Assembly: GCA_034620365.1 (NCBI GenBank)
Contig: JAQGEQ010000162.1
Location: forward strand, 124,001 to 188,000
DNA: 64,000 nucleotides
Direction: 5' to 3'
From: Pegea sp. RAD2-039
Lineage: Eukaryota; Chordata; Thaliacea; Salpida; Salpidae
Positions 1 through 64,000 of the stretch are shown here, piece after piece (the stretch's first letter is position 1; every line of letters starts with the position of its first letter). The notes under the pieces were generated by a model. That model was given only the letters and a program-made list of their open reading frames with translations, made no database searches and was not told where the DNA came from. A program made the position numbers and the translations under genes.

Positions 1-953
1 TATCAATTCGTTAAAGACTTGATCATCTTTATCTCTCACTTAAGTTATTTACTGATAATTGGTTCATCTACTTTATAAAAAATTCACAAATCTTTTAAGA
101 GCAGAGAGATATGGATACTCCCTCCTAAGGTCTTCACTTTAAAAAAGCTCTTTTAAATCTTCAATCCATTCTAAGATCATTTATCAGGAAGACTCCACTT
201 AAAGAAAAGCATTGATTATTAGAAATAAATGTTTGATCAATTTATTCATAAATGCTAAAAACGTATTTTTATGGTGACTTTGGTAGTTGACCTTTCATAC
301 CAAGAATTAAAATGAATTTAAATTTTTTTCGAGACGTCCATCTATTTTGTAGAAGTTAGATTTATTCTTATGTTTTATTGTTCATTAACATTTTACTGAT
401 TTTATAAATCTCTTGTGGCACCCACAAACGCTAAACTTTAAATGGTTAATAAATACAGTAAGGAGACTGTCTCCTTACCCTCATCATCCTTGAAGATCAA
501 AATTTTTGGAACCGTCGAAATGGCGGTGTACGAAAAATATAAAATTAGAAACTCACTTAAAAGTACAATAAGTGTAAAGCTGATTGTCTTTTAAACGTGC
601 TGGCTAAATATTTTACGTGTTTCTTCTGGTGTCTTACAATTATAAAAGAATTTTATAATAAATTACATAAAATTGTCGCTGTTTATGAAATTTTTTCTTG
701 TTTCATGAAATTATATATTCATTATATAATTCTTTTGCAATTCAACTTTTTTGAGGATGTGAAAATGAAGATGACTCCCTGGTTGGGTCATTGTCAGTGT
801 CGGCATCATTATTTTCAATACCCTGATTACTAATCACCGAAAAATTGTTTTGTTGAATTCAAACAATCAAAAGACAATGAAGACGTCACAACTGCCGTAT
901 ACGGCGTCATCTTCTTATATTTGTTTAGAAAAAGTTTCTCGCTCAGTTTAACC
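1..953. repeat. Duplicated block alpha/beta, copy 1
   Basis: The window opens inside a repeat. The first ~235 bases match 9261-9490 and 16054-16290 almost base for base, and the rest matches 16280-17110, 51246-51920 and 58585-59300. It holds a conserved short hairpin (ttgtgg-cac-ccacaa near 412-427) and ends in a CRE-like inverted repeat. Frames here carry stops at different places in different copies, so I see no gene. No terminal inverted repeats or target duplications are visible, so segmental duplication fits better than a defined transposon. Confidence 0.85.
877..914. promoter_or_regulatory. CRE-like inverted repeat in beta block, copy 1
   Basis: A GACGTCA core faces a GCGTCATC arm about 18 bases away. 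Other copies have perfect GATGACG/CGTCATC arms; this copy has one arm substitution (GAAGACG). TGACGTCA is the classic CREB/ATF site. Whether it is bound here is unknown. Confidence 0.4.
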
Positions 954-3530
954 TAAAGTAAATTATATACATTTCATAATCAAGCTTTTTCTGGCTTATA
1001 CTTTTAACTTCTAAAATTAAGTTTTGTTGATTTGTACTTATGAGCCAAAGATACCAATTAAACTGAATTGAAAGATAACTCAAGAACTCATTAATTGTAG
1101 TTTTATTATTACATTTAGATTTAGCAAAACCTCATAAAAGTTTAGACGAATTTCACAAGATATACACAGAAGATACTAAATGAAATTAATTAAATGAGCT
1201 TCTTTTACTTTAGCTTTGATTATATAAAGATCTGTTGATAATTTTACTTCTTTCACTGATAAATATTACATAATTTCTAATATAGAGTAAACACTAAATT
1301 TAATTCAATTATATGTTTTATTTAAATAATTTTCTCATTCATCTGATTACATCTAATTATACGATTGTATACAGCGAGAAATCTATACAAAAATTCAGTT
1401 CAACATCAAATAATAAAATATTACACATATACCAAACATAAAACCTCATTTGCTATTCTAATGTACTCGAATTTTTTTGGTCAAGCATTAGTTAATACAC
1501 CTTGTCAAAAAAATACGTTTGTCCCAACTTTTCTGTAAAGACACTTTCAGTAGTAGTGTATCAAGATAGAATGTAAGACTTGAAGGAAAAAAAGTATATG
1601 CAAATGAAAGACTGAAAATAAAAATGACAAGATGAATGTTATAATGATGGAACCATCGATTATAGCAGACAAATTTGTGAATGAATAAGCTATTGCAACA
1701 AACGAACATCTGGCTGCAATGTGATTGAGATTTGATTAGCGTGGAACTATTATTTATCTAGCTGTTTTCTTGCTTCATCTGCAGAATCGGTTTGTTTTGT
1801 TTCATAAAAGATGTTGATGAATGTCTTCAAAATTTACGTTCGTCTGCAAGTTAAAAAAACTGTTTGTTAAACTGTTTGTAATCAAATTTTTGTTTTTGAA
1901 TTCAAAATTTGATAAGTATTTCTAATTATTTTGATGTCTTGTAAATAAATAAAAACATTTTCTTCAAAATAAAGATAAAAATTAAATTTATTTAAAAATT
2001 GAAAAACAATTTGTGTAATTTGTGTTTTTAAAACTGAAATAAGTGAAATCAAGAAAAATTTTATTGGTCATTTAAATCTGTTTTCTCATTTGGTAAAATC
2101 AATAATAGAAAACAAACGAAAATTTGATGAAAAAACGCTTATTATCGGATCACAAATTTTTACAATTATTATAAAAATCATTTTATAAAAGTTTCTTGGA
2201 GTCTTAAACCAAAAAGCTTTTATTTATTTCAAGTTGAATTATTTATATTTACTTCTTAAAAAAACTTTGCAACAACAAAGTAGCAACATGAAAGTAGTGA
2301 CTTTGAAGTCAAAGAATTTAGCATCCAAATTCAATTCTTCGTTGATATTAGATGTTTGCTGGAGTCTTTCAAGATAAGATTATAAGAGGACTGCATCAAA
2401 ACAACAAATATTTTAATGAAAATCAATGAAACCTGAATAAACTACAGCAACTAATAAACGTTTAGATTTTCTCCTGTTGCATTCAGATATTCTCATCAGC
2501 TAACATTTGTCTAAATAGTTCAAATATCTTCATCATCTGCCTGATAAGTGAGATCAAATCTTAACCAACAAATCGATTAATCTTTAATTTACAAAGTACC
2601 TGATAATTACCATATTTTTAGGAAGATCTATTTGTTAAAAGCTTTATATTGTACCATAATCTTTAAGTTTGCTTCAAATCTTAGAAAAAGATTCGTAAAT
2701 ATCAGAATTCTGCTGGAATTTATAAATATATAGAAAACTGTGAAAACCCAAAAAATAATGTAACTGATTTAAATTCGAACTAACCTGAACAAACAACAGC
2801 AACTGAAAAAACGTCTGATTTTATCATTTTGTATTTAGACTTTCTCATCAGCCGAGATTTGTCAATCAAGTTCAGATCATCCACCATTAATTACAAAAGC
2901 TTTATATTTTACCAACAAATCCAGTAACCTTCAATTTACAAGTTTTGTTTTAAGATAATCAGTTATGTAACTCAAAATTTTTATCAAAATTTAAACTTGT
3001 AGCTGATGAAATAAATAGTTAAAAATGAGATTTAGTTTTTACTAAGAGTTGTTTATTCTTTAAAACTGACCAGCAAAGTTTGAATATTAGAAGAAAAATT
3101 TGGTTTCTTCGATTCCCTATTCAAAATCTCATCGAATTAAGGGTAAGTAGTTGTACTCTCATGTGACATACAAAACTAAAAATGTAGGATTCTGTGAAAA
3201 AAATCAATCATTAAAATAAATCACAAGATAGCGCTGTAGTAACAAATTACCTGACATTTAAAAAATGTCCTTTTATACCATCAAAAGTTGAAACATTTTC
3301 AAAAAGTTCATATATCTCCTTCAATTCCAGTATTGTGGAAAATCTAGCTTCCAAATCTCTCAGAAATTTCATTGATTTTCAATCTAATGCAAAATAAAAG
3401 ATCAAAATTAGTTGATCATCTCCAAAAGATTAGTTATCAGTTATAGCTTTACAGTTATATTATCATGAAAAATAGTTTCTGCTTAAGAAACAACTCAAAG
3501 AAGTTATTTAAATTTTACAAAATGGTGAGG
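954..3530. repeat. Duplicated block gamma, copy 1
   Basis: This AT-rich block is repeated at high identity at 17110-19690 and, with gaps, at 53560-55870, 30000-31825, 9490-10560, 34660-35830 and 59300-60085. Several copies contain frames over 60 codons, such as the minus frame at 1488-1709, but they start and stop differently between copies. Copies differ by internal deletions and by where they join other blocks. No RNA gene or transposon end was recognised. Confidence 0.85.
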
Positions 3531-5523
3531 AGGAATAGTGAGATATTTCCATGACTCACTTTCAAATCTTTTATCTATTACATTTTTTGTTTCAATTGAT
3601 TTTTTATTTGAATCTGAATTTTCTGAGATGGTCAATTGAGGAACAACAACTGGCCTTTGAGGGGGAGTAGTATTCTTGTTCTTAGATTTTACGAGTCTTA
3701 ATCGACGCCTAACAATTATTTTACCTTCTTTATTTTCTATTCTATTCTTAGTAGTATTATCTTTGGTTGAATCACTTTTATTTGATAAACTTTCCTTACC
3801 ATTGTAAATTGCTGATTCACTAGTTGGGGTGATTTGATTAGCAGTTGTTTCCCTCTTCGCTATATTCTCAATATGATCTTACAGATCTTGTTTCAAATCC
3901 ATTTACATTTCTTTTTGCAAAGAGTCACAGATGATCAAACCTCTAGGACTTAAAGCACTGTCAATTCTTTTGGCTGTTACATCTTTTGTTTCACAGATTT
4001 GCTTTGGATCTGAACTTTCTGAAACCGGCATACGGACTGTTTTCAAGTAACCTTTTTCAGTCTTATTTCTAGCCTCGTCATTTGTATCAGCTTTTGTAAC
4101 TGGGGTAACTTCTTCAATCTCTTCTTCATCATCGTCAATTATGAAAACAGCAGCCTTAGTTCGTTGGTGTTTTCTCCAATTATTGAGTATATCTCCTATA
4201 GTAGCTGGTTCACATTTCACAATATCTTTATTTAAGCTACTACTGTTTTGTGCGTCCTTCTTAACTTGACTATGTTAGTTTTTTCCTTCGCTACTTTCTT
4301 GAATCCCTGTATTGGCTAAATAGTTTAAAACATATTTAGCATATTGTTCAGACCAGCCAGATGTTGTTGGTTGCTCGTATTGGTTTCCAAAATAACTACT
4401 TAGGGCTAAGTGTTGAGATTGAGAGGTCTCACTTTTTTCTTCAGAAGAAAGTATTCCAGATTTGTTTTCTTTTTCTCAGACTGAATTTTCTTTTAGTTGT
4501 CTATCTGTTGATCAATTATCGCTTATGGGAGGTTTATATCAACCACCCAAGTGATTATGTACGGCTGAAGAGCTTTGTTTTGTTGTGAGTTTGTCTGAAT
4601 ACTTGGATGCTGTTTCGGTATTTTAAGGTTTTTTTGTTGTTGTTTAGTCAAGGTTCTAGAGCTTAATTTACCAGAATCCTTTTTAAATGTTACTCTAGTA
4701 AGCTCAACTGGTATTAATTTAAGATTTTGTTGTCTATCTTTGTTTTTCAAAAGCCTTGGATCTTTTCCATGTTTGATTAAAGTTGAGTTCCACTTAGCCA
4801 GTCTTAGTCCAGGTTTTCTTTTATCTACAGTTTGTTCGATGTTCTTTTTATCATGTGTTTTGCATGCCACAGTTTGAGGTGTTACATTTTTTTGATTTAG
4901 TTTACTTACAAATGGTTGTTTCGAAACTTTCTTATTAGCGTTTGCTTCTATATGGGTTTTTGAAAAATGAATGCTTGTATTCCTTTCTTTATCTCCTATC
5001 AATTCTTCCTTCTTGCGAGTAAATTTCTTCAAAATTTTAGGATTTAAAGGTTTCTTTGAGTTGTCAACAGAAGAGGTTATTTTAAATTCACTTTCATTAT
5101 TTGTTTTACTACACTCAGATGTTTCTGATGCTATTTGTGTTGACTTCGTGGAAGAAGGTTTACCCGATCTCGGCTTATATTGTAATTTCCAGACTGGAAT
5201 CGGCTTCTTCTGCAATGTCCTTAAGGAAGATGTGCTTAAGGTCGATTGATTCTTGTCTGTTTTGTCACTATTAAATGAGTTTTCCTGTGACAGGACACCA
5301 CAACTTTCTTTAATATAATTATATACTTGAAAATCAGGAGAATGATAAATCTCATTCTGCTTTCTTTGATTTTTATCTATTTCTAAAATAGATGTTATTG
5401 CTGACTGTTTAGTTTCATTTGTCTGAGACATATTTAAAGCACTCGTAGAAGCATGATCTGAAGTTGATACAGAGGTTTTCTCATCAGAATTGTGGGAAGA
5501 AAATGTTTCAAAGATGTTTTCTT
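3530..5523 (-). pseudogene. Broken repeat-containing gene of unknown family (kappa, copy 1)
   Basis: On the minus strand an open frame runs from 5523 (first ATG 5431) to 4523, then continues in shifted frames through 4220-3903 toward 3540. The product is hydrophilic, rich in Lys, Ser, Thr and Glu, with an acidic run IDDDEEEIEE. It has an internal repeat: a unit with ETKDV...KRI...CDSLQKE occurs twice about 130 codons apart. In-frame TAA codons interrupt the reading after EGKN, after LQKEM and after KQDL, and a frame change lies near 4540. The first two and the third stop also occur in the copy at 60111-62385, so they predate the duplication. The 3' part ends abruptly near 3530, where gamma-type sequence joins. 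I do not recognise the family. Unrecognised introns (GTAAAT and GTAAGA lie at two of the stops) are an alternative to pseudogene status. Confidence 0.55.
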
Positions 5524-5529
5524 AATTAT

Positions 5530-5739
5530 TCAAACTTGTGTTCGGAGTATTGTGCCCAAAATTCGTTGCACAATGATTGGATGAGTTGTTGTTTGTTTTT
5601 TACAATTCGATAGAAACAAAACATCTTTGTTTATTAACCTTTTTTGTCGTTTTTGTTCAAAAATTAGGGACTTCACTGTTTCTCGAAAATTTTGAATAAT
5701 CATGCGCTCATTATGCATTGATGATCGTTCTTTTTTCAT
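5530..5739 (-). CDS. Possible upstream exon of the kappa gene
   Basis: A 69-codon minus-strand frame starts with ATG at 5739 and is basic and helical-looking (SLIFEQKRQKRLINK). It lies just upstream of the long kappa frame and on the same strand, so it may be that gene's first exon. A candidate donor (GTAAAA) follows the FLSN codons, but joining it to the AG near 5524 gives a stop, so the junction is unresolved. The copy at 62 kb has lost this part. No family recognised. Confidence 0.3.
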   Translation of the reverse strand: MKKERSSMHNERMIIQNFRETVKSLIFEQKRQKRLINKDVLFLSNCKKQTTTHPIIVQRILGTILRTQV

Positions 5740-6134
5740 ATAAAATGTAAATCATTGTTAAGATATTTCTCATTGCACTCCAACACCACCTTTTGTTAAA
5801 ACAAATAACTTTTAAACCTTTTTTTCCAAACCAATATTTCTACTTTAACATAATTATAAGTTAAAAAGATACAAAACATGAAGATTTAAAAGTACACAAA
5901 CTTGACTTAATTTATTCAGTGGAGTTAAAAATAATTATAATTTGTTTATATACTTAAACTTTCATTTGTTTAACAAACGTTAGAAATAGTTTAGAAAATC
6001 GTTTGTATTTTCTATGTCACTTATTTTAAATAAATACTTTTGAATCTACATTTTAAAAGTGCATAAAAGTATAAAATAATTACTTGAGTAGAGGTTTCCC
6101 GTCTATATACACTTTCTAACTTGGTAAAAACAAG

Positions 6135-6866
6135 TTATTTAACTGATCTTACTGAGCTATGTTGATTAATAATGATTTTAATTGGATCAATCTCGGGAAT
6201 AATCTGTACAAAATGATTGTCCTCAACTTCATTGAGGTTGTTACAACAAAAACTATTTTTTGATGAAATGAATTTTTTAAGAATAAATTTAAAAACATAC
6301 ACAGCTATATAATTGATAAAAAGAAATTTCTGATTAAAAAAGTCAACACAAACATTTTTCAAACAAAAGTAATTTTATAATCACCTAGTTAAATGTTTCA
6401 CTTTCAAAGTATAAGCACTGCAAGGATCTTCAGTAAATTCTAAGGGAAAAAAATATTGTAAAATTTAGATGAAAAAAAGCTTTTTTTACAAAACGTTTTT
6501 TTTACCTCCTTGGCTTATGTGTGGATATATTTTTAATATATCTACAATCAGCCTTTCGAATTCTCTGTCCTCAAGAAATGGTTTGTCAGCATGATCATAC
6601 ATTATATGATGGCAGGTGGGAAATGATGAATCGGTTTGAAGATGGTCTTCAATACATTTCTTACAAACTAAAACAAGTTAAAAGTAAATATTTCTCTGTT
6701 AAAAATATTTAAAAAAGAGATTATTATATAAATAACCACTTAAAGAAACATCCTTACAATAGTGAAGACATGTTTTCAAAACCTTAATTTTGTACAGGAA
6801 GGATTTGCAGATATTACAATTGATAGTTTTTAGTATGAATTGATCAATAGACGTTGAGTTCTCCAT
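6135..6866 (-). CDS. RING finger protein resembling Polycomb PCGF/RING1 proteins
   Basis: Four exons on the minus strand, 6866-6758, 6667-6506, 6439-6385 and 6252-6135, all with GT...AG borders and matching phases, encode 147 aa. Residues 17-55 form a C3HC4-type RING: C17-x2-C20, C33-L-H35, C38-x2-C41 (CLHYFCKKCI), then FPTC55. The tail after the RING (DKPFLEDREFERLIVDIL) resembles the segment after the RING in PCGF and RING1 proteins, which act in PRC1 histone H2A ubiquitination. The seventh ligand, normally Cys, is Phe52, so zinc binding or ligase activity may be altered. The C-terminal ~60 aa is shorter than the RAWUL domain of that family. A perfect 6-bp hairpin (6118-6136) overlaps the stop. 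Part of this gene is duplicated without its RING exons at 56500. The exon model is inferred; the RING is seen directly. Confidence 0.65.
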
Positions 6867-7339
6867 GTTTTTTTCTCATTAGATGAGGACTGAATCCAGG
6901 CAAAATTCTGCAACATGTTGCTTATCGAAAGGATATATTTGACATATTGATTTATAAGTTAAACAATTTTATTGTTTTTAAAATTATTTTGACTCATTTT
7001 CATGATTATACAATAAACATTGTATCCTAGATACTAAAGTTTTAATTTTGTCTCAAATTATCGTGAATTTTGAATTTACCACTAAAATTGAATATAAAAA
7101 GGTTTAGTAAAATAAAAAACGGATATTTAAAAATAAAATATTAAAAATAAGTTACTTTTTTGCTGAACTTCGGGATATCACCATGATTCAAAAGTTTCTT
7201 TTAACTAAATAGTTAAAATTGTTTGTATAAAGTTTGGCAGAATATCTTTTTCTAACAATTGTATTTTTCTGTAAAATTTTTACTCTTTCTTTAAACAGTT
7301 TCAGTCATTTAAGCAAACTTTTTACCTCTTATTTCTTCC

Positions 7340-7860
7340 AAAGAATATGTTGCTTCTGTTACTCGAAGCAAATGTTGAACATTAGATGAGAAAATAAGAA
7401 TATTTCGTTTTGTTTATTTGCAATTGTTTGTTATCTTCAAACTATAACTTATTGTGTTGTTTGTATCTATTGGCAAATGGTCCATCACAATATATAATTT
7501 CTTATCGATCCAAATTTTTCAACTATTTGAATACTTATGGAGGGTTAACTAGAGAATGTAATTATGAATATCAATAGTAAATTACTTTATAGCAATTATT
7601 TTATGCTAATTTATATTTTAACCTATTGAACAGCTGAAACACAAAAATGTTTTGAGTACAACTACTAAGTTAAGACTACATTGCTTCTAATTTTATAAGA
7701 TGTCACAAATCAAAATTTAGCACAAAAAAATACTCCACATTAACATGAGTTAGATAAAAATGTTTGGACTTAAATCATTTTGTTTTCAGCAGAAATTTTC
7801 AACCCTTGTGAAGAAAGCACCAGAAACATTTAAAACTGAATAACAAAAGTAACAGTCAAA
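7340..7860 (+). other. Exon-like pieces in eta block, copy 1
   Basis: The 37-codon frame at 7467-7577 is open in all three eta copies, but here its acceptor reads TAT instead of TAG. A second acceptor (tgttttcag) near 7791 precedes a short frame ending KAPETFKTE then TAA. These look like remains of a plus-strand gene whose better copy is at 57 kb. Not recognised. Confidence 0.25.
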
Positions 7861-7869
7861 AAACTGTTG

Positions 7870-8403
7870 ATGAAGATGAAGATGATGAGGATTTGGTTCT
7901 AAATGTTTCTGATATTAGTTACAAAGTTGACATCGAAGATGTTTCTGAGGAAGAAAAAAATTAAAGGTTCAAATATAAATCTATTAAAGATCTTATTTAT
8001 AATTGCTACGAACAAGCATAAAATATCTAATAATCAAAGTAACTACAAACACAAACTTGTTATTAATCAGCATTAACTTTTTCTAACATAAATCATTCAA
8101 AAAGAGAAAAACAAATTGGAAAAACAACCAGAAAAAGGGATAAAAATTAATTTTGTTTTTAAACAAAACTTTAAAAGAACTTGATTTATAAATAATTTGT
8201 TTGCAGCTGAAGTCTTAAAAGAGTCAAGTGAGGAGAATTTTAAAGATGAAAAAGATTTTAAGGTAAAATGGAAACTTGAAAGTAAAAGAAAATTCTTGTG
8301 TGGCCGATTTAAAAAAAATTTCAAACATGAATCAAATCTTAAGATCTTTTTAACTAAAGGAAACTCACGATTAAAAGATCTAAAGAAAGTCATTCTGATA
8401 TGA
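7870..8403 (+). CDS. 3' part of an unknown acidic/basic protein gene (eta, copy 1)
   Basis: An acidic frame (DEDEDDEDLVLNVSDISYK) spans about 7870-7965. After a ~245-base AT-rich gap, the acceptor ttgtttgcag opens an exon at 8207 that runs to TGA at 8403. That exon encodes a very basic, Lys/Phe-rich end (KRKFLCGRFKKNF). The same two pieces, in the same order and frame, recur at 57770-58292, which supports coding origin. There the last exon has a 12-codon insertion and a late frameshift. The donor between the pieces is uncertain (GTTGAC here, GTGACA in the other copy). No known domain; start not found. Confidence 0.35.
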
Positions 8404-8439
8404 TTTTAATTTACGAACATATATACTTACTGTTCATGA

Positions 8440-8980
8440 AAAACAAACACTTTTCACTCGCTCAAAATATGGAAGTTTTTTTTGCACAGAAAGTTTTGTA
8501 AATCATTTCAAAAAGTCATCTTCATAAGAAGTAGAAAGATTTTCTCCAGTATTAATCAAAGAACAAAACCAAAGTAATTATTTGGCCAACAGGTGTTGTT
8601 CTGGTTTATAATTGAAATTGTCAACTTAAAATCTGCACAAAATATCAAAAACCGGATGAAAATATGCAATTGACAAATACAAAAGCGTCAAAAAAGCTCA
8701 AATCTTATAAAATATTTCTGTTGATATAAACACTATACTTTAAGGTTTTTAATTAAAGTTATTCTGTTTTTGAAATTATTTTTTTGAAGTTATATTGTGC
8801 TTTTGAGTCATAATTTACTTTTTTGAGTTATACAATCAACTATTAGTAATAAGTAATATTATTTAAACAGACTTTTAGATCAGTCTCACATTTAAAATTA
8901 GTAAAAATTCTCAGACAATTTAACAACAAATTCCATTTTATCTTTTGAATTCAGCAAATTCTTAAAGATAAAAAAGACAT
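8440..8980. other. No gene seen
   Basis: AT-rich spacer between the eta block and the next alpha block. I see no exon-like frame, RNA gene or repeat end. Confidence 0.4.
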
Positions 8981-9490
8981 TTTATCAATAATAACTGTGC
9001 CTCAAGTTTTCTTGAAGTTTCTTCAGTATTTATATGAATGACATAAAATTATTCTATATAAATACAACCCTTAGAAAAATTAATGGTTCTTGCCAAACAC
9101 TCTGGTGGTAAATCAGTTAATCTTCAATCTTTATTAGAATATGTTAATTTCTGACTTAATCAACAGCTAGGTACAAATTAAAAATTTCTACCTCTCGACA
9201 AATAAACTTTCAACATTTACTTCAACTAATTTTTAATTAGACAAAATTAAAATTTCTCATTATCAATTCATTAAATACTTGATCATCTTTATCTCTCACT
9301 TAAGTTATTTACTGATAATTGGTTCATTTACTTTATAAAAAATTCACAAATCTTTTAAGAGCAGAGAGATATGGATACTCCCTCATAAGGTCTTCACTTT
9401 AAAAAAGCTCTTTTAAATCTTCAATCCGTTCTAAGATCATTTATCAGGAAGACTCCACTTAAAGAAAAACATTGATTATTAGAATTTAAT
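8980..9490. repeat. Block alpha, copy 2
   Basis: Nearly identical to 15765-16290, including the opening tcaagttttcttgaag palindrome-like stretch. At ~9488 it jumps straight into gamma sequence, skipping the ~750-base beta block present in the other copies: a clean internal deletion or junction. Confidence 0.85.
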
Positions 9491-12050
9491 TGAAGTATAA
9501 CTCAAGAACTCATTAATTTTAGTTTTATTATTACATTTAGATTTACTAAAAACTCACAAAAGATTAGAAGATTTTCACAAGGTATACACAGAAGATACTA
9601 AATGAAATTAATTAAATGAGCTTCTTTTACTTTAGCTTTGATTACATAAAGATCTGTTGATAAATTCACTTCTTTCACTGACAAGTAGTACATAATTTCT
9701 AATATAAAGTAAACACTAAATTTAATTTAATTATATGTTTTATTTAAATAGTTTTCTCATTCATCTGATTACATCTAATTGTACGATTGTATACAAGAAG
9801 AAATCTATACAAAAATTCAGTTCAACAACAAATAATAAAATATTCAACATATACCAAACATCAAATCTCATTTGCTTTTCGATAGTACTCGATTTCTCTT
9901 GTCCAACATTAGTTAATACAGCTTGTCAAAAAAATGTGTTTGTCTCAACTTTTCTGTAAAGACACTTTCAGTAGTAGTGTATCAAGGTAGAATGTAAGAC
10001 GTAAAATAAAAAATTAGTATATGCAAATAAAAGGTCAAATTGTTAAATATAATTAAATTAAATGTAAAGGAAAAAGTTTTCATATGCAAATAAAAGACTA
10101 CCTACTGTTGATATCATCATTGATTAAATGGCTGTATATCAAAGTTCTTCAATTTGATAAATTCATTTCTTACGAACACCAAATCTGTATTTACCTGACA
10201 GATTTTGCAAGACATGTTTCTAAAGTTCATCAACTGTGCTCCACTTTGTAAAGAAAGATTTGTAAATATCAGATGTTTGCTTGATTATAAATAAACAAAA
10301 AGTTAAAAAAGGAAAGTTCAACTAGTTCAGATATCTTCATCAACTCTAGTATTGTGGAAAAAGTACCTTCAAAATCTCTCAGAAATTTCATTGATTCTCA
10401 ATCTAATGGTAAAAAAAGATCAAAATAAGTTGATCATTTCCAAAAGATTAGTTATCAGTTATAATTTTACAGTTGTATTATCATGAAAAATATTTTCTGT
10501 TTAAGAAACAACTCAAAGAAGTTATTTGAATTTGACAAAAAATGTGAGGAGAAATATTCTCAGATGTAGAAAACGATTTTATTGATTTTGAAAATAAAAT
10601 CTTCATCTGATTAAAGGATGATGTTAACAACAAAGACTAATAACCCTAAATTAAGAACTCACTTTGGGAATCATCCAAAGAAAACTTTCCTTCAAAAATT
10701 TTTATCAAATGCGTTCTATCAAACAAAATATTCATGATTTACTTTTATATAAACTAGTTATTTGTAGAGTTCAATCAAAACACATATTTATAAAAAAATA
10801 ATGAAATTAAAAAAAATTGCTTTAGAAACAAAAACTAAATTTAACTACTATTATATAAAAGTTTATTTAGATTAATTTAGAAACTAAAACTTAAATTAAT
10901 TACTAATATAAAAAAGTTTATTTTTATAGAAAGTTAATGAAACAGCTTTAATTATTTTTATTATCCTTATATTTAAAATAAAAAAATGTTTGTTTCAATT
11001 AAATAGTTCAATTAACTAAACTGAAAAGTTAAATTATTCTTTGACAAGATTGTGTTAAAGAATTGAAAATTAAACATTTAATACAAAATAAATATATATT
11101 TGTAAACTGCAAATATCAACCTCAAAACAAATTTAAAGTAAGAACAAGATATCATCTTTATGTAATGTATATGATAATTAAATTAATAAATGAAATTAAC
11201 AAATCTCAAGAAAGTTCAAAGCTCATTGACAATTATAAAGTTTAAATAAATAAATAACAAAATACTTACAACTTCAAGCATTGAACATAATTACTCACGA
11301 TTTTGAGAAACAAGAAGCAAAACAAAAACCAAGAAAGTTGTTTAATTTTTTCCTGAAGAAAAATATAAAAATAAATAAACATCTTTATTACATTTTTAAG
11401 GCTTGAATTACAAACTTTAAATTTATCAATTCAATATTTAATTTTGTAACATTTTATAAACAACTAAAAATAGTATGACTTTTAAACATCATTTAAAAAA
11501 ATAAATTAACATTAAATAACTATTAATAAAACACAGAAACATCATAATTATATAAACTATGATTTTTATATATATAAACAAAAACATAAAACCAAATTGC
11601 CTGAATAATAAATTTAGTCAAATATAAAAATGGTTTAAAACTAAATGACAAATTTTTAAGAAGTTGATATGAAATATCTGTCTAAAAGAAGAAGTAGTAA
11701 GATTAATAATTTAAAATTTATATGTTTGTCATTTAAAGTTATTAAGACAAGTGAAGTTATATTAGCTTTTAATTGTAAAAAGCTGTTTATTTAAATTAAA
11801 AAACTAAGGACTGATATGCTAAAGTCTTCATCTTAAATTATATATTTTTCTATTGATAGAACCTAGTAAGAAATTGTTGGTTAAAAAGATTTTTAATTTG
11901 TATTTATTTGTATTATAATGCTCTCATAAGTTAGGAACAGGTTTTTTCATTTGTCTTACTACTGTTACTAATAAAATTACTCTTTTAAAACATCAACTGA
12001 AACAGTGATGACTTAAAAAAATTTGCGCTAAATGACCGTAAAATATTTCT
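9490..12050. repeat. Blocks gamma (partial) and delta, copy
   Basis: Gamma sequence to about 10560 with internal losses, then delta sequence matching 35830-36900, 40390-41218 and 56080-56500. Stretches of 20-40 bases of pure A/T are common. No credible exon; the short frame at 11063-11245 is in low-complexity A-rich DNA. Confidence 0.8.
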
Positions 12051-12059
12051 AAACTAAGA

Positions 12060-13980
12060 TTTCAAATAGTTCTTACAACTATCAAAAGATTCCATTATCA
12101 ACCAATTTCACATTTTGGTTAAGTAGCTCCTGTGCCTTCTAAGATTTATACACTTTAACATTTTAATCAGATAGGGAAGTGATTTAGAGTCAATGCTTTT
12201 CTTGACAATTTGAAGAGAGAGCCATGAGACAGTTGTTATGTTTAGATACGCTAACAGTTGTATGCTAGTTGATCATGTGATCAGCTAATGTTGTGTTTAT
12301 ATTTGCAAGCTTTTCATCAGTAGCATAGTAAGCTGATGAATTCTATAGCGCCTCTACTGGTTACTATTGTTTTGGTCGCTATGCTTCGTTGCTTACAAAT
12401 GATTTCTGTATCACGTGTTTAACAGTTGTTTACAAAAACAGTTTCATATGTTGTGCCTGAAATAAACAAGTGTTTTACAAGATTTTGTCGCAATCGAAGC
12501 AGCGTTTTCGGGTTGATGAAATTTCTGATGTTGATGACATCAGCAATTAAGTAACTATTCAAAAAAGAAGCTTAGAGAAGAGTTTTACATCAACAATGTA
12601 CTGGGACTAGAAGAAAAGCTAATGGTATCACTAGTGGAGAGTGCTAGAAGTTGTTGTAGAATGTTTTAGAAGACTTCAGTTGTTGTAGACATGTTTACTT
12701 CCAATTTTAATTCAGAAACTATTAAAAAAAATTTTTAATGACTCATTTAGAGGTTTAGAAATTAAGAAACTAAATCACAAAACATAAAATCCTATCTATT
12801 ACTGAATCAGAATATAGTTGTATATTTTTAAACGTTGATGAAAATGTAGTTTTATATAAACCTAAATATTGTAGTTAAACATTTACTTAAAATAATTGTC
12901 TTGTTTGTTTTGATTACGAATAACAGAAACAATTTAAAGGCCTTTGCGGCAGTTTAAGTTTAAAAGCAATTGATATATAAATAAGAATAAAAACAATTTA
13001 TTTTGTAGTAAGCAGTTCATTTAGCAATTACAGAAGAGTTTGATTAGAGAAAAAAATTGGAAATTTTGAACTTTTATACTTGTTTATTGGTCACTTCAGC
13101 AAAGCAATTGGCAAAAAGATAGCTTACAACAACGAGTGGTGCTCCCGGTTTCATTTTAGGGAAATAAACGCTCAAAGCTCTCATAGATCTCATCTTAAAT
13201 AGTTTGTTAAAAACCTCAAAAAAAGATAAAATACCCTCACTATCCAAGTCTAATATACCAATCTTACAAGCAATTTCATTATTTTAACAAGTAGCACCGA
13301 CTTGAAGATTTTGCATGATAATAACATCAAGTATCTATCCACCGACTTGGAATCCAAAGTAAGACTCTCTCGTATGGCTTACAAGAAACAAATACAAGAA
13401 TATGTTTAAAGTTAGTTGATAAAAGCTTTGAAAACTTATCAAAGATGATCTTACAAATATTTGAAATAATACAGATAAAGATGAATATTTCAAAAGCTTC
13501 ATCTCACCAACAAGTCTTTATGAAACCACTTCACGAGAAACGCTGACAAAAAATTCAAAAACACAAAATTGATCATAATATGATTTTATTAAAGTTTTTC
13601 TTCAATATAGAAGAAGTGAAACAGAAAATCGAGTTGAGAATAAAGTTATCTTATAATTAAAATAAAAACTTCCCAATTAGTCTTTGCATTCTCGTTTTTG
13701 TTATCAAAGCCATCTTTGTAGATTTACAAAACATTGTTGCACCTCAAAATTAGTAGATGACATCAACATACTTTTGATTCTACAAATCTTGTTTTATAAA
13801 AGATACACAAAAGTTGTAAAAAAATATTTTTGATAAACAATAATCTGTAAAACCTTAGACTACTTATACATCATTGCTTATTGAATAATTACATAAATAA
13901 AAATTTGTCTTGTTCTTACTTATTTAATACAAAGAAAATATCATAAATAAAACATTATAAATAAAACAAAAAGTTAAAAA
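12060..13980. repeat. Block epsilon, copy 1
   Basis: Matches 28140-29960 over nearly 2 kb, with part of it at 19690-20740 and 36900-37715. It has a conserved core ctatagcgcctctactgg and two TGATCA palindromes two bases apart (near 12270). The 3' half carries the EF-hand-like exon described separately. Confidence 0.85.
13128..13262 (-). CDS. EF-hand-like exon, copy 1
   Basis: A 45-codon minus-strand exon is bounded by an AG acceptor (tttgtaag) and a donor GTAAGC. It encodes DLDSEGILSFFE followed by a helix (VFNKLFKM). The 12-residue loop has D1, D3, E5, G6, L8 and E12, the layout of a canonical calcium-binding EF-hand. Two other copies in the window stay open over the same 45 codons. Changes here against the 20-kb copy include Q to K and R to S. 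Flanking exons were not found, so this is a gene fragment or part of a larger unseen gene. Confidence 0.45.
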
Positions 13981-15765
13981 AGGAAAGTTCGACAAGTTCA
14001 GATATCTTCATCAACTTCAGTATTGTGGAAAAAGTAGCTTCAAAATCTCTCAGAAATTCTCTGAGAAACATTCTCAGATGTAGAAAACGATTTTATTGAT
14101 TTTGAAAATAAAATTTTCATCTGATTAATGATGATGTTAACAACTAAGACTAATAATCTTAAATTTAGAACTCACTGGTGAAACACTATAAGAATCATCC
14201 AAAGATAAATTTACTTCAAGAGCTTTTTATCAATGCGTTTTATTCTAAAACTTTCATCTGTAAACAAAATATTAATGATTAATATAATTAATATAATATT
14301 AAATAATTCTTACATTAGAAAATTATTCTATCAAAACAACAGCTAATAATCTGAATTTATCCTCGAATCAAAATAAAGTAATAAAACTTGAAGTAATAAA
14401 AGCATTGGGAGAAATTTTGTTTTATTTATACCATTAAAATTGGGAACTTGTTTCACAGATTCTTTACCTTTATCAACTCCACTTTTGTCAAAGACAAACT
14501 GACCATATAAATCAATCAACAATTTTATTGATATTTGATCTAATATTGAATAAGAGATTGCAAAAAAAAAGTACTTATCCTAAAATAAATAAAAAATTAT
14601 ATTATAATAATAATTGCTAAATTTGTTTAAATTTTTTAACCTTTTCTAAGAAAAGACAAAATTAGACTTTATAACATTATGTGTTTAGTTTTTAGAAAAT
14701 AAGTTTAAAAATCATCAAATCAAACTTAATTATTAACATTTGAAACGGGCATAATATATGTTATTTATTAAAATATAAAAATCCATTAATATTACATAAA
14801 CAAAAGATATTTATTTAAAATAATAGTTTTATGAACAAAATTAGGAAAAAATGTTTAAATAAAAAACTTTTTTTAATATAAAAATGGTTTAAAACTAAAC
14901 AAAAATAGATAGAAAGTTGATAACAAATCTCTCTAAAACTACAAGTCATGAGATTGTTTATTCAAAAATTCTATGTTCGACATTAAAAAGTTACTGCTAA
15001 AAAACATTTACAAAATTTCATTTTTTTAAAACTATTTCATACAAAGCAGCAAATGACTGAAAAATCAATCTTTAATTAGTTTTAATTTATATATATTTGT
15101 CTGTTTAATGCAATCTAGTAACATAAGTTTTATATATAACTAAAACCGAAAGCTTAAATAACATAATTGTTACGTTTCATATGACATAATAATTATTATG
15201 AAATAATAAAGATTTGGGTTTTTGAATTATCTTACTTCTATGAACTGTAAAAAAACTGTTTCATAACATCAAAAGTTAAAACTTCATTATTTTGACAAAA
15301 TCTGCGCTAAATAATCAAAATGTATTATCAAAACTAAATCAATATAAACTAAGACATGTAATCCTTGAGCACTTAAAATTATCAAGGGAGACCATCATTA
15401 CTCAAATCACTATGTTGTTTAAATGGTTTGCCTATTTTCCCAGTTATTTTTAATAAAGCATTTGTGATTCAATAACAAAGCTACAAACCGTTTATGTAAG
15501 AAGTTTAAACGTGTGTTTATGTTTTGACTATTCGTGAAATTGTAAAACATTTTTTTGAATAAATTTAAACAAAAATATAAAAAAACCTAAAGTTTTTTGC
15601 CTGGAACAAATTTATAAAATATATTAAATGGTTTAAAATTACTATTTGATCTTAAATTATATTTTAAGTTTGTATATAAATATTTTGTAGTTTGTATTTA
15701 TATGTATACCAAATAGTTAAAGTTGTTTGTATTAAGTTTGACATATAAAGATAATAATAAGATAA
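13980..15765. repeat. Gamma/delta fragments and AT-rich filler
   Basis: Begins with short gamma pieces (ttcatcaacttcagtattgtgg) and delta pieces (14090-14260). The rest, about 14300-15765, is very AT-rich with no exon-like frame; I see nothing further in it. Confidence 0.6.
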
Positions 15766-17110
15766 AATAGACATTTTATCAATAATAACTGTGCTTCAAG
15801 TTTTCTTGAAGTTTCTTAAGTATTTATATGAATGACGTAAAATTATTCTATATAAATACAACCCTTAGAAAAATTAATGGTTCTTGCCAAACACTCTGGT
15901 GGTAAAACAGTTAATCTTCAATCTTTATTAGAATATGTTAATTTCTGACTTAATTAACAGCTAGGTACAAATTTAAAATTTCTACCTCTCGACAAATAAA
16001 CTTTCAACATTTAATTCAACGAATTTTTAATTAGACAAATAAAAATTTCTCATTATCAATTCGTTAAAGACTTGATCATCTTTATCTCTCACTTAAGTTA
16101 TTTACTGATAATTGGTTCATCTAGTTTATAAAAAATTCACAAATCTTTTAAGAGCAGAGAGATATGGATACTCCCTTATAAGTTCTTCACTTTAAAAAAG
16201 CTCTTTTAAATCTTCAATCCGTTCTAAGATCATTTATCAGGAAGACTCCACTTAAAGAAAAGCATTGATTATTAGAAATAAATTTTTGATCAATTTTTTC
16301 ATAAATGCTAAAAACGTATTTTTATGGTGACTTTGGTAGTTGACCTTTCTTACCAAGAATTAAAATGAATTTAAATTTTTTTTTAGACGTCCATCTATTT
16401 TGTAGAAGTTAGATTTTTTCTTATGTTTTATTGTTCATTAACATTTATATTCAGATAACATCTGTAAAACATACTAACCGTTCTAATAATATTTGAAGCT
16501 GAATTTTTTGTACGAGTCGTCTTTCTGATTAAAAGAAAAATAAATTGGTCATTAATATTTTACTTATTTTATAAATCTCTTGTGGTACCCACAAACGCAA
16601 AACTTTATATGGTTAATAAATACAGTAAGGAGACTGTCACCATCAGATGTTACTTTCGATAATTTAAATTTTTGGAACCGTCGAAATGGCGGTGTACAAA
16701 AAAAATAAAACTAGAAGCTCACTTAAAAGTAAATAAGTGTAAAGCTGAATGTCTTTTAAACGAGCTGGCTAAATATGCTACGTGTTTCTTCTGCTGTCTT
16801 ACAATTATAAAAGAACTTAATAAAAATTCCATAAAATTGTAGCTGTTTATGAAATATTTTTTCATTTCATGAAATTATTTACTCATTATATTATTCTTTT
16901 GCAATTTAACTTCTTTGAGGATGAGAAAATGAAGATGACTTCCTGATGAAGTCATTGTCAGTGTTTGCATCATTATTTTTAAAATCATCGTTACAAGTCA
17001 CCGAAAAATTGTTTTGTTGACTTCAAACAATCAAAAGACAATGATGACGTCACAACCAATGTCAACGACGTCATCTTCTTATATTCGTTTAGAAAAAGTT
17101 GTTCGCTCAA
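15765..17110. repeat. Blocks alpha and beta, copy 3
   Basis: The most complete alpha-beta copy. It includes a ~110-base segment near 16450-16560 that is absent from copy 1. Ends at the CRE-like inverted repeat (17042-17077), which has perfect GATGACG/CGTCATC arms. Confidence 0.85.
17042..17077. promoter_or_regulatory. CRE-like inverted repeat in beta block, copy 3
   Basis: Contains TGACGTCA and a second GACGTCA ~22 bases later, in opposed arms. Same position in the block as the sites at 877, 51850 and 59237. Confidence 0.45.
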
Positions 17111-19690
17111 TTTAAGCTAAAGTAAATTATATACATTTCATAATCAAGCTTTTTCTAGCGCATACTTTTAGCTTCTAAAATTAAGTTTTATTGATTTGTA
17201 CTTATGAGCCAAAGATACAAATTAAACTGAATTGAAAGATAACTCAAGAATTCATTAATTGTAGTTTTATTATTACATTTAGATTTAGCAAAAACTCACA
17301 AAAGCTTAGACGAATTTCACAAGATATACACAGAAGATACTAAATGAAATTAATTAAATGAGCTTCTATTACTTTAGCTTTGATTACATAAAATTTTGTT
17401 CATAAATTCCCTTCTTTCACTGATAACTATTACATAATTTCTAATATAGAGTAAACACTAAATTTAATTCAATTATATGTTTTATTTAAATAATTTTCTC
17501 ATTCATCTGATTATATCTAATTATACGATTGTATACAAAGAGATATCTATACAAAAATTCAGTTCAACATCAATTAATAAAATATTACACATATACCAAA
17601 CAAAAAATCTCATTTGCTATTCTAATGTACTCGAATTTTTTTGGTCAAGCATTAGTTAATACACCTTGTCAAAAAATGTGTTTGTCTCAACTTTTCTGTA
17701 AAGACACTTTCAGTAGTAGTGTATCAAAGTAGAATGTAAGACGTAAAGGAAAAAAAGTATATGCAAATGAAAGACTGAAAATAAAAATGACAAGATGAAA
17801 ATTATAAAGATGAAACCATCGATTTTGGCAGGCACGTTTGTGAATGAATAAGCTATCGCAACAAACGCACATCTGGCTGCAATGTGATTGAGATTTGATG
17901 ATCGTGGAACTATTATTTATCTAGCTGTTTTCTTGCTTCATCTACATAATCGATTTGTTTTAGTTCACCAAAGATGTTGATGAATGTCTTCAAACTTCAT
18001 GTTCGTCTGCAAGTTAAAAAAAACTGTTTGTTAAACTGTTTGTAAACAAATTTTTGTTTTTGTATTCAAAATTTGATAAGTATTTCTAATTATTTTGATG
18101 TCTTGTAAATAAATAAAAACATTTTCTTCAAAATAAAGATAAAAATTAAATTTATTTAAAAATTGAAAAACAATTTGTGTAATTTGTGTTTTTAAAACTG
18201 AAATAAGTGAAATCAAGAAAAATTTTATTGGTCATTTAAAGCTGTTTTCTCATTTGCTAAAGTCAATAATAGAAAACAAACGAAAATTTGATGAAAAAAC
18301 GCTTATTATTGGATCACAAATTTTGACAATTATTATAAAAATCATTTTATAAAAGTTTCTTGGAGTCTTAAATCAAAAAGCTTTTATTTATTTCAAGTTG
18401 AATTATTTATATTTACTTCTTAAAAAAACTTTGCAACAACAAAGTAGCAACATGAAAGTAGTGACTTTGAAGTCAAAGAATTTAGCATCTAAATTCAATT
18501 CTTCGTTGATATTAGATGTTTGCTGGAGTCTTTCAAGATAAGATTATAAGAGGACTGCATCAAAACAACAAATATTTTAATGAAAATCAATGTAACCTGA
18601 ATAAACTACAGCGACTGATAAAAGTTTAGATTTTCTCCTTTTGCATTCAGATATTCTCATCAGCTAACATTTGTCTAAATAGTCCAAATATCTTCATCAT
18701 CTACCTGATAAGTAAGATCAAATCTTAACCAACAAATCGATTAATCTTTAATTAACAAATTATCTGATAATTAACATATTTTTCAGATTTCTCTTTGTTG
18801 AAATCTTTATATTGTACCATAATATTTAAGTTTGCTTCAAATCTTAGAAAAATATTCGTAGATATCAGAATTCTACTGGAATCTATAAATACAGAGAAAA
18901 CCAACACTTATTTAAATTATTTAAATTCGAACTAACCTGACCAAACAACAGCAACTGAAAAAACGTCTGATTTTATCATTTTGTATTTAGACATTCTCAT
19001 CAGCCGAGATTTGTCAATCAAGTTCAGATCATCTCTTATTAATTACAAAAGCTTTATAGTTAACCAACAAACCCAGTAATTTTCAATTTTTCAAGTTTTG
19101 TTTTAAGATAATCAGTTGTGAAACTCAAAATTTTTATCAAAATTTAAACTTGTAGCTGATGAGATTAATTGTCAAAAATGAGATTTAGTTTTTGCTAAGA
19201 GTTGTTTATTATTTGAAACTGACCTGCAAATTTCAAACATTAGGAAAAAAATTTGTTTTCTTCGCTTCTCTATCCAAAATCTCATCGAAGTAAGAGTAAG
19301 TAGTTGTACTCTCATGTGACCTACAAAACTCAAAATGTAGGATTCTGTGAAGAAAATCAATCATTAAAATAAATCACAAGATAGCGCTGTAGTAACAACT
19401 TACCTGACAGATTTTGCAAGACATGTTTCTAAATCTTATCAACTGTGCTTCACTTTGTAAAGAAAGATTTGTAAATATCAGATGTTTGCTTGATTATAAA
19501 CTAAAACAAAAAGTTAAAAAAGGAAAATTCAACAATTTCAGATATCTTCATCAACTCCAGTATTGTATAAAAAGTAGCTTCCAAATCTCTCAGAAATTTC
19601 ATTGATTTTCAATTTAATGGTAAAAAAAGATCAAAATAAGTTGATCATCTCTAAAAGATTAGTTATCAGTTATAATTTATAGTTGTATTT
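17110..19690. repeat. Block gamma, copy 3
   Basis: A close match to 950-3530 over the whole length. The two diverge at 19690, where this copy runs into epsilon sequence and copy 1 runs into the kappa pseudogene. Open frames at 17477-17872 are not stable between copies. Confidence 0.85.
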
Positions 19691-20740
19691 TCATGAAAAA
19701 TGTAGTTTTATATAAACCTAAATATTGTAGTTGAACATTTACTTAAAGTAATTGTCTTGTTTGTTTTGATTACGAATAACAGAAACAATTTATAGGCCTT
19801 TGCGGCAGTTTAAGTTTAAAAGCAATTGATATATAAATAAGAAATAAAGCAATTTATTTTGTAGCAAGCAAATCAGTTGGCAATTACATAAGAGTTTGAT
19901 TATAGAAAAAAATTGGAAATTTTGAACTTGTATACTTGCGTATTGTTCACTTCAGCAAAGCAACTGACAAAAAGATAACTTACAGCAAAGAGTGGTGCTC
20001 CGGTTGTCATTTTCGGGAAATAAACTCTCAAAGCTCTCATAGATCTCATCTTAAATAGTTGATTAAAAACCTCAAAAAAAGATAAAATACCCTCACTATC
20101 CAAGTCTAATATACCAATCTTACAAACAATTTGATTATTTTAACAAGTAGCACCGACTTGAAGATTTTGCATGATAATAACATCAAGTATCTATCCACCG
20201 ACTTGGAATCCAAATTAAGACTCTCTCGTATGGCTTACAAGCAACAAATGCAAAAATATATTTAAAGTTAGTTGATAAATAATTTGAAAACTTATCAAAG
20301 ATGATCTTACAAATATTTGAAAGAATAAAGATAAAGATGATTATTTCAAAAGCTTCATCTCACCTACAAGACTTTATGAAACGACTTTACGAGAAAAGCT
20401 GACAAAATAGTTAAAAAACAAAAAATTGATCATAATATGATTTTATTAAAGTTTTTTTTTCAATATAGAAGAAGTGAAACAGAAAATCGAGTTGAGAATA
20501 AAGTTGTCTTATAATTAAGATAAAAACTTCCCAATTAGTCTTTGCTTTCTTGTTTTTGTTATCAAAGCCATCTTTGTAGATTTACAAAACATTGTTGCAT
20601 CTAAAAATTAGTAGATGACATCAACATACTTTTGATTCTACAAATCTTGTTTTATAAAAGATACACAAAAGTTGTAAGAAACTATTTTTGATAAACAATA
20701 ATCTGTACAACTTTAGACTACTTCTACACTGATTATATTT
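19690..20740. repeat. Block epsilon, 3' part, copy 2
   Basis: Matches 12840-13850 and 28920-29945. The 5' half with the ctatagcgcc core is absent; the join to gamma is at a shared 'tcatgaaaaatgtagttttatat' context. Confidence 0.8.
19984..20118 (-). CDS. EF-hand-like exon, copy 2
   Basis: The cleanest copy: 45 codons, phase 0 at both ends, donor GTAAGTT, acceptor TTTGTAAG. The EF-hand loop DLDSEGILSFFE is intact and is followed by VFNQLFKMRSMRALRVYF and then MTTGAPLFA. An ATG-initiated reading also runs through the donor to 19900. Identity as an EF-hand is from the loop pattern only; partner exons are not visible. Confidence 0.5.
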
Positions 20741-22800
20741 AATCATTATTTTAAATGAGATAAAACAAACAGAATGAGAGTTTCTCCTAGTATTTCAGTT
20801 CTTACATCAGCAACATACTCTTCAGTATTAACCGATTCTGTTGAATTCTGAGCCTTCATTTAATTCTAGTTTGCTATAGCTATCGCAATATTCGAGACAA
20901 GTTTTTCCCTGTGATTACTCTTAAATTGTTAATTTAAATTCAATTAGATGTAACGGAAAAATATTTATATGCAACCACAAGGTCGAAGATAAATGCAGGC
21001 AATGGAATGCTATAAAGATGAAATTGTCGATTTTGATAGACATGTTTGTGAATAAATCATTCGATTCAACAAACTCACATTTGGCTGCAATGTGATTGAG
21101 ATTTGATGATCGTTGAATTATTATTTATCTTGCTGTTTTCTTGCTTCATCTGCAGAATCGGTTTGTTTTGGCTCATGAAAGATGTTGATTATCTTCTAAC
21201 TTCACGTTTGTCTGTAAGGTAAAAACTGTTTGTTAAACTGTTTGTAAACAAATTTTTGTTTGTGTATTCAAAAGTTGATAAATATTTACAAATTTTCTTT
21301 TTAAAAATTTAATTTATTAATTTAAATGTATTCTTTTTAAATTTGACTAACATATCCAGTAATCTTGAAAGCTTATCAGTTGGGTAACTTAAAATTTTAA
21401 TAAAAAGTAATGAAAAAGTTTGAACATGGAGCTGATGATATAAATAGTCGAAATGGTGATGTTGTTTTTACTAATTGTTTTTATCTTAGTTTAAAACTGA
21501 CCAGCAACATCAAAATTCGAATATTATGAGAAGAATTTGGATTCATCTATTGTTCATTCACTATCACATCGAAGTAAGAGCAAGTTTTCCTGCTATTATT
21601 TTCTGTATAAAATTAAAAATGTTGAATTCTATGAAGAAAAACAATCAATAAAATCAATCACTAGAAAGTGCTATAGTAACAAATTATCTGACAAAATTTG
21701 CATGGAGACATTTGTAGTATACAACTTCCTATAAGTGTCTTCCTTTAAATCAAAGACTGTCATTATAAAAATTCTCATCTGGTTGTTTAGTAACAAGCTT
21801 ATCGTTTAATTTTATGAATTTAATTCTAAAATGACTGTTTACAAATATTTAAACAAGTACTATTAGGATTGATTTAAAATATAGTTAGAAAAGTTAAAGT
21901 AATATGATAGTATAAGGTTTTCAAATAATTTAGACTGTACTTTTCGTTTGTTTTGATATGTTTGCTTATTAGAGTAAAAATTAGTTATAGGAAACACTGT
22001 AATGTTAATATTTAAAAAAAAGATTTTTAAGATGAAAAAATTTGACAACCTGAAAGAAGCTCAGCTCATTTTTTTATCGTTTAAAAGATCTTTATCAGTA
22101 TGTCGAGTTTTTCAAATTCGAGTTTGCAGTTTCATTTCATGAAACTGCTGGAAAATAAACTGGAAAAATTTATGAAATAGTTTTTTATTGATATGTTTGC
22201 TTTTGCTTGTATAAGAATAAACAAAATTTTATTAAACTAGTTTTAAAGTTTATTTTAAATTGTTTATTTATTTTAAACTGAGTGTTTGTAATGTATGTTT
22301 TAAGTTGTCGTGTAAGTAGTTAAAAAAATTAATTGAAGTTATTTTAATAAATCATTTTTCGATTTTTTCAAACTTTTTATCGTTTTAAGCTTTATTGTAG
22401 CTATTACTAACTAGTTTTGAGTGTAACATTTAAATAAATAATTTTTTTGAAATAAATATAAATACTTTTTATCATAACTTAAGTACGTTTTTTAATTAAT
22501 TTTATATTGAGGTTAATACAAACTTACTAAAAAATTTATAACTGTTTACTTTATATTTAACTTAAATAAAATATTATTCTAAAATAATGTTGTAAATTTT
22601 TAAGACAATAATGCATGTACTCTCAGTTGATAGTAAATGAAAAGAACTTTTCTTCAAACGATAGATTACAAAGTTGATAAAATTACTGAGAGAAATTTAG
22701 GCGATTCAAAAAAATTTTCTCACAGTTTTTTCTCGTTAGCTGTCAGGTTGATAAATTTGAATAATTTTTTTGAGAAAATTTTTATCGTTTAAATCAATCG
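20740..22800. other. Gamma-like fragments then AT-rich intergenic DNA
   Basis: 20740-21300 matches 29950-30500. From ~21300 to 22800 the sequence appears only once in the window and is very AT-rich. It has a few short palindromes (tttcatgaaa near 22135) and no exon-like frame except shadows. The last 100 bases lie just upstream of the PKI-like gene and may hold its promoter. Confidence 0.5.
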
Positions 22801-22810
22801 AATTTCTTCA

Positions 22811-23767
22811 ATGACTAAAATCGCCCAAGATGAATTCTATCAGCTTTCTGCTCTTCGTCGGGGTAGCAGAAATGCCGTGATTCCTTCAGAAGAAGAAGAG
22901 AATGTAATTCTTTTATAAATGATATTTTGTGACAATTATTATAAACTACAATGGAATATTTTGCTATGTTGTATTTTATTAAACATTTGTCTAAATGGTA
23001 TAAAACAAAAAGTAGTTTATAATTTTACATTATTACAATTTTGATTTAGAATAAAATGAAAAAATGATCAAGTCTAATATTTTTTTTAATATACGAAAAG
23101 AATTTTAAAGAATAAGTTAGTATTAGGAAGCTAAAATATTTATTCAATTTTACTATTTGCTGCCGTGTAAACTTTAAAATTAAGCTGTTTGTTGTTTTAC
23201 TATCAAAAATTAAGTTAAAAATAAACTTAGAAACTTAATTTTTGGATAAAATCTATAATAATCACTAGATTTATTCGATAAGCTTAAATGAGTTAAAATG
23301 CAATTTATTATCTTGTAGAAATTCAGATATAAAAACGAGAGAAAACAACTTTCTTATCTATTCAAGAGTGATAATTGAAATTTAATCTTGAAATCTTTTT
23401 ACAGTTTTCTCAGAATTTGACATTTTAAGTTTAAGATATTTTATTTTCTATGCAAGCTCAATTATTACAAACTGACTTTTCTTTACTAAAATGTTTCGAT
23501 TGTGGTTTTACTTTATATTAAATATCTAAAATCAATATTTTTATTTCAGAAGATTCAACAGCTTCTGCTGAAGCTTGATAAATTCAATCTTGAAACCACG
23601 CAGGAGGAGAAAATCACTTCAATGAATAATGACAAGCCCAAAGCAAAGTGAATAATTTTCAAAACTAATTTTTGAATTGATTATCATTTTATTTAATTTC
23701 CAGAAAAAGAAAAACTGAAGTTAATCAAAAGGTTTCCAGTTTGCCATCATCATTTTCATCAAAATAA
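22811..23767 (+). CDS. cAMP-dependent protein kinase inhibitor (PKI)-like protein
   Basis: Three exons, 22811-22903, 23550-23647 and 23704-23767, with GT...AG borders, encode 84 aa (animal PKIs are ~75-80). Residues 16-23 read RRGSRNAV. This resembles the PKI pseudosubstrate, where RNAI sits in the kinase active site with Ala in place of the phosphorylated Ser. Arg at P-6 and P-2 is kept, while P-3 Arg is Ser. Residues 36-45 (LLLKLDKFNL) match the Leu-rich nuclear export signal that follows in PKI, in the right order and at similar spacing. A basic KAKKRK (62-67) could import it. An aromatic pair F9-Y10 lies upstream of the pseudosubstrate as in PKI. RRGS19 is itself a PKA consensus site. The role in blocking and exporting the PKA catalytic subunit is inferred. 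Start is the first ATG; AATAAA-rich DNA follows the stop. Confidence 0.6.
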
Positions 23768-24000
23768 TTTAATGTAAGTAATTAACTAATTTTTTGAAAT
23801 GTAAAATAAATAAATAAATAAATAATCTAAAAAAAGTAGTTATGTAGTTGAAAAAATTATTAGAATTTTGAGAATATTTTGAAGGTTGTTAATATATTTG
23901 GTTGTCTTTCTAAAAGTCTGAAATAAAATCTAACAAAAAATTTGTAGACAAAAAGATTGAAAGATTAATTTAAGATAATGTCTGTTTATATGACGCTGAG

Positions 24001-24008
24001 TGACGTCA
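24001..24008. promoter_or_regulatory. CRE palindrome TGACGTCA
   Basis: A perfect cAMP-response-element palindrome 234 bases past the PKI-like stop, preceded by TGACGCTGAG. It is suggestive given the neighbour, but a single 8-base match. Confidence 0.3.
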
Positions 24009-24660
24009 GCAAAACTTTCTGACATTTCCTTATTGTTTGTTTTTATTACAATATTGCATTTAGATAAATTGTTTAAGAAATATTAAAATCAATTTTTATT
24101 TTTCAGAAAGTTCCTTCAAACTTTGTTAACAACTTACTTTGACAGATTAATTAGACGACAAATTCTCTTAAATGAAAATTTTCTATTCTGGAAAACGTCA
24201 CAATATTAGTTGATTTCTTTTTAGAAAATCTTTTAACAAAGTAATTAAGCAACCCGAAGTATTACAAAATAATTCTTAAAAAAAAAGTAATATTTTCTAC
24301 TTGTGTTTAGATATTTCCAGAAGTATTTTGATATGATGTTTTTATAAAGCTATACTAAAGTAATTTAAAAATAGTTTGCAATAAAAGTTTCTTTTTTGAG
24401 ATAAAATTATTCCTTTTGATTGACAATTCTTTCGTGTTGTATATTCTGCTTTATGTTAGGTTTTTGTATTAACTTTTTTGTTTTAGTTTTTTCGGAAATC
24501 ATTTGATTTCAAATAAATAAAACTAATTTATTTTTTATTGTTTTATGTTTATCTATGTAGTTAGATTACAATTACTTTAGGTATACAGTAGTTGATGTAG
24601 CATGAAAGTTATTTAGTTGATCAAGTAGATTACCTCTTTGTAAATTTATTTATTGAACTC

Positions 24661-24783
24661 ATGGCCGCGGTTGACAATTTCAATAACTCATATGGCGGAA
24701 AAAAACCAAAGTTTTACGACAATTTGACAACATTCAATTTGAGATTGAATTTTCAACAATCAAACTTTGTATTAAGCTGCTAG
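24661..24783 (+). CDS. Possible first exon or 40-aa small protein
   Basis: The frame opens with ATGGCCGCGGTTGAC, far richer in CpG than its surroundings, and encodes MAAVDNFNNSYGGKKPKFYD and 20 further residues to TAG. A donor-like GTATTA lies five codons before the stop, so this could be a first exon. A following exon may begin after tttacag near 24867 (VLQRDFLVDLL), but the link is speculative. No family recognised. Confidence 0.3.
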   Translation: MAAVDNFNNSYGGKKPKFYDNLTTFNLRLNFQQSNFVLSC

Positions 24784-24789
24784 TATAAA

Positions 24790-26470
24790 AAGCAAGAACT
24801 TCTTAATCTTTATTGTAAAGCAAATTGGCATAAAATTTATAAAAAAGAAAGCATAAAAGTTTACAGGTGCTTCAGAGAGATTTCTTGGTTGATCTACTTT
24901 CATATAGAAATTGTAATCGTTTTTTTTAGTTTCTTCATCTTGTAAAAAAAATTAAATTTATAAACCAAATTGATTGGTACTAATAGATTATTTGGAATCT
25001 ATTATTAAATATTTTCTTTAAGAAAAAACGGTTTGTTGGATGTCTGTAAATGAATGAGATCAGATAAAAATTTTCATCGATAATTTTAATATGATCAGTT
25101 AACTTTAGATGGCAAATTAAATTTTAAATAAGACGAAAAGTAATATTTCTATTCTATTCATTTTCTTTTCTATTTTATTTATTTTTATTATAATCTATTT
25201 CTATTATTTTCTATTTGATAATGTCAAAGTTAATGGATCCATTCTTTTCTAAGTAATTTTCGGTTAATTGTTATTTGAACATGTTGATGTTTTAGTATTC
25301 TGCACTATGTTGGAAAACATGCCTTTCTTCACAAGTATAAAATTCCAAAGGATAAAACATCACTGTGAATCTTCATCATGTGATTTCTCAAATTATATTC
25401 AAAACTTTTGATTCAAATAATATTTGTTTTTTTTATAAATCTAAAATTACTTTTAGCTTTTTGTTTTTACAAGTTATTCGTAAACAATTTTGACAAACTT
25501 TCAAATTGATGTTGCGCAATGAATTTTTATTCATAATTGTTTATTATTAAAAATATTTAACTAAACTTAGTATTTTAAGTTAATTGAAGTCAAGAAACTA
25601 TTATTAACCTTGTAAAGTTTTTTTTATTTTAAATTTTACCACAAAAATCTTAAGCCTTTTTATAAACATTTTAATATTTCAGCATTTAAGGTGCATTGGT
25701 AGATACAATTTTAATTACTGAATTTGGCAACAATTTTTTAATTAAAATCTAATTAAATTTATCAAAAAGTTGATTTGCTCTGTTTTATCAAAGCTGAAAT
25801 TTTATCTAACTCTTATTTATCAACTAATTCCACAATTTAGTTCATTTCACTGAGAAATCAGTAATCACTTAACAATTTTTTAACCCAAAACTCGTTTAGT
25901 ATTCCTTCTGTTTAACTTATTCACTATTACTTATTAAATACAGCAATTTTTGTAAACTTTAAAATAAGCTTGTTCTTTCTTTTACTAAAAATTTGATAAT
26001 TAAGTTAATTTGATTTTTACTTATGAATATTATTTACAGTTTAAACTAAAATTAAATTTAACTATTTCTTTCATTAGATGCATTTTTTTATGGAAATGTC
26101 ACCTTAACTAGCTTCACTGAAAAATACTAAAGAGTACTTGTTACAAAGTAAATTATAATTTGATTCAACTATTTGTTTTATTTAGAATCTTCTCATTCAT
26201 CTGATTCTACGATCATATACAACGAAAAAATCTATACAAGAAAAATAATTTCAATATCAATTACTAAAAATCATTCAACGTAACAGTCTTGATAAAGTGA
26301 AGTTGGTTTGCCTACATTTTAAATATGCCTTTTGTGTTAAAATAAATGTAAGACTTTTTTGTTGACTGTAAAAGTTTGTAAAAATAATTATAGCAACTTG
26401 ATTCTATTAATTAAAAAGTTTTATTATTAAACAATTAGTATTTGTAATGTTGTAGAAAAATTTTTTCACT
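24790..26470. other. Intergenic DNA, entering block theta
   Basis: 24790-25480 has no gene I can support. From ~25480 the sequence matches 37740-38690 closely, so the theta duplication starts here. An out-of-place gamma-like piece (tttattt...ctcattcatctgatt, 26175-26290) is embedded in both copies. Confidence 0.5.
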
Positions 26471-26472
26471 AA

Positions 26473-26796
26473 TTATCTACCGTTTGCCTTTGATTGATCA
26501 TCCACATTGTTAACCTTGCATTTAAGAGCTTTCTTAGAAGTTTTAGCAGCTGGAGATACTTCAATAGGAGGCTTAGTAGAGTTCTTAGTTGTTTCTTCAC
26601 AATCTTGGAAATCTTCTCGACTTTGGCTGAAACCTGTTCAAATAAATTTCAATATATTTTAATTTGCTAAATATCAATTTCCTTTTTTGTTACGTTTTTT
26701 AAAAAGTAAAAAGCAGTTTGAGCCCAAAACCATCTCTTCCTGGCTAATAACCTTTTCGGCCAACAACCTTTCTTCCTGCTTCACAGCATCTTCCAT
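26473..26796 (-). CDS. Theta-family protein, copy a (intact, 87 aa)
   Basis: Two exons, 26796-26694 and 26633-26473, joined across a 60-base intron (GTAACA...GAACAG), encode 87 aa. The N-terminal half is helical and acidic (MEDAVKQEERLLAEK), then EEMVLGSNCFLLFKKRF. The C-terminal half is polar and Lys/Ser/Thr-rich (SREDFQDCEETTKNS) and ends SKANGR. An AATAAA on the minus strand (26420-26425) lies ~50 bases past the stop. Copy b is intact with the same intron position; copy c is frameshifted. I recognise no domain. The short intron, two open copies and mostly conservative differences support a real gene. Confidence 0.5.
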
Positions 26797-28140
26797 TATG
26801 ACTTAAAGGACACTTTTTAATATCTCTTTAAATACAAACAAAGTTTTATTCTAAGCTTATACTTAACAACCTCTAAACAATTTTTTTCATACAAACTATA
26901 TTTTAAAACTTACTTAACTAAAATACAAGAAAAACAATGTAAGATTTATTACAAAATATAAACTAACCAAAATTAAGTACCTGATTATTCAAAATTAGTA
27001 ATACTTGAAACAATAGTGCTTTAAGTAATAAATATTGAATAAAAAATTATGCAATTGAATGACTTATCAGATACTAAAAAAGTGTTTGTATCAAAAAAGT
27101 TAAACTCGTTTCAATGAAGCTAATAGCCAATTTCAATTGATGTTATTAACACTTTAACAACAAAGTCTAATACAAACTATGATCAAATGAAAATAATAAT
27201 TAAAATAATTAATCCAATCCCAAATGCATTCAAATCAAGAAATTATAGTGAATAGTTTAAAACAGGATCCTTCAAGATCAGTTAGATTAACATAATTTTA
27301 TAAGTTCTTCATCTACATTCAAAAATTCAAGTAAAAAGATAAAACTTTAGTAACAATAGTTTGAAAAGAGTTTAAAATGACTGCCTACGAGCAAATGATA
27401 TGATAATTTTATGTCTTAGAATTATAGCATTTTCTCATATTGTATAACAGCATTATACATTCAAGAAAGTTTGCACAATTTTTCAGTTTTATTTTCAGCT
27501 ATACTAAATAATAGCTTTTTTATATAGTTTTATGGCTATTAATCTACTTTAGATAAAATTGAAAGCTTGCAGACAGGGAGAGAACATTTTTATTTTCAAG
27601 CTGTCTGCTTAAAAACTTAGTTTAATTTACAACTTAAAGCAAAAACTTACTTTAGACATATTTCATCTATTTAGTTATACTTTTAAATGTTTTTATCCTA
27701 AAAATGAATAAGAAATATTTTTTTTCAATCAAAATAGACCTTTGCAAGAAGTCTAATTCGATTTTTAGCAGTCAAAGAATTTTCCTGTATATAACCAAAA
27801 GTTAAAAGTTTTTAGTTCAAATAAACTATTAAAGTTTATACACTTTATTGTTATAAAGTTGGTATAAAGTTCAGATTCAAATATTATACACTTGTTAGTT
27901 AATTAATATCGAATACATAACTTAATCATATAATTTGTATAAAGTTTGTCATCAAAGCTGATTTTTCAATGTTTCCAGAATTGTGGTTACCTAAAAATTC
28001 TCAAAAGAAAAAAATTGGATATAGAAGAAACTAACTACTTTCAAAAGTTTGACTTGCTGAGATGAAAGAAGTTATTGTAGGTGAGATTGAGTTTTGATGA
28101 AACCGTTTCTCTGATAATAATGACTCAACTAATCAGTCGA
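26797..28140. repeat. Block theta, upstream part, copy a
   Basis: 26930-27560 matches 63380-64000, and 27069-27560 also matches 62390-62850. It is very AT-rich. From 27560 to 28140 I see no gene and no copy elsewhere in the window. Confidence 0.65.
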
Positions 28141-30000
28141 TCTAGCTGGATTTCAAAAACTATTGGAGGATTCCAGTATCAACCAATTTCATATTTTGGT
28201 TAAGTGGCTGTCCTGCCTTCTAAAATTTAAACACTTTAATATATTAATTAGATTAGGAAGTGATTTAGAGTCAATGGTTTTTCGACAATTTGAAGAGAGA
28301 GCAGAGAGAAGGTTGATATGTTTAGATACGCTAACAGTTGTATGCTAGTTGATCATGTGATCAGCTAATGTTGTGTTTATAATTGTTAGATTTTTATCAG
28401 TGCTATAGTAGGCTGATGAATTCTATAGCGCCTCTACTGGTTACTATTGTTTTGGTCGTTATGCTTCGTTGCTTACAAATGATTTCTGTATCACGTGTTT
28501 AACAGTTGTTTACAAAAACAGTTTCATATGTTGTGCCTGAAATAAACGAGTGTCTTATAAGATTTTATTGCAATCGAAGCAGCGTTTTCGGGTTGATGAA
28601 ACAGCTGTTGTTGATAACATCAGCAATTAAGTCACTATTAGAAAAAAGCTTAGAGAAGAGTTTTACATCAACAATGTACTGGGACTAGAAGAAACACTAA
28701 TGGTATCACTAGTGGAGAGTGCTAGAACTTGTTGTAGAATGTTTTAGAAGACTTCAGTTGTTGTAGAAATGTTTACTTCCAATGTTAATTCAGAAACTAT
28801 TATAAGAAAATTTTTTAATGACTCATATAAAGGTTTAGAAATTAAGAAACTAAATGACAAAACAAAAAACCCTATCTATTACTGAATCAGAATACAATTG
28901 TATAGTTTTAAACTTTTATGAAAATGTAGTTTTATAAAAACCTAAATATTGTAGTTGAACATTTACTTAAAATAATTGTTTTGTTTGTTTTGATTTAGAA
29001 TAACAGAAACAATTTATAGGCCTTTGCGGCAGTTTAAGTTTAAAAAAACTTGATCTATGAATAAGAAAGAAAGCAATTTATTTTGTAGTAAGCAAATCAG
29101 TTAGCAATTACAGAAGAGTTTGATTATAGAAAAAAATTGGAAATTTTGAACTTTTATACTTACTTATAGTTAACTTCAGCAAAGTAACTGACAAAGAGAT
29201 AACTTACAACAAAGAGTGGTGCTCCGGTTGTCATTTTAGGGAAATAAACTCTCAAAGATCTCATAGGTCTTATCAAAAATAGTTCATTAAAAACCTCAAA
29301 AAAAGATAAAATACCCTCACTATCCAAGTCTAATATACCAATCTTACAAACAATTTGATTATTTTAACAAGTAGCACCGACTTGAAGAATTTGCATGATA
29401 ATAACATCAAGTATCTATCCACCGACTTGGAATCCAAATTAAGACTCTCTCGTATAGCTTACAAGCAACAAATACAAAAATATGTTTAAAGTTAGTTGAT
29501 AAGAGCTTTGAAAACTTATCAAAGATGATCTTACATATAATTGAAAGAATAAAGATAAAAATGATTATTTCAAAAGCTTCATCTCACCAACAAGTCTTTA
29601 TGAAACCACTTCACGAGAAACGCTGACAAAAAATTCAAAAACACAAAATTGATCATGATATGATTTTATTAAACATTTTCTTCAATATAGAAGAATTGAA
29701 ACAGAAAATCGAGTTGAGAATAAAGTTGTCTTATAATTAAAATAAAAACTTCCCAATTAGTCTTTGCTTTCTTGTTTTTGTTATCAAAGCCATCTTTGTG
29801 GATTTACAAAACATTGTTGCACCTAAAAATTAGTAGATGACATCAACATACTTTTGATTCTACAAATCTTCTTTTATAAAAGATACACAAAAGTTGTAAA
29901 ATAAATTTTTTGATGAACAATAATCTGTAAAACTTTAGACTAATTCTACACTGATTATTTTTAATCATTATTTAAAATGAGATTAAACAAACCAAATGAG
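28140..30000. repeat. Block epsilon, copy 3
   Basis: A full-length match to 12060-13980. A 24-bp class difference near 28260-28320 creates different short frames, supporting non-coding status of the 5' half. Confidence 0.85.
29208..29342 (-). CDS. EF-hand-like exon, copy 3
   Basis: Same 45-codon exon and borders as copies 1 and 2. The EF loop DLDSEGILSFFE is unchanged; downstream residues differ (NELFLIRPMRSL). All three copies are open and of equal length, which argues for recent coding origin. Confidence 0.45.
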
Positions 30001-31825
30001 AGTTTCTCCTAGTAAATCAATCTTTACATCAGCAACAAACTCTTCAGAATTAACAAATTCTGTTGAATTCTGAGCCTTCATTTAATTATACCTTTCCTAA
30101 GCCATCACAATATTCGAGACAAGTTTCTACCTTGTGATTACTCATAAATTGTTAATTCCAATTAAATTAGATGTAAAGGAAAAAGTATTTATATGCAAAT
30201 GAACCACAAGGTCGAAGATAAATGCAGGCAATGGAATGCTATAAAAATGAAATTGTCGATTTTGATAGACATGTTTGTGAATAAATATTCAATTCAACAA
30301 ACTCACATCTGGCTGCAATGTGATTTAGATTTGATGATCGTGGAACTATTATTTATCTAGCTGTTTTCTTGCTTCATATGCAGAATCGGTTTGTTTTGGT
30401 TCATGAAAGATGTTGATGAATGCCTTCAAACTTCTCGTTCTACTGCAAGTTGAGAGAACTGTTCATTAAACTGTTTGTAAACAAATATTTGGTTTTTGTA
30501 TTCAAAAATTTATAAGTATTTATAATTATTTTGTTGTTTTGTAAATAAATCAATAACATTTTCTTTAATCTAAATATAAATTTCGAATTTATTTAAAATT
30601 TGAGAAAAATTTGTAGATTTTGTGTTTTCTAAAACTGAAATAATTGAAATCAGGAAAAATTTTATTGGTGATTTAAAGCTGTTTAAACAGTATTACAGGT
30701 TTATCTTGTTAGATATGGTTTAATTTATATACTCTAGCAATTTTCTATAAAAATTATAATCATAAAATCAGTAGTTTAGTTTTATTTCAAATCTGTTCGT
30801 TGCTATTAGATGTTTGCTGGAGTTTTTCAAGATAAAATTATAATAGGACTTCATCAAAAACAACAAATATTTTTAATGAAAATCAATGAAACCTGAACAA
30901 TCTACAGCAACTGAAAAATGTTTAGATTTTCTCTTGTTGCATTCGGACATTCTCATCAGCTGACATTTGTCTAAATTGTCATGTGAATCTTCATTATCTA
31001 CCTGATAAGTAAGATCAAATCTTAACCAACTAATCGATTAATCTTTAATTTACAAATTACCTGATAATTACCAGATGTTTTAGAAAGATCTCTTTGTTGA
31101 AATCTTTATATTTTACCATAATCTTTAAGTTTGCTTTAAATCTTAGAAAAAGATTCGTAGACATCAGAATTCTACTGGAATCTATAAATATAAAGAAAAC
31201 TGCAATAAACCAATAAATAATATGAATGATTTCAAATCGAAGTAACCTGAACAAACAACAGCAACTGAAATCTGATTTTATCATTTTGTATTTAGACATT
31301 CTCATCTGCTGAGATTTGTCAATCAAGTTCAGATCATTCACCATTAATTACAAACGTTTTATATTTGACCAACAAATCCAGTAATTTTCAATTTACAAGT
31401 TTTGTTTAACGATAATCAGCTGTGTAACTCAAACATTTACTAAAAAGTAATAAAAAAGTTTAAACTTGTAGCTGATGATATAAACAGTTAAAAATGAGAT
31501 TTAGTTTTTGCTAAGAGTTGTTTATTATTTGAAACTGACCTGCAAATTTCAAACATTAGGAAAAAAATTTGTTTTCTTTGATTCTCTATTCAAAATCTCA
31601 TCGAATTAAGAGTAAGTAGTTGTACTGTCATGTGACCTACAAAACTAAAAATGTAGGATTCTGTGAAGAAAATCAATCATTAAAAGAAATCACAAGATAG
31701 CGCTGTAGTAACAAATTACCTGACATTTAAAAAATGTCTTTTTAAAACATCAAAAGTTGAAATATTTTCAATAAGTTCAGATAATCTCATCAACTCCAGT
31801 ATTGTGGAAAAAGTAGCTTGATTAT
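30000..31825. repeat. Block gamma, copy
   Basis: Matches 1690-3330 with gaps, and ends near 31820 in the middle of the 'agtattgtggaaaaagtagctt' motif, where a non-repeated coding-like segment begins. Confidence 0.8.
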
Positions 31826-31828
31826 AGA

Positions 31829-32339
31829 ATGATTATAAATAGAGCTGAAACTTGTAATAAAAACCCTAATGTCGTACAGTTTCAAAGAAATGGTAACTCT
31901 AACGAACGATTAGACAATTTGATCGACAATTCCAATACAGAATCATAGTTATCTTGGAGCTGCTAATCAAGTAGCAACAAGACATCAGGTTACTTTTAGT
32001 GAGGTGTCAAATCATGAAGTCCTTTCCTTAAGCTCTACTTCGTTGCAGAGATCTCAATTTAGAGCAAAGGATATACAAAATAACAGCTTTAGTAATCCAA
32101 ACATGTCTAATGAATGTATTGATATCAATTTGGAACAACAAATGGTAAACTCCTATTTTGTTAATAATGAGCATCAACAAATAGATAACTATCTTCAAGG
32201 AACTAAACAAGAAACATCAACGCATGAAATGCATATCACGAATACTGCTAGTAATCCAGTTAGATCAGTTATGAACACAGAAATTGCACTTCCTGCTGAT
32301 CAGCATCGGCAGACTTGTTTTTGCCACAATGACTATTAG
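31829..32339 (+). pseudogene. Frameshifted Asn/Gln/Ser-rich open frame of unknown family
   Basis: A 39-codon frame from ATG 31829 (NPNVVQFQRNGNSNERLDN) ends at TAG 31948. A second frame, open from ~31924 to TAG 32339, carries on in the same style (SSTSLQRSQFRAKDIQNN) and ends TCFCHNDY. Both are rich in Asn, Gln, Ser and His, unlike chance AT-rich frames nearby. A single indel near 31940 would join them, so I read this as a broken gene or large exon fragment; an unseen intron is possible. It has no copy in the window and is flanked by repeat DNA. Family unknown. Confidence 0.4.
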
Positions 32340-33000
32340 CAAAACGGAAGAAGATTTTAAGTTGGTCTTTAGAGTTGGTATTAAAAAAAAATATGTTCTA
32401 ATAATCTAATAGTAAAGTAGATCTTATAGTCAGTTACCTATTCTTATACTATAAATTTTCTTACTATAAAAACACTTTTCTCAACAAATTATTATTTGTA
32501 CAGTTTTCAGTATTCTCAAAGATGATTTTGAATTCTAATCTGAGAACATGGAGATCAAGATAAATCAGTTATCAATTAGTTTTTACATTTGTTCATCTCA
32601 TTACTGGGTAAATACCAATTGAAAATAAGCAATTACTTGTAATATTAAATAGATAAATATTAGACTTAAAAACAATTATAACTAATTATTAACTCAGACA
32701 ATAGTTCTTATCATTTGTTTCTTGAAGACTTGCTTATATTTCTTGAAAATTATTTCAATTCAAACACCTTAACGCATTTGTAGTTTTAATTAATGCTTTG
32801 CTTAGCTTCATATATGTATGAATAAATCATAAATCAATGAAAAAATGAAGACAAAAGCAAACCCAATAAGCAAAAATTGTAAAACACTTAAATATATAGA
32901 TAAATAAAGGAATACTTCACATGATTTTATCTTTAAAATATGAAGTCAGCAGGTGAAAAACTAGTTTAAAATTTGAATGGATTAGAAAAATTTCTCTTGG
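32340..33000. other. No gene seen
   Basis: AT-rich DNA without a copy in the window and without exon-like frames. Confidence 0.4.
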
Positions 33001-33087
33001 AAAAAAAAAGCTCTTCGCTAAGTTTACTCTTGATCTTTAACTTTCTTAACTGTTATTGATAACTTTACAACCACACAAGTTCACCAG

Positions 33088-33318
33088 TGACGTCATCGAT
33101 TCAATTCGATGTAATACTGTTACAATTGTGAAAGCTTTGACACACATTCAGCATATTTACTTTGGTCACGTGATGGATAACGTTCTTGACGCGTAAATGG
33201 TAGTGGAGTTGATGACGTCGATGATAATGATTGTTGTTAGTGCGTTTCACTTCATTGGGAGTGTAGGGAATGGTCTTCCTGTCAAATTGATACTCAATTG
33301 ATGCTAATGATGACGTCA
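33088..33318. promoter_or_regulatory. Cluster of three CRE-like sites and one E-box
   Basis: TGACGTCA at 33088-33095 and 33311-33318, TGACGTCG at 33213-33220, and a GTCACGTGA E-box core at 33167-33172, all within 231 bases. The cluster is preserved in the copy at 51986-52216. No gene start is obvious next to it; the 7SL-like element lies ~190 bases away and its 3' end faces the cluster. Confidence 0.4.
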
Positions 33319-33502
33319 CAAACACTTGTCAATAAAATAGTAGAGATTTTTGAGGTAATATTTGATTGAGAGTAACAGCAAGAGAACAAGCAAGTGATCT
33401 GTCAATAATTCAATCGTGTCATCATCTACTCAGTGATATTTACAAATTAATTCTGTTTTTTTTTTAAATTATTTTAATTAATTATCTAAAAATTTGGAAA
33501 AA

Positions 33503-33760
33503 GAAATGGGTCCAATACTACCGGTTAGGCTGTGACACTTATTTAGAGAAATGATCGGATGACTTTGTTAATATTCTGCTCAAAGTACTACAATAGAGAA
33601 AATTGCCTAAAGAAATCAGGTAGAACATTGAACCAATTAGAATCAGAAAGAAGTTCAAACATCTGATCATAAAACAGTGTACACAGCTCCTAACCTCATA
33701 CCGTCCACCATCTCAAGCCTCCTAGTAGCTGGATTACAAGCGCACGCCACAACGCCCGGC
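33503..33760 (-). ncRNA. 7SL/SRP-RNA-like element, copy 1
   Basis: Read on the minus strand, the 5' end GCCGGGCG-TTGTGGCGTG, then TGTAATCCAGCTACTAGGAG, follows metazoan 7SL RNA closely over ~50 bases. The 3' end CACAGCCTAACC...GGACCC also follows the 7SL 3' end and runs into five Ts (33498-33502), a Pol III terminator. The GTGGCGTGCGC stretch matches the internal A-box region of 7SL. These two ends make the Alu domain, which binds SRP9/14. The middle ~150 bases is AT-rich and lacks the helix 8 GGAA/AGCAGG motifs of the SRP54-binding S domain. It is therefore probably not a working SRP RNA but a pseudogene or 7SL-derived element. Confidence 0.6.
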
Positions 33761-34094
33761 GAAAATACGTTTTCGAAATAATATTTATACCTTTTTTCTT
33801 ACAATAATATTTCTCCTTAAACATCAATTTCCTAATTTCATTGCTTTTTGAATAATTACATAAATAAAAACTTGTTTTGTTCTTACTTATTTAATACAAA
33901 AAGAACTCTTAACTAAATTGCTGTTTTAGGTTATCGCACAATTAGTACTTGGAAGCAGCTGTCATCAGACATTGTCATCTTAAGATCACTCGCGTTGTTT
34001 AAGTAAAAGTTGAACTCATCTAATATTGCCAACATTACCATTTATAATTTTGATTTGTTTTCGTTTTCATAATATTAACTCTATAGGTATTATT

Positions 34095-34175
34095 TGTGAA
34101 AATGTATGTTAACGAGAGCTACTCTCTTCAGGCATTGTGCCTCGCGTTTATTGTAATAAATAAATAAATAAATAG
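34095..34175 (+). mobile_element. SINE 3'-end fragment
   Basis: Shares the tail of the SINE at 55871-56050: tgaaaatgtatgtta, gagag...ctctcttcaggca, then gcgtttattgtaat and (aaat)n. The tRNA-like head is absent, so it is 5'-truncated. It is present in both iota copies and so predates that duplication. Confidence 0.5.
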
Positions 34176-34659
34176 ACAAATGAATAATAGAAATCTAGCA
34201 ATTTTCGCTAAAGACCTAAAATAATTTTAGTTTAGTTTAATTTTAAAAACATCACCAGAAAACCACTGAATTATTTTTGTAAAATTTATAATATTTTAAA
34301 ATTATTTTTGTAATTTTGAATTTAAGTTGAACATGAAACTTCCAAGAGAAAGAAAAACTTGTTTCTATATTATTATTTAGTTTGCAATTTTTAAAGTGAT
34401 TAAGTTACATGCATTTAGTATAGTCAAATTTAAATATATCAGTTGACTAACTACAAATTTGTAATCACAAAATACAGTTAAATAATGATAAAGTTGAATT
34501 CCTCCCTTTATTCAAAGCTGCTATTTTGGTTTGCATTTTTTGATCACTTAATTCTATATTGGCTTCACTTTCAAAGCTATCAGCAATCATCTAATATTCT
34601 TTAAGTATTATTGTAGTATCTGTTTCACTTATTCACTTTTACTGTATTGCTAAAGCAAA

Positions 34660-37600
34660 TTATAAACATTTTATAATCAAGCTTTTTCTGGCTTATACTT
34701 TTAACTTCTAAAATTAAGTTTTGTTGATTTGTACTTATGAGCCAAAGATACCAATTAAACTGAATTGAAAGATAACTCACGAACTCATTAACCGTAGTTT
34801 TATTATTACATTTAGATTTACTAAAAACTCACACAAGATTAGAAGATTTTCACAAGGTATACACCGAAGATACTAAATGAAATTAATTAAATGAGCTTCT
34901 TTTACTTTAGCTTTGATTATATAAAGATCTGTTGATAAATTTACTTCTTTCACTGATAAATATTACATAATTTCTAATATAGAGTAAAGACTAAATTTAA
35001 TTCAATTATATGTTTTATTTAAATAGTTTTCTCATTCATCTGATTACATCTAATTATACGATTGTATACAACGAGAAATTTATACAAAAATTCATTTCAA
35101 CATCAATTAATAAAATATTTAACATATAGCAAACATCAAATCTCATTTGCTATTCTAATGTATTCGATTTCTCTTGTCCAACATTAGTTAATACACCTTG
35201 TCAAAAAATGCGTTTGTCCCAACTTTTCTGTAAAGACACTTTCAGCAGTAGTGTATCAAGGTAGAATGTAAGACGTAAAATAAAAAATTAGTATATGCAA
35301 ATAAAAGGTCAAATTGTTAAATATAATTAAATTAAATGTAAAGGAAAAAGTATTCATATGCAAATGAATAGCTACCTACTATTAATATCATCATTGATTA
35401 AATGGCTGCACATCAAAGTTCTTCAATTTGATAAATTCATTTCTTACAAACACTAAATCTGTATTTACCTGACAGATTTTGCAAGAAATGTTTCTAAAGT
35501 TTATCAACTGTGCTCCACTTTGCAAAGAAAGATTTGTAAATTTCAGATGTTTGCTTGATTATAAATAAAAAAAAAGGTTAAAAAAGGAAAATTCAACAAG
35601 TTCAGATATCTTCATCAACTCCAGTATTGTGGATAAAGTACCTTCAAAATCTCTCAGAAATTTCATTGATTTTCAATCTAATGAAAAATAAAAGATTAAA
35701 ATAAGTTGATCATCTCCAAAAGATTAGTTATCAGTTATAGTTTTACAGTTGTACCATCATGAAAAATATTTTCTGTTTAAGATACAACTCAAAGAAGTTA
35801 TTTAAATTTGACAAGAAGGTGAGGAGAAATATTCTCAGATGTAGAAAACGATTTTATTGATTTTGAAAATCAAATCTTCATCTGATTAAAGGATGATGTT
35901 AACAACTAAGACTAATAATCCTAAATTAAGAACTCAATGGTGACACACTATAAGAATTATCCAAAACAAACTTTCCGCCAAGAAATTTTTATCAAATGCG
36001 TTCTATCAAACAAAATAATTAAGATAAAATTGTATATAAACTAGTAGTTTGTAAAAGCTAAAAAAAAAACTGATTTTATATATTATCTGCATTTTTTAAA
36101 GCATTTTATCAAATTATTAAGAAATTATGATTTCTTCTAAAATTCAATCAAAACACACATTTGTATGAAAATAATGAAATTAAAAGAAATTGCTTTAGAA
36201 ACTAAACCCTTAATTAATATACTATTATATAAAAGCTTATTTTTATAGAAAGTTAATAAAACAGCTTTAATTATTTTTTATTATCAGTATATTTAGAATA
36301 AAAAAATGTTTGTTTCAATTAAATAGTTCAATTAACTAAACTGAAAAGTTAAATTGATCTATGACAAAATTTAGTTATATATAAAAATGATTTAAAACTA
36401 AATGACAAATGTTTAAGATGTTGATATGAAATATCTGTCTAAAAGAAAAAGTAGTACGATTAATTATTCAAAATTTATATGTTTGTCATTTAAAGTTATT
36501 AAGACAAGTGAAGTTATATTAGCTTTTTATTGAAAAAAGCAGTTTATTTAAATTAAAAAACTAAGCACTGATATGCTAAAGTATTCATTTTAAATTATAT
36601 CGTTTTCTATTGATAGAACCTAGTACGAAGGTTGTTGGTTAAAAAGATTTTTAATTTATATTATTTTTATTATAAAGCTCTCATAAGTTAGGAACAGGTT
36701 TTTTCATTTGTCTTACTACTTTTACTAATAAAATTACTCTTTTAAAACATCAAACTGAAACACTAATGATTTTGAAAAAATTTGCGCTAAATGACCGTAG
36801 AATATTTTTAGATTAATTTAATTTAAATTAATTTAAATAATAATTAATTTAATTTTAATTTAATTAATTTTTATATTCTTAGATTAAGATTTCAAATAGT
36901 TCTTAAAACTATCAAAAGATTCCACTATAAACCAAATCCCTATTTTGGTTAAGTGGCTCCTCTGCCTTCTAAAATTTAAACACTTTAAAATTTTAATCAG
37001 ATTAGGAAGTGATTTAGAGTCAATGCTTTTCTTGACAATTTGAAGAGAGAATCATGAGACAGTTGTTATGTTTAGATACGCTAACAGTTGTATGCTAGTT
37101 GATCATGTGATCAGCTAATGTTGTGTTTATAATTGCAAGATTTTTATCAGTGGCATAGTAGTCTGATGATTTCTATAGCGCCTCTACTGGTTACTATTTT
37201 TCTGGTCGTTATGCTTCGTTGCTTACAAATTATTTCTGTTTTACGTGGTTAACAATTGTTTACAAAAACAGCTTTATACGTTGTGCCTGAAATAAACGAG
37301 TGTTTACAAGATTTTGTCGCAATCGAAGAAACGTTTTCGGGTTGATGAAACATATGATGTTGGTTACATCAGCAATTAAGTCAATATTCAAAAAATGAAG
37401 CTTAGAGAAGAGTTTTGCCTCAATAATGTAATGGGACTAGAAGAAAGACTAATGATATCACTAGTGGAGATTGCTAGAAATTTTTGTAAAATGTTGTAGA
37501 AATCATCAGTTGTTGTAGAAATGTTTACTTCCAATTTTAATTCAGAAACTTAAAAAAAAAAAATTTTAAGGACTTATTTAGAGGTTTAGAAATTAAGAAA

Positions 37601-37715
37601 ATAAATCACAAAACATAAAACCGTATCTGTTACTGAAACAGAATACAGTTGTATATTTTTAAACGTTTATCAAAATGTAGTTTTATATAAACCTAAATAT
37701 TGTAGTTGAACTAAT
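34660..37715. repeat. Gamma, delta and partial epsilon blocks
   Basis: Gamma to ~35830, delta to ~36900, then an epsilon piece to 37715 that matches 12060-12900. An AT-only run at 36814-36875 is built of taatttaa variants. The epsilon piece carries many point changes and lacks the EF-hand exon. No gene seen. Confidence 0.75.
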
Positions 37716-38682
37716 TTTTATCCTATCTAACATCTAAACAATTTTAAAAACAGTTTTTATTCATAATTGTTTATTACAAAAGAACATTTAACTAAGCTTT
37801 TTATTTTAAGTTAATTGAAGTCAAGCAACTTTTATTAACCTTGTAAAGTTTTTTTAATTTTAAATTTTACCAAAAAAATCTTAAGCCTTTTTATAAACAT
37901 TTTAATATTTCAGCATTTAAGGTGCATTGGTAAATACAAGTTTAATTACTGAATTTGGTCAATAATTTTTATTTAAATTCTAATTATATTTATAATAAAG
38001 TTGATTTGCTCTGTTTTATCAAAGCTGATAATTTATCTAACTTATATTTATCAACTAATTTCACAATTTAGTTCATTTCACTAAGCAATCAGTAATCACT
38101 TAACAACCTTTTAAACCAAAATTTGTTTAGTACTCCTTCTGTTTAACTTATTCACTATTACTTACTCAATACAGCAATTTTTATACATTTTATAAATAAG
38201 CTTGTTCTTTCTTTTACTAAAAATATGATAATTAAATTAATTTGATTTTTACTTATGAATATTATTTACAGTTTAAACTAAAGTTAAATTTAACTATTTC
38301 TTTCATTAGATGCATTTTTTTATGGAATTGTCCCCTTAACTAGCTTCAATGAATAATACTAAGGAGTACTTATTACAAAGTAAATTCTAATTTGATTCAA
38401 CTATTTGTTTTATTTCGAATCTTCTCATTCATCTGATTCTACGATCATATACAACGAAAAAATCTATACAAGAAAAATAATTTCAATATCAACTACTAAT
38501 AATCATTCAACCTAACAGTCTTGATAAAGTGAAGTTGGTTTGCCTACATTTTAAATATGCCTTTTGTGTTAAATTAAATGTAAGACTATTTTGTTAACAG
38601 AAAATTTTATAAAAATAATTATAGCAAATTGATTCTATTAATTAAAAAGTTTTATTATTAAACAATTAGAATTTGTAATATT

Positions 38683-39027
38683 CTAGAAATATAATTTCAC
38701 TAATTTTTTACCTTTTGCCTTTGATTGATCATCCACATTGTTAACCTTGCATTTAAGAGCTTTCTTAGAAGTTTGAGCAGCTTGAGATACTTCAATAGGA
38801 GGCTTAGCAGAGTTCTTAGTTGTTTCTTCACAATCTTGGAAATCTTCTCGACTTTGGCTGAAACCTGTCCAAATAAATTTCAATATATTTTAATTTGCTA
38901 AATATCAATTTCCTTTTTTGTTACGTTTTTTAAAAAGTAAAAAGCAGTTTGAGCCTAACACAATCTCTTCCTGGCTAATAACCTTCTTGGCCAACAACCT
39001 TTCTTCCTGCTTCACAACATCTCCCAT
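38683..39027 (-). CDS. Theta-family protein, copy b (intact, 94 aa)
   Basis: Exons 39027-38925 and 38864-38683 join across the same 60-base intron (GTAACA...GGACAG). The N-terminus is MGDVVKQEERLLAKKVISQE, and the second exon starts in phase with GFSQSREDFQ as in copy a. A change near the end of copy a's stop extends this copy by seven codons to VKLYF then TAG. A minus-strand AATAAA lies at 38651-38656. It has no frameshift against copy a, so both may be expressed paralogs. Family unknown; mostly charged and probably soluble. Confidence 0.5.
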
Positions 39028-39062
39028 TATGACTTAAAGGACACTTTTCAATCTCTTTTTAA

Positions 39063-39855
39063 ATACAAACAAATTATAAAAAGGTTTAGTAAAATAAAAA
39101 ACGGATATTTAAAAATAAAATATTAAAAATTAGTTACTTTTTTGCTGAACTTCGGTTTATCACCATGATTCAAAAGTTTCTTTTAGCTAAATAGTTAAAA
39201 TTGTTTGTATAAAGTTTGGCAGAATACCTTTTTCTAACAATTATATTTTTCTGTAAAATTTTTACTCTTTCTTTAAACAGTTTCAGTCATTTAAGCAAAC
39301 TTTTTACCTCTTACTTCTTCCAAAGAATATGTTGCTTCTGTTACTCGAAGTAAATGTTGAAACAGATGAGAAAATAAGAATATTTCTTTTTGTTTATTTG
39401 CAATTGTTTGTTATCTTCACAATATAACTGTTTTCTGCTGTTTGTAGATATTGGCAAATGGTCCATCACAATATATAATTTCTTATCGATCCAAATTTTT
39501 CAACTATTTGAATACTTATGGAGGGTTAACTAGAGAATGTAATTATGAATATCAATAGTAAATTATTTTATAGCAATTATTTTATGCTAATTTATATTTT
39601 AACCTATTGAACAGCTGAAACACAAAAATGTTTTGAGTACAACTACTAAATTAAAACTACATTACTTCTAATTTTTATAAGATGTCACAAATCAAATTTT
39701 AGCACAAAAAAATACTCCACACTAACATGAGTGAGATAAAAATGTTTGGACTTAAATCATTTTGTTTTCAGCAGAATATTTTAACCCTTGTGAAGAAAGC
39801 ACCCGAGACATTTAAAACTGAATAACAAAAGTAACAGTCAAGAAATTGTTGATAT
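39063..39855. repeat. Block eta fragment, copy 3
   Basis: Matches 7090-7850 and 56975-57770. It starts just after the RING gene's position in copy 1 and stops just before the acidic exon, so it keeps only the middle of eta, including the 37-codon frame (39448-39558) with an intact TAG acceptor. Confidence 0.8.
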
Positions 39856-39857
39856 AT

Positions 39858-41218
39858 GGTATATGCAAATAAAAGGTCAAATTGTTAAATATAATTAAAT
39901 TAAATGTAAAGGAAAAAGTATTCATATGCAAATGAAAGGCTACCTACTATTAATATCATCATTGATTAAATGGCTGCACATCAAAGTTCTTCAATTTGAT
40001 AAATTCATTTCTTACAAACACTAAATCTGTATTTACCTGACAGATTTTGCAAGAAATGTTTCTAAAGTTTATCAACTGTGCTCCACTTTGCACAGAAAGA
40101 TTTGTAAATTTCAGATGTTTGCTTGATTATAAATAAAAAAAAAGGTTAAAAAAGGAAAATTCAACAAGTTCAGATATCTTCATCAACTCCAGTATTGTGG
40201 ATAAAGTACCTTCAAAATCTCTCAGAAATTTCATTGATTTTCAATCTAATGAAAAATAAAAGATCAAAATAAGTTGATCATCTCCAAAAGATTAGTTATC
40301 AGTTATAGTTTTACAGTTGTACCATCATGAAAAATATTTTCTGTTTAAGAAACAACTCATAGAAGTTATTTAAATTTGACAAGAAGGTGAGGAGAAATAT
40401 TCTCAGATGTAGAAAACGATTTTATTGATTTTGAAAATCAAATCTTCATCTGATTAAAGGATGATGTTAACAACTAAGACTAATAATCCTAAATTAAGAA
40501 CTCAATGGTGACACACTATAAGAATTATCCAAAACAAACTTTCCGCCAAGAAATTTTTATCAAATGCGTTCTATCAAACAAAATAATTAAGATTTACATT
40601 TATATAAACTAGTTATTTGTAGAAGTCAGAACTGCAAAACTGATTTTATATTTTATCTGCATTTTTTAAAGCATTTTATCAAACTATTAAGAAATTATGA
40701 TTTCTTCTAAAGTTCAATCAAAACACACATTTGTATAAAAATATAGAAATTAAAAGAAATTGCTTTAGAAACTAAAACTAAAATTAATTACTACTATATA
40801 AAAGCTTATTTTTATAGAAAGTTGATAAAACAGCTTTAATTATTTTTTATTATCAGTATATTTAGAATAAAAAAATGTTTGTTTCAATTAAATAGTTCAA
40901 TTAACTAAACTAAAAAGTTAAATTGATCTATGACAAAATTTAGTTAAATATAAAAATGATTTAAAACTAAATGACAAATGTTTAAGATGTTGATATGAAA
41001 TATCTGTCTAACAGAAAAAGTAGTAAGATTAATTATTTAGAATTTATATGTTTGTCATTTAAAGTTATTAAGACAAGTGAAGTTAAATTAGCTTTTAATT
41101 GAAAAAAACTGTTTATTTAAATCAAAAAACTAAGCACTGATATGCTAAAGTCTTTATTTTAAATTATATCTTTTTCTAATGATAGAACGTAGTAACAAAT
41201 TGTTGGTTAAAAAGGTTT
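39858..41218. repeat. Gamma/delta blocks, copy
   Basis: Near-identical to 35290-36650, a ~1.3-kb match that looks among the youngest in the window. Ends at 'gttggttaaaaag', the same point reached by the copies near 11880 and 36640, after which an unrelated zinc-finger exon begins. Confidence 0.85.
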
Positions 41219-41346
41219 TCAATTTTTACATACGTCATATACAATCTGCTCATCAACATGCAAACTACGAATGCCAAATATGTAAGAAATCATATTCTTA
41301 TGATACTAACTTACGTAGGCACATTCGAACTGTGCATCAAAAGTAG
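41215..41346 (+). CDS. C2H2 zinc-finger exon (last 1.5 fingers)
   Basis: The frame encodes YIRHIQSAH, the second half of one finger, then CQICKKSYSYDTNLRRHIRTVH, a complete C-x2-C-x12-H-x4-H finger, then QK and TAG at 41344. In other proteins such tandem fingers bind DNA. The reading stays open back through the repeat junction at ~41215, so no clear acceptor can be named. The 3' end of a zinc-finger gene appears to be welded to the edge of a delta block. It may be a terminal exon or a stranded fragment. Confidence 0.6.
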   Translation, partial: VFNFYIRHIQSAHQHANYECQICKKSYSYDTNLRRHIRTVHQK

Positions 41347-41349
41347 AGA

Positions 41350-43429
41350 AATGTTCTTAAATATTAATTAAACGGTATAACAAAAGTCTCTTAGATACTC
41401 ATTTGCTATAAAGTGTTGTTCTGGCTTCTAATTTACTTGAAACCTGATCAGTAACTTTTAAAGTTTTTTTTCACGTTTTCTTCACCTCTCAAGTCTCAGA
41501 TAACAAATGTGTTGATGTTTTTGGTGTTTTTGAAATAAAAATTTGACTTACTCAAAATTGTTGTGCTATCTAAAATTAGTAACATTTAGATGTATGAACT
41601 TATATATAAAAGATTTTGAATATGTAACAATATTTACTTATAAACAGAGATGATCGGTTTGTTTTATGAACATATATAATTTATTCAATTTAAATCTAGA
41701 AACAAACTAAACCATAACTTTGCTGCTTTTTATTTTTATCATCAAAATTATCGGTTTATTTGTAAAAATTCAAAATTATGAAAATTTTCTTGCAATAAGA
41801 GAGAGATTCAATTTGTTGGGAATTCGCTTCGTAATTTGAACTAATCTTTTTCCATTTGAAAATTATTACATTGGAACTAGAAGGTTGTTCCTAGAAGTAA
41901 TAAAATAAATTTCTTATTGTTTACATTCAAGAGCAGCAGACGTAAAAGAAATTACAAATAATTCCAACAAACGTGTAGTCTATCTAGAACAGAAAAGTCA
42001 ATTGGTAGTTTTCAATACTAAGAGAACCATCAGTCTTGCAAAGCAATGATGTCACGATCATTTGACTTCGAAAAAAAACATAAAATTTGCCTCATGTAGG
42101 AATTGCAAAAGTGTGGTACACAACTGCACATGCGCACACTTTAACCACGTGGTTTTCGTTGCGTCACGTTGTGGTATCCGTTTTATATGATAAGAAAAAC
42201 AAAGCTGTCGTTGAAATGTGACGTCATTTGAAAATTAAATCATTTTGAATTAAATAATGACATCATTAAAGTGAGAATCACACAAACAAGTTGGAGTTCA
42301 AAATAACAAAAAGAATTAGAAATTGAAGGTGAAATAAGTAAATACCATTCCACAAAAAAGAGTAAATTGAAATTGTAGATTCTTCGACTAGCTCATATTT
42401 GCGCTAGATACTTAAAACCACGAATGATAAGTACCTGAAACTTTCAAAATAACCCACCATTACTCTAATCACTATTTCTGTCAGGTGGATTGAAAAATTA
42501 ATTGTAATATCCTTGCCTTTGATGTTGTTATTTGTCACTTAATATCAAAACTAAAAAATCTATTATATGGAAACTTTGAGATAGATAATCAAAATGAAAT
42601 ATTTTGTGTTTTAGTATATTTAGGATATCATTTGTAAATTCTTTATATTTCTCCAAAATGTGTAGAAAAGACTCAAACTTGATACAAAAAACTTTACTGA
42701 AGTACTAATTTAGCAGTTTTTTAAACAAAATTTTTTCTACAGTTTATTTTCAATTAAACACTGTTATCAGATTGTTAGTCCTAAAAAAATTCATAAAGAA
42801 ATTTGTTTGTCATAAATATATTTTGTTTGTTCTTTTGTTTTTCAGTTTAGTATTTACAACATTTCCAAATTGTTTATATTTTTAAAAGTTTGTAGAACAA
42901 TTTCGGAATTAATTAAAGAAACTCTACTTAATTTGTAAGTTATCAGTTTTTAAAACAAATTTATTTTATAGATTATTTTCAATTAAAAACTCTTATCAGA
43001 TGGTTATTCTTACAAAAATTTGCAATTCATGAGTGATTTATACTTTTGATAATGAAAAAAAACATAATTTTTCAAAAATTTGATGAAAAGTTAAACAATT
43101 TTTCTGGGAAATAAATATATTATGATATTTTTAGTTTATAAAATAAACCAATCATTTTGATAAGAATCAATGACTCGTGATAAGATTAATTATATATCTA
43201 AGAAGCTTTCACTTTAAATCGAGAGACTTATTACGTCATACAAAATATTAGATTTAACTTAGTCTGCTTATTTATAACTCTTAAATCTTTCTAAAAACTG
43301 CTTTAAAACGAAAACCAAAACATTGAATATATCAAACAAGAGGCTATAATCTGTTTTCAGCCACTTCAAATATATAAATTTAACAATTTGTTCCATATTC
43401 ACTTTGAGACGTTCTAATGTGATTTTCAA
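41350..43429. other. Non-repeated DNA with CRE/E-box stretch, no gene
   Basis: No exon-like frame. A slightly GC-richer stretch at ~42110-42225 holds CACGTG, GCGTCACG and TGACGTCA (42220-42227) in close order, resembling a promoter, but no gene follows within 2 kb. Confidence 0.4.
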
Positions 43430-43518
43430 ACAAATAATATTTTATTTTATTTATTTGTTACAATAAATGCAAAGGAAGGTGCCTGAAGAGAACACCTCTC
43501 GCTGACACACATTCTCAA
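43430..43518 (-). mobile_element. SINE 3'-end fragment
   Basis: On the minus strand: tgagaatgtgtgtcagcgag, aggtgttctcttcaggcacc, tgcatttattgtaac and (aaat)n. Same 3' domain as at 34095, 52993 and 55871. The head is missing. The closing tandem repeat rather than pure poly-A is typical of SINEs served by RTE-type LINEs. Confidence 0.55.
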
Positions 43519-43519
43519 A

Positions 43520-44450
43520 AATAACATCTGTTATGTTAAAAATTTAAAATCTATAGATGTAACACATGACATTTCAGTAGTTTTCAATGTATATAACAGT
43601 GAACAATTACAAATAATTAGTTGAATTTTTCTTAAGAACCTACTTCTGGTTGTTAATACAGAATGTATTATTACGTAAAGTTCGTAGCTAATGATGTTAT
43701 ATACTCATTTATTACGTAAATAAGTACATTTTCGTTTGAATGTTTAGTATGAAATGACAATAGCTCTTATAAATGAACATTATAAAAAAAATAAGTAATT
43801 AAAATATAATACTTAAATATTCAATTGTACTTATATCTAGCTGTAAAACTATTGGTAAGCAATGATCAATTTATGATTCATAAGCAAAAACTGTTTGAAC
43901 ATTTTTTTTTTCATTTTGTGTGATTACAAATTAAAATCGAAATTTAGAACTATTCTCAAAGAAAAGAAAATAAGCAACAAAAACTACTTAAATTGTTTAG
44001 GTGAGAATTGTATTGGTTCAAAAATCATTTGTATTTTTAAGCTTTTATCTTTTTATTTATTTTTAAAAAGTAGATTAACAATCAATTGAAAATTTATAGT
44101 TTTTACTTTTAGTTTAGTTTATCATTATTAAAAGTTCAGTTTTGTTAAAGCTGAAATGATTTATTAGAATTTTGTTATAAGCGACGATACAATCAATTTC
44201 GATCTAAAATCAGACAGAATTAAGCTTAAGGCTAAATAAGTCATACTCTGATTTTGTAGATGCAAGACAAAAAAAGCTAGAAAATGAAAAAAGCAAATAT
44301 CCAAAGCTAAAAAACATTTTCAAAATGATTTAAAGTCACTTAACTTTTCCACTATTTACTTTTTACCTTCGACTTGGTAAGTTATAGATTGTTTCAATCA
44401 TCTGTTGAAGAACCTATTTAATTTGTATCAGATATTTGTCTGTAGGTAGA
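43520..44450. other. Intergenic DNA upstream of the acidic gene
   Basis: No gene or repeat recognised. The frame at 43895-44089 is low-complexity. The stretch before 44451 presumably carries the promoter of the acidic protein gene, but no element stands out. Confidence 0.4.
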
Positions 44451-45282
44451 ATGGAGTCATATTACAACATCATCGGTTCGTTTGTAATTTTGAAATTCGT
44501 TTGTATTTTATTTTTGGATTTTTCAAACAGATACAGATGAAACTCAACCACTTTTGACAGATGATCAAGAAGTTGAAGTTGACGAAGTTGAAACAGTCAA
44601 GGATCTATTTACAGCACTATATGGTATTATATCTTTTATACTTTTGAAAATAGATACAATTTTGTCATATTCGATTAAGCTAAAACTTATGATGATATAA
44701 AATATGTAACAGATGATGTCAATAATGATGAAGTTGAAGAAATAGCAGAAGGTAACAATACCATAGATAACCAGCTGGAACCTATTAATGAAAAGAAATT
44801 TGAAGAAGAAAGGACTAAGACTAACAGCCCAAAAGGTAAAAAAGATTTAATTTTAAGGAAACTAAAAAGTTGTCAGTCTATAGTTGTTGTGGCTGATAGT
44901 GAGTAGATAACTGAAAAAGGAAATCTGTATCTCATAAACGAAACTAATATTACATTTTATTTATGTTTTGTAATCTTGTAGATCTATTATCAGATGAAGA
45001 CAGTTTTCTGGAATCATATGATTATATGAAAGACTTCTTGAAAGGATCTGAAGGCTATTACGTACCTCCAAAAAATGAAAAAGAAAAATTCGAACCAATA
45101 ATTTATAAACGTGGTGAGAAAATTAACAACTTATTGCTTGCTTGTAAAGAAGTAAATTTATTTTTATGAATTGTAATTATTTTAAATTTCTGTCAATTGA
45201 TGTTAATTTAACAATTGTTGCTGAAATTTTAGAATCTCACAAAAGAAAAAGTTTTGTTGCCAAAGTTGCCATTTTTTTTTAA
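44451..45282 (+). CDS. Acidic protein of unknown function, 5 exons, 151 aa
   Basis: Exons at 44451-44475, 44531-44623, 44680-44835, 44982-45113 and 45233-45282 all join in phase 1 with G at the end of each donor exon. The total length is an exact number of codons, ending at TAA. The protein starts MESYYNIIDTDETQPLLTDD and is strongly acidic through residue ~95 (Asp/Glu runs). A second part has SFLESYDYMKDFLKGSEGYY, then VPPKNEKEKFEPIIYKR, and it ends with a basic SHKRKS. Internal exons of 93, 156 and 132 bases are all multiples of three, so skipping any keeps the frame. No signal peptide, membrane segment or known domain. The regular structure makes it a convincing gene. The last exon is the least certain. 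Confidence 0.55.
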
Positions 45283-45289
45283 ATCTCTA

Positions 45290-46402
45290 TAAAAATCGGT
45301 ATTGTCATTTATTATACAATCTTCCAATTTTTACCTATTTACTGAAAGAAATGGTTTTGAAGGACTAATTTTAATTTTAGCCAAAATATTCTCCTAAAAC
45401 TATTTTTTTCTAAGTTAGCTTTTTCAAATATTTGTATATGCTTAGTTTTTATAAAACCCAAGAAAATTCAAAGACTTCATAAAGTAAAAATTTCTTACTT
45501 TTAACTTATAAAAATAATTGATATTTTCGGCTGCGGTTATCTCTTTTCAAACTAAATTACAATAAGTTTATTTGTGTAATTGTTATCATTGCTTAAAATT
45601 ACAAAATTTATATTAATTTACGAAATAAGAATATTTTTTTCTTTAAGCAGCAGCAAGCTTTTTAATTTAAAAAAATTAATAATTGTTATTCACTTTTTAG
45701 ATTAAACGATATTCATAAACCTTATGCAGAACTTAGAATACTTTACATACACCTGATGTTTTTGTTTTCATAGATAAACATTGTTTACTTAGTATAAGAT
45801 GTTATCATCAAGACGAGTCACTTGAAATATTTTGGTTTGTTTTGTCAAAAGTGAATAAGTCATAATCATACAAAGTAATTAAGGAAAGGATAAGACTTGA
45901 TTTCGTCTCAGAAACCTTTTTTTTTATTTAAATTATTTTAAGAGCATTAAAATATCACTGTCATGTATTTGTTAAACTGAAAAGTTGTTGAATAAAAATG
46001 AAGTTTTTAATCAAATATTTGTTTACTTGTAAAGAACATCTGCACTTTGTGTTTTCAAATATTAGTTTGATTTGGTACAAGTAAAAGCTAAAGGATATTT
46101 TTTCAACGCTTAAATCGAACAAAATTTTAGTTAAACATGTTAGCTTTAATTGAATTATTTTATAATAACGTTCTTATCTAAGTTATTATGTGTATAAATA
46201 TATATTTATTCCAAAATATTTAATAGATAAATATTTTGTGGTCATTTTTTCTCTTTTCTTAGTCAAATAAATATTCAGATTTTTATTAACTTAGTAATTT
46301 AATCTGTTAGTTGTATCACTTCCTTGTTTAAGATGAACTTTGTTTAAAACTGTTTATAACGACGATGTTTTGATCATAACACTAACATGTTTTTCTTTAA
46401 AG
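45290..46402. other. Intergenic DNA or upstream intron
   Basis: AT-rich, no copy in the window. An AG acceptor (ttctttaaag) at 46402 suggests the next gene has an upstream non-coding exon somewhere in here; I cannot locate it. Confidence 0.4.
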
Positions 46403-46411
46403 GTCAACAAG

Positions 46412-46762
46412 ATGATTTTCCTTTATATTAGATTTTATCCGAGAAAGTGTCTTGAACAATTTCAGATAAGTAATACCTTCACTGTGGAAACATTGAAGAA
46501 TATTTTGGCTGCATACTATAAACATCCTAAGGACGAATTAGCATTAGTTCTCAAAAGAACTACTGAAACTGGTGAGCGACCTCCTAATGGAAATATGTTC
46601 ACTAAGCTGACAGATGATAAAGCTCGGTTGAGTTCTTATGGTATAGTTGAAAATGATCTAATTCTTTGTTTTGATACGGTTTACAAGCCACGAGAATTTA
46701 ACCCTGAAGCTGCTATCGACTACGAGCAAGGTCGACGAATGGAACACCTAATGTACAAATAG
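46412..46762 (+). CDS. Elongin-B-like ubiquitin-fold protein
   Basis: A 116-aa single coding exon follows an acceptor (ttctttaaag) and a short leader, with ATG at 46412. The opening IFLYIR and the later VETLKNILAAYYKHPKDE and SSYGIVENDLILCFD match the order of elongin B (118 aa in human): beta strand, helix with a Pro-containing turn, then the 'xxYGI/F' strand and hydrophobic end of a ubiquitin fold. The C-terminal tail (EFNPEAAIDYEQGRR) is charged, as in elongin B. Elongin B pairs with elongin C in transcription elongation and in cullin-2/5 ubiquitin ligases. The internal insertion ETGERPPNG is not typical, so another ubiquitin-like protein is possible. AATAAA at 46959-46964 is ~200 bases past the stop. 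Confidence 0.5.
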   Translation: MIFLYIRFYPRKCLEQFQISNTFTVETLKNILAAYYKHPKDELALVLKRTTETGERPPNGNMFTKLTDDKARLSSYGIVENDLILCFDTVYKPREFNPEAAIDYEQGRRMEHLMYK

Positions 46763-46958
46763 TATTAATCAAATGTTTAACATGAAATAACTTGAAAATG
46801 TTTGTCTACAGTTTATTGTTTTCTACAATTTACTTATTGATATAATTATTGATATTTTTATGATAACATTTTTCATTTTTTCTAATCTATTTTAACTATA
46901 AGAAACTATGTGTAAACTTTGTAAAATCTTCAACTGTTTTAGGTTTTGTTTGCGCTCT

Positions 46959-46964
46959 AATAAA
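46959..46964 (+). terminator. Poly(A) signal AATAAA
   Basis: A canonical signal, followed within ~20 bases by a T/A-rich stretch, placed for the elongin-B-like gene. Confidence 0.4.
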
Positions 46965-46969
46965 CCATT

Positions 46970-48010
46970 GACAGAAAAGTAATAACACTAAGCTTTTTAT
47001 TAGTTAGATAGATTAAAAACTGATTGAGATTTTGCAAGTAGACAAAAAAAGATTACATTTGTTATTCAAAATTATATGATTCTCAATTATTCCTAGTTTT
47101 AATAATAAGTTATATAATAATATAATCTACTCGGCCGAGAACAGTCATGTTGTAAGACACTGTACAAATTGTAGAGTTTTATTATTTTCCATTATCCAAC
47201 TCTTTAAAGTTAGGCCTTTATCAGTTTGTTTGATATTTTTATTGTAAAAGTCAATCCAATAACAACTACTCATGTAAAATATAGATTTTTAGTACATTTA
47301 ATTAAGGTTATCTGGGAAAGTTTTTAATATAAAAATGAAAATTATGAAATTTCTACTTTTGCAGTATCTGCATTTTATATAACATTATAAAATAACTTTT
47401 TTATGCTTTATGAAACAATTCGTAGAGTTTTCGAAACATTAATAAAATTTAATTTAGTGTTTTTTCGAGTAGCAACAAATCGTTTCTTTCCAGAATTATT
47501 AATTTTTAAAGTTCACATTATTGATACAGTTTAGTCTGCCAAAATTTTTATAAATTATCAAATATAATGTATTAAAAAATAAACTGCTTAAAAGTTAAAT
47601 TAAGATTAACTGTTCCTTTATTATTCTCTGTTTATACCATTAACAATTAAAGGTCACATTTAAGACAAATAATATTCAACTAACTGCTACTATTTTTGGT
47701 CTTTTTCTGATTCAATGTAGATATCAAATTTCCTTTAAGTGTGTTGACCGATAAAAATCAAAATATTTCGTCCAATAACCGTGGTAACAGTATTATCAAA
47801 AGTGCTTAGAGAACGTAGGTATGAGGTTACCACAGAAACTTAAATATCAGTAGTTGGAAACTCGGTGACGTACAATATTGTCTTTTACAAACAATATTAG
47901 CAGGTTATTTTGCCGAGTTAGTAAGGACTGGTACAGTTTAACAAAATAGAGAATTTCAGAAGTTACTAGTACAAAAAAATAAGAAATGAATTAACTAAAA
48001 AGTTTTGGTT
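46970..48010. other. No gene seen
   Basis: AT-rich, non-repeated. A somewhat less AT-rich stretch at 47750-47950 has no usable frame. Confidence 0.4.
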
Positions 48011-48016
48011 TTATAG

Positions 48017-48163
48017 GAAACTAGAAAGGTGTCGGCCAGCAAAAAGCTTGAACATAGTGACAACCTCAGGAAAACAGATTCCTGGAACACCTTGGCTATA
48101 AGATTGCTGAAAAATGAGTTCATGGCTGCATCTGAAGGGTCAATAAATAAAGGCAGTCACTGA
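48017..48163 (+). CDS. Exon-like frame, 48 codons, unknown
   Basis: The frame opens exactly at an acceptor (gttttatag) and runs ETRKVSASKKLEHSDNLRKT to a TGA at 48163. Base composition is clearly richer in G and C than its surroundings and residue use is protein-like (SWNTLAIRLLKNEFMAASEG). It could be a terminal exon or an old fragment. No matching upstream exon found. Confidence 0.3.
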   Translation, partial: ETRKVSASKKLEHSDNLRKTDSWNTLAIRLLKNEFMAASEGSINKGSH

Positions 48164-48680
48164 AATCAACCTTTCGCTATTAAATGTTCAGAAAATACAT
48201 AAGATAAGAGATGATGTTGACCGATGCTATAAGAAAATTATCCTTTTCTTCTTTCAGGCAATATGGCAAAAAGTATCTTAAAATATGAAAACTTCAACAT
48301 AATTGGTGAAACTTTGAAAATTACCTGATAACTACCATATTGTCTGGCGAGGTTTCCTTGTTAAAAGCTGTATAGGTTTCAATATTCTTGATTTAACTGG
48401 AAATTTTCAAATCTGTAAACTTAGTTCACATTCATTTGAATTTTTTTACTTTTCTATGAGATTATTTTGTTATTATTTTATTATTGTTTGTTATTGTATG
48501 AGACATATTAATTAAAAAGGCAATGAAAATCCTTTTTTATTTGTATTACAAATGAATTGTTTATTCCAAATAATAATAATAATTAATAATTTGTTTATGT
48601 CAAATTGCAGGTATTGGCTTCCATCTTACACGTCATAGTATTAGTTTCTTATAACATGTGATAGTTGTTGGCTTTGAAAA

Positions 48681-48902
48681 TTGAACATCAAAAAGTTGAA
48701 TGCTGAGTTAGAAGTTTCTTCATCTCGTGGTTCCAGAAATCTTGTCTGTCATCCAACAATTTCAGGAATTTCATTTTTCATATCTCTTGATGTAGAATGT
48801 TTTATCCCAAATAATAAATTATTCACTTCTATAATGTCAAATGTCAAACAAGATATGGAAAAGTTAACAAGCCTCAAGGTGAAGGGCTTTAACAGTACAT
48901 AA
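48681..48902 (+). CDS. Weak candidate exon
   Basis: A 72-codon frame without an ATG near its start (VSSSRGSRNLVCHPTISG, later SNVKQDMEKLTSLKVKG). Residue use is less AT-driven than chance frames nearby. It may belong with the exon-like frame at 48017 or be chance. From 48910 to 49150 the DNA is GC-richer than average but I recognise nothing in it. Confidence 0.2.
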   Translation: MNIKKLNAELEVSSSRGSRNLVCHPTISGISFFISLDVECFIPNNKLFTSIMSNVKQDMEKLTSLKVKGFNST

Positions 48903-49272
48903 AAAACAACCCTTTTAGAAGACAAAAAATTCCGAGTTTAAAGCCGGAGTTGGAACCTTGTAGGCAGTTTGCAAATCCTAAGTGTCAATCAGTGTCATTC
49001 CTGAGATGCCACCTGAGAGGTTTAGTTGTTAGATCTTCTTTACCGCTGTTCAGCTAGTTGGCGTGGAGAATGGAATCCTGATGCATCGGCAACAAATCGT
49101 TCTCTATAATTTCTACCCTGACTTTGTGTTTTACAGAAGCCAAAAGTTAAATTAAAAAATTGGATGAAAAAAAAGACTAAACTTGTAATTTTTTTAAAGT
49201 CTGAAATTACAAAGGTGAAAATTATTTACAAAATTTAATAGAAATGTTATAATCAATTTGAAAATAGAAAAA

Positions 49273-49547
49273 GAAATGGGTCCAATCTTATTGGTTAGGC
49301 TGTGACACTTGTACTGATGTACTGATAGGGGTATAGAATATAAAAGACCCCTGTCGAAGCATCACAATGCAGAGAACTAACTGAGGATATTTGAGGATTT
49401 AGCAAGCTAGATAAAGCTATAGAGAATTATCATAAGGCTGCAAGAATACTCGACAACCATACAGTGCACACAGCTTCTAACCTCATACCGTCCACCATCT
49501 CAAGCCTTCTAGTGGCTGGATTTCAAGCACACGCCACAACGCCGGGC
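49273..49547 (-). ncRNA. 7SL/SRP-RNA-like element, copy 3 (diverged)
   Basis: On the minus strand the first ~105 bases closely follow copy 1 (GTTGTGGCGTGTGCTTG, then GAGATGGTGGACGGTATGAG), and the last ~37 (GTGTCACAGCCTAACC) do too, ending in a T5 terminator (49268-49272). The ~130-base interior is unrelated to copy 1 and contains a GGGGT...ACCCC hairpin and a doubled ATCAGTAC. Conserved ends around a variable middle suggest that only the Alu-domain parts were maintained or copied. Confidence 0.6.
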
Positions 49548-49639
49548 AAAAGGAAATTTTGAATATTTTTTTAAACTTAGAAATACTAAACAGTGATATC
49601 ACTTTCACAAAGAAAATAAAAATTTCTGAAAGAAAAATC

Positions 49640-50330
49640 CCAGTCACGTGCTCTTAAAAAACCATCAGCTATTAAATCTGTATAAGCTCGCCTTCGTATA
49701 GGTTTATCCAGGTTGATCATATGATTAGCTATTTTTATTTTTGTTTTTTCAAGGGTTTCATTACTTACACAGTTGAATGATTCTTACCAGTATAGTGCCT
49801 CTAATGGCTACTACTATTTGGGTTGCCTTATTTATATGGGTGAAATTTAAGCTGTATGCTCGTGGTGGTTTAGAGTTAGTTTTTTCAGTAGCTAAGTATT
49901 TACATCATTATTATAAAGGTATCCTATTTGATCAGCTAATGTTGTGTTCATAGTTGCAAGCTTTTTATCAGTGGCAAAGTAAGCTAATGATTTCTATAGC
50001 GCCTCTACCGGTCACTAATGGTTAGGTTGTCACGCTTCGTTCCTTACAAATGTTTTCTGAGTCACGTGCTTATAAAATGTTTATAAAAACGGTTTAGCAT
50101 GAGTAGAAAGAACGTGTGGTTGATAGTAAAAAGGAATTTGAAAAGTTTTTTTGCAATTATAGCAGCGCTGTTAGGCTGATGAAACAGAAGGTCTCCATGA
50201 CATTAACAATTAAGTAACTTTTAATTCAAAAGTCTGAAGAAGATTTTTTCCGTCTACAATATACTAGAAGTAGAGAAAGATTCATTTCATCACTATGGAG
50301 GGAGCTATGAGGGTGCTACTGATTGTTGTT
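49640..50330. repeat. Diverged epsilon-like repeat, two tandem parts
   Basis: Two stretches (around 49700-49900 and 49930-50330) carry the epsilon core 'tatag(c/t)gcctcta' and the following 'cgcttcgttccttacaaatg', but with many changes. They look like older relatives of the epsilon blocks. No EF-hand exon. Confidence 0.55.
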
Positions 50331-50545
50331 TTATGTTTTTAAAAGATAACTTCTTGTTTTTGGATTTACAAATACCAAGTTTGAAAAAAGCAAAATAGCA
50401 AATCTTGTTCCATTTGTAATGTTTGATTTGTAGGATTTAAAATTATTAGTATTAATAAGACTATTAATATTAGTATAATTATTTGTGTGATAATTGTACT
50501 TCAATAAAAACTGAAAAAAGTTAAGAGTAGACTTAAAGTAGAAAA

Positions 50546-50617
50546 CGAAATGGGTCTAATCCTATTGGTTAGGCTGTGACACTTGTTAGATGTAGTGATA
50601 GGGCCACAATACCAGGC
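50546..50617 (-). ncRNA. Internally deleted 7SL-like element, copy 4 (~72 bp)
   Basis: The minus strand reads GCCTGGTATTGTGGCCCTAT, a 7SL 5' end, then passes directly to ACAAGTGTCACAGCCTAACC and GACCCATTTC, the 3' end, followed by a T4 run. The whole interior is gone. This keeps the two strands of the Alu domain and loses the S domain, as in the origin of Alu and B1 SINEs, although here the core is far shorter. Confidence 0.5.
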
Positions 50618-50934
50618 GACAGTAATTTATCAAAATAATTTTTGAATCAATGTATTTATATATATTAATTATAAACAACTGTTTCAATTAATAAGCAACT
50701 AAAGAAATGAAAGAATTTGAAACATTTTATTAATTTCAAGCATTTTAAAGTTTTTTTTCTAATAAATTATGTAAACAAAAGGAATTGTCAACTTCAATGT
50801 AAACTTCATCAACAGATACTGTTGATATCTTCATTGATTAAATGGCTGCACATCAAAGTTCTTCAATTTGATAAATTCATTTCTTACGAACACTAGGGTA
50901 ACAAGTCCAGTACGACAAAAGCTGCTCTGTACCA

Positions 50935-51245
50935 TTCAAAATCAAAAATAGAGTAAGATAGGTGTGTTTACTCAACACAACACTCTTCGGGATTTTCATT
51001 TTAATGTTACTACGAGAAGGCTTTTATACGTGTGTCAAAGGAGTTTATCTTCATTTAAGATCTGATAGAAATCTTTTTAATGCATCACGTCTAAAGACAA
51101 AGAGCAAAGTAACATATCTTCATTTGCGTCCTACTTTTTGCTGATGATGAAACAATTGTTGCACAATAAGCTAAAACCTACAGATGCTGATAGACTAATT
51201 CTCAGCAGCCTGCAACAACTTCGGAATCAAAATCAATTTAAATAT
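50935..51245 (+). mobile_element. RTE-clade LINE reverse transcriptase fragment (dead)
   Basis: The frame at ~50950-51144 reads VCLLNTTLFGIF, then GVYLHLRSDRNLFN and SRLKTKSKV, the finger/palm region of RTE-type reverse transcriptases (family consensus: GCVL-PTLF-IF ... LRSDG-LFN). A frame change leads to LLFADDETIVA, the catalytic FADD motif with both Asp residues present, and a second change to FSAACNNFGIKINL, motif D. At least two frameshifts and three stops make it inactive. The endonuclease and 3' end are not seen. It abuts a beta block at ~51246. Confidence 0.75.
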
Positions 51246-51920
51246 ATTTCTAGACGTCCATCTATTTTGAAGAAATTATTTTGAAATCTTATCTTTTATT
51301 GTTCATTAATATTTTAATTATTTTATAAATCTGTTGTGGCACCCACAAACGCTAAACTTTAAATGGTTAATAAATACCATGAAGATACTGATCCTTCATT
51401 GGAGTTCCACATCAATCCCCAATTTAATTTTTAGAACCGATCGATGTGACGGTTCATGATTATATAAAATTAGAAACTCACTTAAAAGTACAATAAGTGT
51501 AAAGCTGATTGTCTTTTAAAAAAGCTTGCTAAATATTCTACGTATTTCTGCCGCTGTTTTACAGTTGTAAGGGCAATTACGAATATATATATGTTATATT
51601 ATATTATTATATGTTATAAACGAATTTTATAAAAATTTACGTAAAATTGTAGCTGTTTGTGAAATATTTTATCAATTCATGAAATTATTTACTCATTATG
51701 TAATTCTTTTGCAATTTACCTTTTTTGAAGAAGTGAAAATAAAGATGACTCCCTGATGGGTTCATTGTCAGTGACGGCATCATTATTTTCAATATCATGG
51801 TTACTAGTCACCGAAAAATTGTTTTGTTGACTCTAAACAATCAAAATACAATGATGACGTCACAACCGACGTCAACGGCGTCATCTTCTTATATTTGTTT
51901 AGAAAAAGTTCTTCGCTCAG
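51246..51920. repeat. Block beta, copy 4
   Basis: Matches 330-950. A short (tatat)n expansion near 51585-51615 is unique to this copy. Ends at the CRE inverted repeat. Confidence 0.8.
51850..51887. promoter_or_regulatory. CRE-like inverted repeat in beta block, copy 4
   Basis: Perfect GATGACG/CGTCATC arms with TGACGTCA and a central GACGTCAACG. It lies only ~100 bases from the iota CRE cluster, giving several CRE-like sites in ~370 bases. Confidence 0.45.
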
Positions 51921-52399
51921 TTTACTCTTGATCTTTAAATTTCTTAACTGTGATTGATAACTTTACAACCACACAAGTTCACCAGTGACGTCATCGATTC
52001 AATTCGATGTAATACTGTTACAATTGAGAAAGCTTTGACACACATTCAGCATATTTACTTTGGTCACGTGATGGATAACGTTCTTGACGCGTAAATGGTA
52101 GTGGAGTTGATGACGTCGATGATAATGAATTTTGTTAGTGCGTTTCACTTCATTGGGAGTGTAGGGAATGGTCTTCCTGTCAAATTGATACTCAATTGAT
52201 GCTAATGATGACGTCACAAACACTTGTCAATAGAATAGTAGAGATTTTTGAGGTAATAATTGATTGAGAGTAACAGCAAGAGAACAAGCAAGTGATCTGT
52301 CAATAATTCAATCGTGTCATCATCTACTCAGTGATATTTACAAATTAATTCTGTTTTTTTTTAAATTATTTTAATTAATTATCTAAAAATTTGGAAAAA

Positions 52400-52657
52400 G
52401 AAATGGGTCCAATACTACCGGTTAGGCTGTGACACTTATTTAGAGAAATGATCGGATGACTTTGTTAATATTCTGCTCAAAGTACTACAATAGAGAAAAT
52501 TGCCTAAAGAAATCAGGTAGAACATTGAACCAATTAGAATCAGAAAGAAGTTCGAACATCTGATCATAACACAGTGTACACAGCTCCTAACCTCATACCG
52601 TCCACCATCTCAAGCCTCCTAGTAGCTGGATTACAAGCGCACGCCACAACGCCCGGC
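52400..52657 (-). ncRNA. 7SL/SRP-RNA-like element, copy 2
   Basis: A duplicate of copy 1 at very few differences, including the 5' GCCGGGCG, the GTAATCCAGCTACTAGGAGG loop, the 3' CACAGCCTAACCGG and the T5 terminator (52395-52399). Same degenerate interior. The near-identity reflects the whole-block duplication, so it does not by itself show selection. Confidence 0.6.
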
Positions 52658-52992
52658 GAAAATACGTTTTCGAAATAATATTTATACCTTTTTTCTTATA
52701 ATAATATTTCTCCTTAAACATCAATTTCCTAATTTCATTGCTTTTTGAAAAATTACATAAATAAAAACTTGTTTTGTTCTTACTTATTTAATACAAAAAA
52801 AACTCTTAACTAAATTGCTGTGTTAGGTTATCGCACAATTAGTACTTGGAAGCAGCTGTCATCAGACATTGTCATCTTAAGATCACTCGCGTTGTTTAAG
52901 TAAAAGTTGAACTCATCTAATATTGCCAACATTACTATTTATAAATTGTGATTTGTTTTCGTTTTGATAATATTAACTCTATAGGTATTATT

Positions 52993-53072
52993 TGTGAAAA
53001 TGTATGTTAACGAGAGGTACTCTCTTCAGGCATTGTGCCTCGCGTTTATTGTAATAAAAAAATAAAAAAATA
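52993..53072 (+). mobile_element. SINE 3'-end fragment
   Basis: Duplicate of 34095-34175, with the (aaat)n tail altered to (aaaa)n-like runs. Confidence 0.5.
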
Positions 53073-53559
53073 GACAAATGAATAATAGAAATCTAGCAAT
53101 TTTCGCTAAAGACTAAAAATAATTTTAGTTTATTTTAATTTTAAAAACATTACCAGAAAACAATGGAATTATTTTTGTGAAATTTATAATATTTTAAATT
53201 TGTTTTTGTAATTTTGAATTTAAGTTTAACATGAAACGTCAAAGAGAAACAAAACTTGTTTCTATTTTTGTATTTAGTTTGCTATTTTAAATGTGATTAA
53301 GTTACATGCATTTAGTATAGTCAAATTTAAATATATCAATTGACCAACTACAATTTTTGATCACAAAATACAGTTAAATAATGATAAAGTTGAATTCTTC
53401 TATTTAATCAAAGCTGATATTTTGGTTTACATTTTTTGATCACTTAATTCTACATTGGCTTCACTTTCAAAGCCATTAGTAGTCATCTAACATTCTTAAC
53501 GTATTATTGTAGTATCTGTTTTACTTATTAACTTTTACTGTATTGCTAAAGCAAATTGT

Positions 53560-55870
53560 ACACATTTCATAATCAAGCTTTTTCTGGCTTATACTTTTAT
53601 CTTTTAAAATTAAGTTTTGTTGATTTGTACTTATGAGCTAAAGATACAAATTAAACTGAATTGAAATATAACTACAGAACTCATTAACCGTAGTTTTGTT
53701 ATTGAATTTAGATTTACTAAAAACTAATAAAAGATTAAACGATTTACACAAGGTATACATAAAGGATATACTAAATGAAATTATTTAAATGAGCTTCTTT
53801 TACTTTAGCTTTGATTACATGAAGATTTGTTGATAAAATCATTTCTTTCACTGACAAATAGTACAGATTTTCTAATATAGAGTAAACACTAAATTTTATT
53901 CAATTATAAGTTTTATTTAAATAATTTTCTCATTCATCTGATTACATCTGATTATACGATTGTATACAACGAGAAATTTATACAAAAATTCATTTCAACA
54001 TTAATTAATAAAATATTCAACATATACCAAACATAAAACCTCATTTGCTATTCTAATGCATTTGAATTTTTTTATCAAGCTTTAGTTATTACAGCTTGTC
54101 AAAAAAATTGTTTTTGTCCCAATTTGTCTGTCAGGACAATTTCAGTAGTAGCGTATCAAGGTAAAATGTATGACGTAAAGGAAAAAAGAAGTATATGCAA
54201 ATGAAAGGTTAAAAGTAAAATCGACAAAATGAATATTATAAAGATGAAACCATCGATTTTGACAGGCAAGTTTGTGAATGAATAAGCTATTGCAACAAAC
54301 GCACATCTGGCTGCAATGTGATTGAGATTTAAAGATCGTGGAACTATTATCTATCAGAATTGATTTGTTTTGGTTATCGAAAGATGTTGATGAATGTCTT
54401 TAAACTTCACGTTCATCTGCAAATTAAAAAACTGTTTGTTAAACTGTTTGTAAACAAATTTTTGTTTTTGTATTCAAAATTTGATACGTGTTTATAATTA
54501 TTTTGATGTTTTGTAAATAAATAGAAACATTGTCTTCAATCTAAAGATAAAAATTCAAATTATTCCAAAATTGAAAAACAATTTGTGGAATTTTTGTTTT
54601 TAAAACTGAAATAAGTGAAAACAGGAAAAATTTTATTGGTCATTTAAAGCTGTTTTCTCATTTGATAAAAGCAATAATAGAAAACAAACAATCGTTTGAT
54701 GAAAAAACGTTTATTTTGGATCACAAATTTTTACAATTATTACAGAAATCATTTTATAAAAGTTTCTTGGAGTCTTAAATCAAAAAGCTTTTATTTATTT
54801 AAAGTTGAATTATTTATATTTACTTCTAACAAAAAAACTTTGCAACAACAAAGTAGCAACATGAAAGTAGTGACTTTGAAGTCAAAGTAGTTAGCATCCA
54901 AATGCAATTCTTCGTTGATATTAGATGTTTGCTTGAGTCTTTCAAGATAAGATTATAAGAGGACTGCATCAAAACAACAAATATTTTAATGAAAATCATT
55001 GAAACCTGAACAAACTACAAAAACTGATAAACGTTTAGATTTTCTCCTGTTACATTCAGACATACTTATTAGCTGACATTTGTCTAAATAGTCCAAATAT
55101 CTTCATCATCTACCTGAAAAGTAAGATCAAGTCTTAACAAACAAATCTATTAATCTTTTATTTACAAATTACCTGATACTTACCAGATTTTTTTAGAAAG
55201 ATCTCTTTGTTGAAATCTTTATATTGTACCATAATATTTAAGTTTGCTTCAAATCTTAGAAAAAAATTCGTAGATATCAGAATTCTACTGGAATCTATAA
55301 ATACAGAGAAAACCAACAAATAATGTAAACGATTTAAATTCAAAATAACCTGAACAAACAACAGCAACTGAATTCTGATTTTATTATTTTGTATTTAGAC
55401 ATTCTCATCAGCCGAGATTTGTCAATCGATCAGATCATCCACCATTAATTAAAAAAGCTTTACATTTTACCAACAAACCCAGTAACCTTCAATTTTCAAG
55501 TTTTGTTTTAAGATAATCAGTTGTGAAACTCAAAATTTTTATCAAAGTTTAAACATGTAGCTGATGAGATTAATTGTCAAAAATGAGATTTAGTTTTTGC
55601 TAAGAGTTGTTTATTATTTGAAACTGATCAGCAAAGTTCGAACATTAGGAGAAAAATTTGGTTTCTTTGATTCTCTATTCAAAATCTCATCGAATTAAGG
55701 GTAAGTAGTTGTACTCTCATGTGACCTACAAAACTCAAAATGTAGGATTCTGTGAAGAAAATCAATCATTAAAATAAATCACAAGATAGCGCTGTAGTAA
55801 CAATTTACCTGACATTTAAAAAATGTCCATTTATACCATCAAAAGTTGAAACATTTTCAACAAGTTCATA
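53560..55870. repeat. Block gamma, copy 5
   Basis: A long match to 950-3300. It is broken at 55870 by a complete SINE, after which the same gamma sequence resumes (tcttcatcaactccagtattg) for a short way before delta. Confidence 0.85.
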
Positions 55871-56050
55871 TTTTTTTTTTTTTTTTTTTTTATATATATA
55901 AATGCGAAGGAGGTGCCTAAAGAGAGCACATCTCACTAACACACATTCTCATGAGTTTTATATGTCTCCACCTGGGGTCGAACCCGGTACTTCCTAGCTA
56001 GATGTACCTTGTAGCTAGGTGTAGTAACCGCTTCGCCACCAAGCAGGACT
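55871..56050 (-). mobile_element. tRNA-derived SINE with intact Pol III boxes
   Basis: Read on the minus strand: an A-box-like TGGCGAAGCGGTTAC (~56026-56040), a perfect B-box GGGTTCGACCCC (~55974-55985), a body with tgagaatgtgtgtta, the shared tail ctctctttaggcacctcctt, and a tail of ~(ta)n plus 21 A (55871-55891). It sits inside a gamma block whose sequence resumes on the other side, so it inserted after that block was copied. A short ATA/TATA repeat at the borders may be the target duplication. It needs a LINE for movement. It is the only full-length member of this family in the window. Confidence 0.75.
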
Positions 56051-56079
56051 ATATCTTCATCAACTCCAGTATTGTGGAA

Positions 56080-56500
56080 AAAGTAAAGGATGATGTTAAC
56101 AACTAAGACTAATAATCCTAAATTAAGAAATCAATGGTGACACACTATATGAATCATCCAAAAAAAACTTTCCTTCAAGAAATTTTTATCAAATGTGTTC
56201 TATCAAACAAAATATTCAAGATTTACTTTTATATAAACTAGTAGTTTGTAAAAGTCAGAACTGCAAAACTAATTTTATATTTTATCTGCAATTTTTAAAG
56301 CATTTTATAAAATTATTAAGAAATCACAATCTCTTCTAGAGTTCAATCAAAACACACATTTGTATAAAAATAATGAAATTAAAAAAATTGCTTTAGAAAC
56401 TAAAACTAAAATTAATTACTATTATATAAAAGCTTATTTTTATAGAAAGTTAATGAAACAGCTTTAATTATTATTTATTATCCTTATATTTAGAATAAAA
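56080..56500. repeat. Block delta, copy
   Basis: Matches 10610-10980 and 40460-40870, then joins eta at 56500. No gene. Confidence 0.75.
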
Positions 56501-56504
56501 AACT

Positions 56505-56830
56505 GATCTTACTGAGCTATTTTAGTTAATGATGATTTCAAACGGATCAATTTCGGGAATAATCTTTAAAAAATGACTGTCCTCAACTTCATTGAGGTTG
56601 CTACAATAAAAACCATTTTTGATGAAACGTATTTTTAGGAATAAATTTAAAATCATACAAAGCTATATAATTGATAAAAAGAAATTCTTGATTAAAAAAG
56701 TCAACACAAACATTTTTTAAACAAAAGTAATTTTATAATCACCTAGTTAAATGTTTCAGTTTCAAAGTATATGCTCTGCTAGGATCTTCAGTAAAATCTA
56801 AGGAAAAAAAATATTGTATATTTCATATGA
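56505..56830 (-). pseudogene. RING protein gene remnant (eta, copy 2)
   Basis: Holds the equivalents of exons 3 and 4 of the gene at 6135-6866. Exon 4's acceptor AG has become GG, and its frame has a premature TAA (FEIIIN then stop). Exons 1 and 2, which encode the RING, are deleted: at ~56865 the sequence jumps to the equivalent of ~6985. It cannot make a RING protein. Confidence 0.7.
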
Positions 56831-57233
56831 AAAAAGCTTTTGATAATCGTTTTTTTTTTATTTATTTTATTTAGACTCATTTTCATGATTGTACAATAAA
56901 CATTGTATCCTAGATATTAAATTCTTAATTTTGTCTGAAATTATCGTGAATTCTGAATTTACCACTCAAACAAATTATAAAAAAAGGTTTAGTAAAATAA
57001 AAAATGGATACTTAAAAATAAAATATTAAAAATTAGTTACTTTTTTGCTGAACTTCGGTTTATCACCATGATTCAAAAGTTTCTTTTAACTAAATAGTTA
57101 AAATTGTTTTGTATAGAGTTTGGCAGAATAGCTTTTTCTAACAATTATATTTTTCTGTATAATTTTAACTCTTTCTTTAAACAGTTTTTGCCTTTCAGTC
57201 ATTTAAGCAAACTTGTTACCTCTTACTTCTGAT

Positions 57234-57479
57234 ATGTCTTCCAAAGAATATGTTGCTTCTGTTACTCGAAGCAAATGTTGAAACAGATGAGAAAATAAGA
57301 ATATTTCTTTTTGTTTATTTGTAATTGTTTGTTATCTTCAAACTATAACTTTTTTCTGTTGTTTGTAGCTATTGGCAAATGGTCCATTACAATATATAAT
57401 TTCTTATCGATCCAAATTTTTCAACTATTTGAATACTTATGGAGGGTTAACTAGAGAATGTAATTATGAATATCAATAG
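57234..57479 (+). CDS. Exon-like pieces in eta block, copy 2
   Basis: A short ATG frame (MSSKEYVASVTRSK, 57234-57276) ends at a possible GT donor. An acceptor tttgtag opens a 37-codon frame at 57369 (LLANGPLQYIISYRSKFF, ending NYEYQ, TAG 57479) that is open in all three eta copies. A nine-base segment with the ATG is missing from the other two copies. Joined in the other phase the pieces also stay open for 28 codons, so the reading is unresolved. Confidence 0.25.
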
Positions 57480-57769
57480 TAAATTACTTTATAGCAATTA
57501 TTTTATGCTAATTTATATTTTAACCTATTGAACAGCTGAAACACAAAAATGTTTTGAGTACAACTACTGAATTAAAACTACATTACTTCTAATTTTTATA
57601 AGATGTCACAAATCAAATTTTAGCACAAAAAAATACTCCACACTAACATGAGTTAGATAAAAATGTTTCGACTTAAATCATTTTGTTTTCAGCAGAATAT
57701 TTCAACCCTTGTGAAGAAAGCACCAGAAACATTTAAAACTGAATAACAAAAGTAACAGTCAAAAAACTG

Positions 57770-58292
57770 TTGATGAAGATAAAGATGATGAGGATTTGGT
57801 TCTAAATGTTTCTGATATTAGTTACAAAGGTGACATCGAAGATGTTTCTGAGGAAGAAAAAAAATTAAAGGTTCAAATATAAATCTATTAAAGATCTTAT
57901 TTATAATTGCTACGAACAAGCATAAAATATCTAATAATCAAAGTAACTGCAAACACAAACTTATTATTAATCAGCAGTAACTTTTTCTAACATAAATTAT
58001 TCAAAACGAGAAAAATAAATTGGAAAAACAACCGGAAAAAGTGATAAAAATTAATTTTGTTTTTAAACAAAAATTTAAATGAACTTGGTTTATAAATAAT
58101 TTGTTTGCAGCTGAAGTCTTAAAAGAGTTAAGTGAGGAGGATTTTAAAGATCAAAAAGATATTAAAGTGAAGGAGGAAGTTAAACTTGAAAAAGATTTTA
58201 AGTTAAAATGGAAACTTGAAAGTAAAAGAAAAATCTTGTGTGGCCGATTTAAAAAAAATTCAAACATGAATAAAATTTTTAGATCTTTTTAA
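57770..58292 (+). CDS. 3' part of unknown acidic/basic protein gene (eta, copy 2)
   Basis: Counterpart of 7870-8403. The acidic stretch (DDEDLVLNVSDISYKGDIED) is followed by an exon starting at 58111 with AEVLKELSEEDFKDQKD. A 12-codon insertion (near-duplicate VKLEKDFK) and a late one-base change give a shorter end, NKIFRSF. The conserved frame across two copies supports coding origin. Confidence 0.35.
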
Positions 58293-58429
58293 CTAAAGGA
58301 AACTCACCATTAAAAGATCTAAAAAAAGTCATTCTGATATGATTTTAATTTACAAACATATATACTTACTGTTCATGAAAAACAAACACTTTTCACTTGC
58401 TCAAAATATGGAAGTTTTTTTGCACATCT

Positions 58430-60085
58430 ACTTTATAAAAAATTCACAATTCTTTTAAGAGCAGAGAGATATGGATGCTCCCTCATAAGGTCTTCACTTT
58501 AAAAAAGCTCTTTTAAATCTTCAATCCGTTCTAAGATCATTTATCAGGAAGACTCCAATTAGAGAAAAACATTGATTATTAGAAATAAATGTTTGATCAA
58601 TTTATTCATAAATGCTAAAAACGTATTTTTATGGTGACTTTGGTAGTTGACCTTTCATACCAAGAATTAAAATGAATTTAAATTTTTTTGAGACGTCCAT
58701 CTATTTTGTAGAAGTTAGATTTATTCTTATGTTTTATTGTTCATTAACATTTTACTGATTTTATAAATCTCTTGTGGCACCCACAAACGCTAAACTTTAA
58801 ATGGTTAATAAATACAGTAAGGAGACTGTATCCATCTCTCATCATCCTTGAAGATCATAATTTTTGGAACCGTCGAAATGGCGGTGTACGAAAAATATAA
58901 AATTAGAAACTCACTTAAAAGTACAATAAGTGTAAAGCTGATTGTCTTTTAAACGTGATGGCTAAATGTTTTACGTGTTTCTTCTGGTGTCTTACAATTA
59001 TAAAAGCAATTTTATAATTAATTACATATAATTGCAGCTGTTTATGAAATTTTTTCTTGTTTCATGAAATTATATACTCATTATATAATTCGTTTGCAAT
59101 TCAACTTTTTTGAGGATGTGAAAATGAAGATGACTCCCTGGTGGGGTCATTGTCAGTGTCGGTATCATTATTTTCAATACTCTGGTTACTAATCACCGAA
59201 AAATTGTTTTGTTGAATTCAAACAATCAAAAGACAATGATGACGTCACAACTGACGTATACGGCGTCATCTTCTTATATTTGTTTAGAAAAAGTTCCTCG
59301 CTCAGTTTAACCGAAAGTAAATTATATACATTTCATAATCAAGCTTTTTCTGGCTTATACTTTTAACTTCTAAAATTAAGTTTTGTTGATTTGTACTTAT
59401 GAGCCAAAGATACCAATTAAACTGAATTGAAAGATAACTCAAGAACTCATTAATTGTAGTTTCATTATTACATTTAGATTTAGCAAAAACTCACAAAAGT
59501 TTAGACGAATTTCACAAGATATACACAGAAGATACTAAATGAAATTAATTAAATGAGCTTCTATTACTTTAGCTTTGATTACATAAAAATTTGTTGATAA
59601 ATTCCCTTCTTTCACTGATAACTATTACATAATTTCTAATATAGAGTAAACACTAAATTTAATTCAATTATATGTTTTATTTAAATAGTTTTCTCGTTCA
59701 TCTGATTACATCTAATTATACGATTGTATACAACGAGAAATCTATACAAAATTTTAGTTTAACATCAAATAATAAAATATTACACATATACCAAACATAA
59801 AACCTCATTTGCTATTCTAATGTACTCGATTTCTCTTGTCAAGCATTAGTTAATACATCTTGTCAAAAAAATGCGTTTGTCCCAACTTTTCAGTAAAGAC
59901 ACTTTCAGTAGTAGTGTATCAAGCTAGAATGTAAGACGTAAAATAAAAAATTAGTATATGCAAATGAAAGGCTGAAAATAAAAATGACAAGATGAATGAT
60001 ATAAGGATGGAACCATCGATTATGGCAGACAAATTTGTGAATAAATAAGCTATTGCAACAAACGCACATCTGGCTGCAGTGTGAT
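58430..60085. repeat. Blocks alpha, beta and gamma, copy 6
   Basis: Matches 70-1720 very closely. It then enters the kappa pseudogene at ~60090, whereas copy 1 reaches its kappa only after all of gamma. So the same neighbours are joined at different points. Confidence 0.85.
59237..59273. promoter_or_regulatory. CRE-like inverted repeat in beta block, copy 6
   Basis: GATGACGTCACAACTGACGT and a CGTCATC arm, as in the other beta copies. Confidence 0.45.
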
Positions 60086-60110
60086 TGATTTGTTTGTCTC
60101 TATTATCTTT

Positions 60111-62385
60111 TCAATTTTTTTTCGAATTCTCAGGCCTAACTTTTCGACATAGTTTTTGTACTTTTGTGGAATCAACAAATGTTGCTGCTTGATTAGGACT
60201 TGTTGTACAGGTCATTAGCTCTTTATTATTTGTTTCAGCATGAACACACTGTTGAATACTAATACTATGAGAAACTTCAATTGGTTATTCAATGGAAGTA
60301 GTTTCACTATATTCAGATTTTATCACTTTTTCATCTTCTACAATTGTTTCATCATTTGTATCTTCCTTATTATTTGAAGCTGCAGAATCTTCAGTGAAAG
60401 CTGTCCAATCACTTTCCTGTACTAAAGTTTCTTCTTCATTTGAATTCGTTGATTCAAAACTCGAAGTGATTTGATTAACATATGTTTCGTTTTCGATTAG
60501 ATTGTCATTTAGATTATCCTTCAAATCAAATTCCACTTCTTTTTGTAAAGAGTCACAAGTGATCAGATTTCCATGACTTGACTCACTTTCAATTCTTTTA
60601 TCTATTACATCTTTTGTTTCAATTGATTTTTTATTTGAATCTGAATTTTCTGAGATGGTCAATTGAGGAACAACAACTGGCCTTTGATGGGGAGTAGTAT
60701 TTTTGTTCTTAGATTTTACGAATCCTAATCGACGCCTAACAATTATTTTACCTTCTTTATTTTCTATTCTATTCTTAATATTATTATCTTTGGTTGAATC
60801 ACTTTTATTTGATAAACTTTCCTTACTATTGGAAATTGCTGATTCACTAGTTGGGGTGATTTGATTAGCAATTGTTTCCCTCTTCGCTATATTCTCAATA
60901 TGATCTTACAGATCTTGTTTCAAATCCATTTACATTTCTTTTTGCAAAGAGTCACAGATGATCAAACCTCTAGGACTTAAAGCACTGTCAATTCTTTTGG
61001 CTGTTACATCTTTTGTTTCATAGATTTTCTTTGGATCTGAACTTTCTGAAACCGGCATACGGACTGTTTTCAAGTAACCCTTTTCAGTCTTATTTCTAGC
61101 CTCGTCATTTGTATCAGCTTTTGTAACTGGGCTAACTTCTTCAATCTCTTCTTCATCATCGTCAATTATGAAAACAGCAGCATTAGTTCGTTGGGGTTTT
61201 CTCCAATTATTGAGTATATCTCCCATAGTAGCTGGTTCACATTTCACAATATCTTTATTTAAGATACTACTATTTTGTGCGTCCTTCTTAACTTGACTAT
61301 GTTAGTTTTTTCCTTCGCTACTTTCTTGAATCCCTGTATTGGCTAAATAGTTTAAAACATATTTAGCATATTGTTCAGACCAGCCAGATGTTGTTGGTTG
61401 CTCGTATTGGTTTCCAAAATAACTACTTTGGGCTAAGTGTTGAGATTGAGAGGTCTCACTTTTTTCTTCAGAAGAAAGTATTCCAGATTTATTTTCTTTT
61501 TCTAAGACTGAGTTGTCTTTTAGTTGTCTATCTGTTGATCCGTTATCGCTTATGGGAGGCTTATACCAACCACCCAAGTGATTATGTATGGCTGAAGAGC
61601 TTTGTTTTGTTTTGAGTTTGTTTCAATACTTGGATGCTGTTTCGGTATTTTGAGGTTTTCTTTGTTGTTTAGTTCAGGTTCTAGAGCTTAATTTACTACA
61701 ATCCTTTTTAAATGTTACTCTAGTAAGCTCAACTGGTATTAATTTAAGAATTCGTTGTCTATCTTGATTTTTCAAAAGCCTTGGATCTTCTCCATGTTTG
61801 ATTAACGTTGAGTTCCACTTAGCCAGTCTTAGTCCAGGTTTTCTTTTATCTAAGTTTGTTCGATGTTCTTTTTATCATGTGTTTTGCATGCCACAGTTTG
61901 AGGTATTCCATTTTTTGGATTTTGTTTACTTACAAATGGTTATTTCGAAACTTTCTTATTAGCGTTTGCTTCCATATGGGTTTTTGAAGAATAAATGCTT
62001 GTTTTTATTTCTTCATCTCATATTAATTCTTCGTTTTTGCGAGTAAATTTCTTCAAAATTTTAGGATTTAAAGGTTTCTTTGGGTTGTCAACAGAAGAGG
62101 TTATATTAAAGTCACTTTCATTAGTTGTTTTACTACACTCAGATGTTTCTGATGCTATTTGTGTTGACTTCGTGGAAGAAGGTTTACCCGATTTCGGCTT
62201 ACATTGTAATCTCCAGACTGGAGTCGGCTTCTTCTGCAATGTCCTTAAGGAAGATGTGCTTAAGGTCGATTGATTCTTGTCTGTTTTGTCACTATTAAAT
62301 GAGTTTTCCTGTGACAGGACTGCACAAATTTTTCCAATATAATTATATACTTGAAAATCAGGAGAATGATGAATCTCATTCTGAT
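60111..62385 (-). pseudogene. Broken repeat-containing gene (kappa, copy 2)
   Basis: Extends the kappa gene 3' beyond copy 1 by ~450 bases, to a TGA at 60111. Reading continues in one frame over 61577-60111 with in-frame TAA codons after EGKN, LQKEM, KQDL and TTSIE. The internal repeat is clear: ETKDVTAKRIDSALS (60930-61060) and ETKDVIDKRIESESS (60540-60662), each followed by CDSLQKE and, further on, NQIT. The second unit has no stop where the first has TAA, so ancestral sense codons can be guessed. Upstream of 61577 there are one-base indels against copy 1 (near 61675 and 61855). The block ends at 62385 in theta DNA, cutting off the 5' part. Family unknown. Confidence 0.55.
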
Positions 62386-62880
62386 TCAGATACTAAAAAA
62401 GTGTTTGCAGCACTAAAGTTAAACTTTTTTCAATAAAGCTAATAACCAATGTCAATTGTTGTTATTAACACTTTACCAACAAAGTCTAATACAATCTTTG
62501 ATCAAATGAAAGTAATAATTAAAATAATTAATCTGATCCCAAAATGCATTTAAATTAAGATACTATAGTGGCTTAGTTTTAAAAAGAATTCTGCAAGATC
62601 AGTTAGATTAACACAATTACATAAGTTCTTCATCTACATTCAAAAATTCAATTAAAAATATAAAAGATTAGTAATTATAGTTTGAAAAGAGTGTAAAATG
62701 ACTGCCTAAAGGCAAATGATATAATAATTTCATGTCTTAGAATTATAGCATAGCTTTTTTATATTGCATAACAGTAAATAATGTCAAAAAAGTTTTCACA
62801 ATTTTTAATTTAACTAAATAATAGCTACTTTATATAGTTTTATATATTTTATTTTATATTTTTAATTAAAATTTTAATTG
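62385..62880. repeat. Theta upstream piece, first of a tandem pair
   Basis: Matches 63508-64000 and 27069-27560 at high identity. The same ~490-base piece therefore flanks theta copy c on both sides. Confidence 0.8.
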
Positions 62881-62888
62881 TCTTCATT

Positions 62889-63241
62889 TTAAATATATGC
62901 GATTGTAATATTGTAGAAATATAACTTCACTAATTTTCTACCGTTTGCCTTTGATTGATTAGCCACATTGTTTATCTTGCATTTAAGGGCTTTCGTAGAA
63001 GTTTCAGCAGCTGGAGATACTTCAATAGGAGGCTTAGTAGAGTTCTCAGTTGTTTCTTCACAATCTTGGAAATCTTCTCGACTTTGGCTGAAACCTGTTC
63101 AAATAAATTTCAATATATTTTAATTTGCTAAATATAAATTTCCTTTTTTGTTACGTTTTTTAAAAAGTAAAAAGCAGTTTGAGCCCAGCACCATCTCTTC
63201 CTGGCCAACAACCTTTCTTCCTGCTTCACAACATCTCCCAT
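62889..63241 (-). pseudogene. Theta-family gene, copy c (frameshifted)
   Basis: The same two-exon layout as copies a and b: ATG at 63241, intron GTAACA...GAACAG, second exon from 63094. In exon 1 a 16-base deletion removes the codons for EKVISQ and shifts the frame (…LLARKRW). Exon 2 is still open with FSQSREDFQDCEETTENS and runs past the copy a stop to 62889. So this copy is probably dead, and recently so. Confidence 0.6.
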
Positions 63242-63249
63242 TATGACTT

Positions 63250-64000
63250 AAAGGACACTATTAAATTTCTTTTTAAATACAAACAAAATTCTATTCTAAG
63301 CTTATACTTAACAACCTCTAAACAATTTTTATTCATACAAACTATATTTCAAAACTCTATAAACTAAAATACAAGAAGAACAATGTAAGATATATTACAA
63401 AATATAAACTAACCAAAATTAAAAACCTAATTATTCTAAATTTGTAATACATGAAACAAAAGTGCTTTAAGTAATAAATATTGAATAAAAGATTATCCAA
63501 TTGAATGACTTATCAGATACTAAAAAAGTGTTTGTAGCAATAAAGTTAAACTTTTTTCAATGAAGCTAATAACCAATTTCAATTGTTGTTATTAACACTT
63601 TACCAACAAAGTCTAATACAAACTATGATCAAATGAAAATAATAATTAAAATAATTAATCTGATCCTAAAAGCATTCAAATCAAGATACTATAGTGGCTT
63701 AGTTTTAAAAAGAATTCTGCAAGATCAGTTAGATTAACATAATTATATAAGTTTTTCACCTACATTCAAAAATTCAAGTAAAAAGATAAAACTTTAATAA
63801 CAATAGTTTGAAAAGAGTGTAAAATGACTGCCTAAGAGCAAAAATGCAAAAGGCAAATGATATGATAATTTCATGTCTTAGAATTATAGCATTTTCTTAT
63901 ATTGCATAACAGTAATTTACATTCATCAAAAAAGTTTGCACAATTTTTAATTTAACTAAATAATAGCTAGTTTATATAGTTTTATGGCTATTAATCTACT
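63250..64000. repeat. Theta upstream piece, copy c
   Basis: Matches 26820-27560. The window ends inside it. No gene; the frame at 63179-63367 is not conserved in the other copies. Confidence 0.8.

What the first reader, a model, noticed from the sequence alone, without database searches (positions are those of the whole stretch)
33503..33760. 7SL-derived elements with intact Alu-domain ends and replaced interiors
Copies at 33.5, 49.3 and 52.4 kb (all minus strand) share both ends of 7SL RNA and a Pol III T-run, but the SRP54-binding middle is missing. Between copies 1 and 3 the ends are nearly the same while ~130-150 interior bases are unrelated. Decay of an ordinary pseudogene would not spare just the two ends. 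7SL-derived SINEs are known from primates, rodents and their relatives, and I recall a report in hagfish; an invertebrate family would be new to me.
Basis: partly seen in the sequence, partly recalled or inferred. Interest (0 to 1): 0.85.

Follow-up and report, generated by a model that had tools for sequence, protein, structure and literature searches.

The report
Tandem genes for shortened 7SL RNAs
A small invertebrate genome carries a cluster of dozens of gene copies made from the RNA of the protein-secretion machinery, which keep its ribosome-touching end and a shared promoter-like block while the signal-reading half is gone; they look like RNA genes rather than jumping elements or simple wreckage, although nobody has yet shown that they are transcribed.

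Summary
The 7SL likeness is real: Rfam Metazoa_SRP matches 33500-33760 and 52397-52657 above its cut-off, 49270-49547 below it. The S domain is not recognisable. One detail was wrong: the 33.5 and 52.4 kb copies are 99% identical throughout; the 49.3 kb copy has the unrelated interior.

At least 16 class A and 24 full-length class B copies plus fragments were found, nearly all in one duplicated cluster on a few contigs, besides four ordinary SRP RNA genes. They are not a dispersed SINE family.

They look like genes. All 16 A and 21 of 24 B copies carry one upstream box at exactly -64 to -44 (three A copies with one mismatch), with a TATA-like stretch at -29, about the spacing of U6 genes here. 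A and B share this block, the Alu domain and the 3' end; interiors and farther flanks match no better than shuffles. In B the box never varies and the Alu 5' domain varies less than the flank. Internal TTTT in class A and modest constraint elsewhere speak against.

Best reading: tandem Pol III-type genes for 7SL-derived Alu-domain RNAs. Transcription, SRP9/14 binding and function are inferred.

The parts
33500..33760 (-). Class A 7SL-derived element (261 nt), Alu-domain ends with a replaced interior
   Evidence: RF00017 76.7 bits; 16 class A copies in the genome
33804..33824 (-). Upstream box ATGTTTAAGSAGAAAWATWAT at -64..-44 of the copy above
   Evidence: Exact match (C72:157804-157824)
33782..33789 (-). 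TATA-like stretch (TATAAATA) starting at -29
   Evidence: Position from then on the class A consensus; sequence
49270..49547 (-). Class B element of subtype B2 (278 nt): full length, without the upstream box, damaged Alu 5' core
   Evidence: RF00017 49.9 bits; upstream; not among box sites; 6 changes in nt 16-45 vs B1 consensus
50544..50603 (-). Class D remnant: about 15 nt of the 5' end joined to the 3' end
52397..52657 (-). Class A 7SL-derived element (261 nt), 99% identical to the 33.5 kb copy
   Evidence: RF00017 75.8 bits
52701..52721 (-). Upstream box at -64..-44 of the copy above
   Evidence: Exact match (C72:176701-176721)

Best explanation
A tandemly amplified family of RNA genes of RNA polymerase III type, descended from the 7SL (SRP) RNA gene by DNA duplication. 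An ancestor kept the Alu domain (5' core plus helix 5 closed by the 3' end) and had an upstream promoter (box at -64, TATA-like stretch at -29); the S domain was lost, and two classes (A, B) now carry unrelated interiors. The cluster grew by segmental duplication with birth and death: box-less (B2, B'), truncated (C) and deleted (D) copies look like pseudogenes beside intact ones. Most likely mechanism (inferred): the transcripts fold into an Alu-type domain, bind the cell's SRP9/14, and act on ribosomes or compete for SRP9/14 as a translational regulator or decoy, as proposed for BC200 RNA (recalled; BC200 papers seen only as a listing); the interior would add a class-specific partner or target. 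Shown here: anatomy, ancestry, shared promoter-like block, preserved pairing, low variation of box and Alu 5' domain in B1. Inferred: transcription, RNP formation, function. The confidence given is for the gene-family claim; the SRP9/14 or ribosome step alone is about 0.35.
For: Box at -64..-44 in 16 of 16 A (13 exact, 3 with one mismatch) and 21 of 24 full-length B copies, with only one other exact match in the genome (the pattern was made from these copies). A and B align without gaps over -64..-16, 38 of 49 identical, 0 of 500 shuffles reach the score, while -220..-65 (136 of 500) and interiors (256 of 500) do not align beyond chance. Neither the real SRP nor the U6 promoter resembles the block, so it is not copied from today's SRP genes. 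B1, 19 of 21 copies: variable sites 0/21 in the box (p 0.004) and 7/87 in nt 1-87 (p 6e-4) vs 32/120 in the flank. A, 12 of 16 copies: 2/87 in nt 1-87 (p 0.006) and 6/126 in the interior (p 0.03) vs 35/300. 5' domain pairs kept in 192/192 (A) and 252/252 (B1) cells, 30/36 in box-less B2. A T-run of 4 or more at the 3' end in 16 of 16 A and 22 of 22 B copies looked at. One SRP9 and one SRP14 gene were found.
Against: No expression data. Internal TTTT in 16 of 16 A and 4 of 21 B1 copies; TTTT alone may end transcription here (2 of 4 U6 genes read). The B1 interior (33/140) and 3' end (8/43) are not significantly less variable than the flank; nor is the A 3' end or the A block -64..-1. Single helix 5 pairs are broken in 1-6 of 21 B1 copies and one pair in all 21; RNAalifold z is -0.15 for B1 and -2.4 for A (60 column shuffles). 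Box-less B' copies show no erosion in nt 16-45. Element and flank distances do not correlate, so gene conversion may explain part of the uniformity. Copies are recent and not independent.
Confidence: 0.6

Rival explanations
1. Non-functional 7SL pseudogenes carried along in segmental duplications. A chimeric or S-domain-deleted pseudogene arose in the cluster, and copies look alike because the duplications are recent and gene conversion homogenises them.
For: The whole cluster is a patchwork of duplicated blocks; class A flanks differ little (pi 0.027); many copies are damaged; interiors and 3' ends of B1 show no significant constraint; element and flank distances do not correlate.
Against: Invariant box and slow Alu 5' domain in B1; promoter block shared by A and B while everything around it is unalignable; A and B keep four fixed differences in nt 1-87, so they are not homogenised with each other; the truncated class C remnant has pi 0.055 in the same domain vs 0.010 in the A and B subsets.
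Confidence: 0.27
2. Short-transcript variant: Pol III starts at the -64/-29 promoter but stops at internal TTTT or soon after the 5' domain, so the product is an RNA of about 90 nt (5' Alu core only) and the rest is passive.
For: Low variation is clearest in the box (B1) and nt 1-87; TTTT at nt 87 in 11 of 16 A copies.
Against: 17 of 21 B1 copies have no internal TTTT, and 5 of 16 A copies lack the one at nt 87; 3' ends still pair with the 5' part in 302/304 (A) and 363/399 (B1) cells.
Confidence: 0.08
3. A 7SL-derived SINE family.
For: 7SL-derived with the S domain gone, as in known SINE1 families (PMC7245038 passages); an A-run 35-36 bp downstream in 11 of 16 A copies; one dispersed B-like fragment on C22.
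Against: Copies are clustered, share flanks within a class and carry upstream DNA to -64; no tail directly after the element and none of 22 B copies has the A-run.
Confidence: 0.04

Closest known systems
4.5SH RNA genes of mouse-like rodents (PMC10137851, passages)
   Same: 7SL-derived small RNA genes in tandem repeats of several kb with a TATA-like stretch near -30.
   Different: 4.5SH is about 100 nt, has hundreds of copies in 4-5 kb units and A/B boxes; here 261-279 nt, at least 37 box-bearing copies, irregular spacing, an extra box at -64, both 7SL ends and two unrelated interiors.
BC200 RNA of primates (recalled; papers seen only as listing)
   Same: Alu (7SL left-end) domain followed by non-7SL sequence.
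   Different: BC200 is a single retroposed gene with unique sequence at its 3' end (recalled); here a cluster made by DNA duplication, with the non-7SL sequence inside and the 7SL 3' end kept.
SINE1 families: Alu, B1, hagfish SINE1-1_EBu (PMC7245038, passages)
   Same: 7SL-derived with the S domain missing.
   Different: Not dispersed; upstream promoter-like block copied with the element; 3' end of 7SL kept instead of a LINE-type tail.
Metazoan SRP (7SL) RNA genes, Rfam RF00017
   Same: Alu domain and 3' end; class A passes the Rfam gathering score.
   Different: No recognisable S domain, different upstream sequence; at least four normal SRP RNA genes exist elsewhere in this genome.

Membership tests
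Metazoan SRP RNA gene | Alu domain with helices 3, 4 and helix 5 closed by the 3' end | tested here: met
   (A 192/192 and 302/304 cells; B1 252/252 and 363/399)
Metazoan SRP RNA gene | S domain (SRP19/SRP54 site) | tested here: not met
   interior vs real SRP interior 368 of 500 (A) and 33 of 500 (B) shuffles reach the score; alignment
7SL-derived SINE (SINE1) | 7SL-derived head | tested here: met
7SL-derived SINE (SINE1) | Dispersed, independent insertions | tested here: not met
   cluster contigs except one fragment on C22 (capped lists; C94 and C189 surroundings hardly read)
7SL-derived SINE (SINE1) | Target-site duplications | not tested
   No survey was made
7SL-derived SINE (SINE1) | Poly-A or LINE-derived tail | tested here: inconclusive
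   None directly after the element; A-run at +35/36 in 11 of 16 A and 0 of 22 B copies
Pol III gene with external (type 3-like) promoter | Proximal element near -60 and TATA near -30 at fixed distances | tested here: met
   Box -64..-44 and TATA-like at -29; U6 here -61/-30, -61/-32, -55/-26 in 3 of 10 loci measured; box sequence differs from U6
Pol III gene with external (type 3-like) promoter | T-run terminator and none inside | tested here: inconclusive
   3' T-run in 16/16 A and 22/22 B; internal TTTT in 16/16 A, 4/21 B1
Functional 7SL-derived RNA (BC200 / 4.5SH kind) | Stable transcript, SRP9/14 binding or regulatory effect | not testable with these tools
   No RNA or binding data; one SRP9 and one SRP14 gene found

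The most novel reading that the evidence does not exclude
An invertebrate has evolved its own class of Alu RNPs: a cluster of several tens of 7SL paralogues with a dedicated promoter in which the S domain was replaced by exchangeable interior modules, so that SRP9/14-Alu particles carrying different interiors regulate translation, independently of SRP and of any SINE.
Probability: 0.3. Interest if true: 0.8.

Novelty: new variant of a known kind. Interest (0 to 1): 0.57.

Why it matters
In the paper I looked at most on this point (PMC7245038, passages), well-supported 7SL-derived SINE families are confined to Euarchontoglires and hagfish. A 7SL-derived RNA gene family in an invertebrate that grew by DNA duplication rather than retroposition, with its own upstream block and two unrelated interiors, would be an independent experiment in turning 7SL into a new RNA. 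It would help separate the Alu domain's value as an RNP and ribosome module from its value for retroposition, and the cluster carries its own partial controls (box-less and truncated copies).

Tried and rejected
SINE reading: disfavoured for want of dispersal and because upstream DNA is copied along. Full S domain: not found. Interior as another known RNA: besides Metazoa_SRP only mir-1268 matches at E 0.11, inside the Alu part and far below its cut-off. Promoter shared with U6 or the real SRP genes: no similarity beyond shuffles. Other genes with the -64 box: with up to 2 mismatches 73 hits in all, 20 for the reversed control; three one-mismatch sites outside the cluster showed no element downstream by eye. 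The one orphan exact box, C282:36082, has B1 upstream sequence that breaks off before +1.

Corrected on the way: my first class A conservation figures (flank 112/300 variable sites, 13 copies) were inflated by one copy with a rearranged upstream (C282:228907); without it the flank is 35/300 (12 copies), and the report uses that. In six A copies on C72 alone the contrast is weak (flank pi 0.029, interior 0.021, 5' domain 0.010). One search's pairwise figures (A element 1.48% vs flank 4.89%, 66 pairs; B 3.4% vs 7.9%, 112 pairs) include the rearranged copy and, for B, the box-less B2 copies, so I do not lean on them. Class C as a control is mixed: its 5' domain (pi 0.055) is above its adjacent DNA (0.019-0.023) but near its farther downstream flank (0.044) and below its upstream flank beyond -100 (0.22) (5 copies). 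Structure support for the interiors is weak.

Proteins: 20 of 111 window ORFs of at least 60 codons were scanned against Pfam; one zinc finger passed curated cut-offs. tRNA scan of the window: none. Plasmid DNA search: nothing. Organism: no tool names it. A search on assembly figures returned no paper. Papers on such a family: among the rows shown no title or abstract start reports an invertebrate 7SL-derived family (most lists were cut; the library lacks most subscription journals). I saw passages of PMC7245038, PMC10886601, PMC6555955, PMC8447722 and PMC10137851, all others as listings only.

Full report
WHAT WAS CHECKED. The window is C72:124001-188000 of a 105.7 Mb, 387-contig genome; it is 23-31% G+C in 4 kb blocks. 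Rfam's Metazoa_SRP model matches at 33500-33760, 52397-52657 (above gathering) and 49270-49547 (below), all minus strand. The genome also has four full-length SRP RNA genes among the candidates scored (26 of 347), three on C258 and one on C1, at 256-263 bits. The elements are therefore extra to a normal SRP RNA set.

CORRECTION TO THE OBSERVATION. The 33.5 and 52.4 kb copies are one class (A), 99% identical over all 261 bases, inside one duplication with about 18.9 kb spacing. The 49.3 kb copy belongs to another class (B). A and B share nt 1-87 (83 of 87) and about 41-48 nt at the 3' end; their interiors do not align better than shuffled sequence (256 of 500 shuffles reach the score).

CENSUS. 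Class A: 16 copies. Class B: 24 full-length copies, of which 21 (B1) carry the upstream box and 3 (B2) do not, plus 6 lacking the first 15 nt (B') and one dispersed fragment on C22. Class C: 13 near-full and 3 partial matches on C72, C282 and C94; that C keeps only the 5' domain was seen in the 5 copies read. Class D, internally deleted: 3 in the part of C72 that I could read. Counts are lower bounds, since the tool scored 40 of 86, 91 and 65 candidates, and C282/C280 could partly be other haplotypes; C72 alone has 9 A and 17 B1 copies. On C72 every copy listed is on the minus strand.

UPSTREAM BLOCK. Upstream of A and B1 lies ATGTTTAAGSAGAAAWATWAT at exactly -64 to -44. It has 35 exact matches genome-wide: 13 A copies, 21 B1 copies and one orphan; the other 3 A copies have one mismatch. 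The pattern was made from these copies, so what counts is that it is exact at only one other place and is missing from B2 and B'. A and B align without gaps over -64..-16 (38 of 49; 0 of 500 shuffles reach the score) while -220..-65 does not align (136 of 500). A TATA-like stretch begins at -29. In three of the ten U6 loci fetched I measured a different box (ACAAAC...) at -61, -61 and -55 and TATA at -30, -32 and -26. The geometry is that of an external Pol III promoter (established knowledge of U6-type promoters); the box sequence resembles neither U6 nor the real SRP promoters.

CONSTRAINT. B1, 19 of 21 copies: variable sites 0/21 in the box (p 0.004), 7/87 in nt 1-87 (p 6e-4), 33/140 in the interior and 8/43 in the 3' end (both not significant), against 32/120 in flank -220..-101. 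A, 12 of 16 copies (3 lacked enough flank, 1 dropped for a rearranged upstream): 2/87 in nt 1-87 (p 0.006), 6/126 in the interior (p 0.03), 3/48 in the 3' end and 5/64 in -64..-1 (not significant), against 35/300. Partial controls: the class C remnant (5 copies) has pi 0.055 in the 5' domain against 0.019-0.023 in adjacent DNA, 0.044 farther downstream and 0.22 farther upstream, while the same domain has pi 0.010 in the A and B subsets. The three B2 copies, which belong to one duplication lineage, carry 6 changes in nt 16-45, where each B1 copy has 0 or 2, but none in nt 46-87. B' copies, also box-less, have 0-1 changes in nt 16-45, a result against the simple rule. Element and flank distances do not correlate in either class (the A figure includes the rearranged copy), so some homogenisation by conversion is likely.

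FOLD. The 7SL 5' domain pairs in 192 of 192 (A) and 252 of 252 (B1) cells but 30 of 36 in B2; helix 5 in 302 of 304 (A), 363 of 399 (B1) and 54 of 57 (B2) cells. One helix 5 pair (70/-28) is G-C in 3 and G-U in 1 of 4 real genes and A-U in all 16 A and 20 of 21 B1 copies, a change on both sides. Against this, single helix 5 pairs are broken in 1-6 of 21 B1 copies, one pair (72/-30) in all 21, and RNAalifold gives z -0.15 for B1 and -2.4 for A (60 column shuffles).

TERMINATION. A T-run of 4 or more ends 16 of 16 A and 22 of 22 B copies looked at. Internal TTTT occurs in 16 of 16 A and 4 of 21 B1 copies. Two of four U6 genes read have TTTT at the RNA end and no other T-run of four for about 40 bases, and the real SRP genes end in TTTCTTTT, so internal TTTT could truncate A transcripts. 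This is the main weakness for class A.

SETTING. The cluster is a patchwork of duplicated blocks, mostly about 85-98% alike. One zinc-finger ORF (41149-41343) is the only clear domain among 20 of 111 ORFs scanned.

INTERPRETATION. DNA duplication, not retroposition, made most of this family, because upstream DNA and flanks are copied with it. Two classes that share only the -64 block, the Alu domain and the 3' end, with an invariant box and a slow Alu 5' domain in the better-sampled class, are best read as RNA genes under selection for expression and for the Alu 5' domain. One SRP9 and one SRP14 gene were found whose products could bind such RNAs. A BC200-like action on translation or competition for SRP9/14 is the most likely use; that step is inference.

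NOVELTY. PMC7245038 (passages) places 7SL-derived SINEs in Euarchontoglires and hagfish; PMC10886601 (passages) says the same in short; PMC10137851 (passages) describes the 7SL-derived, tandemly repeated 4.5SH genes of rodents, the nearest parallel in arrangement. No invertebrate counterpart appeared in the rows shown. I rate it a new variant of a known kind. That the animal is an invertebrate rests on its 105.7 Mb genome (no vertebrate genome is that small, recalled) and an animal-type SRP RNA.

Noticed in passing
L062 (C22:132900-133800): One B-like fragment (nt 35-228 of the query) outside the cluster, with a deletion in the 5' domain and no 7SL 3' end.
   Followed up: partly
L070 (C282:35600-36250): An orphan copy of the -64 box with B1 upstream sequence that breaks off before +1.
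   Followed up: partly
window 41149-41343: Short plus-strand ORF with one C2H2/BED-type zinc finger.
   Followed up: no
window 3507-5521 and 60288-62392: Two copies of a minus-strand, S/N/K-rich coding-like region without a known domain.
   Followed up: no
window 35377-35455, 39945-40023, 50817-50895: A 79-nt stretch repeated at 95-100% identity, unusually even for this cluster; it lies upstream of the class D remnant.
   Followed up: no
window 49180-49700: Splice-acceptor-like TTTTTCTTTCAG upstream and TTTGTAATTTCAG downstream of the B2 element, which may lie in or near a transcribed gene.
   Followed up: no
C32:1261123-1282814 and C39:921691-940379: U6 and U2 snRNA genes lie interspersed in mixed clusters.
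   Followed up: no
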